From a virus: DNA of 64,000 bases. The stretch spans positions 1-64,000 of the IMG/VR virus record IMGVR_UViG_3300049734_000491; one strand, written 5' to 3'. How positions within the stretch are numbered: the stretch's first letter is position 1; each line of letters begins with the position of its first letter. The translations under genes and the position numbers were made by a program. The notes beneath the pieces are model-generated. The model saw only the letters and a program-made list of their open reading frames with translations, made no database searches and was not told where the DNA came from. Below, in pieces: positions 1 to 64,000 of this stretch.

Positions 1-7
1 ATCGACC

Positions 8-2560
8 GTGGCTGCCCGCGATCCTCAGTGGTTCCTGGACCTGCCCATGGCGGGAGCTGTGCTGCTGGATCGCCTCGAGGTGCAGAAGGGGGATTCGGGC
101 GGGGTCATCTTCAACGACGACCTGCAGGAGTGGCTTCGGGCTCACACGGAGGAGTCCGTGGACTCGGCCCACCGTCCGGGATGGTCCGAGGACAACATCG
201 GGCGCCAGATCGAGTTCTTCCGTGAGCGGTTGCGAGAGGGCGTCTCCAAGTACGAGGCCATGAAAACAGTCAGCCTCAAGGCCGCGGCAGACGTGGCGGC
301 AGAGGCCTGCGGCGGGCACGAGGCCTACACCGGGCTGTTGGAGGCCTACCGGCAGGCAGGCGTCGAGACCGACGACTGGATCGAGTCGGTCAGGATCCCC
401 GAGTACAACCGGATGTGGACCGGCGCCGTCGGGAAGATCCTCGCCGGCCGGTTCGACGATCTGGTCCAGAAGTCGGCCAGCCGAGTCGGGAATCCGCTGG
501 CCACATGGCGTGCGGGGCAGGGCGGCGAATGGACCGCCTCGTTGGATGGGACCGAGGTCGATCCGGAAACGGGGGAAATTCTCGAGCGCTCGAGCGGGAG
601 GGAGAAGGAAGCCGGCTGGATTCAGCCACCTTCAGAGGGGTCGGAGCATGACACGAAATCCATCGACATCACGGGCCTGACCGCTGAGGACATGGCCGAC
701 CTGCGGGACATGGACCCCGGCATCCGCCGAATCGTGGCTGGCAGAGATGGTGGTGACTACCGACCGGACGACCAGCTCCTCGGGGTTGGGTTCTGGGAGA
801 GCCGGTCCGTGCTGGACTTCATCCGGAAGTGGGCGTGGTCCCACGGCGGACATCCCGATGCGGTGCTCATGGGGGTCCTGGCCGGACTCGGAGCTGTGCT
901 TCCATTGGATCTCGTACTCAACCCTCTGGGGTCCTCACCGGCACCGCTGACCTTGTATGTGGTGGGTGTGGCTCCGTCGGGCGCTGGTAAATCGCTGAAC
1001 CAGCGACTCGCTCTACGGCTGCTGCGCCAACTTGAGGGTGATTACGGAGCGTTGGGGTCGGGCAAGGTGACCACCACCGCCTTCGGTACTGCAGAAGGTT
1101 TGCTGGATCTCTTCTACCGGAAGCTCGGGGCGAAAGAACTCGAGCAGAAGCGCAAGCAGATCGAGAAGGACTTCACGCCGACGTCCGGTGGGGGGAAATT
1201 CGACGGCACCAGTCTGACCGCCGACGAGATCAAGGAGCAGATGGAAGAGGCGCTGGCTCGGGTGAAGGCCTACCAACGACATGTCGACGGCATCATCGTC
1301 ATGTCGGACGAGTCGAAGAACCTCACCCAGATGGACGCCCAGGGCGGTCAGGGCACCATCTCCATGATGCTCTCGGCGTGGTCGGGCGTGGGCAACATCT
1401 CACCGGCCTACGTCAAGGATCGGGACCGTCCGAAGCTGGAGGCCATGAAGTATCGAGTGAGCATGAACGCCTCCATCCAAGCGGCGCTTGCCCACGACCT
1501 GCTGGGTGGTGAACAGGCGGACAACGGCTTCGCTCAGCGGGCCCTGCTGTTCGTGCTCAACCGGCACTGGCCGTCCTACGACTCGTGGGTCGAAGAACTG
1601 CTGACCGAGTGGCGCAAGGCCGGACGGGAGGCCGAGATCGCCGAGGATGCGGAGTTGGCTGGGATGTGGGCCGTCATGGAGCAGGCCGAATGGTACGACC
1701 TGCAGCTGGCCGGTACGGAGTCAGCCGATGGTCGGGGGCGGTCGTGGGTCATGCCGCGGTGGGACATGGTGAGTGGAATCGTGGCTGGAGTGGACCCCGA
1801 GGTCGGTGACATCCAGAAGATCCAGGTCTCCCCAGACTGTGGATATTGGAAGGCCAAACTGGAGGCCGAGAAGCGCCAGCTCCGTTACCTCACTGGGGAT
1901 CCACTCGAGACGCACGCTGTGTTCAGCCAACTTCGTGTGGCTGCGCTGTTGGGTCTGCTGGAGTGTGGGTGGGTTGCTGCTGGGCGGAAGACCGTTGAGG
2001 TCGGCCCCGAGGACTGGGAGTTGGCTGGGCAGATCATGGCCTGCACGGTCGAGAATCGTGCGTACCTGGAACGCCTCAAGGAATTCAAGCGCAAGCAGAA
2101 GCGCAACGAGATCGGTGAGGACATGGCCATCACCGAGGCAGCCAGGATTCGGGCCTCGGGTGAGATGAGCTGGGAGATGTTCCGTGAAGACCTGCTCCGC
2201 CACATGCGCCGTGCTCACTCTCCTGAGTTCCCCGAGCACTTCAAGGGCGGCGAGAACGGTGAGATGTGTCCAGCGTGGTGCTGGCAGCGGGCCGGTGTGG
2301 GCAAGGCTCGACAAGTCAAACTCGGCGAGTGGAAGTTTGAGGGGCTGTGGCGGCAGGTGTCGGACAAGGCTGGCGACGAGGAGGCCCAGTGGTTCCCGTC
2401 GGTGAGCGTGCCGGGCATTCTTCGGATTCACACCCAGCCAACTTCCGGTGGAGGCCGACACGGCTGGGTCGCTGTGCTCGAGACAGCCGACTTGGACGTG
2501 CTCCGGACGAAGGGGATCGAGGTCCATCCGGATGACCTGCGCCGCCTTCGGGGGGAGTAG
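8..2560 (+). CDS. DUF3987-type replication ATPase / primase-helicase-like protein
   Basis: This 850-residue protein probably unwinds or primes DNA at phage replication. A Walker A loop, GVAPSGAGKS, lies at residues 320-329, and an acidic strand ending MSDES near residue 430 fits Walker B. The approximately 300 residues before the P-loop match no domain I recognise, and the C-terminal part is rich in charged helices, which is common in DUF3987 proteins. The family is known as phage and plasmid ATPases, often fused to or next to primases. Its position beside the repeat-rich 2557-3855 region supports a replication role. The start is the first in-frame codon seen and lies 8 bases into the window, so an upstream start cannot be excluded. 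Family placement is fairly secure; the reaction is inferred. Confidence 0.7.
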   Translation: MAARDPQWFLDLPMAGAVLLDRLEVQKGDSGGVIFNDDLQEWLRAHTEESVDSAHRPGWSEDNIGRQIEFFRERLREGVSKYEAMKTVSLKAAADVAAEACGGHEAYTGLLEAYRQAGVETDDWIESVRIPEYNRMWTGAVGKILAGRFDDLVQKSASRVGNPLATWRAGQGGEWTASLDGTEVDPETGEILERSSGREKEAGWIQPPSEGSEHDTKSIDITGLTAEDMADLRDMDPGIRRIVAGRDGGDYRPDDQLLGVGFWESRSVLDFIRKWAWSHGGHPDAVLMGVLAGLGAVLPLDLVLNPLGSSPAPLTLYVVGVAPSGAGKSLNQRLALRLLRQLEGDYGALGSGKVTTTAFGTAEGLLDLFYRKLGAKELEQKRKQIEKDFTPTSGGGKFDGTSLTADEIKEQMEEALARVKAYQRHVDGIIVMSDESKNLTQMDAQGGQGTISMMLSAWSGVGNISPAYVKDRDRPKLEAMKYRVSMNASIQAALAHDLLGGEQADNGFAQRALLFVLNRHWPSYDSWVEELLTEWRKAGREAEIAEDAELAGMWAVMEQAEWYDLQLAGTESADGRGRSWVMPRWDMVSGIVAGVDPEVGDIQKIQVSPDCGYWKAKLEAEKRQLRYLTGDPLETHAVFSQLRVAALLGLLECGWVAAGRKTVEVGPEDWELAGQIMACTVENRAYLERLKEFKRKQKRNEIGEDMAITEAARIRASGEMSWEMFREDLLRHMRRAHSPEFPEHFKGGENGEMCPAWCWQRAGVGKARQVKLGEWKFEGLWRQVSDKAGDEEAQWFPSVSVPGILRIHTQPTSGGGRHGWVAVLETADLDVLRTKGIEVHPDDLRRLRGE

Positions 2561-2649
2561 TCGCGTGATTTCCGTACAACAACCAGTTCTTGTAGGAGTA
2601 GTTGCAGAATTCTGAGGGGGGTTTTGCCGCTCCAGTAAAGGGATCGGGC

Positions 2650-2680
2650 AGTTCTTGTACGATTTTTGAGTACAAGAACT
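2650..2680. promoter_or_regulatory. palindromic protein-binding site, copy 1
   Basis: AGTTCTTGTAC (2650-2660) is perfectly repeated in inverse at 2670-2680 with a 9-bp spacer. A half-site with the same core is at 2585-2594 inside the flanking inverted repeat. The same motif recurs at 2918-2949, as expected for a dimeric DNA-binding protein. Confidence 0.55.
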
Positions 2681-2788
2681 CGTTGGGGCGGTCGGGGGGA
2701 TTTTTGGGGGGGAGGTAGCCGACCTGTGAATTCTCTCAGGGAGATATATCCGCGTGGGGGGTGTTTAATTTATTCTCAGAATACCCTC

Positions 2789-2817
2789 TTGACCCCCCTT
2801 GATTTAATGTGTACGCT
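2789..2817 (+). promoter_or_regulatory. possible plus-strand promoter in the origin-like region
   Basis: TTGACC (2789-2794) is followed after 17 bp by TACGCT (2812-2817). The -35 is good and the -10 weak. No gene follows directly, so if active it would make a transcript through the repeat region. Confidence 0.25.
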
Positions 2818-2917
2818 CGCAGCAGCTTGCGCTGAGCGTGCTATCCCTCCCTCCCTCCCTATATATAGGGGGGCCCACCACTCTCCGTGGTCGGGGGGGT
2901 CCCGGTCTGCCCGGTTG

Positions 2918-2949
2918 AGTTCTTGTACGCGAAAAATCGTACAAGAACT
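2918..2949. promoter_or_regulatory. palindromic protein-binding site, copy 2
   Basis: AGTTCTTGTAC (2918-2928) and its inverse (2939-2949) are separated by 10 bp. The arms are identical to those of copy 1, and the two copies sit nearly symmetrically inside the large inverted repeat. Confidence 0.55.
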
Positions 2950-3232
2950 CCAAACCCGCTAGTTTGCAGGCCAAACGCCGTGTCGGTCTCAACCAACTAC
3001 TGCTGCAAGAACCAGTAGTTGTACGGAAATCACGCGACAACTACCTCGACGATGGCCTCAAACCTGAGAAATTGACCACAGAAAGTAGTATTCACAGGCA
3101 TCGTTAGTCGCCTCGTGCCGCTACGTTCTCTCCCGAGGCCCGATGCAAGGAGCGCCAGTCAATGCGGAGTCGGCCTTCCAGCCAGCTCTCCCTCCTCGAG
3201 CTGGTACTCTCCCCCCACGCCCCTGGAGGATT

Positions 3233-3855
3233 CGACAGCCAACGCACTCTCGGCGGGCCCGCCACAACTACGACAGCCGTGAAGCTGCCGGCCCCAAACG
3301 ATTTGTGCTACAATTCGTTTGTCCTACCGAAGTACCGACAGCCGCCAGTGCATCGGACAGGGAGGGGGCCGATCCGTTTCTGCGACGACAGCCAAGGAGA
3401 AATCGATCGGCCCATCCCAGTCGCTCCACAAGTGACCTGACATTTCCCTACCGGCCGATCACTTTCCGACAGCCAAAGCAGGTCCGCCCCGAGGGGGAGG
3501 ATGCGCCCTTCCCAGCTTCGACAGCCGCGTCACTACCGGCCCCCTCCCCCCGTGTCGGCCCGTCCAGCCGCGACAGCCGTATTACGACCGCCGGCACGGA
3601 GGCGGGGGGTCCGGCCCTGGCTACACACGACGGCCGTCACCCAGCCGGCTGGGCCCCCTCCCCCGCACGGCCGACACTTCCGCGACGGCCGTACTACAGT
3701 CGCCGTGCGGGCTTCGGGCCCATAGATGCTGCGACAGCCATCCGACCGCCCGGCCCCGAACTCAACCCGACAGCCGAGCTACGAGCGGGCTGGCCCCGAA
3801 TTCAGCACGACAGCCAAGGGGACGGCGGGTCGGCCCCCAGCTCACTCCGACAGCC
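3233..3855 (+). repeat. iteron-like array of CGACAGCC with CGGCCCC boxes
   Basis: CGACAGCC occurs at 3233, 3271, 3336, 3386, 3467, 3519, 3571, 3732, 3768, 3808 and 3848, with the variant CGACGGCC at 3628 and 3683. All are on the same strand, 36-81 bp apart. Most copies are preceded by a GGCC(C) box; in the last copies the form is CGGCCCC-N12-CGACAGCC. The sequence between boxes is not conserved, so this is neither a CRISPR nor a simple tandem repeat. Spaced same-strand iterons next to a replication ATPase suggest initiator binding. Degenerate reading frames cross the region but look non-coding. Confidence 0.6.
3297..3321. promoter_or_regulatory. AT-rich imperfect palindrome with extended -10
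   Basis: Arms AAACGATTTGT and ACAATTCGTTT match 10 of 11 as an inverted repeat between the second and third iterons. The centre contains TGCTACAAT (3306-3314), an extended -10-like sequence. No -35 is visible. Confidence 0.3.
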
Positions 3856-3985
3856 CAGTGGTGGACGGGTCGGCCCCTTGAGCTCACGCCAGCCGAGATT
3901 GAACCGGCCGCCCCCTCCCCCTCCCCTCTCCCCCCACTCGACATGCGTCCGCCGTGTCAGAATCGGGGAGAGGCGAAGGTGATGA

Positions 3986-4025
3986 GCGAAAGGCCCCGCC
4001 CCCCTTCGGGGGCGGGGTCTTTCGC
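3986..4025. terminator. very stable GC-rich hairpin, probable bidirectional terminator
   Basis: The arms GCGAAAGGCCCCGCCCCC (3986-4003) and 4008-4025 form an 18-bp stem with one G-U pair and a CTTC loop. It ends the repeat region before the small membrane genes. Pyrimidine-rich DNA follows. Confidence 0.7.
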
Positions 4026-4060
4026 GTTCCCCCCTCCCCCCTTCCCCCTTCCCCCTCCCC

Positions 4061-4102
4061 CAGCGTCGCGACAGCGTCGCGACAGCGTCGCAGCGGCGTC
4101 GC
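4061..4102 (+). repeat. tandem 11-bp repeat
   Basis: CAGCGTCGCGA is repeated at an 11-bp period starting at 4061, 4072 and 4083, followed by a degenerate copy. It sits after a long C/T tract and before the first small gene. Confidence 0.6.
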
Positions 4103-4200
4103 ACCCCAGAGTCGGTTGGTTGCCGGCACTGATGGCATGTTCGCCGGCGAACCCCAAAGCCGGCTGGGCCCCAGCCAACTTGCCCCCCTCTGGGTCGCCC

Positions 4201-4227
4201 CCAAACTCCCCCAAACTCCCCCAAACT
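4201..4227 (+). repeat. short tandem repeat CCAAACTCCC
   Basis: CCAAACTCCC occurs twice with a partial third copy at a 10-bp period, directly upstream of the small membrane gene. Confidence 0.6.
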
Positions 4228-4233
4228 TCAGGG

Positions 4234-4425
4234 GTGGGCGATGGTCTCCAGCTGCTGCTGTACGTGCTGGCTTGGTGGGCTGGATTATTCATAATCCTGG
4301 CTCTGCTCGTGATCCTCACGAGTTGGGCCGAGGACTCCGAGCGACGTGACTCAGATTGGGATGAACTCCCCCAGTCTTGGAAGTCCTGGAAGTCCCGGGC
4401 CCGGCCCCCTGAAGACCACGAGTGA
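4234..4425 (+). CDS. small single-pass membrane protein
   Basis: The protein has about 63 residues: a hydrophobic stretch beginning LLLYVLAWW, then a charged tail rich in Asp, Glu, Arg and Trp. One membrane span with a charged cytoplasmic tail is the clear feature. The GTG start is chosen because the upstream in-frame residues are Pro/Ser-rich and derive from the short tandem repeat. A poor Shine-Dalgarno (CAGGGG) makes the start uncertain. A second membrane-protein gene follows 79 bp downstream. A holin-like or membrane-anchoring role is possible but not shown. Confidence 0.45.
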   Translation: MGDGLQLLLYVLAWWAGLFIILALLVILTSWAEDSERRDSDWDELPQSWKSWKSRARPPEDHE

Positions 4426-4504
4426 AGTTGGCTGGCCAGCTTCCCCCACCCCCCGAGCTCCCGGGCCCGCCGGCAAAAGCTCATGAGCCGCAGGTCCATT
4501 TCGT

Positions 4505-5020
4505 ATGCTGGTCCCCATGACCCGCCGTGCTGTCCAGATCGCCCTGTTCGCAACCATTGGCTGGATGCTCACGTTGACCACGCTGGTGGTACTGGTGCTC
4601 GCCGTGCGGGCCCCCGTGGAACCGGACTGGGTTGTCTCTGCCTGGCTACTGGTGATGGCCGGCACCGCAGTGGTGGCCGTGCTGGGCCTGCTTTCGCTGG
4701 TTGCCGCCGACACGGTGCGGGGCGGCCGGCTGCCGGCAGAAGTCACCCCCTCCTCTGAAGTTGGCTCAGACAGCCCTGATCTCGTCGATGACACCCTCGA
4801 GGACACCGGTGCCATCGACGAATCTGCATTTGCTGGACTGGACGGCGAGGACCTCGAGCTCGAGGCGGGGGAAGTTGGCTCGAATGGAAGCCGGCTGGAG
4901 GAAGACACATCCGGCCCGTCTTCAGCTCAGCCTTCAGCTCAACCTTCAGCCGTGTACGGCGAGCCGGGAACTGGGCTCGGGAACGTCCGGGTCCTCCCGC
5001 CGGAGGAGAAGGAGAGTTAG
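4505..5020 (+). CDS. two-span membrane protein with acidic tail
   Basis: In this 171-residue protein, two hydrophobic segments (about residues 9-35 and 44-68) are followed by an Asp/Glu/Ser-rich tail of about 100 residues with a repeated SAQPSAQPSA stretch. It is probably an integral membrane protein of the phage-infected cell, for example a holin-type or superinfection-related protein, but nothing diagnostic is present. An in-frame ATG at 4517 is an alternative start. The tail DNA carries the word AGTTGGCT twice (4759, 4873). Confidence 0.6.
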   Translation: MLVPMTRRAVQIALFATIGWMLTLTTLVVLVLAVRAPVEPDWVVSAWLLVMAGTAVVAVLGLLSLVAADTVRGGRLPAEVTPSSEVGSDSPDLVDDTLEDTGAIDESAFAGLDGEDLELEAGEVGSNGSRLEEDTSGPSSAQPSAQPSAVYGEPGTGLGNVRVLPPEEKES

Positions 5021-5074
5021 CTCGAGGGGGAGCTATCCCTCGGAAGTTGGCTGGTTTGGGTTTAGAGTTCCCCC

Positions 5075-5863
5075 ATGGCCCCCGCACCTGCATCCAACAA
5101 CGTGGCGCTGCCGGCGCCGGAGCTCAGACCAGCCAAGAACAACCTGGTCGACGTCGCCGAACGCGGCCAAGGTTCAGTTCGCTGGGAACGGGGTGGTGGT
5201 TTCCCGGAGTTCGCCTGCTTCAAGGGGAACGTCCAGGCTCCGCAGTGTCCGGCGGAGCAGCTCACCGCCCCCCAGACCTGTCAGCCAAGTGAGCTGTTCT
5301 ACCCCGTCCTCCTCGAGGAGTCGGTCGCCTGGGACACGCTCACCTACGAGGACGCGGTGAAGGCGGCCATCGAGGCCCTCGACACCGCAACGTCGGCCCT
5401 CCTCGAGGGCGAGATCGAGCTCGGGACGATCGGAACCACAGCCGGCTTGGTCAACCCCACCCTCAGTTCGGCCACCAACCTCGGCCCCTCGGCCAGTGGC
5501 GGTGAGGCGGTGGGCAAGGTGCAGGACGCCCTCTACGACCCGACCAAGGGGGCGTCGGGGATGGGCACGCTGTTCATGTCGTACTCGACAGCGATCGCGG
5601 CTGACGTCGCCCTCGACGATGACGACACTGGGCGGGTGTTCACCAAGTACGGTCAGTGGCCTGTGGTGATCGGGTACTTCACTCCTGGGACCGTGTACGG
5701 AGTCCCGGGACTGGTGGACCTGTACCTCGGCGGCATCGAGACCACGGAGTTCTTCGAGCGCAGCACGAACGAGATGATCGTGACCGCCCAGCGTCTGGCG
5801 CTGGTGACCTTCCACACCTGCAACATGGTCCGGACGGGCGTCGTCACAGCGCCGACGGCCTGA
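5075..5863 (+). CDS. putative virion structural protein
   Basis: This 262-residue soluble protein has no signal peptide or membrane span. It has short cysteine-containing stretches near its start, an Ala-rich helical middle, and a C-terminal half rich in Gly, Val and Tyr (TVYGVPGLVDLYLGGIE) that reads like a capsid or decoration protein. Sharing a + strand block with a terminase-small-like gene supports a packaging or virion role. I cannot assign a family. The start follows no strong ribosome site. Confidence 0.5.
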   Translation: MAPAPASNNVALPAPELRPAKNNLVDVAERGQGSVRWERGGGFPEFACFKGNVQAPQCPAEQLTAPQTCQPSELFYPVLLEESVAWDTLTYEDAVKAAIEALDTATSALLEGEIELGTIGTTAGLVNPTLSSATNLGPSASGGEAVGKVQDALYDPTKGASGMGTLFMSYSTAIAADVALDDDDTGRVFTKYGQWPVVIGYFTPGTVYGVPGLVDLYLGGIETTEFFERSTNEMIVTAQRLALVTFHTCNMVRTGVVTAPTA

Positions 5864-5881
5864 GGTCCCCCCTCCCCCCAA

Positions 5882-6373
5882 GTGTCGGCCGAGCTCTCCC
5901 CCCAGACAGCATCACCCCCCGAGGTGATGTGTGCGTGGGTGTCCCGTTCCGGAGGGCCGTGCACCTACCATCCCGTCGACGGGACCAGGTTCTGTCAGCG
6001 ACATGGTGGGGCCCTCGAGGTCAGCTCGGTGCGCCAGAGCCACCTTTTCTCGGCCTACGCCCAGATCATCGAGGCCACCGGAACCGCGGTCGAGGCCCTC
6101 ATCGACGTGGCCAACTTCTCGACCAACGACCTGGCCCGCGTCCAAGCCTCGAACTCCTTGCTGGATCGGGCCGGCCTCGGGCTCGAGAGCACGCTCCTCG
6201 AGCGGCTGGCCAGGATGGGCGAGCAGGAGCAGCGTCGCATCGACAGTGTCGACCGGCTGGTGGAGAAGCTCGCCACGGTGGCGGACCGGCTCGAGTTCGC
6301 TCCCCCTACTCCGCCGCCGGCTGGTGGGTACAACGGGGTTGTTCTCGAGGCGGAGATCGTCGACGACGCCTGA
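5882..6373 (+). CDS. terminase small subunit-like DNA-binding protein
   Basis: The 163-residue protein starts with GTG. Its N-terminal part has a Cys/His cluster (CAWV...GPCTYH...FCQRHGG, about residues 17-43), a form common in phage terminase-associated proteins. A helical stretch follows whose pattern VQASNSLLDRAGLG is typical of small terminase subunits (repeats of the type RLxAANxLLDRAGLG). It probably recognises phage DNA for packaging, but no large terminase is seen next to it, so a different DNA-binding role remains possible. Confidence 0.5.
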   Translation: MSAELSPQTASPPEVMCAWVSRSGGPCTYHPVDGTRFCQRHGGALEVSSVRQSHLFSAYAQIIEATGTAVEALIDVANFSTNDLARVQASNSLLDRAGLGLESTLLERLARMGEQEQRRIDSVDRLVEKLATVADRLEFAPPTPPPAGGYNGVVLEAEIVDDA

Positions 6374-6442
6374 AGTTGTCTGGCCAAGAATTGAGTGCTC
6401 GAGCCTGGGGTAGGTACCAGGTCCCCAAGCAAGGAGCCCGAG

Positions 6443-6580
6443 ATGGCTGACCCGAAGAACCCCCAGGATCCCAACGCCCAAGATCCGAACCTCGAGAACG
6501 AGACTGACGAGGAGCGTGAAGAGCGCGAGCAGCGCGAGCAGATGGAGCGCCAGCAGGCACAGCAGGGCAAGCAGCGGTGA
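6443..6580 (+). CDS. small highly charged protein
   Basis: The 45-residue peptide begins MADPKNPQDPNAQDP and continues as an almost uninterrupted Glu/Arg/Gln helix (EEREEREQREQMERQQ). It starts after a good AAGGAG ribosome site and ends just before a bidirectional terminator. A charged single helix could bind protein or RNA; function unknown. Confidence 0.65.
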   Translation: MADPKNPQDPNAQDPNLENETDEEREEREQREQMERQQAQQGKQR

Positions 6581-6603
6581 CCTGAACTGACCCCAGACGC
6601 GAA

Positions 6604-6639
6604 GGTGCCCTCCTCCCGCCGAAGCAGAAGGGGGGCGCC
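6604..6639. terminator. bidirectional terminator between convergent genes
   Basis: GGTGCCCTCC (6604-6613) pairs over 10 bp, with two wobbles, with the G-rich arm at 6630-6639. It lies in the 68-bp gap between a gene ending at 6580 (+) and one ending at 6649 (-). Confidence 0.6.
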
Positions 6640-6648
6640 CCAGCGTTC

Positions 6649-7149
6649 CTAGTTTTCCCGCCGCAGTGGGTCCCTCAAACGCCACCACGGGCGGTCCCAC
6701 TGTGTGGGGTCCATCGACATCTCCATCCAGTCGATGGCGGTGGATCGCAGCAGGGTACGGTCCCGTTCGTCCATGTTCTCAGCGAACACGTCGCCGATCT
6801 CGGCGAGCTTGTAGGCCATGTGCTCGAGGTGCCGGCGGTTCGCGTCGTCGATCCGCAGCTTGCGGTTCTCCAGCCAGCAATAGAGCCCGAACATCATTGT
6901 GCTCGGGATGTAGAGCAGCAGGAGCCAGCCGGAGTCGCCGGCGAAGCTCCCCCAGCCGGCAGCGAGGGCCAGCGAGTAGTACGACCACAGGCCGGCCATC
7001 GTTCCCCAGAAGAAGCGTTCCAGCCGAGCTCGTCGGAGCTGGCGTGCCCCCATCAGGGTGATGGTGTATTTGGGCTGGTCGAACACCTGCATGGTGATCA
7101 CCCGACGCCCGCCGGACCCGAAGGTCCGGTCGAGCGCCGTGTTCAGCAT
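6649..7149 (-). CDS. membrane protein, two spans
   Basis: The 166-residue protein has a basic N-terminus, two hydrophobic segments (around WGTMAGLWSYYSLALAAGWG and WLLLLYIPSTMMFGLYCWL) and a charged C-terminal helix. ATG at 7149 is chosen because it lies just after the stop of the upstream gene (7154); an in-frame ATG at 7173 would overlap it. It is the last gene of the minus-strand array and would share the promoter at 8043. No function is recognised. Confidence 0.6.
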   Translation of the reverse strand: MLNTALDRTFGSGGRRVITMQVFDQPKYTITLMGARQLRRARLERFFWGTMAGLWSYYSLALAAGWGSFAGDSGWLLLLYIPSTMMFGLYCWLENRKLRIDDANRRHLEHMAYKLAEIGDVFAENMDERDRTLLRSTAIDWMEMSMDPTQWDRPWWRLRDPLRREN

Positions 7150-7153
7150 AGAC

Positions 7154-7993
7154 CTAGATGTGGACATCGACAACCCACACCATCGTCTCGGGTGGCAGCG
7201 AGGCCAAGATGGAGTTCACCTTCTCGTAGTACCGATCGCGGGACTCGGTGTCGTCGGTGGAGATCCCCCACCAACCCATCCGGCCCGGCTCCAGCCAACC
7301 TCGGCTGGTGAGCGTGGCGAAGGCCGGCACCGCAGCCGCGCGGGCCCGTTCGATGTAGGTCTCGCGGTCGCCGCAGAGTTCGACGATGTCGTCGGGCGCA
7401 CCCATCATGCCGACGAACTGCTTGAGGTCGGCGACGACTGGATCGGCCCACCAGCGCTGGTAGTCCTCGCGCTCCGATCCCACGGGCGGGACCGGCGGGA
7501 TCTCCCGCCCGTCACGGATCTCGTTGGCCTTGTCCCACGTGGCGGCGGCGATCTCACCGGCCTTGAGCCGCTTGAAGTCGAAGTCGATGTCGCCGAGTCG
7601 AGCGACGTCCACGCCGCCCTCGTACATGCGGTTGTCCACGCCGTCGTGAACCCACGACAGATCGCCGAGATCGCCCTCGGCGTTGGGCTTGAGGGGGAGG
7701 GATCCACGCCAGCGGCCGCCCACGACCCACCAATCCCACTTGGAGTCGGGGTTGTAGGTGGACATGGACACGAGCACGCCCTCGTCGTTGACGAACACGT
7801 CCTCGCCCCACTCCTCGGTGAGGCGCCGAGCGAGGTCCTCGTCGGACTCGCCCTCGTTGCGCTGGTTGAGCGTCCACTCCCCGATCGGGGACTCGTAGGG
7901 AGCGACCGTGCGGGTCTCGTCGTAGGGGGCGAGCATCGCCTCCAACTCGGCCTCGTCGGCTGGGCCGATGACCATTACCGTACTATGTGACAT
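7154..7993 (-). CDS. conserved phage protein of unknown function
   Basis: This 279-residue soluble protein is rich in Trp and Asp, with the segments KWDWWVVGGRWRGSL and EIRDGREIPPVPPVG. The WWVVGGRW block recurs in uncharacterised actinophage proteins. It starts after AGGAG and a long A/C-rich leader driven by the promoter at 8043-8071. No catalytic motif is visible. Confidence 0.65.
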   Translation of the reverse strand: MSHSTVMVIGPADEAELEAMLAPYDETRTVAPYESPIGEWTLNQRNEGESDEDLARRLTEEWGEDVFVNDEGVLVSMSTYNPDSKWDWWVVGGRWRGSLPLKPNAEGDLGDLSWVHDGVDNRMYEGGVDVARLGDIDFDFKRLKAGEIAAATWDKANEIRDGREIPPVPPVGSEREDYQRWWADPVVADLKQFVGMMGAPDDIVELCGDRETYIERARAAAVPAFATLTSRGWLEPGRMGWWGISTDDTESRDRYYEKVNSILASLPPETMVWVVDVHI

Positions 7994-8042
7994 AATGAAC
8001 TTCTCCTGTGGTTGTCGTTGGTTGTTGTGGTTAACGGTGTGC

Positions 8043-8071
8043 AGTATAGGTGTTGCTATCTAGCTTGTCAA
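8043..8071 (-). promoter_or_regulatory. promoter for the 7154-7993 gene
   Basis: On the minus strand TTGACA (8066-8071), 17 bp, TATACT (8043-8048). The -35 overlaps the end of the HNH gene. Confidence 0.8.
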
Positions 8072-8551
8072 ATCAGGTGGTTCAGGATGATGTGCCCATG
8101 TCCGTCCAACCGCTGCGTCGCGGATGGATGCCGCAGACACTCCGTACTTCTTGGCCAGCGAACTCAGTGGTTCTCCTGAACGACGAGCTCGGCGGATCTG
8201 GGTCACATCATCAGAGGTGAGCTTGGCTTGGTGGTTGCGTTCGCCCCGCTGGTCCCCCTTCAGTTCACGCCCCTTGGTTCGCATGTCGGCGTAGTTCTGA
8301 AGGTGATCTCCCAGCCAGAGATGATCTGGACGAACGCAGGCTCGAACGTCACAGGTGTGGAGTACGAGGCTGCCCTCTGGGATTGGGCCGAAGGTGAAGA
8401 TCCACGCCATGCGATGTGTACGTTCGATTCGTCCTTCGTACCTGAAGGCCCCGTATCCGTCCCAGAAGCAGCTGGCCTGCCACAGCCAACATCCCTCCTC
8501 GGTCTTGGCGACCTTCTTCCAGAAGGCTTCTTCGTTGTTCTTCGGGTTCAT
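8060..8551 (-). CDS. HNH homing-type endonuclease
   Basis: The 163-residue protein has the free-standing phage HNH layout: an N-terminal EEAFWKKV and GCWLW...GYGAF segment, a core LHTCDVRACVRPDHLWLG (His, Cys and Asn/Asp-His of an HNH_3 site), then a C-terminal helix-turn-helix (QIRRARRSGEPLSSLAKKYGVS) for target binding. The ATG overlaps the upstream stop (ATGA at 8550-8553). It sits after the 8551-8931 gene and touches the next promoter, as expected for an inserted mobile endonuclease. Confidence 0.85.
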   Translation of the reverse strand: MNPKNNEEAFWKKVAKTEEGCWLWQASCFWDGYGAFRYEGRIERTHRMAWIFTFGPIPEGSLVLHTCDVRACVRPDHLWLGDHLQNYADMRTKGRELKGDQRGERNHQAKLTSDDVTQIRRARRSGEPLSSLAKKYGVSAASIRDAAVGRTWAHHPEPPDLTS

Positions 8552-8931
8552 CAGTGGAAATCGCCGGCCGAGCCGGGATGGACTTCTTGCTGGTAGTCCA
8601 GCATCCTGGCCCAGACATCCAATAGGGCATGTCCGAGCTCTGGGTCGGTGGCCTCCATGATCTGTCCCTTCACATCGGTGGTGTAGTCCACATCGTTCAA
8701 GGTCTCCAGCAGCCAGCGCCGGAGGAAGTCCTGATGGATGGTGACCCGAGCGAAGTAGTCCCAGTCTTCGTGTTCGACGATCTCGTGGGTGGCCATGAGA
8801 CCCCAGCGATCTTTCACGAAGTTGGCCAGGTTCTCGAGGTGAGCTCTGTTGCGGGCCCTCACCAAGAAGAACTCCGGATGGTCGATGTGGCGGACGATGC
8901 TGAAGAAGCCGTGCTTGTTGAAGACCCACAT
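8551..8931 (-). CDS. hypothetical phage protein
   Basis: The 126-residue soluble protein begins MWVFNKHGFFSIV and is rich in aromatic and acidic residues (EDWDYFARV). Its start overlaps the preceding stop and its own stop overlaps the HNH start, so the three are translationally coupled. I recognise it only as the type of small protein conserved among actinophages. Confidence 0.65.
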   Translation of the reverse strand: MWVFNKHGFFSIVRHIDHPEFFLVRARNRAHLENLANFVKDRWGLMATHEIVEHEDWDYFARVTIHQDFLRRWLLETLNDVDYTTDVKGQIMEATDPELGHALLDVWARMLDYQQEVHPGSAGDFH

Positions 8932-9566
8932 CAGAAGTCCACCTCCTCAGACAGGATCCAGCGAGCCAAGAACGTCTGGGCCGGCCAGATCACATGATGT
9001 CCTGAGTTGATGTGCTCGAAGGTCACGATGACCTCCGGTGGATCGCCGGACTCGCCGGACCAGCGATGGTCCACTGAGATGATGCGGGCTCGGAGTCCCG
9101 ATGCGGGGTCCTTCGGCTCAAAGACCGCCCCCACGGGGAGCAGCTCCGTGATCCGTAGGAACCGCTCGTCCTGAGCCTCGGTCTCCACGTAGTGCTTGAG
9201 TTCGCCGACTCGTGCACGTGTTCTGGGTGGGAGCTGGGCAATCTGTTCGTCGCTCCAGTTCCTGATGGTTGTGAGGGGATCTGCTCTCCCCATGATGATC
9301 TCCTGTGGTTGTGTTGGTTCGTCGTCGTTGTGGTACGCCGGAGACGGAAGCCCCGCCGCCGGAGTGATCAGTATAGCACGCCGCTTCTTCACTGCCAATC
9401 GCACCAGCAATGCAAGTGCTGCGATGACCGCCCCGACCGCTGCTGCAATGAGGACGATCCCCAGAGCAGCAGCGATCAGGTAGACGGCGGCCGAGACCAG
9501 CACCAATGTGCCGATGCTGGCCAGACAGCCCCAACAACCGAGACAGCCGGCATTGGGGTCGCTCAT
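8931..9566 (-). CDS. membrane/soluble read-through fusion with internal start at 9293
   Basis: The full frame is 211 residues. Residues 8-60 are a Cys/Gly-rich stretch followed by two hydrophobic segments (AAVYLIAAALGIVLIAAAVG). Residues 70-91 correspond to the stereotyped array leader (AYHNDDEPTQPQE), and ATG at 9293, preceded by AGGAG, starts a 120-residue soluble protein (MGRADPLTT...). A promoter (9370-9398) lies inside the membrane part. So a separate upstream membrane gene appears to have lost its stop and now reads through promoter and leader into the downstream gene. Both a long and a short product are possible. Confidence 0.65.
   Translation of the reverse strand: MSDPNAGCLGCWGCLASIGTLVLVSAAVYLIAAALGIVLIAAAVGAVIAALALLVRLAVKKRRAILITPAAGLPSPAYHNDDEPTQPQEIIMGRADPLTTIRNWSDEQIAQLPPRTRARVGELKHYVETEAQDERFLRITELLPVGAVFEPKDPASGLRARIISVDHRWSGESGDPPEVIVTFEHINSGHHVIWPAQTFLARWILSEEVDF
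9370..9398 (-). promoter_or_regulatory. promoter inside a coding frame, for the 9293 start
   Basis: Minus strand TTGGCA (9393-9398), 17 bp, TATACT (9370-9375). It lies inside the 211-residue frame, upstream of the AGGAG-ATG at 9293. Confidence 0.6.
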
Positions 9567-9567
9567 G

Positions 9568-10380
9568 TCAGGTCTCGTTCAGCGGGTAGTCCAGGCCCTC
9601 GTCGACGACGAACTGGTTGTACGCCTCCGCCGCGGCCTTCTCGTCGGTGAAGGAGCCGATGTGCTTCTGGGCGCCCTTGATGCTGGCTCGTGCGAACCAG
9701 CGCTTCTTCGGCTCGTTCCAGAAGACACCCCGGTACTCGCTCGAGACCTTGCGGTCGTTGGGCGGTGTCGGTACGGGGACGACCTTGACCAGCCCCATGG
9801 AGTAGTTGGTGGGGCGTTCGGGGTCGAGGAAGGCCGCCATCTGGTCGTAGCGGATCGCGGCCTCGCGGTCGGTCGGGAAGTAGCCGCCGGAGAACATGTC
9901 CCCGTTGGCATGGAACCTGGCCTGCCATGTCCCGGACAGCTTGTGCTCGACGACCCCCATGTACCTGCTCGAGCCGTCGGGCCGGCCTCGGTGTGAGCGC
10001 TCGGCCGCAGTCATCTTCGTGAGGTGGTCCGGCCGGACGCATCCCTTCACACAGGTGTCCAGTGGCTGGATGGAGATCGTCATGGGATCCCCGACGGCGC
10101 CCGTGTAGAGCTCGCCGTCCTCGGGGTGGAACGTCTGCCAGACGTACTTCCCCAGTGACTTGCGGATCCCGTCTGGCTGAGCTGTCTGAGCCAGCACGCC
10201 GACGGGATGGACCCAACACTTGTCGGGCCCCTGGATGGTGATCTTGTTCCGGACCGTGGCTGCGAGCTTGAAGATCTTGTCTCGCTGCCGTGGGCTCAGT
10301 TCGCCGAACTCTGGCGGTGGCTTCCGGACTCTCTTGCTGGTGGTGGTCCCCTTCTCCTTTGTCGGGGTTGCTGTAGTCAT
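9568..10380 (-). CDS. double AP2-domain, HNH-like DNA-binding protein
   Basis: The 270-residue protein has two AP2-type three-strand/one-helix units, SSRYMGVVEHKLSGTWQARF...REAAIRYDQMA and SSEYRGVFWNEPKKRWFARA...KAAAEAYNQF, after a degenerate HNH-like centre (DTCVKGCVRPDHL). AP2 plus HNH is a known phage homing-endonuclease arrangement, with AP2 binding the target. Here the first HNH histidine is not obvious, so the nuclease may be inactive. ATG 10380 is chosen over an upstream GTG because AAGGAAC precedes it. No promoter of the array type precedes it. Confidence 0.75.
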   Translation of the reverse strand: MTTATPTKEKGTTTSKRVRKPPPEFGELSPRQRDKIFKLAATVRNKITIQGPDKCWVHPVGVLAQTAQPDGIRKSLGKYVWQTFHPEDGELYTGAVGDPMTISIQPLDTCVKGCVRPDHLTKMTAAERSHRGRPDGSSRYMGVVEHKLSGTWQARFHANGDMFSGGYFPTDREAAIRYDQMAAFLDPERPTNYSMGLVKVVPVPTPPNDRKVSSEYRGVFWNEPKKRWFARASIKGAQKHIGSFTDEKAAAEAYNQFVVDEGLDYPLNET

Positions 10381-10454
10381 TTGTGGTTTGTTCCTTGTGT
10401 TGGTGGGTGGTCGGTGGTCGGCCAGCCCCGAAGGGCCAGCCGGCTCACCGTTGG

Positions 10455-10853
10455 TCAGGCCAACTTCACCTGGATGACCTGTGAGGGCTTCGCGCACTCG
10501 GCGAAGATCTCGGGGTACTTGGCCTCGAGCTCCTTGCGGTTGACCGTGAGGCGGTCGATGAAGACGAGCCGGAGGATGGGAATGCCGTTCGTTCCGACCA
10601 GGATCGCTGCCGAAGAGGAGATGAGCTCGTCCTTGAGCTCACCGGTGATCTGCTTCTCCTCGGTCTCGATGGCCTTCTTCTGGCCCCGCAGCTCGGCGAG
10701 CCGCTTGACGAGCATCTCCTGGCCGACGTTGGCTGTCAGCGAACCCGTCAGGGGCTCGATGCGGCCGGCGCCGTCGGTGCTCGGAGTGGTCCCCACAGCG
10801 GGGTTGGTCGGATCGGTTGTCGTATCGGATTGGAGTTCCGTGGGAGTGTCCAC
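10455..10853 (-). CDS. coiled-coil protein of the exonuclease-associated type
   Basis: The 132-residue protein has a Thr/Pro-rich N-terminus, a coiled helix (RLAELRGQKKAIETEEKQITGEL) and a C-terminal strand pattern NGIPILRLVFIDRLTVNRKELEAKYPEI. The same pattern (helix, G-x-P-x-strand, R-x-V-x-K-x-L-x-x-x-x-PE) occurs in the protein at 22084-22413 and, from general knowledge, after the nuclease domain of some YqaJ-type exonucleases. GTG 10853 is chosen because GGAAGGAACACC precedes it. A role in phage recombination or DNA processing is inference. Confidence 0.6.
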   Translation of the reverse strand: MDTPTELQSDTTTDPTNPAVGTTPSTDGAGRIEPLTGSLTANVGQEMLVKRLAELRGQKKAIETEEKQITGELKDELISSSAAILVGTNGIPILRLVFIDRLTVNRKELEAKYPEIFAECAKPSQVIQVKLA

Positions 10854-10913
10854 TGGTGTTCCTTCCGTAGTTGATGATTGATGGTCTGTAGTGCTGGGGT
10901 TGCCAGCCCCGTC

Positions 10914-10942
10914 AGCATAGGTCGTGATCACGCTCCCTTCAA
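10914..10942 (-). promoter_or_regulatory. promoter for the 10455-10853 gene
   Basis: TTGAAG (10937-10942), 17 bp, TATGCT (10914-10919). It overlaps the last codons of the VWA gene. Confidence 0.5.
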
Positions 10943-12841
10943 GTTGTCCAGGATTGCGTCCACGAATTCCTCAGCTGAGGTCAGGGCTGACACCCAGCGG
11001 GTGTTGCGGATACCGGCATCCTCGGCCATCCGGACGAGGTGGCTCTTCCAGCCACGACCTTCCTCGTCGCCGGTGGAGACGCCGACCCAGATGACGTCGG
11101 TGCCGCCGCGCTGGAGTTCGGCCAGCCAGAGGATCGCCCGATCCTTCTCGCCAGCGAGCACCAGCTCGCCGTCCGAGACGACGATGAGCAGCTTGCGCCC
11201 GATCACCGACGAGTCGGTCAGCCGCAGCGGTCCGTCCAGTGCAGCCATCGCGTTGTTGAAGGCCTCGTGACCGGAGTTGGCTGAGCGAACCCGCACCATG
11301 TTGGGCGTCTCGCCCACCGCGACCACCGGCTCGGCCTTCGTGCCGAAGGTGACCGCGGCGAACCGAGCGTTCACCCGCTTGCTGGCATTGGCGACCACGT
11401 AGGCCGCGTCTCCCAGCATCTCGGTGTAGCCCGCCATGGAGCCCGACGTGTCGGTCGCCACCCCGATGATCACCGGAGGACGCTCGACGTGGTGCCGCTT
11501 GTTCGACCGCCACGGCTCGGCCGCGGTCATCCGACCACCGGCACGGTCCGCAGATGCCGCCATGGCGCCTCGACCGTTCAGCCGTCCCGGAGGAAGCTGG
11601 CTCCGGACTCGGGTCCGGACGACCGCAGGGGTCGCGTCCTTCTCCAAGGCCTTCGCCATGCGAGTGACCATGTGGGCGTGCCGCGGCTCGGGCGACCGCT
11701 CGGCCCAATTGGTACCGGAGCGAGCCTTCTTGTTGTTCCAGATCCGAGCCTTGCGATCGCGGTTGGACATGCGCCGGACCGCAGCCTTGCGGTGAGGATC
11801 GTCGGACACCTCGCGGACCGCCGTCTCGAAGGCCTCGGCCCAGCCGTAGCGCTCGGCGCTGCCGCCGTCACCGTGGCTGACCTCGCGGACGGGCTTGTCG
11901 TCGCCCTCGCCCTCGCCGGCTGAGCGACCCTCGCCCTTGTCCTCATCCTCGCCGGCCTCGTCACCGGAGCCAGAGCCCTCGGCCTCGTCGCCCTCGTCAC
12001 CGGAGCCAGAAGCGGTGCCGGTGCCAGAGCTCTCGCCCTCGGTCTCTTCGCCCTCGCCGCCGTCTCCGGAGGCATCCTCAGCCTCGCCGCCGAGGAAGCC
12101 GTCCACGATGATGATGACGTCGCCGTCGGGATCGCCCTCGCCCTCGGCCTCCTGGAGTGAGCGGACCATGTCCAGCCACTCCTGAGCGATCTTGAGCGCC
12201 CGCCGTCCGAGCGTGGGCACGCCCTCGGACCAGAAGCCGAAGCGGAGCGTGGTGAACTCGCTGAGCAGATCGTCCAGCACGTCCATGGGGAAGTCGCCGA
12301 AGCGGTCCCGCATGAGCCGGTCGATTTCCTCGAGCTCCTCAGGATCGACCACACCGGAGTGCACTCGGCCCCATGCCAGCGCCCAGCACGTCACCGCGCC
12401 GGCCACCGAGATGTAGTTCTCGGGTCGGGCGAAGCCGTCGGCCAGCAGGTGCGAGTAGCACGCCCGCAGCCGCAGCCGTCCACGAGGATCGGCGTTGACC
12501 GCGTGGGCCTCGATCCGAGCCTCTTCCAGCGTCTTGATGACGCCCAGCTCGGCCATGGTGACAGCGCCGGAGCGGATGAGCGCCATGGTCAGCCAGTTGG
12601 ACCAGAGCGAGTGGCTGGCCTCGTGCGTCACCAGACCTTCGATGGTGAGGACCGAGTCGAAGTCGATGCTGTCGTCCAGCGTGATGTCACCGGTGTTGGC
12701 TGAGTACCAGCCAGCGGCCGGACGATCCTCGCCCGTGGCGACCTTGATGATCGCACCCTCTCGCATGACGTGGTCGAAGAGCCGGTTGAGCTCCTTGATC
12801 TTGAGGGAGTCGATCTTGATGGGAGTCGTTGTCGTGGTCAT
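10928..12841 (-). CDS. CobT-like VWA protein with HExxH metallopeptidase motif
   Basis: The N-terminal part of this 637-residue protein has HEASH at residues 73-77, an exact HExxH zinc motif, followed about 30 residues on by EEARIEA, a glutamate-containing helix also seen in CobT-like proteins. The middle (about 245-330) is a Gly/Glu/Asp/Ser-rich acidic linker. The C-terminal third is a von Willebrand A domain with a complete MIDAS start DTSGSM (464-469). It is preceded by the MoxR/CobS-like ATPase at 13017-13976, the classic ATPase-VWA partner pair. Such pairs insert metals into cofactors or remodel proteins. In a phage the target could be host metal metabolism or virion assembly; this is inference. 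The start follows AAAGGCAAAGCA. Confidence 0.8.
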   Translation of the reverse strand: MTTTTTPIKIDSLKIKELNRLFDHVMREGAIIKVATGEDRPAAGWYSANTGDITLDDSIDFDSVLTIEGLVTHEASHSLWSNWLTMALIRSGAVTMAELGVIKTLEEARIEAHAVNADPRGRLRLRACYSHLLADGFARPENYISVAGAVTCWALAWGRVHSGVVDPEELEEIDRLMRDRFGDFPMDVLDDLLSEFTTLRFGFWSEGVPTLGRRALKIAQEWLDMVRSLQEAEGEGDPDGDVIIIVDGFLGGEAEDASGDGGEGEETEGESSGTGTASGSGDEGDEAEGSGSGDEAGEDEDKGEGRSAGEGEGDDKPVREVSHGDGGSAERYGWAEAFETAVREVSDDPHRKAAVRRMSNRDRKARIWNNKKARSGTNWAERSPEPRHAHMVTRMAKALEKDATPAVVRTRVRSQLPPGRLNGRGAMAASADRAGGRMTAAEPWRSNKRHHVERPPVIIGVATDTSGSMAGYTEMLGDAAYVVANASKRVNARFAAVTFGTKAEPVVAVGETPNMVRVRSANSGHEAFNNAMAALDGPLRLTDSSVIGRKLLIVVSDGELVLAGEKDRAILWLAELQRGGTDVIWVGVSTGDEEGRGWKSHLVRMAEDAGIRNTRWVSALTSAEEFVDAILDNLKGA

Positions 12842-12886
12842 TGCTTTGCCTTTCGGGTTGTGGTTGTTGCGTTGTTGATGTGGTCT

Positions 12887-12915
12887 ACATTAGTGGATGG
12901 ATTCGATACTGTCAA
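12887..12915 (-). promoter_or_regulatory. promoter for the VWA gene
   Basis: TTGACA (12910-12915), 17 bp, TAATGT (12887-12892). Confidence 0.65.
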
Positions 12916-12945
12916 GTCGTGGTTCTTGATCCTGTGAGCAGGCCA

Positions 12946-12962
12946 GGGGAGCTCAGCTCCCC
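12946..12962 (-). terminator. hairpin after the MoxR-like gene
   Basis: GGGGAG-CTCAG-CTCCCC, a 6-bp GC stem in the gap between the ATPase stop (13017) and the VWA promoter. No T-tract follows. Confidence 0.4.
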
Positions 12963-13016
12963 CAGCCGCTCGAGCCGGCCGGCGACCACGACGAAGCACG
13001 GCCAGCGATCCTGCCG

Positions 13017-13976
13017 CTAGAAGGTCAGCGGCTTCGGCATCTTCGCCCAGATGGCCTGCGCCGCCTCTTGGAAGGCAGCCAGATCCTCGGCGTGGGCGAA
13101 GGACAGGAGGTTGGCGATCGCCGCGTCCAGCCCGTAGATCGCTTCCACGTCGCGGAAGGCCAGCAGCTCTCGCAGCTGGGGAGCAGCCGTGACCTCGTGG
13201 TTGGCCAGCTTGATGTTGAGGTTCTGCGCCACCTTGATGGCCTCGGTGCAGACACCCAACTTCTCAGCGATCTTCCAGTCGGTCGTGACCTCGGCCTTGA
13301 GCGTGAAGCGGCTCAGGAGAGCGTCGGACACCACCGCGCCGGGCACGTCGGGGTTGTAGGCGCCGTACACCACGAACCCGTCAGCGATCTTGACGGTGCC
13401 GCGGAGCGGGTTGGCCGTGACGGTGATTTCGTCGCGGCCGTCCATGGCGCCGTAGACGCAAGCCAGCGTCCGAGGATCGATCAGAGCGATCTCGTCCACC
13501 AGCAGCGGCTTGCCACGCTCGGCCTGGATGAGCAGCGGCCCATCCTCCCATGCGTAGGTGCCGTCGGGGTTCTGGACCCACGAGCCGACGAAGTCGCTGA
13601 CCTCGGTGTCCAGCGAACCCTGAACGGTCCGGACGTCGTCCAGCGCCGCCTCGACCAGCGCCGTCTTGCCGCAGCCGGGAGCACCGGACAGGAGCACGGG
13701 CAGTCGCTTGTCGTACGCCTGCTGGATGAAGGCCACGTCAGTGGTCTTGAGCCCGCCGATGGTCACCTTGCGAGCGTGGTACTCGTCGCCGTTCGGTCGG
13801 AAGAACCGGCCGGTCGTCGGTCGGAGGATGGACGGCGTCGGAGCCGCAGCCGGAGCTGGAGTGGTCGGCGCGGCGCTGGCAACGCTCGGGGTCGCCACAG
13901 CGAAGTTGCCGTGCGTTCCGAGGATGGTGCCGAAGTCGGTCTTCCACTTGTCGAAGTCGAAGTCTGTCATGGTCAT
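13017..13976 (-). CDS. MoxR/CobS-like AAA+ ATPase
   Basis: In this 319-residue protein, Walker A GAPGCGKT is at residues 98-105, a Walker B strand reads LLVDEIALI, and a sensor region contains GAYNPD. The N-terminal 70 residues are Ala/Pro-rich and likely flexible. The length and motif spacing fit MoxR or CobS ATPases, which act with VWA proteins as chaperone-like or chelatase complexes. The VWA/HExxH gene lies directly downstream, under its own promoter. The start MTMTDFDFDKW follows AAAGGACCACGACC, the standard array leader. Confidence 0.85.
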   Translation of the reverse strand: MTMTDFDFDKWKTDFGTILGTHGNFAVATPSVASAAPTTPAPAAAPTPSILRPTTGRFFRPNGDEYHARKVTIGGLKTTDVAFIQQAYDKRLPVLLSGAPGCGKTALVEAALDDVRTVQGSLDTEVSDFVGSWVQNPDGTYAWEDGPLLIQAERGKPLLVDEIALIDPRTLACVYGAMDGRDEITVTANPLRGTVKIADGFVVYGAYNPDVPGAVVSDALLSRFTLKAEVTTDWKIAEKLGVCTEAIKVAQNLNIKLANHEVTAAPQLRELLAFRDVEAIYGLDAAIANLLSFAHAEDLAAFQEAAQAIWAKMPKPLTF

Positions 13977-14024
13977 GGTCGTGGTCCTTTGTGGTTGTCG
14001 TGGTCGTTGTGCTTGATGTTGAAC

Positions 14025-14053
14025 AGTGTAGTTGATGGTTTCTAGCTTGTCAA
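14025..14053 (-). promoter_or_regulatory. promoter for the MoxR/CobS-like ATPase gene
   Basis: TTGACA (14048-14053), 17 bp, TACACT (14025-14030). Confidence 0.8.
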
Positions 14054-14083
14054 GCCCGGCCCTGGGGCCGGCCGGGCAAGAGC

Positions 14084-14545
14084 TCAGACAGCGTCGCAGC
14101 CGCCCGTGAAGACGACGTCGTTGTCCTCGATCACCGGACGACCGAGATGGTTGTCCTTCCAGTGCTTCGCACGGAATCGTGCCGAGATGCCGCGTCCCTT
14201 GCGAGACTCGATCTGGATCAGGTCGGCGTCGGTCAGACCGACGGTCAGCTCGCAGATCAGTCGGCACTCGCGAGCCGGCACGGACGAGTCCAGTTGGATC
14301 ATCTCGCTCAGCGCCTGTCGGGCGTGCTCGTCGGTCGGCAGGTAGCTGGCCGTCCACTGGCCCTGCTTCGCGTTCATGGCAGCCTGATACCGCATGACGA
14401 GCGGTCCAGCCAGCATGTAGCGGAGCGTGATCACCTGATCCTCGGTGATCGTGGCATCCGAGGCGGCGTCCACCCGCAACAGCTCGACGAAGTACGCCTT
14501 CTGTCCGGGCACGTCTTCCTTGTTGGGAACGTGTGCGTAGATCAT
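14084..14545 (-). CDS. hypothetical protein
   Basis: This 153-residue soluble protein has a mixed alpha/beta pattern with a charged C-terminus (SRKGRGISARFRAKHWKDN). It has its own promoter and standard leader. Neighbouring the ATPase-VWA pair, it could share their expression window, but no family is recognised. Confidence 0.65.
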   Translation of the reverse strand: MIYAHVPNKEDVPGQKAYFVELLRVDAASDATITEDQVITLRYMLAGPLVMRYQAAMNAKQGQWTASYLPTDEHARQALSEMIQLDSSVPARECRLICELTVGLTDADLIQIESRKGRGISARFRAKHWKDNHLGRPVIEDNDVVFTGGCDAV

Positions 14546-14591
14546 GGTTGTCGTGGTCCTTTCGGGTTGGTTGTCGTTGTTGATGTTGGTC

Positions 14592-14620
14592 AGTGTAGTT
14601 GATGGTTTCTAGCTTGTCAA
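14592..14620 (-). promoter_or_regulatory. promoter for the 14084-14545 gene
   Basis: TTGACA (14615-14620), 17 bp, TACACT (14592-14597). Confidence 0.8.
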
Positions 14621-14712
14621 GTCGGCGTCCCAGCGGGTGAGGATGTCCTCAACTTGCCGGCCCGTCGTTCATGGGAGCAGTATAGGTTATCATACCGCCA
14701 ACGTCAAGTCGA

Positions 14713-15015
14713 TCAGAAGAAGTACCTGCTGACGGTCTCAGGTGCCAGCTCCGGGTGTTCGACCGGCTCCCATCCGATGGAGGCGCACTCGAAGGTGGTC
14801 TCGCCACCGAGCACGATGCGATCGCCCACCGAGAGCGAGTGGCTCCGGAAGTCGGCTGGATGGTTGATGTTGAAGGTGCGGAAGAGCTCCTCGAGCGAGC
14901 CGATGGCATCGCCCTCGAAGGGCACCTCGCCGGCGTAGGTCTGCTCGTACGGGCCCCAGAGGGGATCGGTGTAGCTGGCTGGCTTGCGCTGCCAGAGCTC
15001 GTATGGGATCTGCAT
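14713..15015 (-). CDS. YodL-like domain protein
   Basis: In this 100-residue protein, the segment LEELFRTFNINHPADFRSHSLSVGDRIVL followed by a strand ending IGWEPV matches the YodL-type core known from mobile-element and phage proteins (LxxIFxxFNxxxPxDFxGHSxSVxDVV). The biochemical role of YodL-like domains is poorly defined; they often accompany anti-restriction or conjugation genes. ATG at 15015 follows GAAAGGCAATC. It has its own promoter (15062-15091). Confidence 0.7.
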   Translation of the reverse strand: MQIPYELWQRKPASYTDPLWGPYEQTYAGEVPFEGDAIGSLEELFRTFNINHPADFRSHSLSVGDRIVLGGETTFECASIGWEPVEHPELAPETVSRYFF

Positions 15016-15061
15016 GATTGCCTTTCGGGTTGTGGTTGTGGTCGTTGCTTCGTTGGGGGAC

Positions 15062-15091
15062 ACAATAGTGGATGGACTGCAGTCAATGCAA
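15062..15091 (-). promoter_or_regulatory. promoter for the YodL-like gene (variant)
   Basis: TTGCAT (15086-15091), 18 bp, TATTGT (15062-15067). The same GCATTGACT block occurs at the 23185-23214 promoter. Confidence 0.45.
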
Positions 15092-15109
15092 GTCAGTTGT
15101 GGTACTGAT

Positions 15110-15253
15110 CTGAGCTGGAGCTCAGCCTGGCCGACCAACTTATTTCAGGGCAGCCTTCGGCCCTCCTCTCGAGGTACTCACTCCCCTCGAGCAGTTGGTC
15201 ATCCCGGATCGGTTGTGGGTGTCGGTCGTGGTGGACTCCTTTCGTTGTTGTTA
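15110..15253 (-). ncRNA. structured small RNA, copy A
   Basis: The transcript starts below the promoter at 15260-15288. It carries the normal GAAAGGA leader but no start codon after it, then CGATCC-N2-GATGACC, a hairpin CTCGAGG/CCTCGAG (15185-15191 with 15168-15174) with a purine loop, and GAGGGCCGAA. An outer pair GACCAACT/AGTTGGTC (15193-15200 with 15133-15140) encloses it, and CTGAGCTCCAGCTCAG (15110-15125) ends it. Copies B (23.3 kb) and C (27.1 kb) share the core. A 20-codon frame starts at the ATG in GATGACC but lacks a close ribosome site. Confidence 0.6.
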
Positions 15254-15259
15254 GTAATC

Positions 15260-15288
15260 AGTATAGTGCATGGATCTCGAGCTGTCAA
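15260..15288 (-). promoter_or_regulatory. promoter for RNA copy A
   Basis: TTGACA (15283-15288), 17 bp, TATACT (15260-15265). No protein start follows at the usual distance. Confidence 0.8.
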
Positions 15289-15393
15289 ATCGAGCTGAGG
15301 TCCCCCTGACACGAGAAACCTTCCCCTCCGGTATGACGCCGGCGGCCTCAAGATGGGACACAGCCCTTTTTCGCCGAACCTGGCTGGCCAAGA

Positions 15394-15837
15394 TCAGAAG
15401 TCCCATCGCAGCCGCCGGCAGGTCCGGCACGCTCGAGCACCGGACGGATAGCGGTAGGTGTTGTCCTCGTCGAAGGGGTGTCCTTGAGGGCAATGGGTCT
15501 TAGCCCGCTGCCAACTTCCCTTGTTCGGATCCTTCTTCCTTCCCACGAGGGGGGATCGGCGAGCGTTCTCCTGGTTTGTGACTACTTCGAGGTGGTCAGG
15601 GTTCACGCAGGCTGGAGTCCGGCAGAGGTGGTCCAGCTGGAGTCCGGCAGGGATGTCAGTGACGAGTGCTTCGTATGCCACACGGTGAGCCTGAAACAGC
15701 TGGCGGTTGTCTTGTCCTCCGATTGAATATCGTCCGTACCCGTCAGCGTTCTTGGCTGCGGTCCAGAGCCAGCATCCGCCAGCCTGGACCTCAACCTTCT
15801 TCCAGAACCTCTCCTCGAGGATGGGATCACCGAACAT
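15394..15837 (-). CDS. HNH homing-type endonuclease
   Basis: The 147-residue protein is a canonical short phage HNH: EERFWKKVEVQAGGCWLW...GYGRYSI, then HRVAYEAL, the core LDHLCRTPACVNPDHLEVV, and a C-terminal zinc-ribbon-like HCPQGHPFDEDN...CRTCRRLR. It is closely related in layout to the HNH at 18565. Start and upstream stop share ATGA at 15836-15839, so it is coupled to the 15837-16190 gene. Confidence 0.9.
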   Translation of the reverse strand: MFGDPILEERFWKKVEVQAGGCWLWTAAKNADGYGRYSIGGQDNRQLFQAHRVAYEALVTDIPAGLQLDHLCRTPACVNPDHLEVVTNQENARRSPLVGRKKDPNKGSWQRAKTHCPQGHPFDEDNTYRYPSGARACRTCRRLRWDF

Positions 15838-16190
15838 CAGAAGATCCCCGATGCCTCCAAATAAATGAGTGGCATGAACATCTCGGTGGGGTCATCCCCC
15901 CACGAGAGTCCGCCCGTGAGCCAGATCGTCTCCCCCCCGAACTCGAGGACGGTGATGTCCCGGCGAGGGCCCCGGACCCCCTCCACGGCAACGCGGAGGC
16001 GGTCCTGGACGTACTCCAGCACTTCCCCATCCTCGACGGGATCGTGCAGCTCGGCGTAGCCGGCCTGCTCGGCGTCGGTGAAGATGCGGTCGGCGTCGTC
16101 CACGGTGAGGCCGGAGATGAGCTCCTCGAGCTCCTCCACGGTCCGGCCGTGTCGGTCGACGGCGTAGGCGATCAGCATGTCAGCGCCCAT
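15837..16190 (-). CDS. hypothetical protein
   Basis: This 117-residue soluble acidic protein has alternating helices and a C-terminal aromatic/Gly segment (IWLTGGLSWGDDPTEMFM). ATG 16190 is favoured by GGGGAGGG five bases upstream; an in-frame ATG at 16178 is the alternative. It is coupled to the HNH gene downstream and to a mini-gene upstream. Function unknown. Confidence 0.65.
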   Translation of the reverse strand: MGADMLIAYAVDRHGRTVEELEELISGLTVDDADRIFTDAEQAGYAELHDPVEDGEVLEYVQDRLRVAVEGVRGPRRDITVLEFGGETIWLTGGLSWGDDPTEMFMPLIYLEASGIF

Positions 16191-16263
16191 TGGTCGGCCC
16201 TCCCCACGCTCGGGCGATGGAGACCATCACCTCGTTGTAGAGCTTGGTGATCTGGGCGCTCAT
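16180..16263 (-). CDS. possible 27-residue mini-gene
   Basis: MSAQITKLYNEVMVSIARAW... starts in an ATGA overlap with the stop of the 16260-16490 gene and ends over the start of the 15837-16190 gene. The overlap with both neighbours suggests it is translated, at least as a coupling device. The amphipathic helix-like sequence gives no function. Confidence 0.4.
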   Translation of the reverse strand: MSAQITKLYNEVMVSIARAWGGPTNGR

Positions 16264-16490
16264 CGTTCGACCGCCTCGACGTCGATGAGGATGGCCTCCT
16301 CGGAGAGCTCGTCCCGAGCCTCGGTGTCGGTCAGGTCCAGCACGTCCTCGTCGATGAGGAACTGGTAGCGGTGCTCATCGGTGGGCAGGGCGTCGAACTT
16401 GGCCTTCTGGGCGTCGTTCAGAACTCCCTGCTCCTCGGTGCGGTACCGGATGATGGTGTCCCGGTGCACGGTGATCAGGTGATCGGTCAT
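16260..16490 (-). CDS. hypothetical small acidic protein
   Basis: The 76-residue protein MTDHLITVHRDTIIRYRTEEQ... is rich in Asp and Glu, with probable helices and no known motif. The start follows GAAAGGCAACCACAACC, the array leader. Confidence 0.65.
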   Translation of the reverse strand: MTDHLITVHRDTIIRYRTEEQGVLNDAQKAKFDALPTDEHRYQFLIDEDVLDLTDTEARDELSEEAILIDVEAVER

Positions 16491-16530
16491 GGTTGTGGTT
16501 GCCTTTCGTTGGTGGTTGTTGTTGTAGATC

Positions 16531-16560
16531 AGTGTAGTTGATGGAATGTAGGTCTGTCAA
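16531..16560 (-). promoter_or_regulatory. promoter for the 16260-16490 unit
   Basis: TTGACA (16555-16560), 18 bp, TACACT (16531-16536). Confidence 0.75.
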
Positions 16561-16949
16561 GCCGGCCGGATCTCGTCGATCGCCCGATGGGCCTGCCAGT
16601 CGACCCAGTTGACGAGATCGACCACGCTCTGGCCCACGGCGTCGCCGAGAGCCATCACGTTGTCCTCGATGTCGGCTGGGACGGGTTCCCCCATGTCGAA
16701 GCCGAAGAGCCCCTGTCGGAGGATCTCGTAGACGTCGAGGTCGAGGGAGGTGTTGGTCCAGCCGATGACTCCCTCCATGTCCCAGCTGATGGTGAACTCC
16801 TGGCTGGCCGGCGTGACGGTGAGCACGAAGCCGTCGCCGATCCCGATGTGAACGTCGGGGCCCAGAGCGAACTCGAGGAACTCGGCTGCCAGTCGAGCCT
16901 TGTCTCGGAGTCCGTCCTCGGTGACGGGTTGGATGTTGATGGTGGTCAT
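16557..16949 (-). CDS. hypothetical protein
   Basis: This 130-residue protein has an alpha/beta pattern with a Gly-rich strand segment (HIGIGDGFVLTVTP) and an acidic C-terminal helix (DNVMALGDAVGQSVVDLVNW). Its start overlaps the upstream stop by ATGA. Unknown function. Confidence 0.65.
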   Translation of the reverse strand: MTTINIQPVTEDGLRDKARLAAEFLEFALGPDVHIGIGDGFVLTVTPASQEFTISWDMEGVIGWTNTSLDLDVYEILRQGLFGFDMGEPVPADIEDNVMALGDAVGQSVVDLVNWVDWQAHRAIDEIRPA

Positions 16950-17182
16950 CGCACGGCCTCGCAGTTCTGGAGGGCGTGGAGGGCGGCCTGGAACGCACGG
17001 TCGGCCTTGAAGTAGGCCTCCTCGGTCTCCTCGGTCTCCTCGTCGGCTTCGATGATCTTCTCCTCGAGGATCCTCGCGTCGTGGAAGTCGATGGCTGCCT
17101 CGCCGAGATCGTCGAGCAGCTTCTCGAGCTCTCGCCGCTGGGCGAGCTGTTGGTTGGTCAGGTTGGGGAGCATGTCGCTCAT
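16946..17182 (-). CDS. small coiled-coil protein
   Basis: The 78 residues are almost wholly helical with heptad-like Leu/Glu/Arg spacing (QQLAQRRELEKLLDDLGEA) and a Glu-rich middle (EADEETEETEEAYF). Its leader carries GAAAGGCAACCACC. It probably mediates protein contacts. Confidence 0.65.
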   Translation of the reverse strand: MSDMLPNLTNQQLAQRRELEKLLDDLGEAAIDFHDARILEEKIIEADEETEETEEAYFKADRAFQAALHALQNCEAVR

Positions 17183-17214
17183 GGTGGTTGCCTTTCGTGG
17201 TCGTTGTTGTGGTC

Positions 17215-17243
17215 AGTGTAGTTGATGGTTGCTAGCTTGTCAA
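17215..17243 (-). promoter_or_regulatory. promoter for the 16946/16557 pair
   Basis: TTGACA (17238-17243), 17 bp, TACACT (17215-17220). Confidence 0.8.
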
Positions 17244-17567
17244 ATCGTCAAGCAGCACCCAGTGGTCGACGCCGGGGATCATGTTGAGTGTGCGGCCGCA
17301 GTCCCAGTCCACCCAGATCTGGGGGAGGGGCCCGTCCACCACGCCGGTCACGGTTCCCCGACTGCCGGCTGGGACCGGGTAGGGGTCGTCTGGCATGTCC
17401 ATGAGCTCGACCCGCATCCCGACCAGAATCGGTCGGTGGGTTCCGTTCTCGTTCTCCAGCTCGTCGTTCCCCGAGCAGCCGTCCCCCTCGGTCTGGTCGA
17501 CCCAGGCGGAGCCACCGTTGGTGAACTCGAGGTGGAGGATGTCGCCGCAGTAGGCACAGGCCGGCAT
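17232..17567 (-). CDS. small zinc-binding-like protein with KOW-like segment
   Basis: The 111-residue protein starts MPACAYCGDILHLEF, a CxxC knuckle, with a further Cys in GDGCSGN. The middle reads VPAGSRGTVTGVVDGPLPQIWVDWDCGRT, like a KOW/SH3 barrel strand pair (GxxGTVxGxxxxxxxxVxWD). It may bind nucleic acid or protein. ATGA coupling to the 17567-17770 gene. Confidence 0.6.
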   Translation of the reverse strand: MPACAYCGDILHLEFTNGGSAWVDQTEGDGCSGNDELENENGTHRPILVGMRVELMDMPDDPYPVPAGSRGTVTGVVDGPLPQIWVDWDCGRTLNMIPGVDHWVLLDDLTS

Positions 17568-17770
17568 CAGACGACCTCCACGGTTTCCATGAGGAAGGCG
17601 AGCAGCTCGTCGTAGCTCTTGCAGGCGAGCGCCTTCTTGGCGAACTCGTCGGCGTTGGCGGAGCCGTGGGCCCGCAGGATGGACTTGCGGACCACGCCGA
17701 TCAGAGCGAAGGCGTTGCCGTCGGTGCCGGTCAGCTTGACGGTGAGTCCGGGGTAGGTCGGCGTGCTCAT
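17567..17770 (-). CDS. conserved small phage protein
   Basis: The 67 residues, MSTPTYPGLTVKLTGTDGNAFALIGVVRKSI..., follow a pattern (LTGxDGNAFxIxGxVxxAxR...YDxLLxxxM) conserved in actinophage genomes without known function. Coupled on both sides by ATGA overlaps. Confidence 0.7.
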   Translation of the reverse strand: MSTPTYPGLTVKLTGTDGNAFALIGVVRKSILRAHGSANADEFAKKALACKSYDELLAFLMETVEVV

Positions 17771-18084
17771 GCTCCCGCCTCCGCTTCGTAGTAGCCGATC
17801 TTGCGAGCGCCCGAACGGAGGGCGTCGAAGTCCAGGTCCTCGAACGCTGTGGGCGTGTCGAGAGCGTTCTCGATCGCATCGAACAGGTGGCCGACGCTCG
17901 CCACCGTGTCGGCGTCGTAGTCGAAGTCGCTCAGCATGAAGATCAGCGTGTTGCACTGGTCCTCATCGGTTTGGTCGAACTCGTTGTCGCCGGTCTCGTC
18001 GCGGACGTCCAGCACGTTCTCGTACCGGGCTTCCATGACCCAGAGCAGGGCGCCCTTCTCGGCGTCGGTCAGGTCGATCTTCAT
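17767..18084 (-). CDS. hypothetical acidic protein
   Basis: The 105-residue protein starts MKIDLTDAEKGALLWVMEARYENV. Acidic residues are concentrated in the centre (DETGDNEFDQTDEDQ) and C-terminal half. It is the first gene of a three-gene coupled unit under the promoter at 18115. Unknown function. Confidence 0.65.
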   Translation of the reverse strand: MKIDLTDAEKGALLWVMEARYENVLDVRDETGDNEFDQTDEDQCNTLIFMLSDFDYDADTVASVGHLFDAIENALDTPTAFEDLDFDALRSGARKIGYYEAEAGA

Positions 18085-18114
18085 GTCGTGGTCCTTTCGT
18101 TGTTGTTGTGGTAC

Positions 18115-18143
18115 ATGATAGTGGATGGTTGCTAGCTCGTCAA
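18115..18143 (-). promoter_or_regulatory. promoter for the 17767/17567/17232 unit
   Basis: TTGACG (18138-18143), 17 bp, TATCAT (18115-18120). Confidence 0.7.
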
Positions 18144-18568
18144 GTTGAGGCCGGCCGGCGGATGGAGATGTTGTGCCACCACTCAGCCGGGATCGGCATG
18201 GTCGTGATCCACCAGTGGCGGGCGAGCTCAAGCCCTCCCCCTGTCGAGATCATGGTGTCGACCCACCAGTCCTGGAAGTCAGGATGGCAGCGGGCCCACA
18301 CCAGCCATGGAGCGACGATGGTGGGATGGATGGAGCTATCTGGGATGTCCACGGTGATCTCCACCTCGGACTTGTCGGCGAACCCTCCCCCGAGCCCGTG
18401 GAGGTCCTCCTCCCCCGGCTCGAGCGGTCGGTCCAGGAACCAGACAACTTCGTGGGGATGGGGCGGATCCCAGCTCACATTGGATTCGGTCAGCGTCAGC
18501 CAGCCGGCGTCCTCGATCATGGGCAGATGAAACCCTGATGTATAATGGTACAAACGCTTTGGAATCAT
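18140..18568 (-). CDS. possible ADP-ribosyltransferase-fold protein
   Basis: In this 142-residue protein, the opening RLYHYTSGFHLPMIEDAGWLTLTESN resembles the H-Y-T start of DarT/DUF4433-like ADP-ribosyltransferase folds (LYHYTxxxxLxxIxxxGxL), followed by VVWFLDRP and late aromatic residues. No complete catalytic triad can be confirmed by eye, so the fold assignment is tentative. Its ribosome site GAAAGGACAACC lies inside the end of the upstream HNH gene. Confidence 0.5.
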   Translation of the reverse strand: MIPKRLYHYTSGFHLPMIEDAGWLTLTESNVSWDPPHPHEVVWFLDRPLEPGEEDLHGLGGGFADKSEVEITVDIPDSSIHPTIVAPWLVWARCHPDFQDWWVDTMISTGGGLELARHWWITTMPIPAEWWHNISIRRPAST

Positions 18569-19044
18569 GGTTGTCCTTTCAGCCGTCGCTTCCGTTCACG
18601 CTCTGTTTGAGCACGACAGGCGCGACAGGCTCGATGTCCTTGTGTGTTGATGTAGGTGTTCTTCTCGTCGTAGGGGTGTCCCTGAGGGCAGTGCGTTTTG
18701 GTTCGGTTTCTTGCTCCCTTCGCTGTCCTAGTGGCTTCGGTGTCAGGGGAACGTCGGACGTTCTCCAAGTGAGTCACTGCTTCGAGATGTGATGGATTGC
18801 AACAAGTTCGGTTCTTGCAGAGGTGGTCGATCTCGTAGCTTGCTGGGATGGATTCCTTGAAGGCTTCGTAGGCCACTCGGTGGGAGTAGTCCTCCACTCC
18901 TCTACCGATGGTGTATCGGCCATAGCCCTGGCCGGCCGAGGCTCCGATCCAGAGCCAACAGCCAGTTTCGTTCGGCCGGACCTTCTCCCAGAACCGTTCA
19001 CTGAGGATGGGATGTCCGAACACAGGCTCACCGTCGACCCACAC
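18565..19044 (-). CDS. HNH homing-type endonuclease
   Basis: The 159-residue protein has the same layout as the HNH at 15394: SERFWEKVRPNETGCWLW...GYGRYTI, HRVAYEAF, core IDHLCKNRTCCNPSHLEAV, then HCPQGHPYDEKN...CRACRAQ. A GTG at 19023 aligns with the start of the other HNH and is an alternative start. The last codons (LKGQP-stop) are made from the GAAAGGACAACCATGA ribosome site and start of the next gene, so the endonuclease gene seems to have landed between promoter and ribosome site. Confidence 0.9.
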   Translation of the reverse strand: MWVDGEPVFGHPILSERFWEKVRPNETGCWLWIGASAGQGYGRYTIGRGVEDYSHRVAYEAFKESIPASYEIDHLCKNRTCCNPSHLEAVTHLENVRRSPDTEATRTAKGARNRTKTHCPQGHPYDEKNTYINTQGHRACRACRAQTERERKRRLKGQP

Positions 19045-19050
19045 TGTTGG

Positions 19051-19398
19051 TCAGTCCCAGTCGAGGTCATCGGGAAGCTGGTACGGCTTGTGGTCGATGA
19101 CGATGTAGGCCACCGAGCCGGTCTCGGACATGGAGTCCCAGCCGTTGGTGTAGGCGTGGAAGATCTGGCCGTACTTGTCGGCGGTGACTTCCAGCATTTC
19201 CATCCGGGCGTAGCCCGGCTCGGCGAACTCGGCCATCCCCTTGAAGGTGGCTGGGATCTTGGGCAGAGCCTCGGCGGCCTCCCGCAGCTTGATCTCGGCG
19301 AGATCCAACTCAGCCAGCGCATCCTGGAAGGCTCGCTGTCCGGGTGTCATCTCTTCCCACCGCTTGCTCGCGGCGCTGAGGTACTGGTCGTCGGTCAT
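19051..19398 (-). CDS. hypothetical protein
   Basis: This 115-residue soluble helical protein has the segment DALAELDLAEIKLREAAEAL and a C-terminal strand pattern SVAYIVIDHKPYQLP. It has its own promoter and the standard leader. Unknown function. Confidence 0.65.
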   Translation of the reverse strand: MTDDQYLSAASKRWEEMTPGQRAFQDALAELDLAEIKLREAAEALPKIPATFKGMAEFAEPGYARMEMLEVTADKYGQIFHAYTNGWDSMSETGSVAYIVIDHKPYQLPDDLDWD

Positions 19399-19428
19399 GG
19401 TCGTTGTCCTTTCGTCGTTGTCGTGGTC

Positions 19429-19457
19429 AGTATAGGGGATCGCTCCCCCTTTGTCAA
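19429..19457 (-). promoter_or_regulatory. promoter for the 19051-19398 gene
   Basis: TTGACA (19452-19457), 17 bp, TATACT (19429-19434). Confidence 0.8.
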
Positions 19458-19921
19458 GCCAGCGGGTTGTAGCCCGGAGGCGGGTCCTGTTGCAGATGGT
19501 TGTAGTGGTCGATCAGGTCTTGGACCTGCAGCCCTCGGTTGAGTTCGACCGTGCCGGACTCGACCAGTTCGGCGAGTTCGTCGATGTCGATGGAGAGTTC
19601 CTCTCGGTCCTCAGCCAAGTTCCGGTGCCAGGGGATGTACGGTCGATCGCAGCGGGTCGCCCCCACCCGACCGAGGCCGGGCACGGTGACGGGCTTGTAG
19701 CCACGGGTCGTCATCAGACGACCCTGCTCACCGGCCTTCTCGAAGCAGTCATCGCAGATGTTGAATGCGATGAAGCTCAGGTCGAGCGAGTCGTAGACCC
19801 GGCTCCCGTAGTTGCCCGAGGTCTGGCACATGACGCCGTCCCGAGGTTGGGCCTCGTACTCGTCCATGTCCCGGAGCAGGGTCCGGCCACAGATGAGGCA
19901 GGGGAAGGACTCGCTGGTCAT
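19454..19921 (-). CDS. zinc-ribbon protein conserved in phages
   Basis: The 155-residue protein carries CLIC near residue 8 and CDDC near residue 56, bracketing GVMCQTSGNYGSRVYD; the pair makes a plausible four-Cys zinc site. Proteins of this outline are common and uncharacterised in phages and bacteria. The C-terminus has helices (DIDELAELVESG) and ends in a Pro-rich tail. Start overlaps the preceding mini-gene (ATGA). Confidence 0.65.
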   Translation of the reverse strand: MTSESFPCLICGRTLLRDMDEYEAQPRDGVMCQTSGNYGSRVYDSLDLSFIAFNICDDCFEKAGEQGRLMTTRGYKPVTVPGLGRVGATRCDRPYIPWHRNLAEDREELSIDIDELAELVESGTVELNRGLQVQDLIDHYNHLQQDPPPGYNPLA

Positions 19922-20076
19922 GCGTTCTCCTCGATGATCTCGACGCCCCAGATCTCGATCGCGGGCTCGTATCGAAGAGTTACGGCTTTGATGAAGAGTT
20001 CCTGAGCCTCAGCTTCGGTGACGTGGTCGTCGTCGTAGCGGAGGGTCATCTTCACGTTGAAGATGGTGTGTTCCAC
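19918..20076 (-). CDS. small acidic protein, GTG start
   Basis: The 52-residue protein VEHTIFNVKMTLRYDDDHVTE... starts at GTG after GAAAGGCAACCACG and ends overlapping the next start. The strand-helix-strand pattern (TIFNVKMTLRY / EAEAQELFIKAV / IEIWGVEII) is compact and credible as a real small protein. Confidence 0.65.
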   Translation of the reverse strand: MEHTIFNVKMTLRYDDDHVTEAEAQELFIKAVTLRYEPAIEIWGVEIIEENA

Positions 20077-20109
20077 CGTGGTTGCCTTTCGTTGTGGTTG
20101 ATGTTGTGT

Positions 20110-20138
20110 AGTATAGGGGATGGACCCGCCACTGGCAA
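20110..20138 (-). promoter_or_regulatory. promoter for the 19918/19454 unit, inside a palindrome
   Basis: TTGCCA (20133-20138), 17 bp, TATACT (20110-20115). GGGGATGGAC and GTCCATCCCC flank the -35 as an inverted repeat. Confidence 0.65.
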
Positions 20139-20163
20139 GTCCATCCCCCAGGAGGAGCTCAGC

Positions 20164-20346
20164 TCACATCATCCCGAGGATGAGGAGCGGCGAGCGGTAG
20201 CCGTGAGGGCACCGGCCGTCGGGCTCGACGGGGCAGCCGTCGAACGCCTCGGTGACGCCCTCCCACATGATCTCCTCGAGATCCTCGAAGTCGAGTTGGT
20301 TGACCCAGCGCCGCTCTTCGGCCTGCTGATCGGGAGTGAGTGGCAT
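20164..20346 (-). CDS. conserved small acidic protein
   Basis: The 60-residue protein has a helical acidic centre (LDFEDLEEIMWEGVTEA) and ends VEPDGRCPHGYRSPLLILG. This CPHG...SPLLxLG ending recurs in uncharacterised actinophage and host proteins. Leader GAAAGGACAACCACC. Confidence 0.7.
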   Translation of the reverse strand: MPLTPDQQAEERRWVNQLDFEDLEEIMWEGVTEAFDGCPVEPDGRCPHGYRSPLLILGMM

Positions 20347-20380
20347 GGTGGTTGTCCTTTCGTCGTGGTTGTTGTAGAGC

Positions 20381-20409
20381 AGTATAGGGGATGGACTGCA
20401 CGGTGTCCA
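20381..20409 (-). promoter_or_regulatory. promoter for the 20164-20346 gene, inside a palindrome
   Basis: TGGACA (20404-20409), 17 bp, TATACT (20381-20386). AGGGGATGGA/TCCATCCCCT arms surround the -35. Confidence 0.75.
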
Positions 20410-20429
20410 ATCCATCCCCTAGAGGGAGC

Positions 20430-20861
20430 TCAGTTGTTGAGGTGCTGGAAGGCCGCGCGCAGGGCCAGCGCCTCGCTCGTCTCGAGCAGGGTGATGATCT
20501 CCTGGATCTCGGCGAGCAGTCGCGGGCCCTCGTGGTCGGAGAACCCGATGGTGTTCCCCATGTCGTCGGTGCGAGCGAGCACCACCGGACCGTTCACGCG
20601 GAACCCAGCCATGATGCTGGCGATCGGGTTCGGCTGATCGGCGTAGGTGTAGAGGTACTCGTCGTCGTGCCAGAGGTCGGTCCCGTCGGCGAGCTGGTGG
20701 ATCTGGAGCGTGCCGGGGATGATCGACTTGAGGAAGTCGTAGGTGGTGTCGCCACCCTCCACGTCGATCGTGGCCGGCGAGACCTGCCAGCCAAGCTCGG
20801 TGGTGCCGTCCTCGAGGAACGTGACGGAGGGGAGCATGACGATGACTCGTGGGTTGGTCAT
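20430..20861 (-). CDS. DUF3846-like protein
   Basis: The 143-residue protein matches DUF3846 in outline: an N-terminal strand/helix unit, the segment IIPGTLQIHQLADGTDLWHDDE, an N/P-containing turn (DQPNPIASIM), then VNGPVVLARTDDMGNTIGF. The family is widespread in phages and plasmids without known function. Start MTNPRVIVML follows GAAAGGCAACCACA. Confidence 0.7.
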   Translation of the reverse strand: MTNPRVIVMLPSVTFLEDGTTELGWQVSPATIDVEGGDTTYDFLKSIIPGTLQIHQLADGTDLWHDDEYLYTYADQPNPIASIMAGFRVNGPVVLARTDDMGNTIGFSDHEGPRLLAEIQEIITLLETSEALALRAAFQHLNN

Positions 20862-20897
20862 TGTGGTTGCCTTTCGTTGTCGTGGTTGTTGTCGGTC

Positions 20898-20926
20898 AGT
20901 GTAGTTGATGGATGGTTGACTGTCAA
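20898..20926 (-). promoter_or_regulatory. promoter for the DUF3846 gene
   Basis: TTGACA (20921-20926), 17 bp, TACACT (20898-20903). Confidence 0.8.
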
Positions 20927-20932
20927 GTTGGC

Positions 20933-21181
20933 TCAGTCGTCCATCGGGGCGCAGTGGGCGAACAGGCGGTCGGTCAGCATCAGGTGGTCTCGGTACCGGA
21001 TCTCGCAGGCCTTGCAGTCCTCGAGCGTGCACTCGTCGCCCCATCCTGGGAGGGACCAGTTGTCGGCGACGTCGTAGACGTCATCGTCCGAGAGGCCCTC
21101 GGGCTTCCGGTCGAAAGCGAGCATGAGCTCGGTGGAAGCGAGGATGGCTCGGTCGCGGTAGGTGAGCATGAAGAGTGGCAT
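20933..21181 (-). CDS. small Cys-containing hypothetical protein
   Basis: The 82-residue protein carries a CTLEDCKACEIRYRDH cluster and a further HC near the end, so a zinc site is possible. Start MPLFMLTYRD follows GGAGACCACGACCACC. Confidence 0.65.
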   Translation of the reverse strand: MPLFMLTYRDRAILASTELMLAFDRKPEGLSDDDVYDVADNWSLPGWGDECTLEDCKACEIRYRDHLMLTDRLFAHCAPMDD

Positions 21182-21221
21182 GGTGGTCGTGGTCTCCGGT
21201 GTGGTTGTGGTTGTTGTGGTC

Positions 21222-21250
21222 AGTGTAGTTGGTGGTTCTCGGTCTGTCAA
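21222..21250 (-). promoter_or_regulatory. promoter for the 20933-21181 gene
   Basis: TTGACA (21245-21250), 17 bp, TACACT (21222-21227). Confidence 0.8.
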
Positions 21251-21252
21251 GT

Positions 21253-21537
21253 TCAGCTGATGAGCTCGATGAGACTGGTGGAGCCGGCCTCACGGGTCAT
21301 GGCCGGGATCTGTTCGGCGATGTAGAAGAGCTGGCTGGCAGTCATGTCCAGCGCCTCCGCGATCCGGTCCATTGTCTTGAGGGCCGGAGCCTTCTGGCCC
21401 TTCTCAATCTCGGAGATGTACGGGTAGCTGATGCCAGCCGCCGTGCCCAGCTCTCGCCGGCTGATGTCCAGGAGGACTCGGCGGAGCACGATTGCCTTAC
21501 CGAGGTTCTTGCGGAAGTGGAACTCTGTCTCGTTCAT
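21253..21537 (-). CDS. XRE/Cro-C1-type transcriptional regulator, leaderless
   Basis: The 94-residue protein has a textbook XRE helix-turn-helix: LGKAIVLRRVLLDISRRELGTAAGISYPYISEIEKGQKAPALKTMDRIAEAL, about residues 12-65. It probably binds an operator in the phage genome, perhaps some of the many near-identical promoter regions. The ATG lies 8 nt beyond the -10, so the mRNA is probably leaderless, like CI from PRM in lambda-type phages. Whether it is an immunity repressor is unknown. Confidence 0.85.
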   Translation of the reverse strand: MNETEFHFRKNLGKAIVLRRVLLDISRRELGTAAGISYPYISEIEKGQKAPALKTMDRIAEALDMTASQLFYIAEQIPAMTREAGSTSLIELIS

Positions 21538-21544
21538 GGAGGTC

Positions 21545-21573
21545 AGCATAGTCCTTGGTTCGTGGTCTGTCAA
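21545..21573 (-). promoter_or_regulatory. promoter for the leaderless XRE gene
   Basis: TTGACA (21568-21573), 17 bp, TATGCT (21545-21550). Confidence 0.8.
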
Positions 21574-21806
21574 GTTGAGCGGTCCAGGTGGCCGCAGGCC
21601 TTGCAGCGCCGGCGATGTGGCACGCCGTCCCATGCATGGCACCCGCACCCGCAGGTGGCAGCACGGCGGTCGGCCACGATGCAGCCGGTGGGCCCGATCA
21701 TGTGGCTGGCATCGGGGACCACCTCAAACCATCGGAGGGCCCGCTCGAGGTCGGTGTTGCGCCGCAGGGTGCCGTGGTTGGTCACGAGGTAGTAATACCC
21801 CTTCAC
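21570..21806 (-). CDS. small zinc-ribbon-like protein
   Basis: The 78-residue protein has an N-terminal aromatic strand (KGYYYLVTNHGTL), then a Cys/His-rich C-terminal half with CGCGCH and CKACGH, probably a zinc-binding module. Its start overlaps the preceding stop by ATGA. Confidence 0.65.
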   Translation of the reverse strand: MKGYYYLVTNHGTLRRNTDLERALRWFEVVPDASHMIGPTGCIVADRRAATCGCGCHAWDGVPHRRRCKACGHLDRST

Positions 21807-22000
21807 TGTGACACTGCCTTCCGAGTCTCTCGTTCGGCGTCCGCCGCGAGCTCGTAGGCGTGGTTGATGGCAGCCAGCATCCGGCGGCTCATCTCGCGGT
21901 CACCGTCGTTGTCCTCTGCGTTCTCGAGGTAGTCCATCCAGGCAACCTTGAGCTGCTCGGCGAGGATGAGGTACTTCATCTGGCGCTCTTCGGCGGTCAT
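21803..22000 (-). CDS. small helical protein
   Basis: The 65 residues MTAEERQMKYLILAEQLKVAW... form a predicted helical hairpin with charged ends. Leader GAAGGACCACGACC. No family recognised. Confidence 0.65.
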   Translation of the reverse strand: MTAEERQMKYLILAEQLKVAWMDYLENAEDNDGDREMSRRMLAAINHAYELAADAERETRKAVSQ

Positions 22001-22033
22001 GGTCGTGGTCCTTCTGTTGTCGTCGTTGTGGTC

Positions 22034-22063
22034 AGTATAGGGGATGGACCTGCCACGCTGCAA
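22034..22063 (-). promoter_or_regulatory. promoter for the 21803/21570 pair, inside a palindrome
   Basis: TTGCAG (22058-22063), 18 bp, TATACT (22034-22039). AGGGGATGGAC/GTCCATCCCCT flank it. Confidence 0.65.
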
Positions 22064-22083
22064 GTCCATCCCCTAGATCGTCC

Positions 22084-22413
22084 TCAGACGATGGAGGGGC
22101 TGTTGGGCCGCACCGACCGGAAGGTCGTGGTGGTCCCGATGGCCGCCCAGACCTCGGGGAACTCGTCCTGCACCTTCTTGGCCGACACGTTCGGACGGGT
22201 CGACTCGACGATGGTGACGACGACGGCACCGCCGTGGACACCGGCCGTGGCGCCAACGGAGTCCATGCGAGCGAGCAGTGCGCCGCGGATCTCCTTCTGG
22301 CGATCCTCGAGCTCCGCCAGCGTGCGGCGGATCTGCGCCAACTCGCTCACGGCGAGGAGCTCGGCGCCGGTCAGTTCCACCGTGGTGGGGAGAGGGGTCG
22401 GGGTCATGGTCAT
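22084..22413 (-). CDS. coiled-coil protein, paralog of the 10455 gene
   Basis: The 109-residue protein has helix LAQIRRTLAELEDRQKEIRGALL followed by VHGGAVVVTIVESTRPNVSAKKVQDEFPEV. The helix plus G-x-strand-R-x-V-x-K-x-V-x-x-x-x-PE layout matches the protein at 10455-10853, suggesting duplication or a shared partner. Starts MTMTPTPLPT after GAAAGGACAGTGCC. Confidence 0.6.
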   Translation of the reverse strand: MTMTPTPLPTTVELTGAELLAVSELAQIRRTLAELEDRQKEIRGALLARMDSVGATAGVHGGAVVVTIVESTRPNVSAKKVQDEFPEVWAAIGTTTTFRSVRPNSPSIV

Positions 22414-22455
22414 GGCACTGTCCTTTCGTTGTGGTTGTCGTGGTTGATGTTGTTC

Positions 22456-22484
22456 AGTATAGGCGGTGGACTTGTGGAGGTCAA
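22456..22484 (-). promoter_or_regulatory. promoter for the 22084-22413 gene, inside a divergent palindrome
   Basis: TTGACC (22479-22484), 17 bp, TATACT (22456-22461). Here the palindrome arms read GGGCGGTGGACTTG and its complement. Confidence 0.75.
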
Positions 22485-22513
22485 GTCCACCGCCCATAGA
22501 TCTGTGGCCGGCC

Positions 22514-22684
22514 TCAGGCCCGCCCGGCCCGACGGGCCTCGCGGCGAGCGGCGAGTCGATCGGCGGCGGCACCGCGGCGAGCGATGGCTCGGACCTCGGA
22601 GAGCCGGTCCCGACGGACCTCGTCCATCGGGGTGGTGAGAAGGTCGAGGGTGAAGGTGACGGTGTGATCGCTCTCGTAGAACAT
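22514..22684 (-). CDS. small basic-tailed protein
   Basis: The 56-residue protein MFYESDHTVTFTLDLLTTPMDEV... has an N-terminal strand pair and a C-terminal Arg/Ala helix (DRLAARREARRAGRA) that could bind nucleic acid. Standard leader. Confidence 0.65.
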   Translation of the reverse strand: MFYESDHTVTFTLDLLTTPMDEVRRDRLSEVRAIARRGAAADRLAARREARRAGRA

Positions 22685-22727
22685 GGTGGTCGTGGTCTGC
22701 CTTTCGTGGTTGTCGTTGTTGGAGGTC

Positions 22728-22756
22728 AGTATAGGGGATGGATTGGTGCCTGTCCA
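22728..22756 (-). promoter_or_regulatory. promoter for the 22514-22684 gene, inside a palindrome
   Basis: TGGACA (22751-22756), 17 bp, TATACT (22728-22733). Arms GGGGATGGATTGG/CCAATCCATCCCC. Confidence 0.75.
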
Positions 22757-22776
22757 ATCCATCCCCAGGAGCTCTC

Positions 22777-22935
22777 TCAGAGAGCTGCCACCGCCCGTTC
22801 GATGCGCCGCTCCTGCCACGCGATGGCTTCGGCCAGCCGCTGCGGGTCGGGGGAGTCACCGCGCATCTGGATGGTGACGAGGTTGAAGTGGCACTGGAGC
22901 GCGTGCACCAGCTCGTCGCGAGGGTCGTACTTCAT
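22777..22935 (-). CDS. small helical protein
   Basis: The 52-residue protein MKYDPRDELVHALQCHFNLV... has two predicted helices, the second charged (LAEAIAWQERRIERAV). Standard leader GAAAGGACCACGACC. Confidence 0.65.
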   Translation of the reverse strand: MKYDPRDELVHALQCHFNLVTIQMRGDSPDPQRLAEAIAWQERRIERAVAAL

Positions 22936-22969
22936 GGTCGTGGTCCTTTCGTCGTCGTTGTTGTGGTAC

Positions 22970-23000
22970 ATGATAGGGGATGATTCTCGATCGGCGCCAA
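22970..23000 (-). promoter_or_regulatory. weak promoter for the 22777-22935 gene
   Basis: TATCAT (22970-22975) with a poorly matching TTGGCG (22995-23000) at 19 bp. Confidence 0.4.
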
Positions 23001-23018
23001 TCGGATTCTGAGGAGCTC

Positions 23019-23177
23019 TCAGCCTGCGATGGCTACCTTGAGAAGCCTGTCGTACAGGTACCACCGGCTCCGGGGTACGGAGCGAGCCAACTCGTTCTCA
23101 GCCCGCTCGAGGTTGGTGAACCGCTGGCCGCGGCTGGAAGGGTTCTCTCTGTCCTTGATTTCGTATCGCAGCTTCAT
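23019..23177 (-). CDS. small basic protein, leaderless
   Basis: The 52-residue protein MKLRYEIKDRENPSSRGQRF... is basic, with a strand, a helix (FTNLERAENELARSV) and a C-terminal WYLYDRLLKV segment. ATG lies 8 nt past the -10 with no ribosome site, so leaderless translation is likely. Confidence 0.6.
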   Translation of the reverse strand: MKLRYEIKDRENPSSRGQRFTNLERAENELARSVPRSRWYLYDRLLKVAIAG

Positions 23178-23184
23178 GGGGATC

Positions 23185-23214
23185 ATGATAGTTCATGGTT
23201 TGTAGTCAATGCAA
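23185..23214 (-). promoter_or_regulatory. promoter for the leaderless 23019-23177 gene
   Basis: TTGCAT (23209-23214), 18 bp, TATCAT (23185-23190). Confidence 0.5.
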
Positions 23215-23232
23215 GTCGGCGGCCGGCCTGGG

Positions 23233-23338
23233 TGAGCTGGAGCTCAGAAATGCCGGCTGGATATTTTTGGGCAGGCTTCGGCCCTCCTCTCAGAGTCCTC
23301 ACTCCCTCTGAGCAGTTGGTCATCGTGGATCGCTGTAT
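23233..23338 (-). ncRNA. structured small RNA, copy B
   Basis: The transcript begins a few bases before CGATCC, directly under the promoter at 23345-23373, leaving no room for a ribosome site. CGATCC-N2-GATGACC is followed by the stem CTCAGAG/CTCTGAG (23306-23312 with 23289-23295), a GGAGTGAGGA loop, GAGGGCCGAAGCCTGC and AAAAATATC, and ends at TGAGCTCCAGCTCA (23233-23246). Compared with copy A the stem differs at three positions on both sides and still pairs. A 44-codon frame overlaps but has no initiation signal. Confidence 0.65.
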
Positions 23339-23344
23339 GGGTAC

Positions 23345-23373
23345 AGTATAGGGGATTATTTGTAAGCTGTCCA
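23345..23373 (-). promoter_or_regulatory. promoter for RNA copy B
   Basis: TGGACA (23368-23373), 17 bp, TATACT (23345-23350). Confidence 0.75.
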
Positions 23374-23399
23374 GCCGACCCCTGAGGGCCGGCCTAGGA

Positions 23400-23639
23400 T
23401 CAGCCTCGAGGTCCGGTCGTCATGATCTCCCCGGTGTGGACCAGCTCGGAGAGCTCAGCCATGATCCGGAACCTGATGACTCGGCGAGCCGCCACATCGA
23501 GGCGGTCCGCGAAGTCGGTTGTGTCCGCCGACGGGAACTCCGCGCAGAACTTGGCGAAGCCCTCGGTCATGTTCTTGAGGATCTGTTCGGCCTCGGCCAG
23601 GTCCTGGCGAGCCTCGAGCAGATTGAGCGTTGTGTTCAC
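23400..23639 (-). CDS. small helical protein
   Basis: The 79-residue protein has three predicted helices (LLEARQDLAEAEQILKNM; FADRLDVAARRVIRF; MAELSELVHTG). Starts after GAAAGGCAGACAGTG. Unknown function. Confidence 0.65.
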   Translation of the reverse strand: MNTTLNLLEARQDLAEAEQILKNMTEGFAKFCAEFPSADTTDFADRLDVAARRVIRFRIMAELSELVHTGEIMTTGPRG

Positions 23640-23675
23640 TGTCTGCCTTTCGTGGTTGTCGTGGTTGATGAGGTC

Positions 23676-23704
23676 AGTATAGGGGATATTTCTGAGACTG
23701 TCAA
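23676..23704 (-). promoter_or_regulatory. promoter for the 23400-23639 gene
   Basis: TTGACA (23699-23704), 17 bp, TATACT (23676-23681). It lies 24 bp beyond the 3' end of tRNA-Cys. Confidence 0.8.
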
Positions 23705-23727
23705 CTCTAGCATGAGCTCGAGCTCAG

Positions 23728-23798
23728 AGCTGCCGGCGGGAGTCGAACCCGCGTCCCGGGCTTTGCAGGCCCGTGCCTCACCGCTCGGCCACGGCAGC
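23728..23798 (-). tRNA. tRNA-Cys (anticodon GCA)
   Basis: The cloverleaf is complete: acceptor GCTGCCG/CGGCAGC, D arm GCC...GGC, anticodon arm CGGGC-CTGCAAA-GCCCG, T arm GCGGG-TTCGACT-CCCGC, and discriminator T as usual for Cys. No CCA is encoded. It lies 5 bp after the small basic gene ending at 23804 and is probably transcribed with it from the promoter at 23957. It is the only tRNA I find in the window. Confidence 0.95.
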
Positions 23799-23803
23799 GT
23801 GTT

Positions 23804-23950
23804 TCAGTAGGAACCCTTGCGGCACGCCTTGCGGGAGGCTTCCTTGCGCCGGTCCTTGAAGGTGTGCGCCCGCTGGGAGATGCGCTGCATCCGAACCTCC
23901 AGCCGGGGCGTCTCGAACTTCGTCGACTTCTTGGGCTTGCTCTTTGCCAT
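23804..23950 (-). CDS. small very basic protein, leaderless
   Basis: The 48-residue protein MAKSKPKKSTKFETPRLEV... ends with a Lys/Arg-rich helix (FKDRRKEASRKACRKGSY). About a third of residues are basic, suggesting nucleic-acid binding. ATG is 7 nt past the -10, so translation is probably leaderless; the tRNA follows on the same transcript. Confidence 0.7.
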   Translation of the reverse strand: MAKSKPKKSTKFETPRLEVRMQRISQRAHTFKDRRKEASRKACRKGSY

Positions 23951-23956
23951 AAGGGT

Positions 23957-23986
23957 AGTATAGGGGATGGCTCTGATAGTGTGCAA
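23957..23986 (-). promoter_or_regulatory. promoter for the basic protein and tRNA-Cys
   Basis: TTGCAC (23981-23986), 18 bp, TATACT (23957-23962). Confidence 0.6.
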
Positions 23987-24008
23987 GTCGAGGCCGGCCT
24001 GGCTGAGC

Positions 24009-24293
24009 TCAGTCCCGGCTCAGCCGGCTCCGCAGCCTCGGCGACTGCTCGAGCCAGTCGGGGCTCTCGTTCAGCGGGCAGGGGTGGAAGTCGGCCCGAA
24101 CCAGCTCGCGCCCGAGCCGGAGCTCCACACAACCGATGCAGAGCATCCCGTCGCCGATGCGAGGGCCGATGCCAGTGAGGTCCCAGACCTCGTCCTCGAG
24201 CTGGTAGTACTCACCGATGTCCAGGGTGTTCACGCCGCAGTCAGCACACTCGAACTCGACGAGGGGGGCATTTTGTGGGTATGGATTGGTCAT
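24009..24293 (-). CDS. zinc-ribbon protein
   Basis: The 94-residue protein has CADC near residue 16 and CIGC near residue 52, a plausible four-Cys zinc site. Starts after GGAAATC. No array promoter is visible upstream, because the plus-strand HNH gene begins only 30 bp away and may have displaced it. Confidence 0.65.
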   Translation of the reverse strand: MTNPYPQNAPLVEFECADCGVNTLDIGEYYQLEDEVWDLTGIGPRIGDGMLCIGCVELRLGRELVRADFHPCPLNESPDWLEQSPRLRSRLSRD

Positions 24294-24323
24294 GATTTCC
24301 TTTGTTGATTACCGTATCCGATC

Positions 24324-24755
24324 ATGGAGTCGTGGCCAGAGAGTGTTCGGCTGTCGACCAGAGAGTGCTGGTCATGGCCCGTAGAGACTGCTTACCGTCG
24401 AGATGGCCGTGCCACAGCTAGTAAGCAGTACATCTATCGGCTGCTCTACTTGATGTTGGTTGATCCGGATTTGTCAGATGACTTGGTATTGCACCATTTG
24501 TGTGGCAATGCGTGGTGTGTAAATCCTTGGCATCTCATTACCAAGACTCCAGCCGAACATGCTGCGGAGCACTTGGCTGAGCGGAACGCTCGCCGGCGGA
24601 AGCACACCTGTAAGAACGGCCACGACATGGACGATCCTGGGAATGTGGGCACCTTCACTCGAATGAAGGATGGAGAGGCTCGTGAGGAGCGTTACTGCCG
24701 AGCCTGCCGAGCTCTTTGGAAGAAGCGTCGGCAGGCTCGTCAGCGTGGTCTATGA
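24324..24755 (+). CDS. HNH homing-type endonuclease on the opposite strand
   Basis: The 143-residue protein has the core LHHLCGNAWCVNPWHLITKT, preceded by an aromatic helix, and a C-terminal CKNGHDM...RYCRACRALWKKRR zinc-ribbon. It is the only plus-strand gene inside the 24-26 kb minus array and is convergent with the gene ending at 24750. Insertion of a mobile endonuclease is the simplest reading. Confidence 0.88.
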   Translation: MESWPESVRLSTRECWSWPVETAYRRDGRATASKQYIYRLLYLMLVDPDLSDDLVLHHLCGNAWCVNPWHLITKTPAEHAAEHLAERNARRRKHTCKNGHDMDDPGNVGTFTRMKDGEAREERYCRACRALWKKRRQARQRGL

Positions 24756-25322
24756 GACCTTCCCGCGCTTTGCGAGGATGGCCTCAGCTTCGGCCATGGT
24801 GGGGTAATGCCACCCGTTGTTCTTGCTGCACACCGGCCCGTAGCCAGCGGCGAGCGAGCGGCGGTCCTCAAGGTCGGCGAAGCAGTTGATGCACTGCATG
24901 TACTCCCAGCCCCACAGGCGGGCCTGCTCGTCGCTCATCAGCGTGTCGGCCGTGAGGGTGCGGAGGCCCTTCTTGCCTCGGTAGAGCCAGTGCCAGTCGC
25001 CATCCTCGGCCACGAGCTCCTTGCCCACGATCTGGCCGGTGTTGCGGGTGGCGATGACTCGGATGATCGCACCGTCGAGCGGGCGGACGTGGAGGCCCTT
25101 GGGCGGGTCCTCGCCACGGTGGGCGGCGGGCAGGCGGGTGGCGGCCTTGGCCAGCACCTTCGCGTGCATGGACCGTGCGGCCGCTTCCTGCTTCGGCGAG
25201 AGCCGGTGAGTGTCGAGGTACTGACGGGAGAGGCTCTGGGCGAAATCCGACCAGGTCTGGTCGTGCAGCCAGTCGGCGAGCTCGTCGAGGGTGATCGTGG
25301 TCTCTGTCGTGGTCTCGTTCAT
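24750..25322 (-). CDS. DUF6011-like zinc-finger protein, leaderless
   Basis: The 190-residue protein has N-terminal helices, a middle segment LHVRPLDGAIIRVIATRNTGQIVGKELV, and a C-terminal CINCFADLEDRRSLAAGYGPVC finger of the DUF6011 type (CxxCxxxLxDxxSxxxGxGPxC). ATG is 8 nt past the -10. Role unknown; such fingers are common in phage accessory genes. Confidence 0.7.
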   Translation of the reverse strand: MNETTTETTITLDELADWLHDQTWSDFAQSLSRQYLDTHRLSPKQEAAARSMHAKVLAKAATRLPAAHRGEDPPKGLHVRPLDGAIIRVIATRNTGQIVGKELVAEDGDWHWLYRGKKGLRTLTADTLMSDEQARLWGWEYMQCINCFADLEDRRSLAAGYGPVCSKNNGWHYPTMAEAEAILAKRGKVS

Positions 25323-25329
25323 GAGGGTC

Positions 25330-25358
25330 AGTGTAGTCCTTGGTTCGTCGTCTGTCAA
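25330..25358 (-). promoter_or_regulatory. promoter for the leaderless DUF6011-like gene
   Basis: TTGACA (25353-25358), 17 bp, TACACT (25330-25335). Confidence 0.8.
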
Positions 25359-25376
25359 GTCAGCCTGTCCACCAGC

Positions 25377-25559
25377 TCAGAAGCAGGTGTCACAGGTGCA
25401 GTGCGAGCGCCGACCGGACTGGCAGCGGGTGCTGGCATCGTGGCTGGGGCCGAACGGAACGCGGCCGGTTTCGTTGGCCTTGGCTCGATCACGGTCACAG
25501 GTGGGGCACTCACCCTCGGGGGCGAAGACTCGGTTGAGGTAGTCCTGGTCGGGATGCAC
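25377..25559 (-). CDS. small Cys-rich protein, GTG start
   Basis: The 60-residue protein contains ECPTCDRDRAKANETGRVPFG and a C-terminal CQSGRRSHCTCDTCF; six or more cysteines indicate one or two zinc sites. GTG follows GAAAGGACCACC. Confidence 0.7.
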   Translation of the reverse strand: MHPDQDYLNRVFAPEGECPTCDRDRAKANETGRVPFGPSHDASTRCQSGRRSHCTCDTCF

Positions 25560-25590
25560 GGTGGTCCTTTCGTCGTCGTTGTTGGAGGTC

Positions 25591-25619
25591 AGCATAGGGG
25601 ATATTTCCCGTACTGTCAA
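25591..25619 (-). promoter_or_regulatory. promoter for the 25377-25559 gene
   Basis: TTGACA (25614-25619), 17 bp, TATGCT (25591-25596). Confidence 0.8.
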
Positions 25620-25648
25620 CTCGGGGGCCGGCCAGGCCGGGCCCGAGC

Positions 25649-25801
25649 TCAGGAGCTCGAGCCCAACCGAGCCTCGGCCTCGGCGCGGGCGTCGGCGCAA
25701 GCCTGCCGAATCTTCTCGGCGAACTCGGCGAACCGATCCCAGTCGGCCTCGGTGCAGTTCTCCCAGAAGGCCGTTCTCTTGTCGGTGGCGGGCATGTCCA
25801 T
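25649..25801 (-). CDS. small helical protein
   Basis: The 50-residue protein MDMPATDKRTAFWENCTEADW... is an Ala/Glu/Arg-rich helix (FAEFAEKIRQACADARAEAEARL). Starts after GAAAGGACCGGACG. Unknown function. Confidence 0.6.
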   Translation of the reverse strand: MDMPATDKRTAFWENCTEADWDRFAEFAEKIRQACADARAEAEARLGSSS

Positions 25802-25839
25802 CGTCCGGTCCTTTCGTCGGTGTCGTGGTCAGTGAGGTC

Positions 25840-25868
25840 AGTATAGGTCATGGCTATCTGACCGTCAA
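25840..25868 (-). promoter_or_regulatory. promoter for the 25649-25801 gene
   Basis: TTGACG (25863-25868), 17 bp, TATACT (25840-25845). Confidence 0.75.
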
Positions 25869-25876
25869 GTTCGGTT

Positions 25877-26341
25877 TGAGCTCCAGCTCAGCGAGCTGGT
25901 CCTCGAGCCAGAGAGGCGGTGGGAACCCCGGGCCGGGACTGCTTCGGCGCTACTTCCCCGGCAGGCGTGCACACCTCCGGTTACCTCACGACTCGGTGGG
26001 CCCGTTCTCCCCGTTCGCTCCCCTTACCGTTCGGGCTCCACCACCTTCATGAGTCGAGGATTTTCGACCGTAGGGCGTTTCACAGCCGTACTTGCGAGGG
26101 CACCTCCGGGGTCCCGGAGTTCTCATCGCTTCTCTGTGCGTTGGCCGTGGGGAGATTTCTCTCCCCGTGGCCGGCGAGTTCAGCGGGAATGGCTCTGTGG
26201 CTCGCGATGCCACTCGGCTCCCGGAGGACTTTCGGGCGTGTCCCCACTCACCCTCGGACTATCAATCTGGCGACCACCTCCGTTCGGGGCACTCCTACCG
26301 CCGTTTCGACCGTCGTGCGGAGTGCTTTGCTGTTGTTGTTG
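25877..26341 (-). ncRNA. candidate large structured non-coding RNA (about 465 nt)
   Basis: A consensus promoter (26348-26376) drives a region with no credible gene. Pairings: GCACTCC/GGAGTGC (26289-26295, 26319-26325); a 13-bp stem including two G-U pairs with a GAAA loop in the RNA (26143-26172); CTCCGGG/CCCGGAG (26104-26119); a composite hairpin where CGACTC-GGTGG-GCCC pairs with GGGC-t-CCACC and GAGTCG (25984-26059); GCCGGG/CCCGGC (25932-25962). It ends at TGAGCTCCAGCTCA (25877-25890), the hairpin that also ends copies A and B. It is not RNase P RNA or tmRNA by any motif I know. Confidence 0.6.
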
Positions 26342-26347
26342 TAGAGC

Positions 26348-26376
26348 AGTATAGGGGATGGTTTCCCCGTTGTCAA
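26348..26376 (-). promoter_or_regulatory. promoter for the large structured RNA
   Basis: TTGACA (26371-26376), 17 bp, TATACT (26348-26353). A CTACAACAACAACAGC leader follows. Confidence 0.8.
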
Positions 26377-26525
26377 CTCGGCGGTCGGTGACCCTCGAGC
26401 TTCCTCAGGAAGCCGAGTCTCCGACTCCGCCGTGCGTCGGCGCTGCCGACCGTCCAGGTCTGTCGGACGGCCTCAGCCAACTGGCGCCGGAGCTCGGCGC
26501 GGTCGGCGTTGTAGTCGGCGCTCAT
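26373..26525 (-). CDS. small basic helical protein
   Basis: The 50-residue protein MSADYNADRAELRRQLAEAVR... has an Arg-rich C-terminus (ARRSRRLGFLRKLEGHR). Coupled by ATGA to the 26522-26695 gene. Possibly nucleic-acid binding. Confidence 0.6.
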   Translation of the reverse strand: MSADYNADRAELRRQLAEAVRQTWTVGSADARRSRRLGFLRKLEGHRPPS

Positions 26526-26695
26526 GCCGACCGCCGTCGGTACTCGGCCAGCGTGATCGTGCCGCGCTCGTCGTCCTCGAGGACCGTGGCTCGGTCCCAG
26601 AAGCGGGACGTGCCGGTGTAGGTCCCAGCGGGATCGCCGGTGTTCCGACGACCGGTCCGACCGGCGAGGCGGGCGGTGGGTTCGTTGTTGTTCAT
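26522..26695 (-). CDS. small protein, leaderless
   Basis: The 57-residue protein begins MNNNEPTARLAGRTGRRNTG, has a Thr/Gly/Arg-rich N-terminus, and ends with a short acidic segment and LAEYRRRSA. ATG is 8 nt beyond the -10; another ATG at 26704 lies inside the -10 itself and is rejected. Confidence 0.6.
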   Translation of the reverse strand: MNNNEPTARLAGRTGRRNTGDPAGTYTGTSRFWDRATVLEDDERGTITLAEYRRRSA

Positions 26696-26702
26696 GTCGG
26701 TC

Positions 26703-26732
26703 ATGATAGGGGATGTTTTTGGGATGGCGCAA
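26703..26732 (-). promoter_or_regulatory. promoter for the leaderless 26522/26373 pair
   Basis: TTGCGC (26727-26732), 18 bp, TATCAT (26703-26708). Weak -35. Confidence 0.4.
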
Positions 26733-26784
26733 ATCGTCGGCCAGCCCTGGATGAGCTCGAACACAGCAAGTCGTTTGTGGTATC

Positions 26785-26813
26785 TTGACGTAGTGGTATC
26801 CATGCACTATCAT
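26785..26813 (+). promoter_or_regulatory. plus-strand promoter for the acidic mini-protein
   Basis: TTGACG (26785-26790), 17 bp, TATCAT (26808-26813), ahead of AGGAAAGGGCAGG-ATG at 26858. Confidence 0.7.
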
Positions 26814-26857
26814 GTACTACATCAAGAGCGGGGAGGGTCTCCGCAGGAAAGGGCAGG

Positions 26858-26995
26858 ATGTACGAGGACAGTCACCTCGAGGCGGACTACGAGGATCGTT
26901 GGATCGCTGACACCGACGTCGATGACTCCGATTGGGAGGACGACTACTCGGACCTGGCCTACGAAGGCAGCGAGCACGCTGAGTTCGACTGGTGA
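26858..26995 (+). CDS. highly acidic 45-residue protein, DNA-mimic-like
   Basis: MYEDSHLEADYEDRWIADTD... contains 12 Asp and 7 Glu in 45 residues with a single Arg and four Trp/Phe near the acidic clusters. Such composition is known from phage DNA-mimic inhibitors (Ocr-like in principle, but much shorter). It has its own plus-strand promoter, a strong ribosome site and a hairpin terminator, so it is an isolated single-gene unit opposed to the surrounding minus array. DNA mimicry is inference. Confidence 0.7.
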   Translation: MYEDSHLEADYEDRWIADTDVDDSDWEDDYSDLAYEGSEHAEFDW

Positions 26996-27004
26996 GGTGA
27001 GGGG

Positions 27005-27022
27005 GCCGGCCGAAAGGCCGGC
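27005..27022. terminator. terminator after the acidic mini-protein gene
   Basis: GCCGGCC-GAAA-GGCCGGC, a perfect 7-bp stem with a tetraloop, 9 bp after the stop codon. Confidence 0.7.
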
Positions 27023-27042
27023 TCCGCCGCGTCCCGGGACAC

Positions 27043-27163
27043 CTCGAGCGGAGCTCGAGCTGCCGGCGGCGCGTTCGGGAATACCGCGGATATTTTTCCG
27101 CAGGTTTCGGCCCTCGCCTCCCGGTATCCCTCGCCGGCGGGTTTCGTCATCTCGGATCGCTTG
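27043..27163 (-). ncRNA. structured small RNA, copy C
   Basis: The transcript begins a few bases before CGATCC, under the promoter at 27170-27198. It shares CGATCC-N2-GATGAC and GAGGGCCGAA-ACCTGC plus AAAAATATC with copy B (nearly identical over about 27 bases on the 3' side). The central hairpin has changed sequence (CCGG...CCGG with a GA-rich loop) and is less clear. A CTCGAG-CGGAG-CTCGAG hairpin (27043-27059) marks the probable 3' end. An open frame beginning MTKPAGEGYREA runs through it but lacks a ribosome site. Confidence 0.5.
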
Positions 27164-27169
27164 AATGTC

Positions 27170-27198
27170 AGTATAGGGGATGGACTTGAACTTGTCAA
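27170..27198 (-). promoter_or_regulatory. promoter for RNA copy C, inside a palindrome
   Basis: TTGACA (27193-27198), 17 bp, TATACT (27170-27175). Arms GGGGATGGACTTG/CAAGCCCATCCCC. Confidence 0.75.
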
Positions 27199-27217
27199 GC
27201 CCATCCCCGGAGGCAGC

Positions 27218-27439
27218 TCAGGGGAGCTCGTCCCAGGCCGCGAGCAGGGCGTCCACGGGGTACTCGACTCGGAAGTCGCCGACCACGATGTTCTCGCAGG
27301 TGGTCACTCGGACGATGTGGAAGCCGTCCTCGTAACCCACGAACGCTGCGTAGATGCTCACGAAGGTGGGGTCGGCGGGGACGTACTCCGTGGCCGAGAG
27401 GGGCAGGTGGGCGATTTCTTCGGCGTGGTCGATTGCCAT
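27218..27439 (-). CDS. hypothetical protein behind a structured leader
   Basis: The 73-residue protein MAIDHAEEIAHLPLSATEYV... has a strand-rich middle (GFHIVRVTTCENIVVGDFRVEYPV). Starts after AAAGAGACCG. Its mRNA leader of about 165 nt is strongly structured (27468-27604), unlike the short array leaders. Confidence 0.65.
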   Translation of the reverse strand: MAIDHAEEIAHLPLSATEYVPADPTFVSIYAAFVGYEDGFHIVRVTTCENIVVGDFRVEYPVDALLAAWDELP

Positions 27440-27467
27440 CGGTCTCTTTCTTGGTCGGTGGTTAGGC

Positions 27468-27604
27468 CACCAAGGAGCTCAGGTCTGCAGCCCCGAGCGC
27501 CGTCCGAAGGAGAGCGGTGCAAACCACCGGCTTACGCACGACTCACCAGACACGATGCTGGAGGGGTGACAACCGTTTGCACTTCGGTCGGTTTTTCCTT
27601 GGTG
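27468..27604 (-). promoter_or_regulatory. structured 5' leader with nested stems
   Basis: CACCAAGGA (27596-27604 read on the minus strand) pairs perfectly over 9 bp with TCCTTGGTG (27468-27476). Inside it, GTGCAAAC/GTTTGCAC (27575-27582 with 27517-27524) pairs perfectly over 8 bp. A closed multi-branched leader between promoter and ribosome site suggests a riboswitch-like or protein-binding regulator, or a separate small RNA. I recognise no known riboswitch class. Confidence 0.55.
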
Positions 27605-27609
27605 AGAGC

Positions 27610-27638
27610 AGTATAGGGGATAGTTTTGAGGCTGTCAA
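27610..27638 (-). promoter_or_regulatory. promoter for the structured leader and 27218-27439 gene
   Basis: TTGACA (27633-27638), 17 bp, TATACT (27610-27615). This is the right-most promoter of the array. Confidence 0.8.
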
Positions 27639-27729
27639 GTCGGCAGGAGCTCTGACTCAACTAGGGGGGAATTTGTCGAGTTCGGGGCCATTCCGCCGTG
27701 AATTGGCTGGGATCGCTTATGCTTCCGCT

Positions 27730-28092
27730 GTGCCGTCCACAGTCCAGAGAGCTCTGCACCTCGTGCCGAAGCCAGAGCCAGAGCCGGCCCTCGAGCCCGT
27801 GAACCTGCGGGATGTGATGGAGTTGGCTGTCGGAGCTCTGGCTGTGTCCCGGATAGCTCGCCTCGTGGTTGACGACGAGATCTCGAAGCCCATCAGAGAA
27901 GCTGTCTCGAAGACCTGGCCGGGGAGCCCGCTCGAGACCTTGATCGGGTGCCGGGCCTGTGTTTCGGTGTGGGGAGCCGGCTTGGTTGTCGCCAACCTCG
28001 TTCCCCGGAAGGTCCGGCTGCTCCTAGCTCTGTCGGAGGTCGCCGTGATGGTGGAGCGGATGATCGATCGCCCGTCCACGAGGGAGTGGTGA
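27730..28092 (+). CDS. DUF1360 membrane protein
   Basis: The 120-residue protein has the DUF1360 outline: ALAVSRIARLVVDDEISKPIREAV, then LIGCRACVSVWGAGLVVANL and a second hydrophobic stretch VRLLLALSEVAVM. DUF1360 proteins are small phage or bacterial membrane proteins, often near portal or terminase genes. GTG 27730 is chosen because it lies 7 nt after TATGCT, like the leaderless genes of the array, though no -35 is visible. It is the first gene of the long plus-strand virion operon. Confidence 0.7.
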   Translation: MPSTVQRALHLVPKPEPEPALEPVNLRDVMELAVGALAVSRIARLVVDDEISKPIREAVSKTWPGSPLETLIGCRACVSVWGAGLVVANLVPRKVRLLLALSEVAVMVERMIDRPSTREW

Positions 28093-28093
28093 C

Positions 28094-29869
28094 GTGGGGA
28101 GATTCTTCCCAGACGAGGAGGAGCTCGAGCTGGTTCCCCGGGCCAACGGCGGCCAGCCGGCACCGGTCCTCGAGCCGAAGCCGGCTCAGGAGCAGCCCAG
28201 TCGGCGATTCCTTGAGGTCTCGAGGCGCCTCGAGTCGGTTGAGGCACTCCTGGCTGATGGTTGGGTGCCGGAGCACCTCAGACCGCCGCCGGCGAACGTT
28301 CCCCGGGCCTTCAACGCCTCGGCCGAGCGAATTTTTGCCGGCTCGAGCTCGGAACGGGTCGACAAACGAGAGCCGTCGGCCTGGCAGACCGCCGCCTGGC
28401 AGTTCGTGGACGCGATCGGCGAGGTGAAGTTCGCCAGTTCGGTCCTCGGCTCGATCCTCAGCCGAGTTCGGCTCTACGCCGGCGTCGTCGACGACATCCA
28501 GCGGAGCCCGGTGTCGGTGACGGTGTTCCTCGAGGAGTTGGATCCCGCAGCCGGCATTACCACGGGGGATGTGACCGCAGAGGCCTTGCGGTACGCGGAC
28601 GAGATCGTGTCCGACATCCGGGAGCAGGCGTACGGCGGCACCAGCACGCTGATGCGGAACATGGCCGTCAACATCTGGGTGGCGGGCGAGTTCTACCTGA
28701 TCCGGGACAACAAGTGGCGGGTCGCCTCGGTGTCCGAGCTGACCAAGGGCACCGGCAAGGACGCCAACTTCGAGCTGATCACCTCGAGGGGAGGCAAGAC
28801 GCCGAGGAAGCCGATCCCGGCTGACGCCTTCGTGGCCAGGATCTGGCGCAACCACTCGAGATGGTCCGGCGAGGCTGACTCCTCGATGCTGGGAGTTCTC
28901 GACCAATGTGAGGAGTTGGTTCTGCTCGAGCAGGCCAAGCGGGTCATCACTCGAAGCCGGCTGAACGCCGGAGCCTTGTTCGTCCCAGATGGTGTCGGCA
29001 CGGTCGACCTCGAGAAGTCGCTCTTCGAGGCAGCGAACGGGCCGATCCGGGACGAGTCGGCCGCCTCGACGATCGTGCCTCTCCTTCTCCAGGGGCCGGC
29101 TGAGCTGGGCAAGGAGATCAAGCTCATCGACCTGAGCCGGCGGGTGGACGAGAACGTCCTCGAGCAGGAGTCCCGGGTCATCGACCGGATGTTGTCCGGG
29201 CTCGACATCCCGAAGGAGTTCGTGACTGGGCTGTCCGGGGTGAAATTCGCCAACGCCGTCTCGATCGACGACGAGCTCTTCAGATCGCATGTGGAACCAC
29301 TGGCGCTACTGATCGTGGACAGCTTGACCCAGGTCGTGCTTCGGCCCTCGATGCGGGCCCGGGGAATCCCGGAAGAGGTCATCAACCAGTGCGTGGTCTG
29401 GTACGACCCGTCCACCGTGATCTCGAGGCCGGACAAGTCCCAGGCGGCCAACGACGGCTTCGACCGGAAGATCTTGTCTGCGAAGGCCTGGCGTTCAGCT
29501 CGAGGCTTCACCGAGTTCGACGCCCCGGACGAGGACGAGCTCATCCGCCGGCTCGCCCTCGAGAAGGCGATGATCCCGCCGGAGATGGCGACCGTGCTGG
29601 TCGAATCGTTGAACCCGCCGTTCTTCGCAGCTCAGCGGGCACATCAGCAGGAGTTGGCCGGGATGCCAGACGACATCAGCCAACTCCTCGAGGGTGGCAC
29701 CATGCCCAGCAATCCCGGGGAAAATCCTCCGCCGGCTCCGCCCGGGCCGCCGGGCCAGCCAGAGCCCGGGGATGAGATCCCGCCGGGCCGACCCGAGGCC
29801 AACCCGATGTTCCAGGGTGGGGAAATCCAGCCGGGCGGAGTCATGCCGCCCAGGCCGAGCAGAAGGTAG
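28094..29869 (+). CDS. portal protein
   Basis: The 591-residue protein is a helix-rich actinophage-type portal: an N-terminal disordered region, a body with FYLIRDNKWRVASVSEL and VIDRMLSGLDIPKEFVTGL (a portal stem/wing signature), and a Pro/Gly-rich C-terminal tail. The portal forms the dodecameric DNA channel at the capsid vertex. GTG start with GGGAG upstream; it follows the DUF1360 stop by one base. Downstream giant gene, capsid protease and capsid genes agree with a head operon. Confidence 0.88.
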   Translation: MGRFFPDEEELELVPRANGGQPAPVLEPKPAQEQPSRRFLEVSRRLESVEALLADGWVPEHLRPPPANVPRAFNASAERIFAGSSSERVDKREPSAWQTAAWQFVDAIGEVKFASSVLGSILSRVRLYAGVVDDIQRSPVSVTVFLEELDPAAGITTGDVTAEALRYADEIVSDIREQAYGGTSTLMRNMAVNIWVAGEFYLIRDNKWRVASVSELTKGTGKDANFELITSRGGKTPRKPIPADAFVARIWRNHSRWSGEADSSMLGVLDQCEELVLLEQAKRVITRSRLNAGALFVPDGVGTVDLEKSLFEAANGPIRDESAASTIVPLLLQGPAELGKEIKLIDLSRRVDENVLEQESRVIDRMLSGLDIPKEFVTGLSGVKFANAVSIDDELFRSHVEPLALLIVDSLTQVVLRPSMRARGIPEEVINQCVVWYDPSTVISRPDKSQAANDGFDRKILSAKAWRSARGFTEFDAPDEDELIRRLALEKAMIPPEMATVLVESLNPPFFAAQRAHQQELAGMPDDISQLLEGGTMPSNPGENPPPAPPGPPGQPEPGDEIPPGRPEANPMFQGGEIQPGGVMPPRPSRR

Positions 29870-29874
29870 GACCT

Positions 29875-32800
29875 GTGTTCACCACAGACGATCTGTACCA
29901 GAGGTGGCTGGATGAGCTCACCAGGCTCGACCGAGCTCCTGACCCAGTGATCCTGGCCGGGCTCGAGATGGTCGGCCGCCACCAGGGCATGGACATGTGC
30001 GACGAGCTCGAGACCCAGCAGCTCCTAGCTGACGATCCCGAGATCAAGGTCCTCGAGGCGAGCCGCATCAAAGATGGCTCGAGGGTCGAGTTCGAGCTGT
30101 GCGGCCAGGAGTTCAAGGGCATCGCCCGGGACTGGATGCGGAATCCGCTCGACCGCAACGATCCGCTCATCCAACTCGATGTGCACGGCACCACGATGCT
30201 GCTCCCGCAGTCCGACCTCGAGCTGAGCTACACAGGCCAGGAGCTCGGCGGTGAGCACGGCCAGACTCGTGAGCTCGATCCACGCCGGGGCGACATGACG
30301 ACCGACGTGTGGATCGTGGCTGAGAAATCCGGGGTTCTGAGCTCGGCCAACTACGGCTACCAGAAAGCTCTCCTCGAACAGTGGATCAGTTCGCTGGAGC
30401 GCCGGCTGCACCGGCTCGAGGAGTTCGAGTTCCAGGACGCCCAGCCAACTTTGGTCGCCGATGCCCTAGGTACCAGGCCGCTCGAGCGGGCGACCCGGGC
30501 CCGGGATGTGAAGCTCCTTGAGACGGCTCGAGACCTCCTGGCCAGCCAGGTTCTGAAGCGGTTCCTCGAGGACGGGCTTCTTTCAGCCGGCGGCCTTCAG
30601 TCCTTGGTGGCAGCTCGAAGGCCTCGTCTCAACATGCCTGATGTGCCGGGCGGCGGTGAGTTCTGGGATCCGGACCTGCATCCTCGTGACTCGAAGGGTC
30701 GCTTCATCGAGACCAACGGGATCGTGGAGTGGTTGGATCGCTTGGGCAACCGCCGCCGAGGTCGGGTCCTCGACATCGAGAAGAACCGAGGTGCCAGCCG
30801 AAATCGTGGCCTGAAGTCCAAGGTTCACATCCAGCCACTCGATCAGCGGGGCAACGCCATGGGGCGGCCCGAGGTCCACTGGCCGGCTGAGCTCACCGCC
30901 TCGAAACCGGTGAAGGCCGACCTCGAGGACCTGCTTCCAGGTCGGCGTGAGCGGATCGGGATGTTGCCTGAGGATGCTCGTGTTCGGCTTACTCCCGAAG
31001 GTCGAGGTCGGCTTCCTCAGGACTTCATCGACGAGGAGTTGTCGTCCAGTCCATTCGATCAGGACCAGGACATCTGGGGTGACGAAGCTCCTCAGCCGGG
31101 AATGGACCTCACACCCGAGCAGCTCAACGACCTCGAGCGAATCTTCGATGACGCCAACGGGGATGTGGTGACCCAGGCAGCTCAAGACCTCGAGGAGCCC
31201 AGGTCTCGCCGGCTCACCAGCGACTTCGATGAGCGTCCACCGATGACTCCGGAGAACTTCGAGGAGTGGAATCGGTATCTGGAGGAACGCCAGGCAGAGC
31301 TTCGTGCTCAGTCCGAGGACGTCGAAGGTCCGAAGATGACCCTCCCGCCGGAGATGAAGCCCCAGGTCGATGAGTTCATGAAGGACGCTGGCATCGTCCA
31401 GCAGATGGCGATGGACGACTTCGATCTGCCGGAGGACTACTTCGACGACTGGAAGAAGCCCGATCCAGATTTTGAGTTCGACCCGCAGTTCGATGTGCCG
31501 TACCCGGGCATCCTCCCGATACCGGGCGACCTCAATCCTGACCTCACGCCGCCAGGGCGGATCCCCGGGCGGCCCTACTTCCCGGACGAGAACATCATCC
31601 CCGGGCCGAGTGACGAGTTGCCGGAGTTCGAGGAGCCCGTCTACTCGATGACGATGAAGCAGATGCAGAAAGCTCTGCGCCGTCGTCAGGTCACCAGGGA
31701 GCAGTTCATCGCTTGGAATGACGCCCGCAAGGCATCGAAGCGGAACAAGAAGGGCAAGCCCATCCAGGGCTGGAGCCGGAACCCAGATGGCACGGAAGCC
31801 AGCTGGGAGGTCCCGGGCTTCATGCCGGGCCGGACCTACCAGGACAAGCCCGGAGCTCTCCGATCCTGGCTGGACAAGCGCCGAGGCCGGGACCAAGAAG
31901 GCGACCTCGAGCCACTCCAACTCATCGTCAACGATGACGGCAGCCTGAGCTTGAACCGGCCACTGACTCCCGAGGAGCGGGCCGACATGGAGGCCGCCTT
32001 CGAGGAGCAGAACATCCCAGCCCCGGACATCGACCCAGACGGCCGACTGGTCCCAGTGCCGGCTGAGCCAACTCCGGAGGCGGAGCCAGAGTCGGCAGCA
32101 CCTCCGCCGGCGCAGCCGGAGCTCCGTGCACCCGAAGCGCTGTCGCCCGAAGCCCAGGACCGTGTCGAGAACGAGCTCGATGCCTGGGAGGAGCGGATGA
32201 ACAACGCCGGGATGGAGGTCAGCAATGCCGACCTCGACCGGCACCGCAGGCGTCTCGAGGACCGAGAGCGCCGGCGGGCGGTAGGCCAGGGCGAGCAGAT
32301 CGTGGAGCAGGGGTCTCGAGAAGGTGACTGGGGACGACCGGCTCCTGGTGGCGAGCCGCTCTGGGTGCCACCCCAGGAGTGGGTCGAGGCCGAGCAAGAA
32401 CGACGTGGTCTTCGGGAGACCATCCTCTTCGACCCCGACCAAGCCAAGAAGTCCCAGGCGTTCTGGAGGAGCTACAACCACCCAGCCGGTTCCATCAAGT
32501 TCACCCCGCCGGCGGACCTCGACGAGATGGACCTCGACCGTCTCGAGGGTGAGATCGAGGATCTCCAGGAGGGACTCGACGACTTCGTCGAAGCTCGAGA
32601 CCGAGGTGATGTCGAGAATGCCCTTGCAGCTCTGAACAACGCCATCGAGTCTCGGGACAACATCCGTGCCCTGCGGGACGAGACCGAGAACATGCTCGAG
32701 GACACCTGGGACGACGGGGCCCTCGATGCGGACCTGGCCTGGATGGATGACGAGCGCAGCCAACTCGAGGCCGAGGTGGAGAAGATCCCAGACATCCGGC

Positions 32801-35800
32801 CCTACGTGGACGACTGGTCTGACCCAGATGCCTTGGACAAGGCCAGGAACAAGCGGGCTCAGGAGACCCTCGACACCTGGAGCCGGGAGGGCGTCTTCGA
32901 GATCCCGCCGGAGATCGACGACCGGTCCGGGAAGCTCAAGTATGAGTACCCGAGCGACGATGCCAATCGAGCTGTCCAGACCATCCAGGAGTTCCTGCCG
33001 ACCTACATGGAGTCGCTTCAGGATGATCCCGACCAGGCTCGAGGTGCTCTCCAGGAAATCCAGATGGCTCGAGACGACCTGCGTCGGCTCAGCCAGGAAT
33101 GGGCCGGCGGAGCTGATTGGCCTGAGGGGAACTCCGACCTGGCTGACCTCGACTGGGTGGACGACGAGTTGGCCCGACTCGATCAGCTCGTCGGCGGGCC
33201 CGGCGAATCGGATGTGATCAATCAAGGCGCCCTCGAGCCGGGAGAACCCGGGCGGCCCTACACGCCGGCTGAGTGGCCATCAGCCAGGCTCGATCCCGAA
33301 GCTGATCCCCAGGCGGCCGTTGCACAACTCGAGCAGCAGATCGAGAGCGTGCGTGGCCTGCGGGACAACATGCAGAGCTACTACGACAAGATGGCTGAGC
33401 GTGGTTGGGGCGGCGACACCCGTCGCCCGGGTCGATGGAATCGCCAGGACGCCCAGGGCAAGCTCGACATGTACAACCGCGAGCTGGCCGGCTACGAGGC
33501 GGAGTTGGCTGATCTTCAAGGGCGGTACCCAGAAGAAGGAGCACCGACAGCCGGTGTTCGTGGACTGACTCCGTCAGGCAAGACCAAACCAAAGGACGGT
33601 CGCTTCAGCCCAGAGGAGTGGGAGCAGGCCAAGATCGATCCCGAGACCGATCCCCAGGGTGCCCTCGACCAGGCCCAGTGGCAACTCGAGAAGTTGAACC
33701 AGTCCCTTCAGTTCATCCGCAAGCGCAGGAGCCAACTCCGACGGGACCGGGAGAGTCCCCAGTGGCCCAAGGCCGAGCGGGAACGCCTGGCTGAGATGCA
33801 GCAGGTGCGGGAGTACATGGCTGAGCTCAAGGCCAGGTACCCCGACCTCGAGCCCGACGCAGCCGGCTTTACGCCACCCGAACTCGAGGTGCCGGACTTC
33901 CAGGCACAGCAGCGCATCCTGCGGGAGTGGCGGGATGACATCGAACGGGTCGGCGGCTTCGCCGGCGGCAACTGGCACGCCAGCGAGTTCGGTGGCCGGG
34001 ACACCGTCAGGTACGACGGACCCGACGGCAGGACGTTCGAGTTCAGCCAACCGGACGGTGCCAACTGGGAGATCGCCGAGTTCGACCGGGACGGCAACCA
34101 CATCGCCACCTTCGACGTCGGTGACCGCAATCCGATCGAGGCGCTGGCCGAGGTCAGGCGGGGCGAGCTCGAACCGAACGTTCCAGGAGAGCCGCCGCGG
34201 GGTGCCGAGCCACGAAGCGTCGATGAGCGGATCGACGATGTCGAGGATCGCATCGGTCGAGTCATGGACGACATGAAGGTCGCCCAGGAGCGGTACAACG
34301 CCGACAAGTCCGACGAGAACAACACGGCGTACCAAGACCTGATCGACGAGTACTACCGGCTCGGTGACGAGCTCCGTGGTCTTCAGAACGAGCGGGCAGC
34401 TCAAGGACCACCGCAACCACCGGAGCCGTTCACCCCGACGCCGGCCGGGGAGCAGTTCAACACGGGGATGCCGCTCCTCGACCGCAACGCCAATCTCATC
34501 CATCGAGAGGACTGGCCGGGCAAGTTCCGTGGTACGGAGGTTGACGGAGTACCAACGATCGAATATACTGATCCAGACGGAACGATTTACGAGCTCCACG
34601 AACCGTCCCCCGGGGAATGGAGGGTGCGTTCCTACAGCCCCGATCGTCAGGAGCTCCTCGACACTTGGGACATCGATCGAGACGTCGCTGAGCCCTGGCA
34701 ATACTTCAAGTACGACATCCTCGGTGAGCCGGGTCGACCTGCTCCGGTAGCTCGAGACCGTGAGATGGGCGACGTCCTTGAGTTGCCTGAGCCGGCTTCG
34801 TATGAAGAGATGGTCCAGGGCTTCATCGACCGGGCCAAGGGTGGCGATACCGGAGCCATGAACGAGCTCCGGGACCGGCTGGTCGGCTCGAGGTGGAGCC
34901 AACTCGACGAGATCCGGGACCAGAACCTCGACCTGAACGAGGGGCCCGGGGCCTGGGACGGTGAGCTCGTCCGGGGCCGCAATGGCAAGTTCCTGGCCTA
35001 TGCTGTTCCTCGAGAAGGTGGCTTGGCTGACGGCGAACTCGAGACGTTCGACGACGAGACCAAGGCCAGGGAGTGGCTGGAAGGGAGGTTGGCTGATCGC
35101 CGCATCCCTTTCCTTAGTGGGCTCGAGCACAACCCGGACATGTTCGACGATGTCCCGGAGCCGGCCGAGCCCGAAGGAGACCAGGGCTGGTCAGGCCCAG
35201 ACAACCCGTTCGGGATGGCCCTCGACTTCTGGGACAACGTCGGCTCGCAGATCGGCCAGTGGGACGACTGGCCCGATTTCCAGGTCGTGCTCGATGACGA
35301 GGAGGGAGCAACTCCGTACCTCAAGATCCCACATGACCCGGGAGGTGGCTGGATCCCGAGCTTCCTCGATCGCCAGGTCGATCCCGAGACCGGGGAGATC
35401 CAGTACCGGGTCACCTACGGGCAGACCCCAGACGGGAAGCCGTACTGGCCGAGTGCTTCGACCAGGTCACATTCTGATCCTCTCGATGCGATCCGAGACC
35501 TGCGGGTTCGGAGTGGCAAGAGCACGGTGACCCCAGACGAAGCACCTGAAGTTCCCGAGCCCAGAGCTCCAAGACCCAGAGCTCCAGAGCCGGCTGAGGC
35601 ACCAGAGCCGGCTGAGGTGCCTGAAGCACCGACGCCCGAGGTGCCCGAACCCGAGCCCGAGGTCCTCGAGCCCGGGCCCGAAGCTCCCGGGCCGGCTGCA
35701 CCTGAAGAAGCCGAGGGTCCGCAGCTGCCGTCACCGATCCTGGCTGAGTTGGGCATCGACCCGGGCCGAGCTGGTCACATCCCGGTCATCGCCCAGCAGG

Positions 35801-37497
35801 ACGGGGAGGGCAACTACACGTTCACGCCCCAGGGCCAGCCCGATGAGTTCACCAACGAGCCGGCTTTTGTCACCCAGTTCGTGGATCGAGACGGCACCAC
35901 CAAGTACCGGGTCACCGGCCGAGGCGGGAAGCCGGCTCTCGGAACCCAGACGATCTACGACAACTACGACGAGGCGATGCTGATCGCCCAGAACATCGGG
36001 CATGGCGGCCTAGGGGATCGAGATCCCCGGACTCCTGAAGAGTTGGCTGAGACACGTCGGGCTCGAGATCTGATCCGCCAGCTGTTCGATGCACATGAAG
36101 CCGATCCGACCAAGGACGGCCAGTGGCACTCGTACTGGGGTGGTGGGGATCGAGTGATGGCCCACGACTACGCAACCCGTGGTTCGTACTACCCGAAGCT
36201 CGGTGGGGGGCGACACACCGGCACCGTCTACCAGGATCCTGAGACCGGCAAGTGGGTCGGCTCCTGGTCCAACAAGGGTGGCCGGACCCAGTCCAAGCGG
36301 TCGGTCAAGGAGTTCGACAGCCCTGAAGAGGCGATGGACTACGTCAAGAAGGGCGTTGATGCCAAGATCGCCGAGTACCGGGCGAAGCAGCCGACGAAAC
36401 CGACTCCTCGAGTCCCGGGAGGTGGCTACAACCCCAACGCCACTCCCATCGAGTTGAACGAAGGCGAGGTCGGAGTTCGGACAGCTCCGACACCGGAGCA
36501 CTTCCCGAGCGAGGTCATCGTCGACGGGGTGCCCTGGGACACCGGCGGCGTCGACACGGTGAAGTCGCCGAGGCACATCTTCGCATTCCTGAAGCGGGGC
36601 GACCTCGATGACCGTGCCAAGTCGAGGCTGAAGTCGTCCCGGGCCAAGACCCCAACTCAGCAGTGGTACGACTCCGTGGTCGGGGACACATCAGATCGGT
36701 GGGACGCAGCCGGCATCCTGATGCCCGGCATCCTCTCGAACCTGCCGCTGCTCGACTCGACCGGGGCTGGGGCGAACCACGTCCAGTACACCACTGGTTG
36801 GCTGATGTCCGAGCCGATGGCGCTTCGGCACATGCAGGTCACCAGCAAGGAGAACCCGTCTGGGACGTTCTCGAACGTGGAGGTCGGCGAGCGGGTCATC
36901 ACCGCAACCCACGAGTTCGCCCACGCACTCGATCTCGCCATTGCCTTCGCCAACCGCTACCGGCAGGGCGGGGATGTCAACGGGATCCCGGGGTTGGCCG
37001 GCGTGCTGGGAGGGGGCAAGGACTTCAAGGAGGCATGGACGGTCGCCGTCTCGAGGACCACTCGAACGCCGGAGAACTACGCCCTGGGACTGAAGCAAGC
37101 GGTGGAGGACCACATCGACGATCCACTGGTCAAGGAGATGCTGCTGGCCTGGCTGGACACACCGTCGTCGGAGAAGATCAAGGCGGCGTACAGCCGGAAG
37201 TCGATCCAGTACTTCCACGATCCGACCGAGATCTTGGCTCGTACGATGCCGTACCTGCTCGAGCGCCGGCTCCGCAGGCGAGGCCATCACCTCGAAGCTC
37301 GAGAGGTCCAACAGGCCATCACCGGGTCACGTGTCCCGGGGGTGAGCTCTGGTCAGTATAGCGGATGGTTCAAGAATGGTCCACACATGGAGTGGGGAAC
37401 CGCGGAGACCGAGAGGGTGATCGACGCTCTCGAGGCCATCCTCGAGGCCAACGGGCTGTTGGACAACACGACAGGAGTTGCCCCGGCCGTGGTGTAG
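29875..37497 (+). CDS. giant (2540 residue) virion-associated polyvalent protein with C-terminal HExxH
   Basis: The gene follows the portal with a 5-bp gap. Near residues 269-278 it has HPRDSKGRF, a motif shared with the second giant protein (HPRGPDGRF). The centre is a long charged, partly repetitive helical region with many WxxE/DLE segments, and a Pro/Glu-rich linker lies near 35550-35720. Close to the C-terminus HEFAH (residues 2346-2350) is an exact HExxH zinc-protease motif. Such proteins are often carried in the head and injected or processed. The pairing with a second giant gene suggests virion cargo. The protease activity is inference. Confidence 0.7.
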   Translation: MFTTDDLYQRWLDELTRLDRAPDPVILAGLEMVGRHQGMDMCDELETQQLLADDPEIKVLEASRIKDGSRVEFELCGQEFKGIARDWMRNPLDRNDPLIQLDVHGTTMLLPQSDLELSYTGQELGGEHGQTRELDPRRGDMTTDVWIVAEKSGVLSSANYGYQKALLEQWISSLERRLHRLEEFEFQDAQPTLVADALGTRPLERATRARDVKLLETARDLLASQVLKRFLEDGLLSAGGLQSLVAARRPRLNMPDVPGGGEFWDPDLHPRDSKGRFIETNGIVEWLDRLGNRRRGRVLDIEKNRGASRNRGLKSKVHIQPLDQRGNAMGRPEVHWPAELTASKPVKADLEDLLPGRRERIGMLPEDARVRLTPEGRGRLPQDFIDEELSSSPFDQDQDIWGDEAPQPGMDLTPEQLNDLERIFDDANGDVVTQAAQDLEEPRSRRLTSDFDERPPMTPENFEEWNRYLEERQAELRAQSEDVEGPKMTLPPEMKPQVDEFMKDAGIVQQMAMDDFDLPEDYFDDWKKPDPDFEFDPQFDVPYPGILPIPGDLNPDLTPPGRIPGRPYFPDENIIPGPSDELPEFEEPVYSMTMKQMQKALRRRQVTREQFIAWNDARKASKRNKKGKPIQGWSRNPDGTEASWEVPGFMPGRTYQDKPGALRSWLDKRRGRDQEGDLEPLQLIVNDDGSLSLNRPLTPEERADMEAAFEEQNIPAPDIDPDGRLVPVPAEPTPEAEPESAAPPPAQPELRAPEALSPEAQDRVENELDAWEERMNNAGMEVSNADLDRHRRRLEDRERRRAVGQGEQIVEQGSREGDWGRPAPGGEPLWVPPQEWVEAEQERRGLRETILFDPDQAKKSQAFWRSYNHPAGSIKFTPPADLDEMDLDRLEGEIEDLQEGLDDFVEARDRGDVENALAALNNAIESRDNIRALRDETENMLEDTWDDGALDADLAWMDDERSQLEAEVEKIPDIRPYVDDWSDPDALDKARNKRAQETLDTWSREGVFEIPPEIDDRSGKLKYEYPSDDANRAVQTIQEFLPTYMESLQDDPDQARGALQEIQMARDDLRRLSQEWAGGADWPEGNSDLADLDWVDDELARLDQLVGGPGESDVINQGALEPGEPGRPYTPAEWPSARLDPEADPQAAVAQLEQQIESVRGLRDNMQSYYDKMAERGWGGDTRRPGRWNRQDAQGKLDMYNRELAGYEAELADLQGRYPEEGAPTAGVRGLTPSGKTKPKDGRFSPEEWEQAKIDPETDPQGALDQAQWQLEKLNQSLQFIRKRRSQLRRDRESPQWPKAERERLAEMQQVREYMAELKARYPDLEPDAAGFTPPELEVPDFQAQQRILREWRDDIERVGGFAGGNWHASEFGGRDTVRYDGPDGRTFEFSQPDGANWEIAEFDRDGNHIATFDVGDRNPIEALAEVRRGELEPNVPGEPPRGAEPRSVDERIDDVEDRIGRVMDDMKVAQERYNADKSDENNTAYQDLIDEYYRLGDELRGLQNERAAQGPPQPPEPFTPTPAGEQFNTGMPLLDRNANLIHREDWPGKFRGTEVDGVPTIEYTDPDGTIYELHEPSPGEWRVRSYSPDRQELLDTWDIDRDVAEPWQYFKYDILGEPGRPAPVARDREMGDVLELPEPASYEEMVQGFIDRAKGGDTGAMNELRDRLVGSRWSQLDEIRDQNLDLNEGPGAWDGELVRGRNGKFLAYAVPREGGLADGELETFDDETKAREWLEGRLADRRIPFLSGLEHNPDMFDDVPEPAEPEGDQGWSGPDNPFGMALDFWDNVGSQIGQWDDWPDFQVVLDDEEGATPYLKIPHDPGGGWIPSFLDRQVDPETGEIQYRVTYGQTPDGKPYWPSASTRSHSDPLDAIRDLRVRSGKSTVTPDEAPEVPEPRAPRPRAPEPAEAPEPAEVPEAPTPEVPEPEPEVLEPGPEAPGPAAPEEAEGPQLPSPILAELGIDPGRAGHIPVIAQQDGEGNYTFTPQGQPDEFTNEPAFVTQFVDRDGTTKYRVTGRGGKPALGTQTIYDNYDEAMLIAQNIGHGGLGDRDPRTPEELAETRRARDLIRQLFDAHEADPTKDGQWHSYWGGGDRVMAHDYATRGSYYPKLGGGRHTGTVYQDPETGKWVGSWSNKGGRTQSKRSVKEFDSPEEAMDYVKKGVDAKIAEYRAKQPTKPTPRVPGGGYNPNATPIELNEGEVGVRTAPTPEHFPSEVIVDGVPWDTGGVDTVKSPRHIFAFLKRGDLDDRAKSRLKSSRAKTPTQQWYDSVVGDTSDRWDAAGILMPGILSNLPLLDSTGAGANHVQYTTGWLMSEPMALRHMQVTSKENPSGTFSNVEVGERVITATHEFAHALDLAIAFANRYRQGGDVNGIPGLAGVLGGGKDFKEAWTVAVSRTTRTPENYALGLKQAVEDHIDDPLVKEMLLAWLDTPSSEKIKAAYSRKSIQYFHDPTEILARTMPYLLERRLRRRGHHLEAREVQQAITGSRVPGVSSGQYSGWFKNGPHMEWGTAETERVIDALEAILEANGLLDNTTGVAPAVV

Positions 37498-37507
37498 TCA
37501 CTATACT
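37478..37507 (+). promoter_or_regulatory. internal plus-strand promoter in the virion operon
   Basis: TTGCCC (37478-37483), 18 bp, TATACT (37502-37507), followed by AAGGAAACCAC-ATG at 37538. It overlaps the end of the giant gene. Confidence 0.5.
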
Positions 37508-37537
37508 ACATCGTAATGACACTGACAAGGAAACCAC

Positions 37538-37765
37538 ATGCAGACCAATCCACTCATCTACGAGTACATCGAAGAGAACGGTGGGCCTGAGGCCTTCGAT
37601 CCGGCCACCGAGCCGGACAGCTTCCTCGAGCTCTGCCAGATCATCCTCGAGCAGATCGCTCAGGGCAGCGAGGCGGTGAGGTCCGCCTACACGCAGGAGG
37701 AGCTCAACATGCTCGCTCGGTACTACCTCAATCTCCCCCAACCGGACGACGAGAAGTTGGCGTAG
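37538..37765 (+). CDS. small acidic helical protein
   Basis: The 75-residue protein MQTNPLIYEYIEENGGPEAF... is helical and acidic (SFLELCQIILEQIAQ). One of three small genes between the two giant genes, with its own promoter. Could be a chaperone or head-associated protein. Confidence 0.65.
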   Translation: MQTNPLIYEYIEENGGPEAFDPATEPDSFLELCQIILEQIAQGSEAVRSAYTQEELNMLARYYLNLPQPDDEKLA

Positions 37766-37767
37766 CG

Positions 37768-38163
37768 ATGGATGCCGGCGCCTGGAATCTCGTCCTACCA
37801 GCGCAGCTGAACCAGTCGGCTGCTGTTGAAGCTCTGGCGATCTCGCTGTCGAGCTCATTCGAGGTGGTCCAAGTCAGCGAAGATGGCCGGCCAACTCACG
37901 TTCGTACCCGGGGTTCCGGGCCCGAAGCACGTCCGATCTCGGTTCGAGCTGCCGAGCGGGAGTTCACTCGCTGCTGGGTCCAGGCTGCCGTGGCGGACGA
38001 GTCCGACCCGTACTTCCTCCTCGACCTACGGGTGCAGAACTCCCTGCTCTCCTCGGTGGAGGCGTACATGGAGGTGCATGATCTCGGCTACATGGCTCCG
38101 ATCTCAGAGGAGGCCGGGGCCGAGCAGATCGAGCAGATCCAGTTGAAGCTCGACATCCAGTAG
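37768..38163 (+). CDS. hypothetical protein
   Basis: This 131-residue soluble protein has an N-terminal LVLPAQLNQSAAVEALAISLSSS and a C-terminal acidic helix. Two bases after the preceding stop. Function unknown; position suggests head or giant-protein partner. Confidence 0.6.
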   Translation: MDAGAWNLVLPAQLNQSAAVEALAISLSSSFEVVQVSEDGRPTHVRTRGSGPEARPISVRAAEREFTRCWVQAAVADESDPYFLLDLRVQNSLLSSVEAYMEVHDLGYMAPISEEAGAEQIEQIQLKLDIQ

Positions 38164-38199
38164 TCCACCGTTGTTGACCGAGAAACTTAGGATGTACGC

Positions 38200-38559
38200 A
38201 TGGGTTTCCTGACTGCTCCGCCCAGGACCGAGTTCAACATCGTGGCTCAGGGCGTCGGCCGGATCATGGGGCCGAGTGGGGCCTACGACAAATCGAAGTT
38301 CTGGCTGAAGGAAGACGGCACCCTCGTGCTGGCGGTGATGGACAGAGATACCCGCCAGGTCGAGAGACAGCACCACCAGGTCACCGCAGCCAACTTCGAT
38401 GCCGGAGGCCGGGCTTCTTTCGACACCCCCCAAGGGCGCTGGAACTTTGCCAAGGCGCCCTGTTCCTGTGGCTACGGCGCTCTCGGCTACGCCGCCATCG
38501 CTGATGGACGCATCTCGTTGAACCGGGTCCGCCCGCCGGAGTGGGTGACCGGACTCTGA
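38200..38559 (+). CDS. hypothetical protein with CxC segment
   Basis: The 119-residue protein has strand-rich segments (FWLKEDGTLVLAVMDRD) and a PCSCGYGALGYAAIADGRISL stretch. Its stop overlaps the giant gene's ATG (TGATG). Unknown. Confidence 0.6.
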   Translation: MGFLTAPPRTEFNIVAQGVGRIMGPSGAYDKSKFWLKEDGTLVLAVMDRDTRQVERQHHQVTAANFDAGGRASFDTPQGRWNFAKAPCSCGYGALGYAAIADGRISLNRVRPPEWVTGL

Positions 38560-41500
38560 TGAGTACCGACGCCGAGCTGGTCAGCTACGACCTCGAGACG
38601 CCCGAGGGCGCCGAGGCGATCCTGGCTGCGATCTCCGAGATCGGCCGGCAACTCGAGCGAAAGGAGTCCCGGGACCTGGCGACCCGCCGGCTCGAGAACC
38701 TGGCTGCGGCCATCGGAGCTCCCGGGGCTGTGGTTGCCGGCGCCCGGGCCTTCGTCGAGTGGGAACATCCCCGGGGCCCGGACGGGCGCTTCATCGAGAA
38801 GTTCGGCTGGGTGCGCTGGTTCGACTTCAGGACCCAGAGATGGCTGCGGGGCCGGGTCATGGATGTGGGTGACGACGGCCAGGTCACCGTCCACCGCCGG
38901 CTCAACGATGACGAGGTGGGGGTCTACCGCTTCAACTACGACCAGGCGTCCAAGCAGCTCTACTCGTCGCCGAAGCCGAAGGCCACCCTGGACTTCCCAG
39001 ATGTGATGGGTGAGGACAATGCCGGCTGGAAGCAGGTCGGCGGCCAGGGCGGCTCGAACCCGGGCGGCCGCTTCGTGCTGGACGTCAACGATGGTGTGCA
39101 GAATCATCGCTGGACCGAGGAGGAGTTCGACTTCCTGTTCGGAGGGCGGCCGTCGGTCGAGATCATCGGGCTGGTCGCCGACCAGAAGCAGTTCGATGAC
39201 GACGACTTCAGCGACCGACTCAAGGCCAAGATCGAGGAGACCTACCCCGAGGCCAAGGACGAGGGCGGGGCTGGTGTCTGGGAGGCGATCCCCGGGGGAC
39301 GGAGATCAGCCGGCGGCGTCATCATCTGGGATGACCCAGAGGATGGACTCCAGGTCGCCGTGGTCAACCGCGACCACGAGCACCACCAGGAGCCGACACC
39401 GGAACGGAAGCGGGCCGACTTCGCCTTGCAGAACTGGGTGTTGCGCCGGGTCAAGGCGAAGCTCCTCCCGCAGAACCCAGAGCGCAAGCTCCATCCGACC
39501 TGGCGTCGTGTGCTGTACGGGCTCGGACCCGACTCCGGCATGGGGATGGGCGTGGGAGGCCCGAGCGGCCTTCCGAGCGTGCCCGACCTCAGCCTGGGCA
39601 AGGAGACAGCCGAGGGCATCGCCCAGTCGGCCAGCCAGGGTCTCGAGACGGCTTCGGAGATCCGCAACGCCGCCACCGGGGCCCTGGTCCGGCTCGAGGA
39701 GATCGTCACCACCGATCCCAAGGCCAGGTTCTTCCCCTTCGAGATCGACGCTGACGTGCTGGGCACCAAGGACCGGCTCCGGGCGCTCATCAACCACTTC
39801 GTGCAGCCCCAGGTCCGCCCCGGGGACACCTTCTACGTCAAGGACATGTCGGGGGACTACACCGGGCCCGACCGGGTCGCCAACGAGGTGATGGCGAGCC
39901 GGCTGTACGAGTTGGCTGGTGTGGCGGTGCCCGACGTGTACCAGGGCAACGACCCCTCGAAGGTGGGCTCCCGGATCATCGGCGGCGAGCTCACCGACAT
40001 CGGCGAGCACCTGGACAACCCCGAGGTGATGGCCAAGGTCCGCATGGGCTTCGTGGTCGATGCCTGGCTGGCCAACTGGGATGTGGCCGGCCTCGAGTTC
40101 GACAACATCGTCGTGGACGAGGACGGAATCCCGTACCGCATCGACTCCGGCGGTGCGCTGGCCTACCGGGCGATGGGCAGCCCGAAGGGCGACATGTTCG
40201 GGCCTGAGGTCGGCGAGCTGGTCACCCTCGGCCCCGACTCACCGCTTCGAGGCCAGGCCACCGCCCCGGAGATGTTCGACGGGCTCACTCATGAGGAGAA
40301 GCTCGAGGGAGCTCGCCGGGTCGCAGCCATTTCTCCCCAGCAGATCCGGGACCTGGCGCTCGAGACCGGGATCGATCAGCACGTCACCGAGACGCTGATC
40401 GCCAGGCGGGCGTTCATCATCGACGAGTTCCTCGAGGGGGTTGATCCCTTCGCCGGCCAGCCTGAAGAAGTTGTCCCGGAGATCGTCGAGGAGCCAGCTG
40501 AGCTCCCCGAGACCCAGGTCAAGAGCGACCTGGACCTGCTCCGTGAACAGGTGGGTGATGTCGAGACCTTCGACAACCCGGCTGTGGAACCCCAGCCGGC
40601 ACCGGAGGCCCTTCAGCCAGACGAGTTCCCGGCGGCGCTCACCAAGGAGGAGGCCTGGTCCTGGTCGGGGGCGTCGCAGCAGTGGATCTCGAATCCCAAC
40701 GAGGAGGGCGGCGTCACCGAGGCCGAGCTCGAGGACCGCTGGTTGAACCAGGTCGAGGAGCTTGGCCGTTACATCGACGGCCTGGTCGCCAGCGACGGAG
40801 TTGTCTCGGTCAACATGCCGGCTTCGGATCTGGTTGGCTCAGGCGTCCTCGAGAACCCCAAGGGCATCGTCTTGATGACCGACTCGCTGGCAGTGCCAGG
40901 TGGGCGCACGGACATGTTCGTGCCCTGGGGAACTGATGCCGATGGCAACGCCGTGCTGGTGTCCCGGATCTCCGGTCAGCAGGTGACGCCAGCGCTGGAC
41001 TGGGTGGACAGCCGGGCCCGGGCCAGGACCGTGGACCTGACCGTCATCGAGGAAGGCGAGTTCGAGGATGAGCTCGACTGGATCGACGACCTGGCGACGA
41101 AGGCGGCTGACTCCCAGGTGGCGCTCGAGGCAGTGCGAACTGGGTACGACAAGCTGGCTGAGGCAGAGCACCTCGGCTGGAAGCCCAGCGACGACCTGGG
41201 TGATGACCCAGTCGACCTGCTGATCCTGGATGGCAGGACCCCGGTCACCTCGACCCGGGGACCGAACGGGGGGATCCAACTCCACGACGCTGCCACTGGG
41301 GACTCGATGTTCGTGATCGGCTTCGGCGACCTGGCACTGGGTGGTGACTTCACCAGGGCCACTGTCACCGACCCGGACGGACTCGAGCACGACCTGGTCC
41401 TCCCGGACATGACTGGGCAGCAGATCGTGCGGGCCAAGCTCGGGATGGCCGAGCTCGAGCAGAAGTCCGGCCTGGTCCAGGCCGCCCAGGTCACAGCCGG

Positions 41501-44500
41501 CTTTCCCCAGGAGACCTGGGTCAAGCCCGATCCCGAGCTCAACCAGCCCGATGTCTCGACCGACATCCGGGGCTCGAAGCCGGTGCCGACGGGCAACCTG
41601 GCTGGGCCAGCCCTGCCGGACGACTGGGACTACCTGGCCGAGCTCGAGGCCGGCACCTACGTCGACACCTCGATGCCGACCGTGCTCGATCCCACCGACC
41701 TGGGTGAGACACATCCGCTGCTGCCGGCTTCGGTCCCGATCATCACCTCGATCGACCTCCGCTCTGCCACAGATGATTTGGTGGGCCAGTGGGTCATGCA
41801 CGACGTGCAGGACTACCGCTTCACCCGCCAGCCGGCACTGGTGGACGAGATCCTGCGGAACGACGACGGCATCGTGGGCATCGCCGTCACACATCCGAAC
41901 GGGGCCAAGGGCGTGCTCGAGGGCCCGGGACTCAGCCGGCTCCACATCGTCGAGCCACCCAAGGAGGGTCGCAACATCCCAGCTCTCGATGCCGAGATCG
42001 TGCTCGGGCACAACGGGGACATCCGACTCGGCATGGAGGTGCTGGGCTCGTGGTGGCACGCTGACCGCAACATCAGCCACCGCCACACGTACGGCTACAT
42101 GGTCACTGCCCCGTACACAGCTCACGGGAAGGCCACCATCGGCTTCCGGTCCAAGGCCCGGGACGTCCGCAAGCAGGTGCGGTCCGAGGTGTGGTTCGCC
42201 GACAACTACCAGGACATCCGCTCGGTCGAGCAGCCCAAGACCCCCGGGGCCAAGACGCTCGAGAGCCAGGTGAAGTCGGCTGTGCCATCAGCCAACCTGG
42301 GGAGCGGCCAGCCCTGGACCACAGGCCAGGCCGTCAACAAGTCCAAGTCCTGGGGGATGAGGGAGGACGACAGCCAGGGGATCATCGTGGCCGGGGTGCA
42401 CCCAGACCGTCCCGACCTCGTGTACTACCGGGACCACTTGACTGGCCAGGTCACGCTCGAGAACGCCAGCGACCTGGTGGCACATGGCGAGCCGGCTTCG
42501 GAGTTCACCGGCCAGATGTTCCGGGCCGACGGCGAGCTCTGGGTCGTGAGCTCGGTCGAGGGCAACGAGGTCACCGCCTACTCGGTGGCCGACGGGCTTC
42601 TCCAGGTGTACGGCATCGACGAGATCAGCGATGTGGTCGAGACAAGTCCGTGGGTGCCGATCTCACAGTTCGAGGGCCAGTTCCTCGAGGGTTCGCTGTC
42701 CAGCCAGGAGTCGAAGGACGAGTGGCAGGCCGTCGGAGGGATGCTCCTGGCGGACGGCGAGATTCCTCTCCCGGGATCCCAGGTCATCGACGGCAACTCG
42801 AGGCCGTGGCGGGTGCTCGAGGTGCGGGTCGACAGCCTGGTCCTGGCTGACGGGGGCGAGCTGATCGAGAGGCCGGCCAACGAGTACCGGGTCGATCGAG
42901 CTCACTACGGCGGAGCTGTCGGCACCATCGGCCACATCGAGTTGATGACCGACGACGGCGTACCCATCGAGTACGAGCCGATGAAGGGCGACGTCGTCTA
43001 CGTCACGCCGGACCAGTACCACGTGCTCACCGCCACTGGGGAGCTCAGGACCTTCGACATGGAGGATGGCTGGGAGCACCCGACGACCAACACCACCGAG
43101 CACGGTGCGGTCATCCAGGATCGGCTGACCTATCCCGGGGTTCACCGGGTCGGGGTGATCCTGGGTGGGGACACGTCGGTGGCGCTGTTCAAGGACCCAG
43201 ATGGTTGGCCGGTTTCCAGCCACCTCGTGGGCTCGATCGCCGACGCCAAGGCCGGCTACCTGACCAGGGACGGGTCCTCGAAGGTGCAGTCCTACCGAGA
43301 GTCCGGGCTCGAGACCGTGGTCGAGCCGAGCACCGGGACCGGCGACACCGGGGTGGACATCGAGCTACCCGAGGGCGCAACCCCGACCCCGGACTACCAG
43401 CCGGCTCTCGTGGTGACCGAGGAGGACATCGACTGGTTCCCACCGCCGGGCGGTGAGCGCACCGGGCCCGGGGAAGCTCGAGCGCCGGTGCCGGGCATCA
43501 CGGGCAACGGATTGCCGGCTGGGGTTCTCGAGGACACGACCTTCCCCCAGGCCGACAACTCGATGAGCCTGGCCGAGGCGATCCAGATGGTCTGGGCCAA
43601 TGCCGGCTACTCGAAGGAGGGCAAGACCGTCCGCTTCGTGCAGTTCGACCAGGGCGCGATCGAGGACTTCTTCGTCCAGGTCATGCCGGTGCGGGACCAG
43701 AAGACCGGCGAGGAGTACGTCGAGTTGTTCTTCCGTCCGCTCGAGCCGCACGCCGACAAGCTCTTCGAGTCGCTCATCGCTGCTCCTCCCGACGAGTCGG
43801 TGGGCCAGTGGGTCGTCCCGGGATGGCCGAGGGACACCGAGGACGTGCACCCGAGTGACCTGGCCATCGGCGACGTGATCGCTGTGCGTCGAGGCCCGAA
43901 CGGCCAACTCAGTTCGTGGGGTGGGAACGGCACCTTCGGTACGGCCCGGGTCATCTCCGGCACAAGGGTGGTCGGCCAGGACAGCGAGGGCTACGACATC
44001 GTCGAGTTCGATGTGATGCTGCCGAACGGCAAGCCGGCCACGATCATCCAGCAGAGCAACTGGGACTACGTCCAGCGAGCGGAATGGATGGTCACCGACG
44101 AGGCGGGTGAACAACGCCGGCTGGGGGAGCGGCGACCGCACCAGCTGTCCGAGGAGGCGTTCGCAGCTGACTGGCGCCTGGTCGCCCAGCATGTGTCCAG
44201 CCAGGTCCGCCACCAGAGCCAGGCCTTCGAGGGCGACGGCGTGAAGGTGATCGACACCGACGCCGCCTTCAACGGAGCCCAGTTGGGGACACCACCCAAC
44301 TCCGGTGTCACGCTCGCCCGCAAGCTCGGGGACAACACCAAGCTCTGGCTCTCGCTGCACACACCCAAGTCGAAGCGTCGTGAGGAGGAGAACAACTTCG
44401 GGCGTTCGATCTACATCCAGGTTCCACGCCGTGAGTTCGAGGGCGGGACCACCGAGGACATCGCCCGCTCGGTCTCGGCTGCGATGGAGGCCGTGGGCAT

Positions 44501-45617
44501 CACACCGCAACAGCAGGCCCTGCCCACCGACGCTGCACTCAGCGAGTGGGCGTTGAACACCATCGGCCAGCACTTCGGGGCCAACCCGGACTTCGTGCCC
44601 CAGACCGGCACGTCGGATGTGGGTCCGCTGATGCCCGGGCGCAAGTGGAACCAGGAGCAGGTCGAGGAGCTCCTCCGCACCGAGGTCAGTCCCAAGGTCG
44701 GCCGGGATGTGACGCTCGAGGACTTCGAGTTCGTGGTGGCGCCGGACGGCCGGCTGATGGTGGCTGCGACCCAGAAGCTGGCCGAGGATCTCTCGGCCCA
44801 GTCGGGCACGGTCAGCCTCCGCCATGAATCAGACATGGCCTGGGCCCACACTCCCGAGGAGCGGGTCCTGATGATGGCCGACCGCATCGCCGGCGTGCTC
44901 GGCGGGGAGAAGTCGGCTGACAACCAGGGACCAGCCGGTCGAGCTGCCACCGGCGTCTGGGCGTTCGGGCAGAGCTCGGACACCGACATGTGGAACGGAG
45001 CCGGCAACCGCTTCTACTTCTGGACACATCGGGATGATCCACCGCCGAGCGCACCCGAGTCCGGGTTCCACATCCTCATCGACGACGAGATCTTCCAGCG
45101 GTTCCTGGGCAACGGGATGTCCACTGACGACAACTACGGTCGTCGGACCCAGAAGGAAGGTGTAGCATATCCTATCCTTGCTTGGACGTCAACACAGGGC
45201 AGCCCCGACCACAACGAGGCCACCGTCAAGTACGGCTTGGACTCCACGCTGATAGAGGCCATCAAGGTCCCGGACGATCTGTACGAGGGCGTGCTCCGTG
45301 AGGTCCGCCGGCACGGGATCACCGAGGTCGGAGGGCGTCCCATCGAGGAGATCCTGGTGCCGTCCAGCCAACTCATCTCGATGAAGGACCGACGCAAGAC
45401 TCGCCAGGTCAGACCGAACGGCGGCTTCTTCCCGGGTGCGGGCAACGTGTGGACGACCGTCCAGAACTCGAAGGCAGTGCCGGCCCAGAAGAACTCGGCT
45501 GGCGGCCCGGTCCCGGGACCCAGTGAGCTCGGCGAGATGGTCGAGCCTTCGGCTGAAGACTTGGCTGGTCTCGAGGCGGAGCTCGTCGCCGAGGTCGAAG
45601 CGGGAGTCCCGGGATGA
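38559..45617 (+). CDS. giant (2352 residue) virion-associated polyvalent protein with kinase-like segment
   Basis: Near residues 68-79 it has HPRGPDGRFIE, shared with the first giant protein. Around residues 500-535 the pattern WLANWDVAGLEFDNIVVDEDG...YRIDSGGAL resembles the catalytic/metal-binding loop of HipA- or PI3/4-kinase-like domains (D/N-W-D, DN, DxG), though a conserved lysine is not obvious. Much of the rest is strand-rich (repeated EFxGxMFxxDGELWVV-type units near 42500-43000) and acidic Pro-rich linkers. ATG 38559 overlaps the upstream stop. Large modular proteins of this kind may be head-internal or injected effectors; this is inference. Confidence 0.65.
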   Translation: MSTDAELVSYDLETPEGAEAILAAISEIGRQLERKESRDLATRRLENLAAAIGAPGAVVAGARAFVEWEHPRGPDGRFIEKFGWVRWFDFRTQRWLRGRVMDVGDDGQVTVHRRLNDDEVGVYRFNYDQASKQLYSSPKPKATLDFPDVMGEDNAGWKQVGGQGGSNPGGRFVLDVNDGVQNHRWTEEEFDFLFGGRPSVEIIGLVADQKQFDDDDFSDRLKAKIEETYPEAKDEGGAGVWEAIPGGRRSAGGVIIWDDPEDGLQVAVVNRDHEHHQEPTPERKRADFALQNWVLRRVKAKLLPQNPERKLHPTWRRVLYGLGPDSGMGMGVGGPSGLPSVPDLSLGKETAEGIAQSASQGLETASEIRNAATGALVRLEEIVTTDPKARFFPFEIDADVLGTKDRLRALINHFVQPQVRPGDTFYVKDMSGDYTGPDRVANEVMASRLYELAGVAVPDVYQGNDPSKVGSRIIGGELTDIGEHLDNPEVMAKVRMGFVVDAWLANWDVAGLEFDNIVVDEDGIPYRIDSGGALAYRAMGSPKGDMFGPEVGELVTLGPDSPLRGQATAPEMFDGLTHEEKLEGARRVAAISPQQIRDLALETGIDQHVTETLIARRAFIIDEFLEGVDPFAGQPEEVVPEIVEEPAELPETQVKSDLDLLREQVGDVETFDNPAVEPQPAPEALQPDEFPAALTKEEAWSWSGASQQWISNPNEEGGVTEAELEDRWLNQVEELGRYIDGLVASDGVVSVNMPASDLVGSGVLENPKGIVLMTDSLAVPGGRTDMFVPWGTDADGNAVLVSRISGQQVTPALDWVDSRARARTVDLTVIEEGEFEDELDWIDDLATKAADSQVALEAVRTGYDKLAEAEHLGWKPSDDLGDDPVDLLILDGRTPVTSTRGPNGGIQLHDAATGDSMFVIGFGDLALGGDFTRATVTDPDGLEHDLVLPDMTGQQIVRAKLGMAELEQKSGLVQAAQVTAGFPQETWVKPDPELNQPDVSTDIRGSKPVPTGNLAGPALPDDWDYLAELEAGTYVDTSMPTVLDPTDLGETHPLLPASVPIITSIDLRSATDDLVGQWVMHDVQDYRFTRQPALVDEILRNDDGIVGIAVTHPNGAKGVLEGPGLSRLHIVEPPKEGRNIPALDAEIVLGHNGDIRLGMEVLGSWWHADRNISHRHTYGYMVTAPYTAHGKATIGFRSKARDVRKQVRSEVWFADNYQDIRSVEQPKTPGAKTLESQVKSAVPSANLGSGQPWTTGQAVNKSKSWGMREDDSQGIIVAGVHPDRPDLVYYRDHLTGQVTLENASDLVAHGEPASEFTGQMFRADGELWVVSSVEGNEVTAYSVADGLLQVYGIDEISDVVETSPWVPISQFEGQFLEGSLSSQESKDEWQAVGGMLLADGEIPLPGSQVIDGNSRPWRVLEVRVDSLVLADGGELIERPANEYRVDRAHYGGAVGTIGHIELMTDDGVPIEYEPMKGDVVYVTPDQYHVLTATGELRTFDMEDGWEHPTTNTTEHGAVIQDRLTYPGVHRVGVILGGDTSVALFKDPDGWPVSSHLVGSIADAKAGYLTRDGSSKVQSYRESGLETVVEPSTGTGDTGVDIELPEGATPTPDYQPALVVTEEDIDWFPPPGGERTGPGEARAPVPGITGNGLPAGVLEDTTFPQADNSMSLAEAIQMVWANAGYSKEGKTVRFVQFDQGAIEDFFVQVMPVRDQKTGEEYVELFFRPLEPHADKLFESLIAAPPDESVGQWVVPGWPRDTEDVHPSDLAIGDVIAVRRGPNGQLSSWGGNGTFGTARVISGTRVVGQDSEGYDIVEFDVMLPNGKPATIIQQSNWDYVQRAEWMVTDEAGEQRRLGERRPHQLSEEAFAADWRLVAQHVSSQVRHQSQAFEGDGVKVIDTDAAFNGAQLGTPPNSGVTLARKLGDNTKLWLSLHTPKSKRREEENNFGRSIYIQVPRREFEGGTTEDIARSVSAAMEAVGITPQQQALPTDAALSEWALNTIGQHFGANPDFVPQTGTSDVGPLMPGRKWNQEQVEELLRTEVSPKVGRDVTLEDFEFVVAPDGRLMVAATQKLAEDLSAQSGTVSLRHESDMAWAHTPEERVLMMADRIAGVLGGEKSADNQGPAGRAATGVWAFGQSSDTDMWNGAGNRFYFWTHRDDPPPSAPESGFHILIDDEIFQRFLGNGMSTDDNYGRRTQKEGVAYPILAWTSTQGSPDHNEATVKYGLDSTLIEAIKVPDDLYEGVLREVRRHGITEVGGRPIEEILVPSSQLISMKDRRKTRQVRPNGGFFPGAGNVWTTVQNSKAVPAQKNSAGGPVPGPSELGEMVEPSAEDLAGLEAELVAEVEAGVPG

Positions 45618-46441
45618 GCCACTTCCTGTTCCAGCCGGCTTGCGTGGTGGTGGGCTCGGTCCCCCAGCACATCTCCTGGTCGGTCGAGGCCCCGGACCTC
45701 GAGCCGAACCTGGCCGCCTCGAGCAAACTCCTGCGGCTGTTCGACGGCAACGGCGAGGGCATCACCGAGTACGTGTGGAAGACCAACCCGGTCCGCCGAG
45801 GACAGCAGTGGGTGTTCCTCACCGAGGACGGCACGACGATCCAAGTTCGGCAGGCTCTGCCGGGGGATGCTGTCTCCACCGGGTTCGCCCCGTACCCGCT
45901 GCCCCACAAGCTCCTTCGGGAGAAGTCGAGGAACCCAGCGATGACCCAGCAAGAAGAACTGATGGCGGCGGTGAACCCGGACGACCACTACGTGCTCACC
46001 CTCGTGGTGGTGAGTCCGGCTGGTGTGTTCGCTCGCTACAGCCAGAACTGGTTCGAGATCGACTCGGCCAACTCGCTGGGCAACTGCTACCTGGTTGGGG
46101 TGGAGCCCACGGCCATCGAGACCTACGACGCCTACGACTCGAGGGGAGCCCAGGTGGCGATCGAGTCGCTGCCCACCATTCGTGGCTGGACACCCCAGGC
46201 CCAGGTCGCCACCGTCCAGGTCGCAGAGGAGGTGGTCGAGCCAGTGGGTTCGGCTCCCGGGAATCCGGTCGGCCCAGCCACCTTGACCGCAGCCGGCGTC
46301 CTCGAGATGCCGACCTCGCTCGAGCAACTCGATGTGATCGGCCGGTCCCTGGCGTACGCGACCGAGAACCCAGAAGTTCGCTGGGCGGTGCAGCGCCGGC
46401 TCGAGCAGCTCGGCTGGACGGAGGAGCTCCCGTGGAACTGA
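45614..46441 (+). CDS. virion-operon hypothetical protein
   Basis: The 275-residue protein begins with beta-rich segments (VWKTNPVRRGQQWVFLTEDGTTIQV) and a central VLTLVVVSPAGVFARYSQNW, and ends with helices. ATGA overlap with the giant gene. Possibly a head-associated or giant-protein partner. Confidence 0.6.
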   Translation: MSHFLFQPACVVVGSVPQHISWSVEAPDLEPNLAASSKLLRLFDGNGEGITEYVWKTNPVRRGQQWVFLTEDGTTIQVRQALPGDAVSTGFAPYPLPHKLLREKSRNPAMTQQEELMAAVNPDDHYVLTLVVVSPAGVFARYSQNWFEIDSANSLGNCYLVGVEPTAIETYDAYDSRGAQVAIESLPTIRGWTPQAQVATVQVAEEVVEPVGSAPGNPVGPATLTAAGVLEMPTSLEQLDVIGRSLAYATENPEVRWAVQRRLEQLGWTEELPWN

Positions 46442-47676
46442 TGCTGACCCAGAAGCCACCGAGGTCGTACCCGGCTCCGAGGTTGGCTGGGGGCCAGAGC
46501 TACACCCTCGAGGAGCTCGAGTGGATCTCGATCGCCAGGCGCGAAGACGACCTGCTTCGTGACTGGGCCCGCAAGGTCGTGGCCCGGGAGGACAAGCTCT
46601 CCCTCGATGAACTCCTGGCTGACCGTGGCCTCGAGCCGCCGGAGCGCCAGGACGAACTGCCGGCTGCCCTGGTCGTCCGGGGCTCGGGTGGTGCAACGAC
46701 GGTGCGGGGCCTGGTCCGGCGAGATCGAGCTTTCCTCCCCGGAGTTGGCTGGAGACCCAGGGCTGAACTCGAGGAGCAACTCCCGGCCAAGGCCGGCTCG
46801 TGGGTGGGACGAGCTGATTGGGAGGAGATCCCCTGCTCGACCCAGGAGTTGGCCGGTCTCTATCGAGCTTTCAGGGATGGGGTGGAGGAGGTGGGTCTCC
46901 GGGAGTACATCCCTCGAGGCTGGCTGGACGGGGCTGCGGTCGTGTCGGATCGGGTCCTCGAGCCGCTCGAGGTGCTCGGCCTGGCCGCCGCGGCAGCCGG
47001 CTCGGCCAAGCTCCCGGAAGGAGCAGTCGTCACTGCCGTCGTCGATGAGCTCGACAAGACCGCTGTCCTCGAGTTGTTGGCTGTGGCGCCCGGGCCGATC
47101 ATCTTCCGCCGGCACGATGGCCAGTGGCTCCAGGACGACAAGTGGATGGCGGTGCTCCAATCGGTGAAGCCACCACCGCTGGTCAAGATCAGTGACCCAG
47201 AGCAGATCGCCACCGTGGCCAGCGCAGTGGATGCCTCGACGGCTGGCCAGCCCTTCGATCCCAACGAGGAGCAGGCAGGCCAGCGCAAGCGCCCGGGTCG
47301 CAAGCCGGGTGAGGTGCGGGCGTCAGGTTGGCTGGCGACCAGGAACTTCCGCTTCGCCATGCTCGAGGCCGTCCACCTCGAGGACCTGGTTCCCAACCAG
47401 GTTGTCCTGGCTGCGCCGACACCGAAGGGTGCGGCTGGTGCAGAACGCCTGCGGCAGTACTGGTTGAACGGCGAGGGGGCGGCCAAGATCATGTGGGGGA
47501 CTCCGCGGGACTGGACTCGCTGCGTCGGGTTCCTCTCGAAGTACCTCGGAGTACGAGCCAAAGCCTACTGCAACCTGCTCCACGCCAGACGACTTGGGTA
47601 CTGGCCCAACTCGAAGATCCAAGCACCGCAACCCGGCGTCAAGGAACGTGCGATGGCCGCACAGTTCAAGGAGTGA
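46432..47676 (+). CDS. minor head (MuF-like) protein
   Basis: The 414-residue protein starts at GTG 46432 (GGAGGAGCTCCC-GTG), overlapping the previous gene. An in-frame ATG at 46441 is the alternative. The C-terminal part WLNGEGAAKIMWGTPRDWTRCVGFLSKYL...AKAYCNLLHARRLGYWP is typical of actinophage minor head/MuF-associated proteins (G-x-G-A-A-K-I-x-W-G-T-P-x-D-F-x-R-C). It is expected to link portal and capsid or be packaged in the head. Confidence 0.65.
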   Translation: MELMLTQKPPRSYPAPRLAGGQSYTLEELEWISIARREDDLLRDWARKVVAREDKLSLDELLADRGLEPPERQDELPAALVVRGSGGATTVRGLVRRDRAFLPGVGWRPRAELEEQLPAKAGSWVGRADWEEIPCSTQELAGLYRAFRDGVEEVGLREYIPRGWLDGAAVVSDRVLEPLEVLGLAAAAAGSAKLPEGAVVTAVVDELDKTAVLELLAVAPGPIIFRRHDGQWLQDDKWMAVLQSVKPPPLVKISDPEQIATVASAVDASTAGQPFDPNEEQAGQRKRPGRKPGEVRASGWLATRNFRFAMLEAVHLEDLVPNQVVLAAPTPKGAAGAERLRQYWLNGEGAAKIMWGTPRDWTRCVGFLSKYLGVRAKAYCNLLHARRLGYWPNSKIQAPQPGVKERAMAAQFKE

Positions 47677-47705
47677 TTGTGGGCGGATCAACTACTCTAT
47701 TACAC

Positions 47706-48212
47706 ATGGATCAACCTGCTGGTGTGGGTGTGCGCGTCCCGTGGGACAAGATCGACGTGGTCGATCGAGGGTTTGGTGAGTGCTGGGTGTACCGAGGTGG
47801 CTACAACGGTCACTGGCTCCGGTTCTCCCGTGCGTTCTGGCGTGAGCATTTCGGTGAGAACCCCCAGCGATCTGAAGGCCGAGGGTTCAACCACGTGTGT
47901 GAGATCCACGGTGAGAAGAACCTCTGCTTGAACCCCGAGCACGTATTCGTGGGTGACTGGTCCACCAATGCCAAGACGTTTCATGAACGTCGGAAGCAGG
48001 CGGGGAAGACGCACTACAACTCTGAGGAGTCACGCCAGCGAGTCGTAGATGCAAACAGCGCACCCAAGTCGTTCGAGCACAAGCAGGCGCTCTCAGTGTC
48101 AGCGAAGAATCGCTGGGCTGATCCGAAGGAGCACATTCGACAGAAGTGTTCCAAGTGCGGACGGATGATCCATCCGCTGTGGGTGAAGCGCCATGCTCGG
48201 GAGCACGAATGA
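47706..48212 (+). CDS. HNH homing-type endonuclease (degenerate core)
   Basis: The 168-residue protein has an N-terminal DKIDVVDRGFGECWVYRGGYNGHWLRFSR, core FNHVCEIHGEKNLCLNPEHVF, then a Lys/Arg-rich tail and a C-terminal CSKCGRMIHPLWVKRHAREH finger. Inserted between the MuF-like gene and the scaffold-like gene; its stop overlaps the next start (ATGA). The start is not preceded by a clear ribosome site. Confidence 0.75.
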   Translation: MDQPAGVGVRVPWDKIDVVDRGFGECWVYRGGYNGHWLRFSRAFWREHFGENPQRSEGRGFNHVCEIHGEKNLCLNPEHVFVGDWSTNAKTFHERRKQAGKTHYNSEESRQRVVDANSAPKSFEHKQALSVSAKNRWADPKEHIRQKCSKCGRMIHPLWVKRHAREHE

Positions 48213-49123
48213 GATCGCTGGCCGAGCTCCAGTTCGCCCTCGATGTGATCGAGGCCGACCGTCTCGAGGACGGTGCGATCCTGGCTGCGCCGGCTGGCTA
48301 CGTCCCGGGTGCCAACCCCAACAACCTCAGCGAGGCCGAGCTCGAGCAGCGTCGAGCTGCTGCCCTCAAGTCGGCCGAGGCCAGGCGCAAGACCGGCGTG
48401 GCCGAGGCCCTGCGGATACGGAACCAGGCCGTGGCCAACGCTGCGGTCCACAAGGCCCAGGTCGACTTCTTCCTCCAGGTCGCAGCCGAGAACCGGAAGT
48501 CCCAGCTCCGGGCTGAGCTCGGCGATCCCAGCCTGACCAAGGCCGAGCGCCAGGCGCTCGAGGACGAGCTCGCCGAGGCCTATGCCACAGAGCAGCTGTA
48601 CAACGCCGAGCGTGCCAAGGAGCAGATGAAGCGCCAGCAGGAGATGCGCTACTGGCAGAAGGAGCAGGCACAGGCTGGCAAGCGCTACGACTCCGCGGCG
48701 TGGGCCAACGCCCAGAAGCACATCGAGGAACTCAAGAAGGTCATGGACGACGAGGAGCTCGCCGGCGCCATGATCAAGGAGTACCAGGGCGCTCGCAAGA
48801 AGTACCTGGCTGACGAGGAACGACAGCGCAAGCAGGTCGAGGCGGCCGAGCGGGAACGGGAGCGCCAGGTCAAGAAGTTCTTCGCCGAGCTCGAGCGCCA
48901 GGAGAAGAAGCGCCAGCGTGAGGCCGAGTCAGCCAGGAAGAAGGCTGAGCGTGAGGCGGAGAAGGCCCGCAAGAAGGCTGAGCGTGAGGGCGGCGGCGAC
49001 TCCGAGTATGCCAAGGCACTTGCGGCAGAGACCCAGCGGATCAAGGACAACTACTACGGCAAGGGTCGAACCCCGCTCTGGCAGCACGAGGAGTGGAAGA
49101 ACCGGAAGAAGGCCAAGAAGTGA
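48209..49123 (+). CDS. scaffold-like coiled-coil protein
   Basis: The 304-residue protein is almost entirely helical, with long Ala/Glu/Lys/Arg-rich coiled-coil stretches (EKKRQREAESARKKAEREAEKARKKAER). Position before the capsid protease and major capsid gene, composition and length fit a scaffolding or head-internal protein. The start overlaps the HNH stop. Confidence 0.6.
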   Translation: MRSLAELQFALDVIEADRLEDGAILAAPAGYVPGANPNNLSEAELEQRRAAALKSAEARRKTGVAEALRIRNQAVANAAVHKAQVDFFLQVAAENRKSQLRAELGDPSLTKAERQALEDELAEAYATEQLYNAERAKEQMKRQQEMRYWQKEQAQAGKRYDSAAWANAQKHIEELKKVMDDEELAGAMIKEYQGARKKYLADEERQRKQVEAAERERERQVKKFFAELERQEKKRQREAESARKKAEREAEKARKKAEREGGGDSEYAKALAAETQRIKDNYYGKGRTPLWQHEEWKNRKKAKK

Positions 49124-49146
49124 ACAGGAGAACCAAAGGAGTCCTG

Positions 49147-50715
49147 ATGGCAAAGACAATCGAACGACGTGTCGAGGAGGTGGTCCCGGACGGCGAGTAC
49201 GCAGCCGAGTCACCGCTCCCCTCCGGCATCCCCTTCCTGGGCATGGTTCGGGAGACCGGAGCCATCACGGCCGGCGTGTTTCCCGTGCGTCCGCCCAAGC
49301 AATGGTTCGTCAACCCCAGGCTCGGAAAGCTGTCTGGGCTCGAGATCGGGGGCGACGGCCGGGTGTTCGGCCACATCGCGTCCTGGGCCCAGAGCCACAT
49401 CGGCATGGCCGGCTCGGTGAAGGCGCCCAAGAACAGATCGGGGTACGCCTACTACCGCACCGGACTGTGTGAGACGTCCGAGGGCGAGATGGTCGAGGTC
49501 GGCCAGATCACCCTGACGGGGGGCCATGCACCGTTGACCGCTGACGTCACCAATGCGGTGAAGCACTATGACGACACTGCGTCTGCCGTCATGGATGTCA
49601 ACATCGGCGAGGATGCCCATGGCATCTGGGTCGCCGGGGCTCTGCGCCCCGAGGTCACCGACGAGCAGCTCCGTACGTTGAGAGCCTCGTCGGTCTCTGG
49701 GGACTGGCGACCCATCAACGGGGCCCTCGAGTTGGTGGCGGTGTGCGCCGTCAACGTCCCGGGATTCCCCATCCCCCGGGCCCTGGTCGCGGGCGGCGAG
49801 CCCCTGGCCCTGGTCGCAGCCGGCACGGCGGAGCTGGTCGAGGCCGTGCTGTTCCACGACGCCGAGTCGGCCGAGGCCCAGGTGGCCAGGCTCGAGGGGC
49901 TCAGCCAGGAAGAGCTCGTCGCCCTGGCCGAGTTGGACCTGCAGTTCGGAACGGCGGTCCGGGAGGACGAGCTCACCGTCGATGCCCGGCTCGAGCGCCT
50001 CGAGCGCCAACTCCTGGGTGAGGCAGCGGAACGGAGGCGCCAACTCGATCAGGCGGTCCTGGCTGCAGCCAACCGGATCGTGGCAGCCGGCGAATTCACC
50101 GGGGCCCAGACACGCCGGCGCACCAAAGCTCGGGCCGAGGAACGGGCTGCCCTGGTGGCGGCGCTTCGGGATCGGGTCGGGGTGCAGTCACCCGAGGAGG
50201 AACGGAAGGCTGAGCTCCGTGCCCGAGTCGGCATCACTGCTGATGCTGCTCCGGTGGGTGAGGAGGAACGGGCTGCTGAACTCCGACGCCGTGTGCTCGG
50301 TGACCTGACCGCCGAACTGGTGGAGTCGGCTGCGGGAACGGAGCCAGATGATCAGGTGGACAAGCTGGAGGAGTTGCGCTCCCGCGTGCTCGGTGACACC
50401 ACGCTGTGGGAGGACGGCCTCGAGATCGACCTGTCGGTAACGGAGGGTGTCGCTGCTGCTGCTCGTGCCCGTGTGCAGGGTGGGCTGGTGGCAACGGCCA
50501 CCAAGTCGTGGAACCGTGAGAAGCGTGACAAGGCCGCTCAGAAGGGGCAGGCCATGTCGGACGGGTCCTACCCGATCAAGGACAAGGCCGACCTGAAGAA
50601 GGCCATCAAGGCCATCGGACGGGGCAAGAAGTCCCACGCCTCCATCAAGGCCCACATCAAGAAGCGTGCCAAGGCTCTCGGTGCGACCAACCTGCTGCCC
50701 GATGATTGGAAGTAG
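49147..50715 (+). CDS. capsid maturation protease/scaffold protein
   Basis: The 522-residue protein matches actinophage prohead-protease-type proteins: an N-terminal protease-like domain (GIPFLGMVRETGAITAGVF...WFVNPRLG; GHIASWAQSHIGM; ADVTNAVKHYDDTASAVMDVNIG), a long Glu/Arg-rich scaffold-like middle and a C-terminal DNA-binding-like motif (SDGSYPIKDKADLKKAIKAIGRGKKSHASIKAHIKKRAKALGATNLLPDDW). It cleaves capsid delta domains during head maturation. Starts after AAAGGAGTCCTG. Confidence 0.82.
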   Translation: MAKTIERRVEEVVPDGEYAAESPLPSGIPFLGMVRETGAITAGVFPVRPPKQWFVNPRLGKLSGLEIGGDGRVFGHIASWAQSHIGMAGSVKAPKNRSGYAYYRTGLCETSEGEMVEVGQITLTGGHAPLTADVTNAVKHYDDTASAVMDVNIGEDAHGIWVAGALRPEVTDEQLRTLRASSVSGDWRPINGALELVAVCAVNVPGFPIPRALVAGGEPLALVAAGTAELVEAVLFHDAESAEAQVARLEGLSQEELVALAELDLQFGTAVREDELTVDARLERLERQLLGEAAERRRQLDQAVLAAANRIVAAGEFTGAQTRRRTKARAEERAALVAALRDRVGVQSPEEERKAELRARVGITADAAPVGEEERAAELRRRVLGDLTAELVESAAGTEPDDQVDKLEELRSRVLGDTTLWEDGLEIDLSVTEGVAAAARARVQGGLVATATKSWNREKRDKAAQKGQAMSDGSYPIKDKADLKKAIKAIGRGKKSHASIKAHIKKRAKALGATNLLPDDWK

Positions 50716-50748
50716 GGTCGCAGGCTTCACTGCCACGTGAACGGAGAA

Positions 50749-50777
50749 GGCCCCCGCTCCTCTCGGGAACGGGGGCC
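50749..50777. terminator. terminator between convergent genes
   Basis: GGCCCCCG (50749-50756) pairs with CGGGGGCC (50770-50777), 34 bp after the protease gene stop. Confidence 0.7.
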
Positions 50778-50800
50778 TCTCTGTTGGGGGCAGGGGTGGA

Positions 50801-51142
50801 TCAGTAGGCCGTGCCTCCCGCTGCGATGTACCGCTCGTAGGAACGGAGGCACTCGGTGCTGTTCCACACCTTGCTGTCCTCCTCGGTGGTGTAGCCGAGA
50901 ACGGAGCCAGTGGCGTCGGTCCACACGCTCACCTCGTCGGTGACAGGCGTGAACTCATCCAACGGGCCGATGACCACCTCCACACACGCCGTGCTGGGCA
51001 GGGCTTCGGTGGGAACGGAGGTGCTGTCGGTGGACAGCGTTGAGGTGATGACCCACGTGAGGAGGGCCGTCGCCGCCACCACGCCGATGAGGGCGAGGGA
51101 ACGGAGGGTGGAACGGTGGTTGGGGTTGCTGTGCTGTGTCAT
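50801..51142 (-). CDS. small single-span membrane or secreted protein, leaderless
   Basis: The 113-residue protein has a hydrophobic segment (LALIGVVAATALLTWVITSTL, about residues 16-37) after a short basic N-terminus, then an exported-looking Thr/Ser/Asp-rich C-terminal region with two cysteines (ACVEVV, ECLRSY). ATG is 8 nt after the -10, so translation is probably leaderless. It is the only minus-strand unit in the head operon, so it may be a moron-type gene. Confidence 0.7.
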   Translation of the reverse strand: MTQHSNPNHRSTLRSLALIGVVAATALLTWVITSTLSTDSTSVPTEALPSTACVEVVIGPLDEFTPVTDEVSVWTDATGSVLGYTTEEDSKVWNSTECLRSYERYIAAGGTAY

Positions 51143-51149
51143 GTGGATC

Positions 51150-51178
51150 ACTGTAGTGGTTGGACTGTAGGACGTCAA
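51150..51178 (-). promoter_or_regulatory. promoter for the leaderless membrane gene
   Basis: TTGACG (51173-51178), 17 bp, TACAGT (51150-51155). Confidence 0.65.
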
Positions 51179-51179
51179 C

Positions 51180-51850
51180 CCTCTGCTGTGTGAGGCTGAG
51201 GTGTACCACAGGTAGGTTGGGGCAGGGGCAGGGAGGGGGAGGGTGGGGTGAGTGAGTGAGGTGAGGATGCTCCGCTGGTCGGGCTGGGAGCGGGCTGAGG
51301 TGAAGTGAGCAAGGCAGAGGGGTGGGGTGGGGGGTGGGCAGGGGGTGGGGGTGGGCAGGGGTGGGAGAGCTCCGCCGTGCGCCCACCCTCCTTTGAGGTG
51401 ATCGAGAGGCAGGCAGGGGGTGGGGGTTGGGGGGTGGGGTGGGGTGGCCCTGTGCTGTGCAGTGTGCACTGTGATGCGTGTGCTGGTGAGGTGCACTGTG
51501 TCAGGTGAGATGTGATGTGCACTGTGGTGGTGAAGGCAGGTGCTGTGCTGTGTGAGGTGCACCTGCAGGCGCGAGTGAAGGTGGTGAGCACCCTGTGCAA
51601 GGTGGGGTAGGGGGTCGGCCCCTTCCCCGGCGGACGGCCGGGCGGAGCGGTCCAGGGGCGAGTTTCTCGAGGGCCGGGCCCCCGGGCGCGCACACCCCCC
51701 ACCCAGATTTTTGGCTCGCGTAAGCCCCAAATACTCCACAAACCTCCGAACATCCCCTACCATCAACAACAGAGCGCCCCCGGGACCTCATTTACGGACG
51801 TCGTATCCGCCACGGCTCCACGCCGTGAACCGTGAATGAGGAGTCCCCCA
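51180..51850 (+). repeat. G/T-skewed low-complexity region without a gene
   Basis: About 430 bp (51190-51600) are strongly G/T-rich on the plus strand (GTGAGGTG, GTGCTGTG, GTGGGGTGGG words). GTGCACTGTG is repeated at 51464, 51491 and 51517 (26-27 bp period). The strand asymmetry continues to about 51620, then GC-rich sequence leads to the capsid gene. No coding frame is convincing. Confidence 0.6.
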
Positions 51851-54085
51851 GTGGATGAGTTCGCAGAACGGCTGGCTGATCTGGCCAACTTGTCAGACGA
51901 AGACCTGTCCGCTCTCGAGCAGGAACTGGTCGCAGCGTTCCAGGCCGCTGACCAAGGCGGCGACGTGGACACGATGCAAGCACTGGCCGAAGCCATCGAC
52001 CAGGTCCGTGCGGAGGTGGCCAAGCGTCAGGGACAGGGTGGAGAGGCCCCCGCAGAGGGTGCCCCGCCCGCTCCCCCCGCTGCTCCGGTGCCGGCCAGTG
52101 GGACCCCCTCTCCCTCTCCCACACCCGAGGAGGCCCCCGTGACGGCTTCATCCGACGAGCCCACCCCGTCGACCCCGCCCCCGACCGAGGGCCCCACCGA
52201 GGAAGCTCCCGAGCCCTCGGCCCAGAAGCCCGACGAGCCGCCGGGTCAGTCCGACGACAAGCCCGGGGCCGACCCGGCCACACCTGCGACCCCCGCCGAT
52301 CCCGGCACCGACCCCGCCACTCCCGCAGAGCCGGCGACCCCGGCAACCCCGCCCGATCCCAACGCTCCCGAGCCGGAGGACCCGAGCACCAAGCCGGTCC
52401 CCGATCCGGATCCCAAGACGGACGAGACCTCCGATGCCGACTCCACCACCGAGTCGGACTCACCCCAGACCACCGACACGACCACCGACCCCGACACACA
52501 GACGGCCGCCGCCGATGAGACGGACGCCACCTCAACCTCACCATCCGACGAGTCGGCCAACCCGGCCGACCCCAACCCGACCGAGTCCGAGTCCGATCCC
52601 ACTCCAGAACAGGAGGCCGAGGTGGCCGCCGAGATCTCAACCGACATCCCCAGCGAAAACCAGCCCACCCAAGCCGTGGCGGCCAGCCCCCAGCCCCTCG
52701 TCCCGACCATTCGTGTCGGTGGCGACGTGCCGGGCTACACCGCCGGCGCAGAGCTGCCGAACTTCGAGGCCGCGATCGAGGCGATGACCGCCAAGGTCAA
52801 CAACCTCAGAGGCATCGGCGGTGACGGCGAGCACATCCTCGTCGCATCCATGCGGCACGAGCTCACCCAGGACGAGGATCACTTCCTCCGCCAGGGTGAC
52901 CCCGACGGCAACAGCCGCAAGATCCGCCAGCTCATCTCGGATCCCGAGAAGCTCACGCCCGAGGCACTTCTCGCCGCAGCGTGGTGCGCCCCCTCGGCCC
53001 CGATCTACGACGTGCCGACCATCGGCACGACGAACCGGCCGATCCGGGACGCCCTCCCCTCGTTCACCGCAGACCGTGGTTCCATCAACTGGATGAGCCC
53101 GCCGTCCCTGCCGAACGAGTTCAACCTGGTCGCCGGAGAAGGCGAGGACCGTCACAACGCCACCCACTCGGTGTGGACCGAGGGGGCAACCCCCGGCGTC
53201 AACGAGGCGCACGAGGCCTACCCGGTGGGCAACACCAACCCGACCGGAACCACGCCGGCGGGCCTCAAGCCCTGCTTCGACGTGCCGTGCGGGACCGAGC
53301 AGAACGCGGCGCTCGACGCGCTCACGATCTGCCTCTGCTTCGACAACCTGATGGCCCGTGCGTTCCCCGAGTGGATCCGGGCGAACACCGAGCTCACGAT
53401 GGTCGCCCAGGCCCGTTGGGCCGAGCAGTGGCTCATGCACCACCTGTGGTCGAACCTCCCCTCGGGCACCCCGTGCATCATCGGCACGCCCGACGTCGTG
53501 CTCGGTGCGGCCCGGGACTTCCTGACCACGGTGCGCCTCGCCGCCAGCCAGTTCCGGTGGCGGAACCGCATCGCCCCGAACGCGCCGCTGCAGCTCCTCG
53601 TGCCCTCCTGGCTCCATGACGCCATCGCCGATGACCTCACGATCCAGATCCCGGGTGACGACAAGATCTCGATCTCCAACGCCGAGATCGACGGCTACCT
53701 GTCCGACATCAACGTGCAGCCGATCTGGTACATCGACGACGTGCCCACCGGTGCCGGCGATGCGACCGCGGTGGCGGCCGGAGCCAACTTCGACTCCTAC
53801 TGCGGCTTCCCCGCCACGGCGGAGTGGTTGCTGTTCCCGACCGGGACGTTCATCCGCCTCGACGGCGGCTCGCTCGACCTCGGCGTCGTCCGGTCCAAGG
53901 AGGACATCCAGAGGAACAAGTACTGCGAGTTCTCGGAGACCTTCGAGGGCGTCGCGTACATGGGTCCGATGGACAAGGACTCCGCCGGCAGCTGGGTCGT
54001 GCGTGGCCAGACCAAGATCGAGATCCGTGGCGGCTTCGCCCCGGCGGTCCCGACCATCGCAGCCGGCGGCATCCTGGCTGAGTGA
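51851..54085 (+). CDS. major capsid protein with long disordered N-terminal region
   Basis: The first 60 residues of this 744-residue protein are helical. Residues of about 65-285 are a Pro/Thr/Asp/Glu/Ala-rich disordered stretch. The HK97-type capsid body follows, with signature segments IYDVPTIGTTNRPIRDALPSFTADRGSINWM, WAEQWLMHHLWSNLPSGTPC and GYLSDINVQPIWYIDDV. The long N-terminal part may act as an internal scaffold or delta domain removed by the maturation protease. GTG 51851 follows GAGGAGTCCCCCA; an in-frame ATG is at 51836. Confidence 0.88.
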   Translation: MDEFAERLADLANLSDEDLSALEQELVAAFQAADQGGDVDTMQALAEAIDQVRAEVAKRQGQGGEAPAEGAPPAPPAAPVPASGTPSPSPTPEEAPVTASSDEPTPSTPPPTEGPTEEAPEPSAQKPDEPPGQSDDKPGADPATPATPADPGTDPATPAEPATPATPPDPNAPEPEDPSTKPVPDPDPKTDETSDADSTTESDSPQTTDTTTDPDTQTAAADETDATSTSPSDESANPADPNPTESESDPTPEQEAEVAAEISTDIPSENQPTQAVAASPQPLVPTIRVGGDVPGYTAGAELPNFEAAIEAMTAKVNNLRGIGGDGEHILVASMRHELTQDEDHFLRQGDPDGNSRKIRQLISDPEKLTPEALLAAAWCAPSAPIYDVPTIGTTNRPIRDALPSFTADRGSINWMSPPSLPNEFNLVAGEGEDRHNATHSVWTEGATPGVNEAHEAYPVGNTNPTGTTPAGLKPCFDVPCGTEQNAALDALTICLCFDNLMARAFPEWIRANTELTMVAQARWAEQWLMHHLWSNLPSGTPCIIGTPDVVLGAARDFLTTVRLAASQFRWRNRIAPNAPLQLLVPSWLHDAIADDLTIQIPGDDKISISNAEIDGYLSDINVQPIWYIDDVPTGAGDATAVAAGANFDSYCGFPATAEWLLFPTGTFIRLDGGSLDLGVVRSKEDIQRNKYCEFSETFEGVAYMGPMDKDSAGSWVVRGQTKIEIRGGFAPAVPTIAAGGILAE

Positions 54086-54097
54086 TCTCAGGAGGTG

Positions 54098-54132
54098 GTG
54101 CTCCCCCTGCTCTCGGCTCGCCGGGGGAGCAC
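54098..54132 (+). terminator. hairpin after the major capsid gene
   Basis: GTGCTCCCCC (54098-54107) pairs with GGGGGAGCAC (54123-54132), a 10-bp stem 12 bp after the stop, likely reducing read-through after the capsid gene. Confidence 0.7.
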
Positions 54133-54211
54133 ACACCCCAACAACCCACTCCGCCACCCCGCCCCGACCCCGCCCCATCCAGACCCGCAGTAGCACCAGA
54201 AAGGACATACC

Positions 54212-55096
54212 ATGGCCTACCGCGACATGGCGTCAAGCGTTCAGGGTCGTCTCATCCGAGTCACGCCCCTCACCGTCGATGGCGCGGTGGACGAGACCAA
54301 GCCGGTGTGGATCTCGAATGGGTTCATCACGGCCACGTTCTCACCCGAGTTCGAGGACGGCGACGAGATCACCGAGAAGGCAGCCGACGGCTCGGTCTGC
54401 ATCTCCTACAAGGCACCCGACTCCTTCAAGCGACTGAACTTCAACCTGTCCCTGTGCTCACCGGACCCGGAGTCGGCCGCGGTGCTGGCGGGCGGTCTGC
54501 TCATCGAGGGCGGAGCCGGCTGCGACACCAGCGAGGGTCAGGTCATCGGCTACTCGTCCCCGCCCGTCGGTGACGCCGGTGAGAACCCGGTGGCGATCGA
54601 GGTGTGGTCCACGGCCAACATCGGCGGTCGACCCGCAGCGGGTCAGCCGTGGTTCCACTGGGTCTTCCCGTACGTGAAGGTGCGGTACACCGGAGATCGT
54701 GAGTTCGGCAACGCAGCGCTCTCCAACGAGTTCGAGGGTCAGGGACTCGGCAACGTGGCCCTCGCCGACACCGGGCTGTATCCCAAGGACACCATGAACG
54801 AGACCGGCGCCTTCCCCCGTGAGCAGGAGGAGGACTGGGTCACCTACCGAGCTGCGCTCATGAACCCGTTCTCCTACGTGCGGTCGTGTGACAACCTCAC
54901 CGACGAGTACGGGGCGGACTACGTCGAGCGTGGGTTCCACTTCTTCAACACCGGCCAGCCGGGCGTCGTGCCGTGGCCTCCGGCCCAGGTCATCAGCCCG
55001 AACGAGACCATGGACGAGTCGGGCCGCCCGACCGTGCCGGCCCCGAGCCCAGCCACCTCTGTCGAAGCGGGCTTCCCCGGCACCTGGACCAACTGA
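54212..55096 (+). CDS. tail tube or head-tail structural protein
   Basis: The 294-residue protein starts MAYRDMASSVQGRLIRV after GAAAGGACATACC. Beta-rich with Gly/Thr turns (WFHWVFPYVKVRYTGDREF) and a Pro-rich C-terminus. The position between capsid and connector genes, the length and the composition fit a tail-tube-like or major virion protein; the exact role is uncertain. Confidence 0.6.
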   Translation: MAYRDMASSVQGRLIRVTPLTVDGAVDETKPVWISNGFITATFSPEFEDGDEITEKAADGSVCISYKAPDSFKRLNFNLSLCSPDPESAAVLAGGLLIEGGAGCDTSEGQVIGYSSPPVGDAGENPVAIEVWSTANIGGRPAAGQPWFHWVFPYVKVRYTGDREFGNAALSNEFEGQGLGNVALADTGLYPKDTMNETGAFPREQEEDWVTYRAALMNPFSYVRSCDNLTDEYGADYVERGFHFFNTGQPGVVPWPPAQVISPNETMDESGRPTVPAPSPATSVEAGFPGTWTN

Positions 55097-55111
55097 CCGC
55101 AGGAGCGCATC

Positions 55112-55777
55112 ATGGCCGTGGCCAAGACACCAGCAACCCTCGACGAGGCCAACAACCTCGAGGACTTCATCCCGCCCACCGAGCCCTGGCCCGCCGGGGC
55201 GTGGGTCATGATCGGCGGTGGCACGACGGGCCAGCCGGAGCGGGAGATCTTCTGGAGCGATTCCGCAGGTCAGTTCGACTACGGCTTCGCCCCAGACACC
55301 TCCGGCGGCAACGACATCACCGAGGACATCCTCGGCGATGCCGACGACCTGCCCAACACCCTCACCGCCCTCAAGACCGATCCCAACTACGGGGACGGTC
55401 GGCTGTCCACGGTCGATGTCAACAAGTTCACGACGGGGAAGTACGTGCAACTCGACACGGGGCAGGCCTACTACGACTCGGGCCAGTCGGGCACGCCCCC
55501 GGTCGGGACCGGCGTCTGGCAGACGGGGGCCTCACCGGGCGAGCCGGTGGAGAAGGTCACCGGCGTGCAGACCGGGACCCCCGGCAAGTGGCTCCCCGAC
55601 GGCGTCACCCCACCGGAGACCCTCACCTACGCCAACGCCCTCGCGGACGGCTCACCCGCCAACGGCTTCAGCAAACCCGGTGTCACCCCTTGGGCGGCGG
55701 GTGAGCACGTGTTCCTCAAGGGCGGTGTCCAGGACGTCACCTGGGACGGGACCGACTTCGTCGACGTCACTCCCTGA
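55112..55777 (+). CDS. decoration/fibre-like protein with tandem beta units
   Basis: The 221-residue protein MAVAKTPATLDEANNLEDFIP... is Gly/Thr/Asp-rich with repeated WPAGAWVMIGGGTTGQPEREIFWSD-type units and a final HVFLKGGVQDVTWDGTDFV. Similar W-x-x-G units occur in the 57887-58660 protein. Probably a surface decoration or fibre component. Confidence 0.6.
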   Translation: MAVAKTPATLDEANNLEDFIPPTEPWPAGAWVMIGGGTTGQPEREIFWSDSAGQFDYGFAPDTSGGNDITEDILGDADDLPNTLTALKTDPNYGDGRLSTVDVNKFTTGKYVQLDTGQAYYDSGQSGTPPVGTGVWQTGASPGEPVEKVTGVQTGTPGKWLPDGVTPPETLTYANALADGSPANGFSKPGVTPWAAGEHVFLKGGVQDVTWDGTDFVDVTP

Positions 55778-55833
55778 TCCGCCCCTCCTCCACCCCACCC
55801 CACCCGCCCAAAGCGGAAAGGAGGGCGGGAACC

Positions 55834-56397
55834 ATGGTCCATCCCGCCCTCTACCTCACCGACGTCCAGACGGGTCGGTCCGTGATCCCTCCGTGGCCGG
55901 GACCACCCGCCATCGGTGCCGAGCCCCCGCACCCCGATCCCCTGGTCACCCCCCACTCGTACCTGGACCCCTACATCGCGGACGAGCCCTACCCGTACAC
56001 GGAGTTCGTGGACTGGGGGTCACGGATCACGGCACTGGTCATCCCTGCACCTGACCCGCCCGTTCTGCACTCCTGGGGTCTCGGGCCGTCCTGTGGTGGG
56101 CTGGCCGCCCTGCAACCCCGCCACCTCGGCGGCGGTCTGTACGACTGGGTGATCGGGACGGACCCGGACATTGCACCGTGCCACAGCGCAGCCATCGCCG
56201 AGTGCTGGCTGACGATCCCGGACCTGTACCTGGATCCGCCTCCCGACTTCGGGCGCCACGAGTCGGTCCACACCTCGAGGGCCGACATCGCCTACCACGT
56301 TCCCCTCCCAGCACGGCTGGCGTGCGTGTACTCGGCCCCGCCCCGGTTGACCTCCGCCATCACGTTCAACCCCTACACCAACTCATCGGGCCCATGA
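55834..56397 (+). CDS. virion-operon hypothetical protein
   Basis: The 187-residue protein is Pro/His-rich with an extended N-terminus (VHPALYLTDVQTGRSVIPPWPGPP) and Cys pairs (GPSCGGL; PCHSAAIAECWL). Starts after GGAAAGGAGG. Likely structural; role unknown. Confidence 0.55.
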   Translation: MVHPALYLTDVQTGRSVIPPWPGPPAIGAEPPHPDPLVTPHSYLDPYIADEPYPYTEFVDWGSRITALVIPAPDPPVLHSWGLGPSCGGLAALQPRHLGGGLYDWVIGTDPDIAPCHSAAIAECWLTIPDLYLDPPPDFGRHESVHTSRADIAYHVPLPARLACVYSAPPRLTSAITFNPYTNSSGP

Positions 56398-57890
56398 GTC
56401 CTCCCGGCAATCCCTTCGACGATCCGGCTCCCATCCCAAACCCCGACGTCCACCAGCCGGTGTGGCCGCCCGAGCAGACCCGCCAGCCGACCCTGCCCGA
56501 CGGCACGCCCATCCATCCGTTGCCGCCCGGCGTCTCGGTCCGGGGCCGGGCCACCCCGCCCCTGAACCTGGCTGCAGCCAACGACCTGTTGCACAGCCTC
56601 AGCTTCCAGCGGCCCCTGCACGCCTGGCCGGCCGATGCGTGGGTCCAACTGCTGGACGGGACGAGCGTGCGATGGGATCACGACCAGCAGCAGTTCGTGC
56701 CCTTCTACCCGCCGATCCCCTACACCGAGCCGGACACCGCCCTCGATCCCGGGGTCCATTCCGACCCCCGCAACCCCACCCCCACCGCGACCCCGGACTT
56801 CATCGACATCACGCTCAAGATCTTCGGGCGGCTCCCGATCTCCTACAACCTCGAAGAGCTCCGGAACGACCGCTACATCGGAAATCGCATGTTGACGGGG
56901 ACGTTCCAGCACCGGGAGCACGTCGCCCTCCTCGACGGGACCTACGCCTACTACGACGGTTCCCGCTGGGAGTTCGGGCCCGCCCCTCCGGCGCCCGCAG
57001 GTACCACCTCCCCCCAACCCCTGCGGGACTACGCCTACCACCTCAACCCTGCGATCGCGGACGCCAAGCCCCAACTCGCGCCCCGGGCGAACAAACCGTT
57101 CATCGCAGCGCCCCAGCCCTTCCCCCTGCCGTCACTCCCCGAACCACCCACCGAACCGCCTCCCTCTGGGCCGTCCTTCTCCTACGAGCTGGTCCCCCAC
57201 ACCTCGGTCGACGGGATCACGACGTCGGTCACCCTGGTCCTGCCCGGGGACTACCCGCTCGGCTCGTACGTGTTCGTCATCTCGGCGGTGCACACGATCT
57301 CGGCGGTGACGGTCACGGCCTCGGGGGACCTCCCCCTCGGCCAGATCACCAGCGGCTACGCAGACCAGGGCGACATGAAGGTCTCCTGCTTCCGGGCCCA
57401 ACTGACGACAGCCGCTGCGTTGAACCCGGTCGTGACGCTGACAGCGGATGCCTCGGTCGGGCCGTGGGCGACGTTGGTGCTCACCTACGTTCCGGACCCC
57501 ATCACCTCTGCCAGCCAGAACCTGCACGACATCAACACGTACAACTACGCGGCGCTGCCCGACATCGGCCTCACCGTGCCGGCCGATGAGCCTTCCTTGG
57601 GCTCGGGCGAGGACTACGTGTACCTCGGGTTCCATGCGACGAACAACACCGCACGGACGGTGACGCCCTCGCTCGGGTGGATCACGGGCGGGACGGTCGC
57701 ATCCACCGAGGCGGCGGACAACGTCGGGATCACGTGGCAGCACCGCCACGGGCAGGGCGAGCCGGTCCGGCCCGACGCAGCCACCGATGCCCCGGGTGAT
57801 TGGTGGATCTCCTTCGCCCACGCCATCTTCGTGGCGGAGCCGTCTACCGCCATCACGCCAGCCACACCAACCCCCGAGGACCCAGGATGA
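56394..57890 (+). CDS. large fibre/decoration-like protein
   Basis: The 498-residue protein has a Pro-rich N-terminal linker, a beta-rich middle with W-x-x-G/A units and DGTSVRWDHDQQQFV and DGTYAYYDGSRWEF turns, then a C-terminal beta domain (TSVTLVLPGDYPLGSYVFVISAVHTISAVTVTASG). Consistent with virion surface or head-fibre protein. ATGA overlap with the previous gene. Confidence 0.6.
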   Translation: MSPPGNPFDDPAPIPNPDVHQPVWPPEQTRQPTLPDGTPIHPLPPGVSVRGRATPPLNLAAANDLLHSLSFQRPLHAWPADAWVQLLDGTSVRWDHDQQQFVPFYPPIPYTEPDTALDPGVHSDPRNPTPTATPDFIDITLKIFGRLPISYNLEELRNDRYIGNRMLTGTFQHREHVALLDGTYAYYDGSRWEFGPAPPAPAGTTSPQPLRDYAYHLNPAIADAKPQLAPRANKPFIAAPQPFPLPSLPEPPTEPPPSGPSFSYELVPHTSVDGITTSVTLVLPGDYPLGSYVFVISAVHTISAVTVTASGDLPLGQITSGYADQGDMKVSCFRAQLTTAAALNPVVTLTADASVGPWATLVLTYVPDPITSASQNLHDINTYNYAALPDIGLTVPADEPSLGSGEDYVYLGFHATNNTARTVTPSLGWITGGTVASTEAADNVGITWQHRHGQGEPVRPDAATDAPGDWWISFAHAIFVAEPSTAITPATPTPEDPG

Positions 57891-58660
57891 CTGCACCGTT
57901 CCGCTCCAAGGAAGACTTCATCGAGGATGGTGACTGGCTCGGAGGCGGCGAGGACTACAGCAACTACACGGGTCCCGTCACTCCCGGCAAGCCCGGCAGC
58001 TATTCCTCCACACCCCCCGCCCTCGGCGAGATCACCGACCCCGGTGAGTTCAACAACCACCCCATCTACGGCGCTGCCGCCATGGCGGTTGACCCAGCCT
58101 GGCCGACCGACACGTGGGTGTTCACCTCGGCAGGCTCACCCGACGACTTCTGCTGGCTGTGGGATGGATCCACTTGGGTGACGCTCTTCATCGAGCCGGG
58201 AGAGCCCGGAACATGGAGCGTGCGCCCAGCACCAGCCAACCTGAGCGCACTCCGGTCTGATCCGGTGTACGGAACCGCCCAGTCAACGAAGTTGGCTGCC
58301 CTTGGCTGGGAGTTCAACCTCGGTGATTGGATGGTCCTCGGTGACAGCTCCCAATGCCACTGGGACGGTGACTCGTGGGAGGCCGGTCCGTACTACGGGA
58401 CCGGTCCGTGGATTTTCAGCCTTGTCCCGGACCGCATCGAGTTCGACGGAGGACCACGCACGATCACGATCAACGGACAGAACTTCACTCCGGCCAGCAC
58501 GATCACACTCTCGAGCAACGCTCATCCGAGCACCTACGTGAATCCCACCACCATCACGTTCGTCTTCGATCCGGGCGGCGTTCTCGCGACCCTCGGGGTC
58601 GAGGTGCACGACGGCGGGAACACATCGAACGGCATCAACCTCATCGTGCAGGATTCATAA
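57887..58660 (+). CDS. virion protein with C-terminal IPT/TIG-like domain
   Basis: The 257-residue protein begins MTAPFRSKEDFIEDGDWLGG, a start shared with the next protein. The C-terminus (FSLVPDRIEFDGGPRTITINGQNFTPASTITLSSN...TTITFVFD) is an IPT/TIG immunoglobulin-like beta fold typical of phage decoration or fibre proteins. Probably surface-exposed carbohydrate or receptor binding. Confidence 0.65.
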   Translation: MTAPFRSKEDFIEDGDWLGGGEDYSNYTGPVTPGKPGSYSSTPPALGEITDPGEFNNHPIYGAAAMAVDPAWPTDTWVFTSAGSPDDFCWLWDGSTWVTLFIEPGEPGTWSVRPAPANLSALRSDPVYGTAQSTKLAALGWEFNLGDWMVLGDSSQCHWDGDSWEAGPYYGTGPWIFSLVPDRIEFDGGPRTITINGQNFTPASTITLSSNAHPSTYVNPTTITFVFDPGGVLATLGVEVHDGGNTSNGINLIVQDS

Positions 58661-58704
58661 CCCCACCGGCACACCACACCCGCCCCTACCCCAAAGGACC
58701 CGTA

Positions 58705-59193
58705 ATGCCATCAACATTCGTCTCCAAGGAGAACTTCGTCGAGAACGACGACTGGCTCGAGGGACCGGCCGGTGCGGCCGACGACCCCAAGATCACCGGC
58801 GTCACGCCGACCGGGCTCACCGTCGCCTCACCCTCCACGCTCATGACCGTGACGGGCACCGAGTTCATCTCGGGCTCGGTGATCGAGATCGCCCAGCAAG
58901 CCCGTGCCACGACGTTCGTGAACGCCACCACCCTGACCTGCCAGTGGGATCCCCAGGTTGCCGCCACCGTCAACTTCACCGTGCGGAACCCCAACCAAGA
59001 GGAGTCCAATTCCTGGCCGTACACGGTGGGGGCACTCGCTGCCGCCGACGTGTCGGGCATGTCGATCGACGAGGTGAAGGACTACGTCCGGAACAACCCG
59101 GACCAACTCTCCGAGGTGGCCCAGTTCGAGCGCAACGGCCAGAACCGCCCAGAACTGGTCGCTTGGCTGCAGGCCCTCCTCGACGAGGAGTGA
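58705..59193 (+). CDS. virion protein with IPT/TIG-like domain, paralog of the upstream one
   Basis: The 162-residue protein starts MPSTFVSKENFVENDDWLEG, matching the FxSKExFxExxDWLxG start at 57887. A TIG-like fold (ITGVTPTGLTVASPSTLMTVTGTEF) follows, then a C-terminal head-tail-associated helix (MSIDEVKDYVRNNPDQLSEV). Starts after AAAGGACCCGTA. Suggests gene duplication in the fibre cluster. Confidence 0.65.
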   Translation: MPSTFVSKENFVENDDWLEGPAGAADDPKITGVTPTGLTVASPSTLMTVTGTEFISGSVIEIAQQARATTFVNATTLTCQWDPQVAATVNFTVRNPNQEESNSWPYTVGALAAADVSGMSIDEVKDYVRNNPDQLSEVAQFERNGQNRPELVAWLQALLDEE

Positions 59194-59257
59194 TCCAAGG
59201 AGCCTCAGCACCCCCCAAGTACGCTGAAGAAACCTGAGCTAACCAAAGGAGCTCACC

Positions 59258-59458
59258 ATGGTTGCAACAATCTGGAGCGGAGCCGCCAACGCCAGCGACT
59301 GGTTCTTCCTGATCGCGACGATCCTGGCTGGACTCGCAGCCATCCTCCACCTACTGCCGGCACCGACCACGACATCACCGGCGGCGAAGTTGCCGTGGAC
59401 GTCGTTTCTCGTGGCGGCTGCCATCGCGTTGGTCGCTCTCGGCCTGCTGGCCATCTGA
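59258..59458 (+). CDS. small two-span membrane protein
   Basis: The 66-residue protein MVATIWSGAANASDWFFLIA... has two hydrophobic segments separated by a short Pro/Thr loop. Position among virion genes suggests a moron or holin-like protein. Confidence 0.6.
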   Translation: MVATIWSGAANASDWFFLIATILAGLAAILHLLPAPTTTSPAAKLPWTSFLVAAAIALVALGLLAI

Positions 59459-59461
59459 TCC

Positions 59462-60232
59462 ATGCCCCGCGTCGTCCTCCCCGAGATCCACAGAGAAGTC
59501 TGGGCCGATCCGGCCACCTTCGCCGAGGCGAACGCCATCTCGGTGGAGGACGCGTGGTACATGCTGTCCGAGGCAACCTGGCTGCTCAGCACCCTCACCG
59601 ACGGCCGGGTGCACGGAGGCGGTTGGTGGGAGGACCGCATCCGGATCACGCCGGGCACCTGTGATGTGGCCCTCGCACATGGGCCGGTGATCGCCGTCAG
59701 CCAGGTTGTGCGGACCCATCACTGCGGCTGCGACCAAGAAGTCCTCGACGACTTCTGCATCATCGACGATCGCACCCTCCGCTTCTGCTGCGGCGGCCCG
59801 TGCCAAGGTCTCTTCCGAGGCTGCTGCGATGACTGGAACGTGATCGTCCGGTACCAGCAGGCCCCGTGCCTCCCGCCCGGGAGCCAGGCTGCGGTGATCG
59901 CACTCGCCAACGAGTACGTCAACGCCGTGACCGGCAAGCCGTGCAAGCTCCCCGAGCGGATCAACAACGTGACCCGCCAAGGAGTCAGCTGGACGATCAT
60001 GGACCCCCAGACCTTCCTGAAGGAGGGCTTCACCGGCATCGGGGTCATCGACCACTGGTTGCAGGCCGCCAAGTTGGCCTGCCCCGACCAGCTCCGGATC
60101 ACCGACGTCCTCAAGGGGGTTGTGATCTCCTCCACACCGCTCGACGTCGAGCCGGCCCCGTTCCTCGGCACTGCCTTCTCGTTCGGGTTCGACGTTCCCG
60201 ACGACCACCAACCCGACACGGAGCCGTGCTGA
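59462..60232 (+). CDS. head-to-tail connector protein
   Basis: The 256-residue protein has the segment RINNVTRQGVSWTIMDPQTFLKEGFTGIGVIDHWLQAAKLA, characteristic of head-tail connector/adaptor proteins of actinophages, plus Cys pairs (HHCGC; FCCGGPCQGLFRGCC). It probably joins portal and tail. Confidence 0.72.
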   Translation: MPRVVLPEIHREVWADPATFAEANAISVEDAWYMLSEATWLLSTLTDGRVHGGGWWEDRIRITPGTCDVALAHGPVIAVSQVVRTHHCGCDQEVLDDFCIIDDRTLRFCCGGPCQGLFRGCCDDWNVIVRYQQAPCLPPGSQAAVIALANEYVNAVTGKPCKLPERINNVTRQGVSWTIMDPQTFLKEGFTGIGVIDHWLQAAKLACPDQLRITDVLKGVVISSTPLDVEPAPFLGTAFSFGFDVPDDHQPDTEPC

Positions 60233-62052
60233 TGGGATGCGATCCGCCAACTTCCAGCCCGCCACCAGGACCACTCCCCGCTCCGTGCGGGGACGGCGTC
60301 ATCTTCCTGCGGGACATCTGGTGGCAGGACTCCACCATCGACGGCGGACCTGTCGACAACGGCGACGACAGCCAAGCCGGCTTCCCGTTCGCCGATCAGT
60401 ACGCGCAGTCCATCACGCCTCGTACCCTGCGGAACTTCGCCTACGAGATCTCCAAGGCACTGTGCACCCTTCCGCACTACCTCATCGAGTCGGGATCCCT
60501 GCTCGAGAACCTGGCCTTCTACATCGGTGACGGGACCAACGGCGAAGAGGGCCACTTCTACTACACGACCGAGCATCCCACTCCCCCCACAGCGCCGGGC
60601 ATGGCCGGCTGGACCGACGCCGGCAACTTCGGCGAGTTGGCTGGAGCGATGCCGGCAGGCGGCGAGCCCGGCCAGGTCTTGGTCAAGACCGCTACCGACA
60701 ACTACGCCGTCGAGTGGACCGACTGGTGCAACGAGCTCAACCTCACGCCGAACATGTTCCTCCTTGAGAACAGGTTGGTGGATGCGATCCCGTACCTGAC
60801 CGAGCAGTCCCCGCCGAACGATCCCCCGCTGTGGATGTCGGACTACGGCATGAACGCCACACAAGGGTCGATCGCAACCCTCCCAGCCGAGGGCTCTCGG
60901 ACCTCGGACTACTTCGCCCAGGCGTTCCAGATCAACTGGCCCGCTGATTCCCAGGCCCAAGGCACGTACGCCAGCGTCGAACAGGACCCCCACTACCTGC
61001 AGTACTTCTTCACCTTCACCGCCGACGCACCCGGTTCGTTGGAGATCCTTCTCGCTGGAGTCGATGGCGAAGAGTTGACTGGGTCGGTCGAGGCGGTGGT
61101 CACCCCCACCGACACCTCAGACGTCAGCTGGGATCCTGATCCCTACCACCAGTACATCATCGGCTACGGGTCCACTGGCTCACTCGGTGAGGGTGGTGGA
61201 GTTCCGATCACCGAACCAACCGAGTACAGCGTCCGAATTCGGTACTCGCCCGGTGCAAACATCCGTCAACACCTGCCCTATGACGATCCTTCGCTCGAGC
61301 TGCTCTTCCAACAGCCCACGGGGGAGCTCTCGGTCACGTACGAATCGTTCGATGCTCTGGGCAAGACGGGTGAGGTCTACGACCAGGGCCTGTCCGACAT
61401 CGATGCCTGCTACGGCACGGACCTCCACCGGATCATCACCGAGACCATCCAGCGAGTTCCGACGAAACCGCTGGTGTACGGCGCAGCGCTCTTCGGTGAC
61501 GAGAGCCCGATCGACCAGATCATCGCGACACGATCAAAGCTCCTCTACTTCGGCACGCCGTTCGGGATCCGACACGACGAGTCCACTGGTGGCCTCAGGA
61601 TCAACGGGCAGTACACGTACTACAACACCACGTCAGAACTTCTCGTTGTGACACAGGGTCTCGTACGAGACCTGCCGGGCTTCTCGAGCCGAGCCGCGAC
61701 TCATCCGATCTGGGCAGGAGTGTGGGTGACGCTCCGGCTCGAGGACGCTGAGTTCAATCAGGACCTCGCCCTGTCAGCCAAGTTGGAACTCTTCCTCATG
61801 AAGAACGCACTGGATCCACCCGAACCAGTGGCCGAGAGGACGGTGATGGTCCCAGCGGCTGGGGCGTGGCAGCTTCCCACCACGGCGTTCCTGGTCGGAG
61901 AGGTCTACGGAGATTCGGAATCATTGACCAAACTGGCGCTCGGTTGGCACGTCCGGGTCACGCTCACCGATCCCACGCTCGACCCGACCCTGCAGGACAA
62001 GAGGCTCATCGTCGACTGGATGACCGCTTCTCCCCAGATGGATGGCCTGTAG
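60232..62052 (+). CDS. large virion structural protein
   Basis: The 606-residue protein is beta-rich (repeated DYFAQAFQINW and YYTTEHPTP-type units, SVTYESFDALGKTGEVYDQG). It starts TGATG-coupled to the connector gene. Probably a tail or neck-associated protein; no enzymatic motif. Confidence 0.6.
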   Translation: MGCDPPTSSPPPGPLPAPCGDGVIFLRDIWWQDSTIDGGPVDNGDDSQAGFPFADQYAQSITPRTLRNFAYEISKALCTLPHYLIESGSLLENLAFYIGDGTNGEEGHFYYTTEHPTPPTAPGMAGWTDAGNFGELAGAMPAGGEPGQVLVKTATDNYAVEWTDWCNELNLTPNMFLLENRLVDAIPYLTEQSPPNDPPLWMSDYGMNATQGSIATLPAEGSRTSDYFAQAFQINWPADSQAQGTYASVEQDPHYLQYFFTFTADAPGSLEILLAGVDGEELTGSVEAVVTPTDTSDVSWDPDPYHQYIIGYGSTGSLGEGGGVPITEPTEYSVRIRYSPGANIRQHLPYDDPSLELLFQQPTGELSVTYESFDALGKTGEVYDQGLSDIDACYGTDLHRIITETIQRVPTKPLVYGAALFGDESPIDQIIATRSKLLYFGTPFGIRHDESTGGLRINGQYTYYNTTSELLVVTQGLVRDLPGFSSRAATHPIWAGVWVTLRLEDAEFNQDLALSAKLELFLMKNALDPPEPVAERTVMVPAAGAWQLPTTAFLVGEVYGDSESLTKLALGWHVRVTLTDPTLDPTLQDKRLIVDWMTASPQMDGL

Positions 62053-62060
62053 GAACTTCC

Positions 62061-62294
62061 ATGGCTCCCGACGCCGAGCTGGAGCAACTGCGCGCCAGGG
62101 TCGACACCCTTGAGCGAGAGCTCAACGTGCTCAAGGGTGAGCGGGAGAACCTCATGGGAGGGTTCACCGAGCTCTCGAGTTCGCTGGCTAGCGTGGCAGC
62201 AGACGTGGCCTCGCTCATGTCCCGCATGGTCACGCTCCCGATCCCCATGCCACCCACCGACAAGACCGAGCAGGACGACGAATCAGAACCATGA
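62061..62294 (+). CDS. small coiled-coil protein
   Basis: The 77-residue protein MAPDAELEQLRARVDTLERE... forms a heptad coiled coil (ELEQLRARVDTLERELNVLKGERENL) and ends with acidic Pro-rich residues. Could be a tail-assembly chaperone or spacer. Confidence 0.65.
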   Translation: MAPDAELEQLRARVDTLERELNVLKGERENLMGGFTELSSSLASVAADVASLMSRMVTLPIPMPPTDKTEQDDESEP

Positions 62295-62629
62295 CCTACG
62301 ATCCCAACGAGCACACGGTGCCGGTCACGTACCACCCACCCATGCCCGCCAGCGAGGCGGTGTTGTTGACCGCAGACAACATCGAGGACATGTACCACGT
62401 GGTCGAACCGATCGGTCCGGTCCTGCAGCGTCCCGACTACTCCACCGCTGAGCCCGGTGACTACGTCGTGAAGATCCCAGACGCCCGACAGATCAATGGC
62501 TACACGTGGGTCGTCATGCCCGCCGAGTGGGTGACCGAGCTCCCGTTCCCACCACCACCCCCGCCGGAAGAGGATGAGGAGGAACCAGACGATGCTGCCC
62601 CAACAGCTCCTGGATCAGATCCTGGCTGA
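62291..62629 (+). CDS. hypothetical protein
   Basis: The 112-residue protein MTYDPNEHTVPVTYHPPMPA... has an acidic Pro-rich C-terminus (PPEEDEEEPDDAAPTAPGSDPG). ATGA-coupled to the coiled-coil gene; unknown function. Confidence 0.6.
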   Translation: MTYDPNEHTVPVTYHPPMPASEAVLLTADNIEDMYHVVEPIGPVLQRPDYSTAEPGDYVVKIPDARQINGYTWVVMPAEWVTELPFPPPPPPEEDEEEPDDAAPTAPGSDPG

Positions 62630-63026
62630 CATTCAGATCGCTCTTGCCAAGGCCAACGAAACAGACCCCAGGATCACGACCCCCGCCCTGTGCTACACGG
62701 GGGTGTCGACACCGGTGGTGGCGTGCGAGGCCCTGCAGGTCTACATGACCCGCATGGGGCAGGACACGAATCCGGAGTCGTGCGGGTGCGGCCAGACGGC
62801 CAACGTTGTCTGCGTCCTGACCCGCGACTGCGCCAACATGTCCAACGACGACGGGACCGACAATCCCCCAGTGGTCGAGGAGGTATCAGAACTGATGACA
62901 CTCGACGGCGTGGTCATGTCGAACGTGGCGATGGTGTACCTCGACGCGACGTGGAACATCGAGTTCACCGTCACGGGTGGTCTGGGGATCACCTCGATGT
63001 CGATGGACCTGCCCATTCCTTGTTAG
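62592..63026 (+). CDS. hypothetical Cys-rich protein
   Basis: The 144-residue protein MLPQQLLDQILADIQIALA... has a Cys-rich middle (CGCGQTANVVCVLTRDCAN). ATG follows GAGGAGGAACC; it overlaps the preceding gene by 38 bp. Possibly head or tail-associated. Confidence 0.6.
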   Translation: MLPQQLLDQILADIQIALAKANETDPRITTPALCYTGVSTPVVACEALQVYMTRMGQDTNPESCGCGQTANVVCVLTRDCANMSNDDGTDNPPVVEEVSELMTLDGVVMSNVAMVYLDATWNIEFTVTGGLGITSMSMDLPIPC

Positions 63027-63037
63027 ATTCACTACCT

Positions 63038-63043
63038 ATACTG
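63038..63043 (+). promoter_or_regulatory. isolated TATACT near the HNH gene end
   Basis: A TATACT hexamer, the -10 sequence of the array promoters, lies just after the 62592 gene, but no -35 is found at 16-18 bp. It may be the remnant of a promoter for the tail gene now separated by the inserted HNH gene. Confidence 0.3.
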
Positions 63044-63044
63044 A

Positions 63045-63647
63045 CTACTTTAAGTAGTTCCATGTCAGGCGACGAATGATGGCTGAAACGGTCGTCTGAG
63101 CAACTCCAAACTCATCAGCCAACCGTTGTTGCGACACCCTGCCTTCGGCATACCGGTCTCGAATTTCTCGAACAGCAGCCTCGTCCAGCACAGCAGTCCC
63201 ACACTTCGCACCGATAGCTGCAGTTCCGTCCCGAAGTCGATCGGCGGAGTTCTCCTTGTGTGTGCCCCAGCGAAGGTGCTTCGGATTGAAGCACCGAGGG
63301 TTGTTGCACGGTCCGTGAAGAGCCACTGCCCCGTCTGGTTGAGGTCCGTGAAACAGAGCGCAGGCTGCGACGTGAACCCGAACAACCTTGCCCTTATAGG
63401 TAAAGGTTCCGTAATTACAACTTCCCATTCCAGCGTATGGCCAGACGATGCACTCATCAGTCTCTGTTGTGACGTTCGCATCGAAGAACCTCTGCGGCTC
63501 TCCAGGACTGGTGCCTCCAGCGAGCGGGTCACCATATCGACGGAGTCGGTGGTAATGATTCCGGCAGAGGTTCTTGCAGTAAATGGGATTTGTGCACGGC
63601 ATTCCGTCTCTGACAACTGAACAGGTATTCTGTGCTTCACCACCCAC
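63045..63647 (-). CDS. HNH homing-type endonuclease with HTH tail
   Basis: The approximately 200-residue protein has an N-terminal treble-clef-like CSVVRDGMPCTNPIYCKNLCRNHYHRLRRYGDP, a core LHGPCNNPRCFNPKHLRWG and a C-terminal helix-turn-helix (DEAAVREIRDRYAEGRVSQQRLADEFGVAQTTVSAII) for target binding. Antisense to the virion operon and placed between two plus-strand structural genes, as expected for a homing insertion. GTG at 63647 is a guess; an ATG further down is possible. Confidence 0.82.
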   Translation of the reverse strand: MGGEAQNTCSVVRDGMPCTNPIYCKNLCRNHYHRLRRYGDPLAGGTSPGEPQRFFDANVTTETDECIVWPYAGMGSCNYGTFTYKGKVVRVHVAACALFHGPQPDGAVALHGPCNNPRCFNPKHLRWGTHKENSADRLRDGTAAIGAKCGTAVLDEAAVREIRDRYAEGRVSQQRLADEFGVAQTTVSAIIRRLTWNYLK

Positions 63648-63665
63648 GATGAGGACGGTAGTCCA

Positions 63666-64000
63666 GTGGCCCAAGTCGTATTCGTCGAGAACCCGGTCGG
63701 CATGAAGTACGTGTTCCGAAGTTGGCCGGGCGACGTCGGCAAGTGGCTGTCCAAGAAGACCGTGGAGGTACAACTCCGGGCGGTGCAGGGCGCCCCCATG
63801 AAGACCGGCGCCACCAAGGCGTCGATCCGGTTCAGCCTCGGACACGATCTGGGTGAGCTCTCCTCCTCGGTGGGGGTCGGCACCCGGCAAGGTTTGCTGG
63901 TGCACCAAGGTACCCGTCCCCACCTGATCCGGGCCCGCAACCCGACGGGCCACCTCGCCTTCTTCTGGCCCAAGGTCGGCCACACCGTGTACCCGCGGCA
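63666..64000 (+). CDS. HK97-gp10-like tail completion/neck protein (truncated by window end)
   Basis: The 111 visible residues read VAQVVFVENPVGMKYVFRSW... with MKTGATKASIRFSLGHDLGELSSSVGVG and TRQGLLVHQGTRPHLIRARNPTGHLAFFWPKVG, a pattern of gp10-like head-tail completion proteins (SGxLxxSI...VGTxxxYAxxxxxGTxPHxIxxxx). Starts at GTG after GAGGACGG. The gene continues past the window. Confidence 0.7.
   Translation, partial: MAQVVFVENPVGMKYVFRSWPGDVGKWLSKKTVEVQLRAVQGAPMKTGATKASIRFSLGHDLGELSSSVGVGTRQGLLVHQGTRPHLIRARNPTGHLAFFWPKVGHTVYPR

Follow-up and report, generated by a model that had tools for sequence, protein, structure and literature searches.

A new family of structured non-coding phage RNAs with a self-complementary loop that very likely supports homo-oligomerisation

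What does a phage encode in a stretch of about 465 nucleotides that lies behind a strong promoter and seems to hold no gene? This question is raised by positions 25,877 to 26,341 of the window (the whole stretch of DNA analysed, 64,000 nucleotides long), which is part of a 127,992-base IMG/VR virus record whose portal protein shares 34-42% identity with portals of actinobacterial phages, such as that of Actinomycetia phage DSL-LC01. An original prediction had proposed that a consensus promoter drives this stretch. The promoter is indeed there and is near-perfect (TTGACA-17-TATACT, 26376-26348), but it points to the left, so that the transcript would be the minus strand. The unit sits among short, clustered genes read to the left, many of which have their own TTGACA-17-TATACT-like promoter and a AACAACAACGAAAGGAC-type leader, and 18 promoter-like sites were counted within the surrounding 12 kb versus 1.1 in shuffles. 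We placed the RNA on the minus strand, approximately from 26341 to 25877, on account of the promoter direction, the lack of a ribosome site with a start codon and the presence of an end hairpin before the next promoter. The unit comprises the following features:

26376-26348, minus strand: promoter TTGACA-N17-TATACT, near-perfect and of sigma-70 type, of the same class as the promoters of neighbouring leftward genes
25877..26341, minus strand: predicted non-coding transcript of about 465 nt with approximate ends, delimited by the promoter position, the absence of a gene, the end hairpin and the next promoter
26123..26341, minus strand: 5' region of about 220 nt, specific to this phage and without sequence conservation in the homologues
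25923..26122, minus strand: conserved core of 200 nt, matched by the covariance model R1 with 169 bits and E ~1e-50, a score that is not independent, the window being one of the 12 sequences from which the model was built
25883..25899, minus strand: end hairpin CCAGCUC-GCU-GAGCUGG, read from the sequence and the fold of the tail
25868-25840, minus strand: next promoter, just beyond the end hairpin of the transcript

The end hairpin is probably a terminator without a U-run. It had been described as shared with other copies, and TGAGCTCCAGCTCA-type end hairpins were in fact found repeated in the window (15110-15124, 23233-23246 and 25877-25891), where GAGCTCNAGCTC-like words occur at about 12 times their frequency in shuffles; these repeated hairpins may serve as terminators without U-runs. 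Two further observations concern the promoters of this region. Another perfect promoter (27198-27170, within 27198-26996 on the minus strand) precedes a stretch of about 170 nt that has strong hairpins and lacks a clear ribosome site; this stretch could encode a second small RNA or, alternatively, a gene of about 60 aa with a weak start. At the minus-strand promoters at 25358, 23985, 21573 and 14707, the start codon lies only a few bases past the -10 box, a short spacing that suggests leaderless mRNAs among genes that otherwise have long leaders.

Searches of Pfam and PHROG in six frames over the unit gave nothing above noise, and a GAAAGG-type ribosome site with a start codon is absent 3' of the promoter, unlike in most units that share that promoter; the proposed absence of a credible gene in these 465 nt is therefore upheld. 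Folding energy was weak evidence here, for the unit of about 465 nt (z = -1.8 on the minus strand and -3.3 on the plus strand) as well as for the core alone (z = -0.8, with a minimum-energy fold that differs from the conserved structure), and the case for a structured RNA thus comes from homologues. An RNA on the plus strand, although it would have the better folding energy, was rejected, since the promoter and the G-U pairs described below indicate the opposite strand.

As blastn of the whole window RNA against the phage and plasmid records of INPHARED and PLSDB returned no match, the relatives were reached via seeds. The open frame over the region, back-translated and scanned simply as DNA seeds, led to L090, a 15-base seed taken from an A-rich part led to L093, L095, L098 and L099, and one and the same set of eight IMG/VR contigs was reached with two more seeds, GGTAAGGGGAGCGAA and GCCYTCGCRAGTAN6TGAA. 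Using L106 and L115 as queries, blastn retrieved approximately 190 cluster C1 (Bixzunavirus) and several cluster C2 (Myrnavirus) Mycobacterium phages (Ceeclamvirinae), and with a last seed, TGACGRYTAACGACCAC, which has matches in 56 contigs, about 30 further homologues were added to the first eight. Other seed matches (L091, L092, L094, L096, L097, L100-L104, L107-L112, L114 and L116-L121) were dismissed as chance, as was the single match of a genome-collection scan. The covariance model R1, built from 12 members, gave 53 matches, 43 of them distinct, with E values from 3e-59 to 5e-3, the weakest few being partial. The nhmmer and blastn alignments of the homologues begin near RNA position 223-231. 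Nearly all phages represented by whole records carry one copy; the additional R1 rows obtained for Tonenili, Myrna and one contig are either fragments of the single copy or weak matches. Among the portal-protein relatives of the window phage (at most 42% identity), R1 detected the RNA in none of 50 whole records, in a search with no positive control of its own; in the other scans of whole records and loci, the model recovers every carrier. Inspection of the gene gaps of phage DSL-LC01, by eye and by model, gave no convincing match; in this phage, an intergenic gap of about 290 bases (L087:41280-41590) is rich in GC-rich hairpins, and the RNA model does not match it.

In the conserved core, P1 closes a structure with two arms, arm A being formed by P2-P2a-P3-P4-P5 and arm B by P7-P6:

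26113..26122 (5' strand) and 25923..25932 (3' strand), minus strand: closing stem P1, with two-sided changes at 10 of 10 pairs
26107..26110 (5' strand) and 26010..26013 (3' strand), minus strand: P2, 93-98% paired, with two-sided changes
26096..26099 (5' strand, CCUC) and 26020..26023 (3' strand, GGGG, within the conserved GGUAAGGGGAGCGAA), minus strand: P2a, 89% paired, with two-sided changes at 2 of 4 pairs, figures biased upward because the helix was found afterwards by scanning the same alignment
26085..26087 (5' strand) and 26034..26036 (3' strand), minus strand: P3, 100% paired in the manual alignment, with GC/CG/UA exchange
26074..26077 (5' strand) and 26042..26045 (3' strand), minus strand: P4, 100% paired in the manual alignment, with heavy covariation; 4-7 bp in homologues
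26053..26068, minus strand: P5 hairpin GUCGA-AAAUCC-UCGAC, of variable length among homologues, as read from the sequence and the alignment
26002..26004 (5' strand) and 25934..25936 (3' strand), minus strand: P7, 90% paired, with CAG/CUG, CGG/CCG and CGA/UCG exchange, found in the same scan as P2a and its figure biased upward for the same reason
25958..25980, minus strand: P6 hairpin CCGG ... CCGG with a self-complementary loop, 97-98% paired, with covariation
25966..25973, minus strand: loop 8-mer UGUGCACG of P6, self-complementary in nearly all members while its letters change

P1 has 10 bp, is longer in some members and is followed by a conserved A. In the alignment of 12 sequences, two-sided changes were observed at 23 of 26 pairs, with a covariation of 0.694 (0.173 +/- 0.027 in shuffles, and at most 0.19 when the structure was slid). 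Extending the analysis of P1, P2, P3, P4 and P6 to 43 sequences, about 30 of which were not used in model building, we found compensatory changes at every one of the 25 pairs and a covariation of 0.676 (0.157 +/- 0.012 in shuffles, 0.03-0.14 in slid structures), figures that overstate independence, given the kinship of the sequences and an alignment fitted to the model. Two-sided changes fill 310 cells of this alignment versus 91 in shuffles, and none of 500 shuffles reaches the observed covariation, shuffle counts that, like the binomial P values, overstate significance because the members are kin. Pair types are varied (88 further types versus 64), which indicates that the covariation does not rest on one lineage. 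In manually aligned blocks, exchanges involve whole helices, both in P2 (CCCG/CGGG, CUCC/GGAG, CGUG/CACG, CACC/GGUG and CAGC/GCUG) and in P4 (CGCC/GGUG, CUGGC/GCCAG, ACAUCCC/GGGAUGU, CCCGCCA/UGGCGGG and CUCCACC/GGUGGAG). Conserved G-U pairs, present in P4 of six sequences and in P2a, occur on the minus-strand RNA and would be A.C mismatches on the plus strand, so that the structure agrees with the strand of the promoter; the strand is directly supported in this way, as are the homology and the conserved secondary structure by the alignments.

The large structured non-coding RNA of the original prediction, which had proposed looking for covariation in related phages, is thus corroborated by its conservation across many phages and by compensatory changes on the promoter-driven strand, whereas the individual hairpins then named are mostly not part of the conserved structure. 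The supposed 13-bp stem with a GAAA loop at 26143-26172 mixed the two strands: the minus strand has the GAAA loop with 11 pairs and two A.C mismatches, 13 pairs are possible on the plus strand only, with a UUUC loop, and the hairpin falls in the non-conserved 5' region. The composite hairpin proposed at 25984-26059 competes with the pairing supported by covariation. The conserved and mostly unpaired segments GAGGUGCCCUCGCAAGUAC, GAACGGUAAGGGGAGCGAA and UAACGACCAC are candidates for tertiary or quaternary contact sites. Three GGAGGUG words in the RNA resemble ribosome-binding sites. In L098 the arm B hairpin is not recognisable; the 3' half of this member is replaced (L098:7390-7720) and ends with a T-arm-like GGTTCGATTCC and a closing stem, with a tRNA-like look, and was not called as a tRNA.

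A small protein gene or a decayed gene, on either strand, would account for the open frames present on both strands of the unit (141 aa on plus) and for the 'hypothetical protein' annotated over the RNA in most of the cluster C1 phages listed. We give this explanation hardly any credence, since no protein family matches, the covariation of pairs is strong, and variable-length insertions together with a 1-nt insertion destroy any common frame. The latter, found in phage Nappy, falls within the ORF named gp68 in phage I3, which is therefore unlikely to be a gene. Judged from their sequences, the 'hypothetical protein' genes over the RNA, in phage I3 (L122, 3513-3776) and in many cluster C1 equivalents, are probably false calls; in Myrna, Phabba and ScoobyDoobyDoo the RNA locus is unannotated. 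Upstream of the RNA, sites resembling -35 and -10 boxes were identified in L093, L095, L098, Myrna, Phabba and ScoobyDoobyDoo, upstream promoter matches are no better than the local background in several homologues, and no good promoter lies near the core in L113 and L115. It is from the promoters only that we infer expression of the RNA.

The loop of P6 has the form GGA-8 nt-GA(U/A), with the 8-mer flanked by purines. In the window, UGUGCACG is embedded in a near-palindrome, AGGUGUGCACGCCU (25976-25963), and the register of the loop is shifted from the consensus by one extra base. Across members, the 8-mer reads GUGCGCAC, GUGGCCAC, GCGGCCGC, GUUGCAAC, GCUGCAGC, GUGCGCGC or GGUGCAUC, each of which is self-complementary when G-U is allowed, divergent members have GUGCAC, AUGCAU or GACGUC at the same place of the loop, and the loop of L098 is a clear exception. 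With G-U allowed, 33 of 39 members have a self-complementary 8-mer at this fixed position (8% expected per sequence window), and 97.8% of the trans pairs in the loop alignment are standard. The adjacent central bases are GC in 17 sequences and CG in 15, and parsimony, on a weakly resolved tree, counts 11 changes of this central pair. Since adjacent bases cannot pair within one chain, the constraint on the loop acts between chains, an argument that Kretsch et al. applied to the OLE L9.3 and GOLLD L21a homo-oligomers, in which the symmetric contact is visible by cryo-EM (PMC12286853). As the loop of arm B holds an 8-nt self-complementary sequence, two copies would pair loop to loop, with predicted duplex energies of the 8-mers between -9 and -14.5 kcal/mol (a loop of the HIV-1 dimerisation type, taken as yardstick, gives -13.9), and the RNA is very likely homo-oligomeric, as far as its sequence tells. 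Dimers are better predicted than cages, because only one self-complementary contact was found.

Palindromes often mark the sites of dimeric proteins and the oligomer is a prediction, so that the RNA could also be structured without dimerising, its loop palindrome binding a symmetric protein dimer or having another purpose. We consider this unlikely: the letters vary from member to member (GUGCGCAC, GUGGCCAC, GCGGCCGC, GUUGCAAC, GCUGCAGC and GGUGCAUC) and the self-complementarity stays, which fits pairing and not the recognition of a fixed sequence, and the palindrome lies in a hairpin loop between purines (GGA...GA). We hold instead, with good confidence, that the RNA belongs to a new phage RNA family, has its own promoter, forms a homodimer or homo-oligomer through P6 loop-to-loop contact and serves as a structural particle rather than a messenger. 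The phage would transcribe the stand-alone RNA during infection, from a strong promoter type common to the neighbouring genes, and the RNA would fold into two arms on P1. The P6 loops of two copies would then pair in a symmetric kissing contact, as in the HIV-1 dimerisation loop, GOLLD and OLE, and the outcome would be at least a dimer, or a larger homo-oligomer acting as a structural RNA particle.

There is no conserved gene neighbour of the RNA among the members examined. The neighbours vary and include early genes, an anti-restriction family (L098 and L106), ParB-like genes (L095) and head genes (L099); in Myrna and Phabba, release factor/nucleotidyltransferase genes are found a few genes away, and the start of the window's portal gene lies about 1.8 kb from the RNA. 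Relatives in cluster C are as a rule described as lytic, which, together with the absence of a partition or replication gene beside the other members examined and with a location that varies from early genes to structural genes, argues against an RNA replication origin or primer, like the extrachromosomal-prophage RNA of cluster A mycobacteriophages or ColE1 RNA II. Such a function has a precedent in cluster A phages without RepA, in which prophage replication needs a non-coding RNA region (PMC7157519), and would suit the ParB-like genes of L095; its probability appears to us very low. A packaging RNA like that of phi29, which forms rings via loop-loop contacts, would be in line with loop-loop self-assembly, with the portal gene of the window and with the position of the L099 RNA beside head genes. 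The phi29 pRNA acts in a packaging-motor context through two different complementary loops, that is, heterologous ones and not one self-complementary loop, and in the other members examined the RNA lies away from head genes, which makes this function slightly less probable still than the replication one.

The original prediction had also pointed to a nearby tRNA gene, and this gene is real:

23727-23798: tRNA-Cys, the sole tRNA noted, about 2 kb from the RNA

Nearness to tRNAs is, nevertheless, not consistent across the family. In five carriers with 29-34 tRNAs, the nearest is at least 10 kb from the RNA among the matches listed, and a tRNA or tmRNA was found in the examined flanks of 4 of 32 further loci. 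Genes for tmRNA are predicted at L150:10221-10616 and L169:284-609, in both cases on the strand of the RNA and 0.4-0.9 kb downstream from it, and in L166 a tRNA is close to the RNA. In I3 the tmRNA is located at 98.7 kb and the RNA at 21.1 kb, and in Tonenili at 101.7 kb and 24.0 kb, respectively. The predicted RNA spans 21.07-21.44 kb in I3 and 3.24-3.59 kb in Myrna. We discarded the possibility that the RNA itself is a tmRNA, since neither ARAGORN nor Rfam places a tmRNA over it and the same phages carry a distinct tmRNA gene.

We conclude that this is a real new family of structured non-coding phage RNAs, absent from Rfam 15, which adds a widespread member to the short list of ornate phage RNAs with unexplained roles. 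The literature search found the RNA undescribed, with most subscription papers outside its scope, so that an earlier description is possible. Because the RNA is present in tractable C1 and C2 phages of M. smegmatis, deletion, RNA-seq and structure work can begin at once; its single self-complementary loop allows RNA homo-oligomerisation to be tested sharply and cheaply, and in many genome records the 'hypothetical protein' annotations over the RNA, which are probably false, can be corrected.

Regarding known RNA families, the Rfam scan of the window RNA, with E up to 10, gave no match near any threshold, and scans of members against the whole of Rfam returned neither GOLLD nor ROOL nor any other family, in agreement with what had been anticipated for these two. 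The GOLLD model (RF02032) matched none of 37 carriers at E<=1 and none of 11 at E<=10, in a search with no positive control that leaves a very distant kinship possible, and the ROOL model (RF03087) matched none of 37 carriers at E<=1, in a search in which no positive control gave a hit. A short-word likeness to 16S/23S rRNA was rejected, Rfam giving no rRNA match.

Several known systems share parts of this design. The HIV-1 dimerisation initiation site is a hairpin loop with a short palindrome between flanking purines; it is part of a genomic RNA and does not stand alone, which makes the likeness an analogy only. The phi29 packaging RNA is likewise a phage RNA that assembles via loop-loop contacts, and the Rfam scan of the window RNA matches neither it nor OLE. 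OLE has a self-complementary loop (L9.3) with palindrome-keeping covariation that gives a dimer (PMC12286853), but it occurs mostly in Bacillota that are extremophilic or anaerobic, where it acts together with proteins (PMC12054373). ROOL is also a large ornate phage RNA and forms an RNA-only homo-oligomer (PMC12286853), whereas its conserved elements are different and the RNA described here is shorter. GOLLD, like this RNA, is encoded by phages, is without a known protein product and has a conserved 3' domain and a less conserved 5' domain, and its symmetric kissing loop (L21a) shows the same GC/CG switch at the centre (PMC12286853). The two differ in length (more than 800 nt in GOLLD versus a core of about 200-370 nt here, with 465 nt predicted for the window transcript) and in the frequent position of GOLLD beside tRNA arrays, to which the RNA described here has no consistent proximity. 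GOLLD forms a 14-mer nanocage; the oligomer proposed here is predicted from the loop sequence. A separate RNA class unrelated to GOLLD and ROOL, which in mycobacteria and other hosts under infection would form a closed particle of several subunits without protein, and which was hitherto overlooked in well-studied laboratory phages or annotated there as protein, is conceivable, although we consider it rather doubtful. We regard the family as a member in its own right of the large structured, self-assembling phage RNAs, not one assigned to GOLLD or ROOL. Given its self-complementary loop, the RNA likely corresponds in function to the large phage RNAs that form homo-oligomers, and, by analogy with GOLLD and ROOL, its most likely role would be that of a scaffold or compartment made of RNA only.
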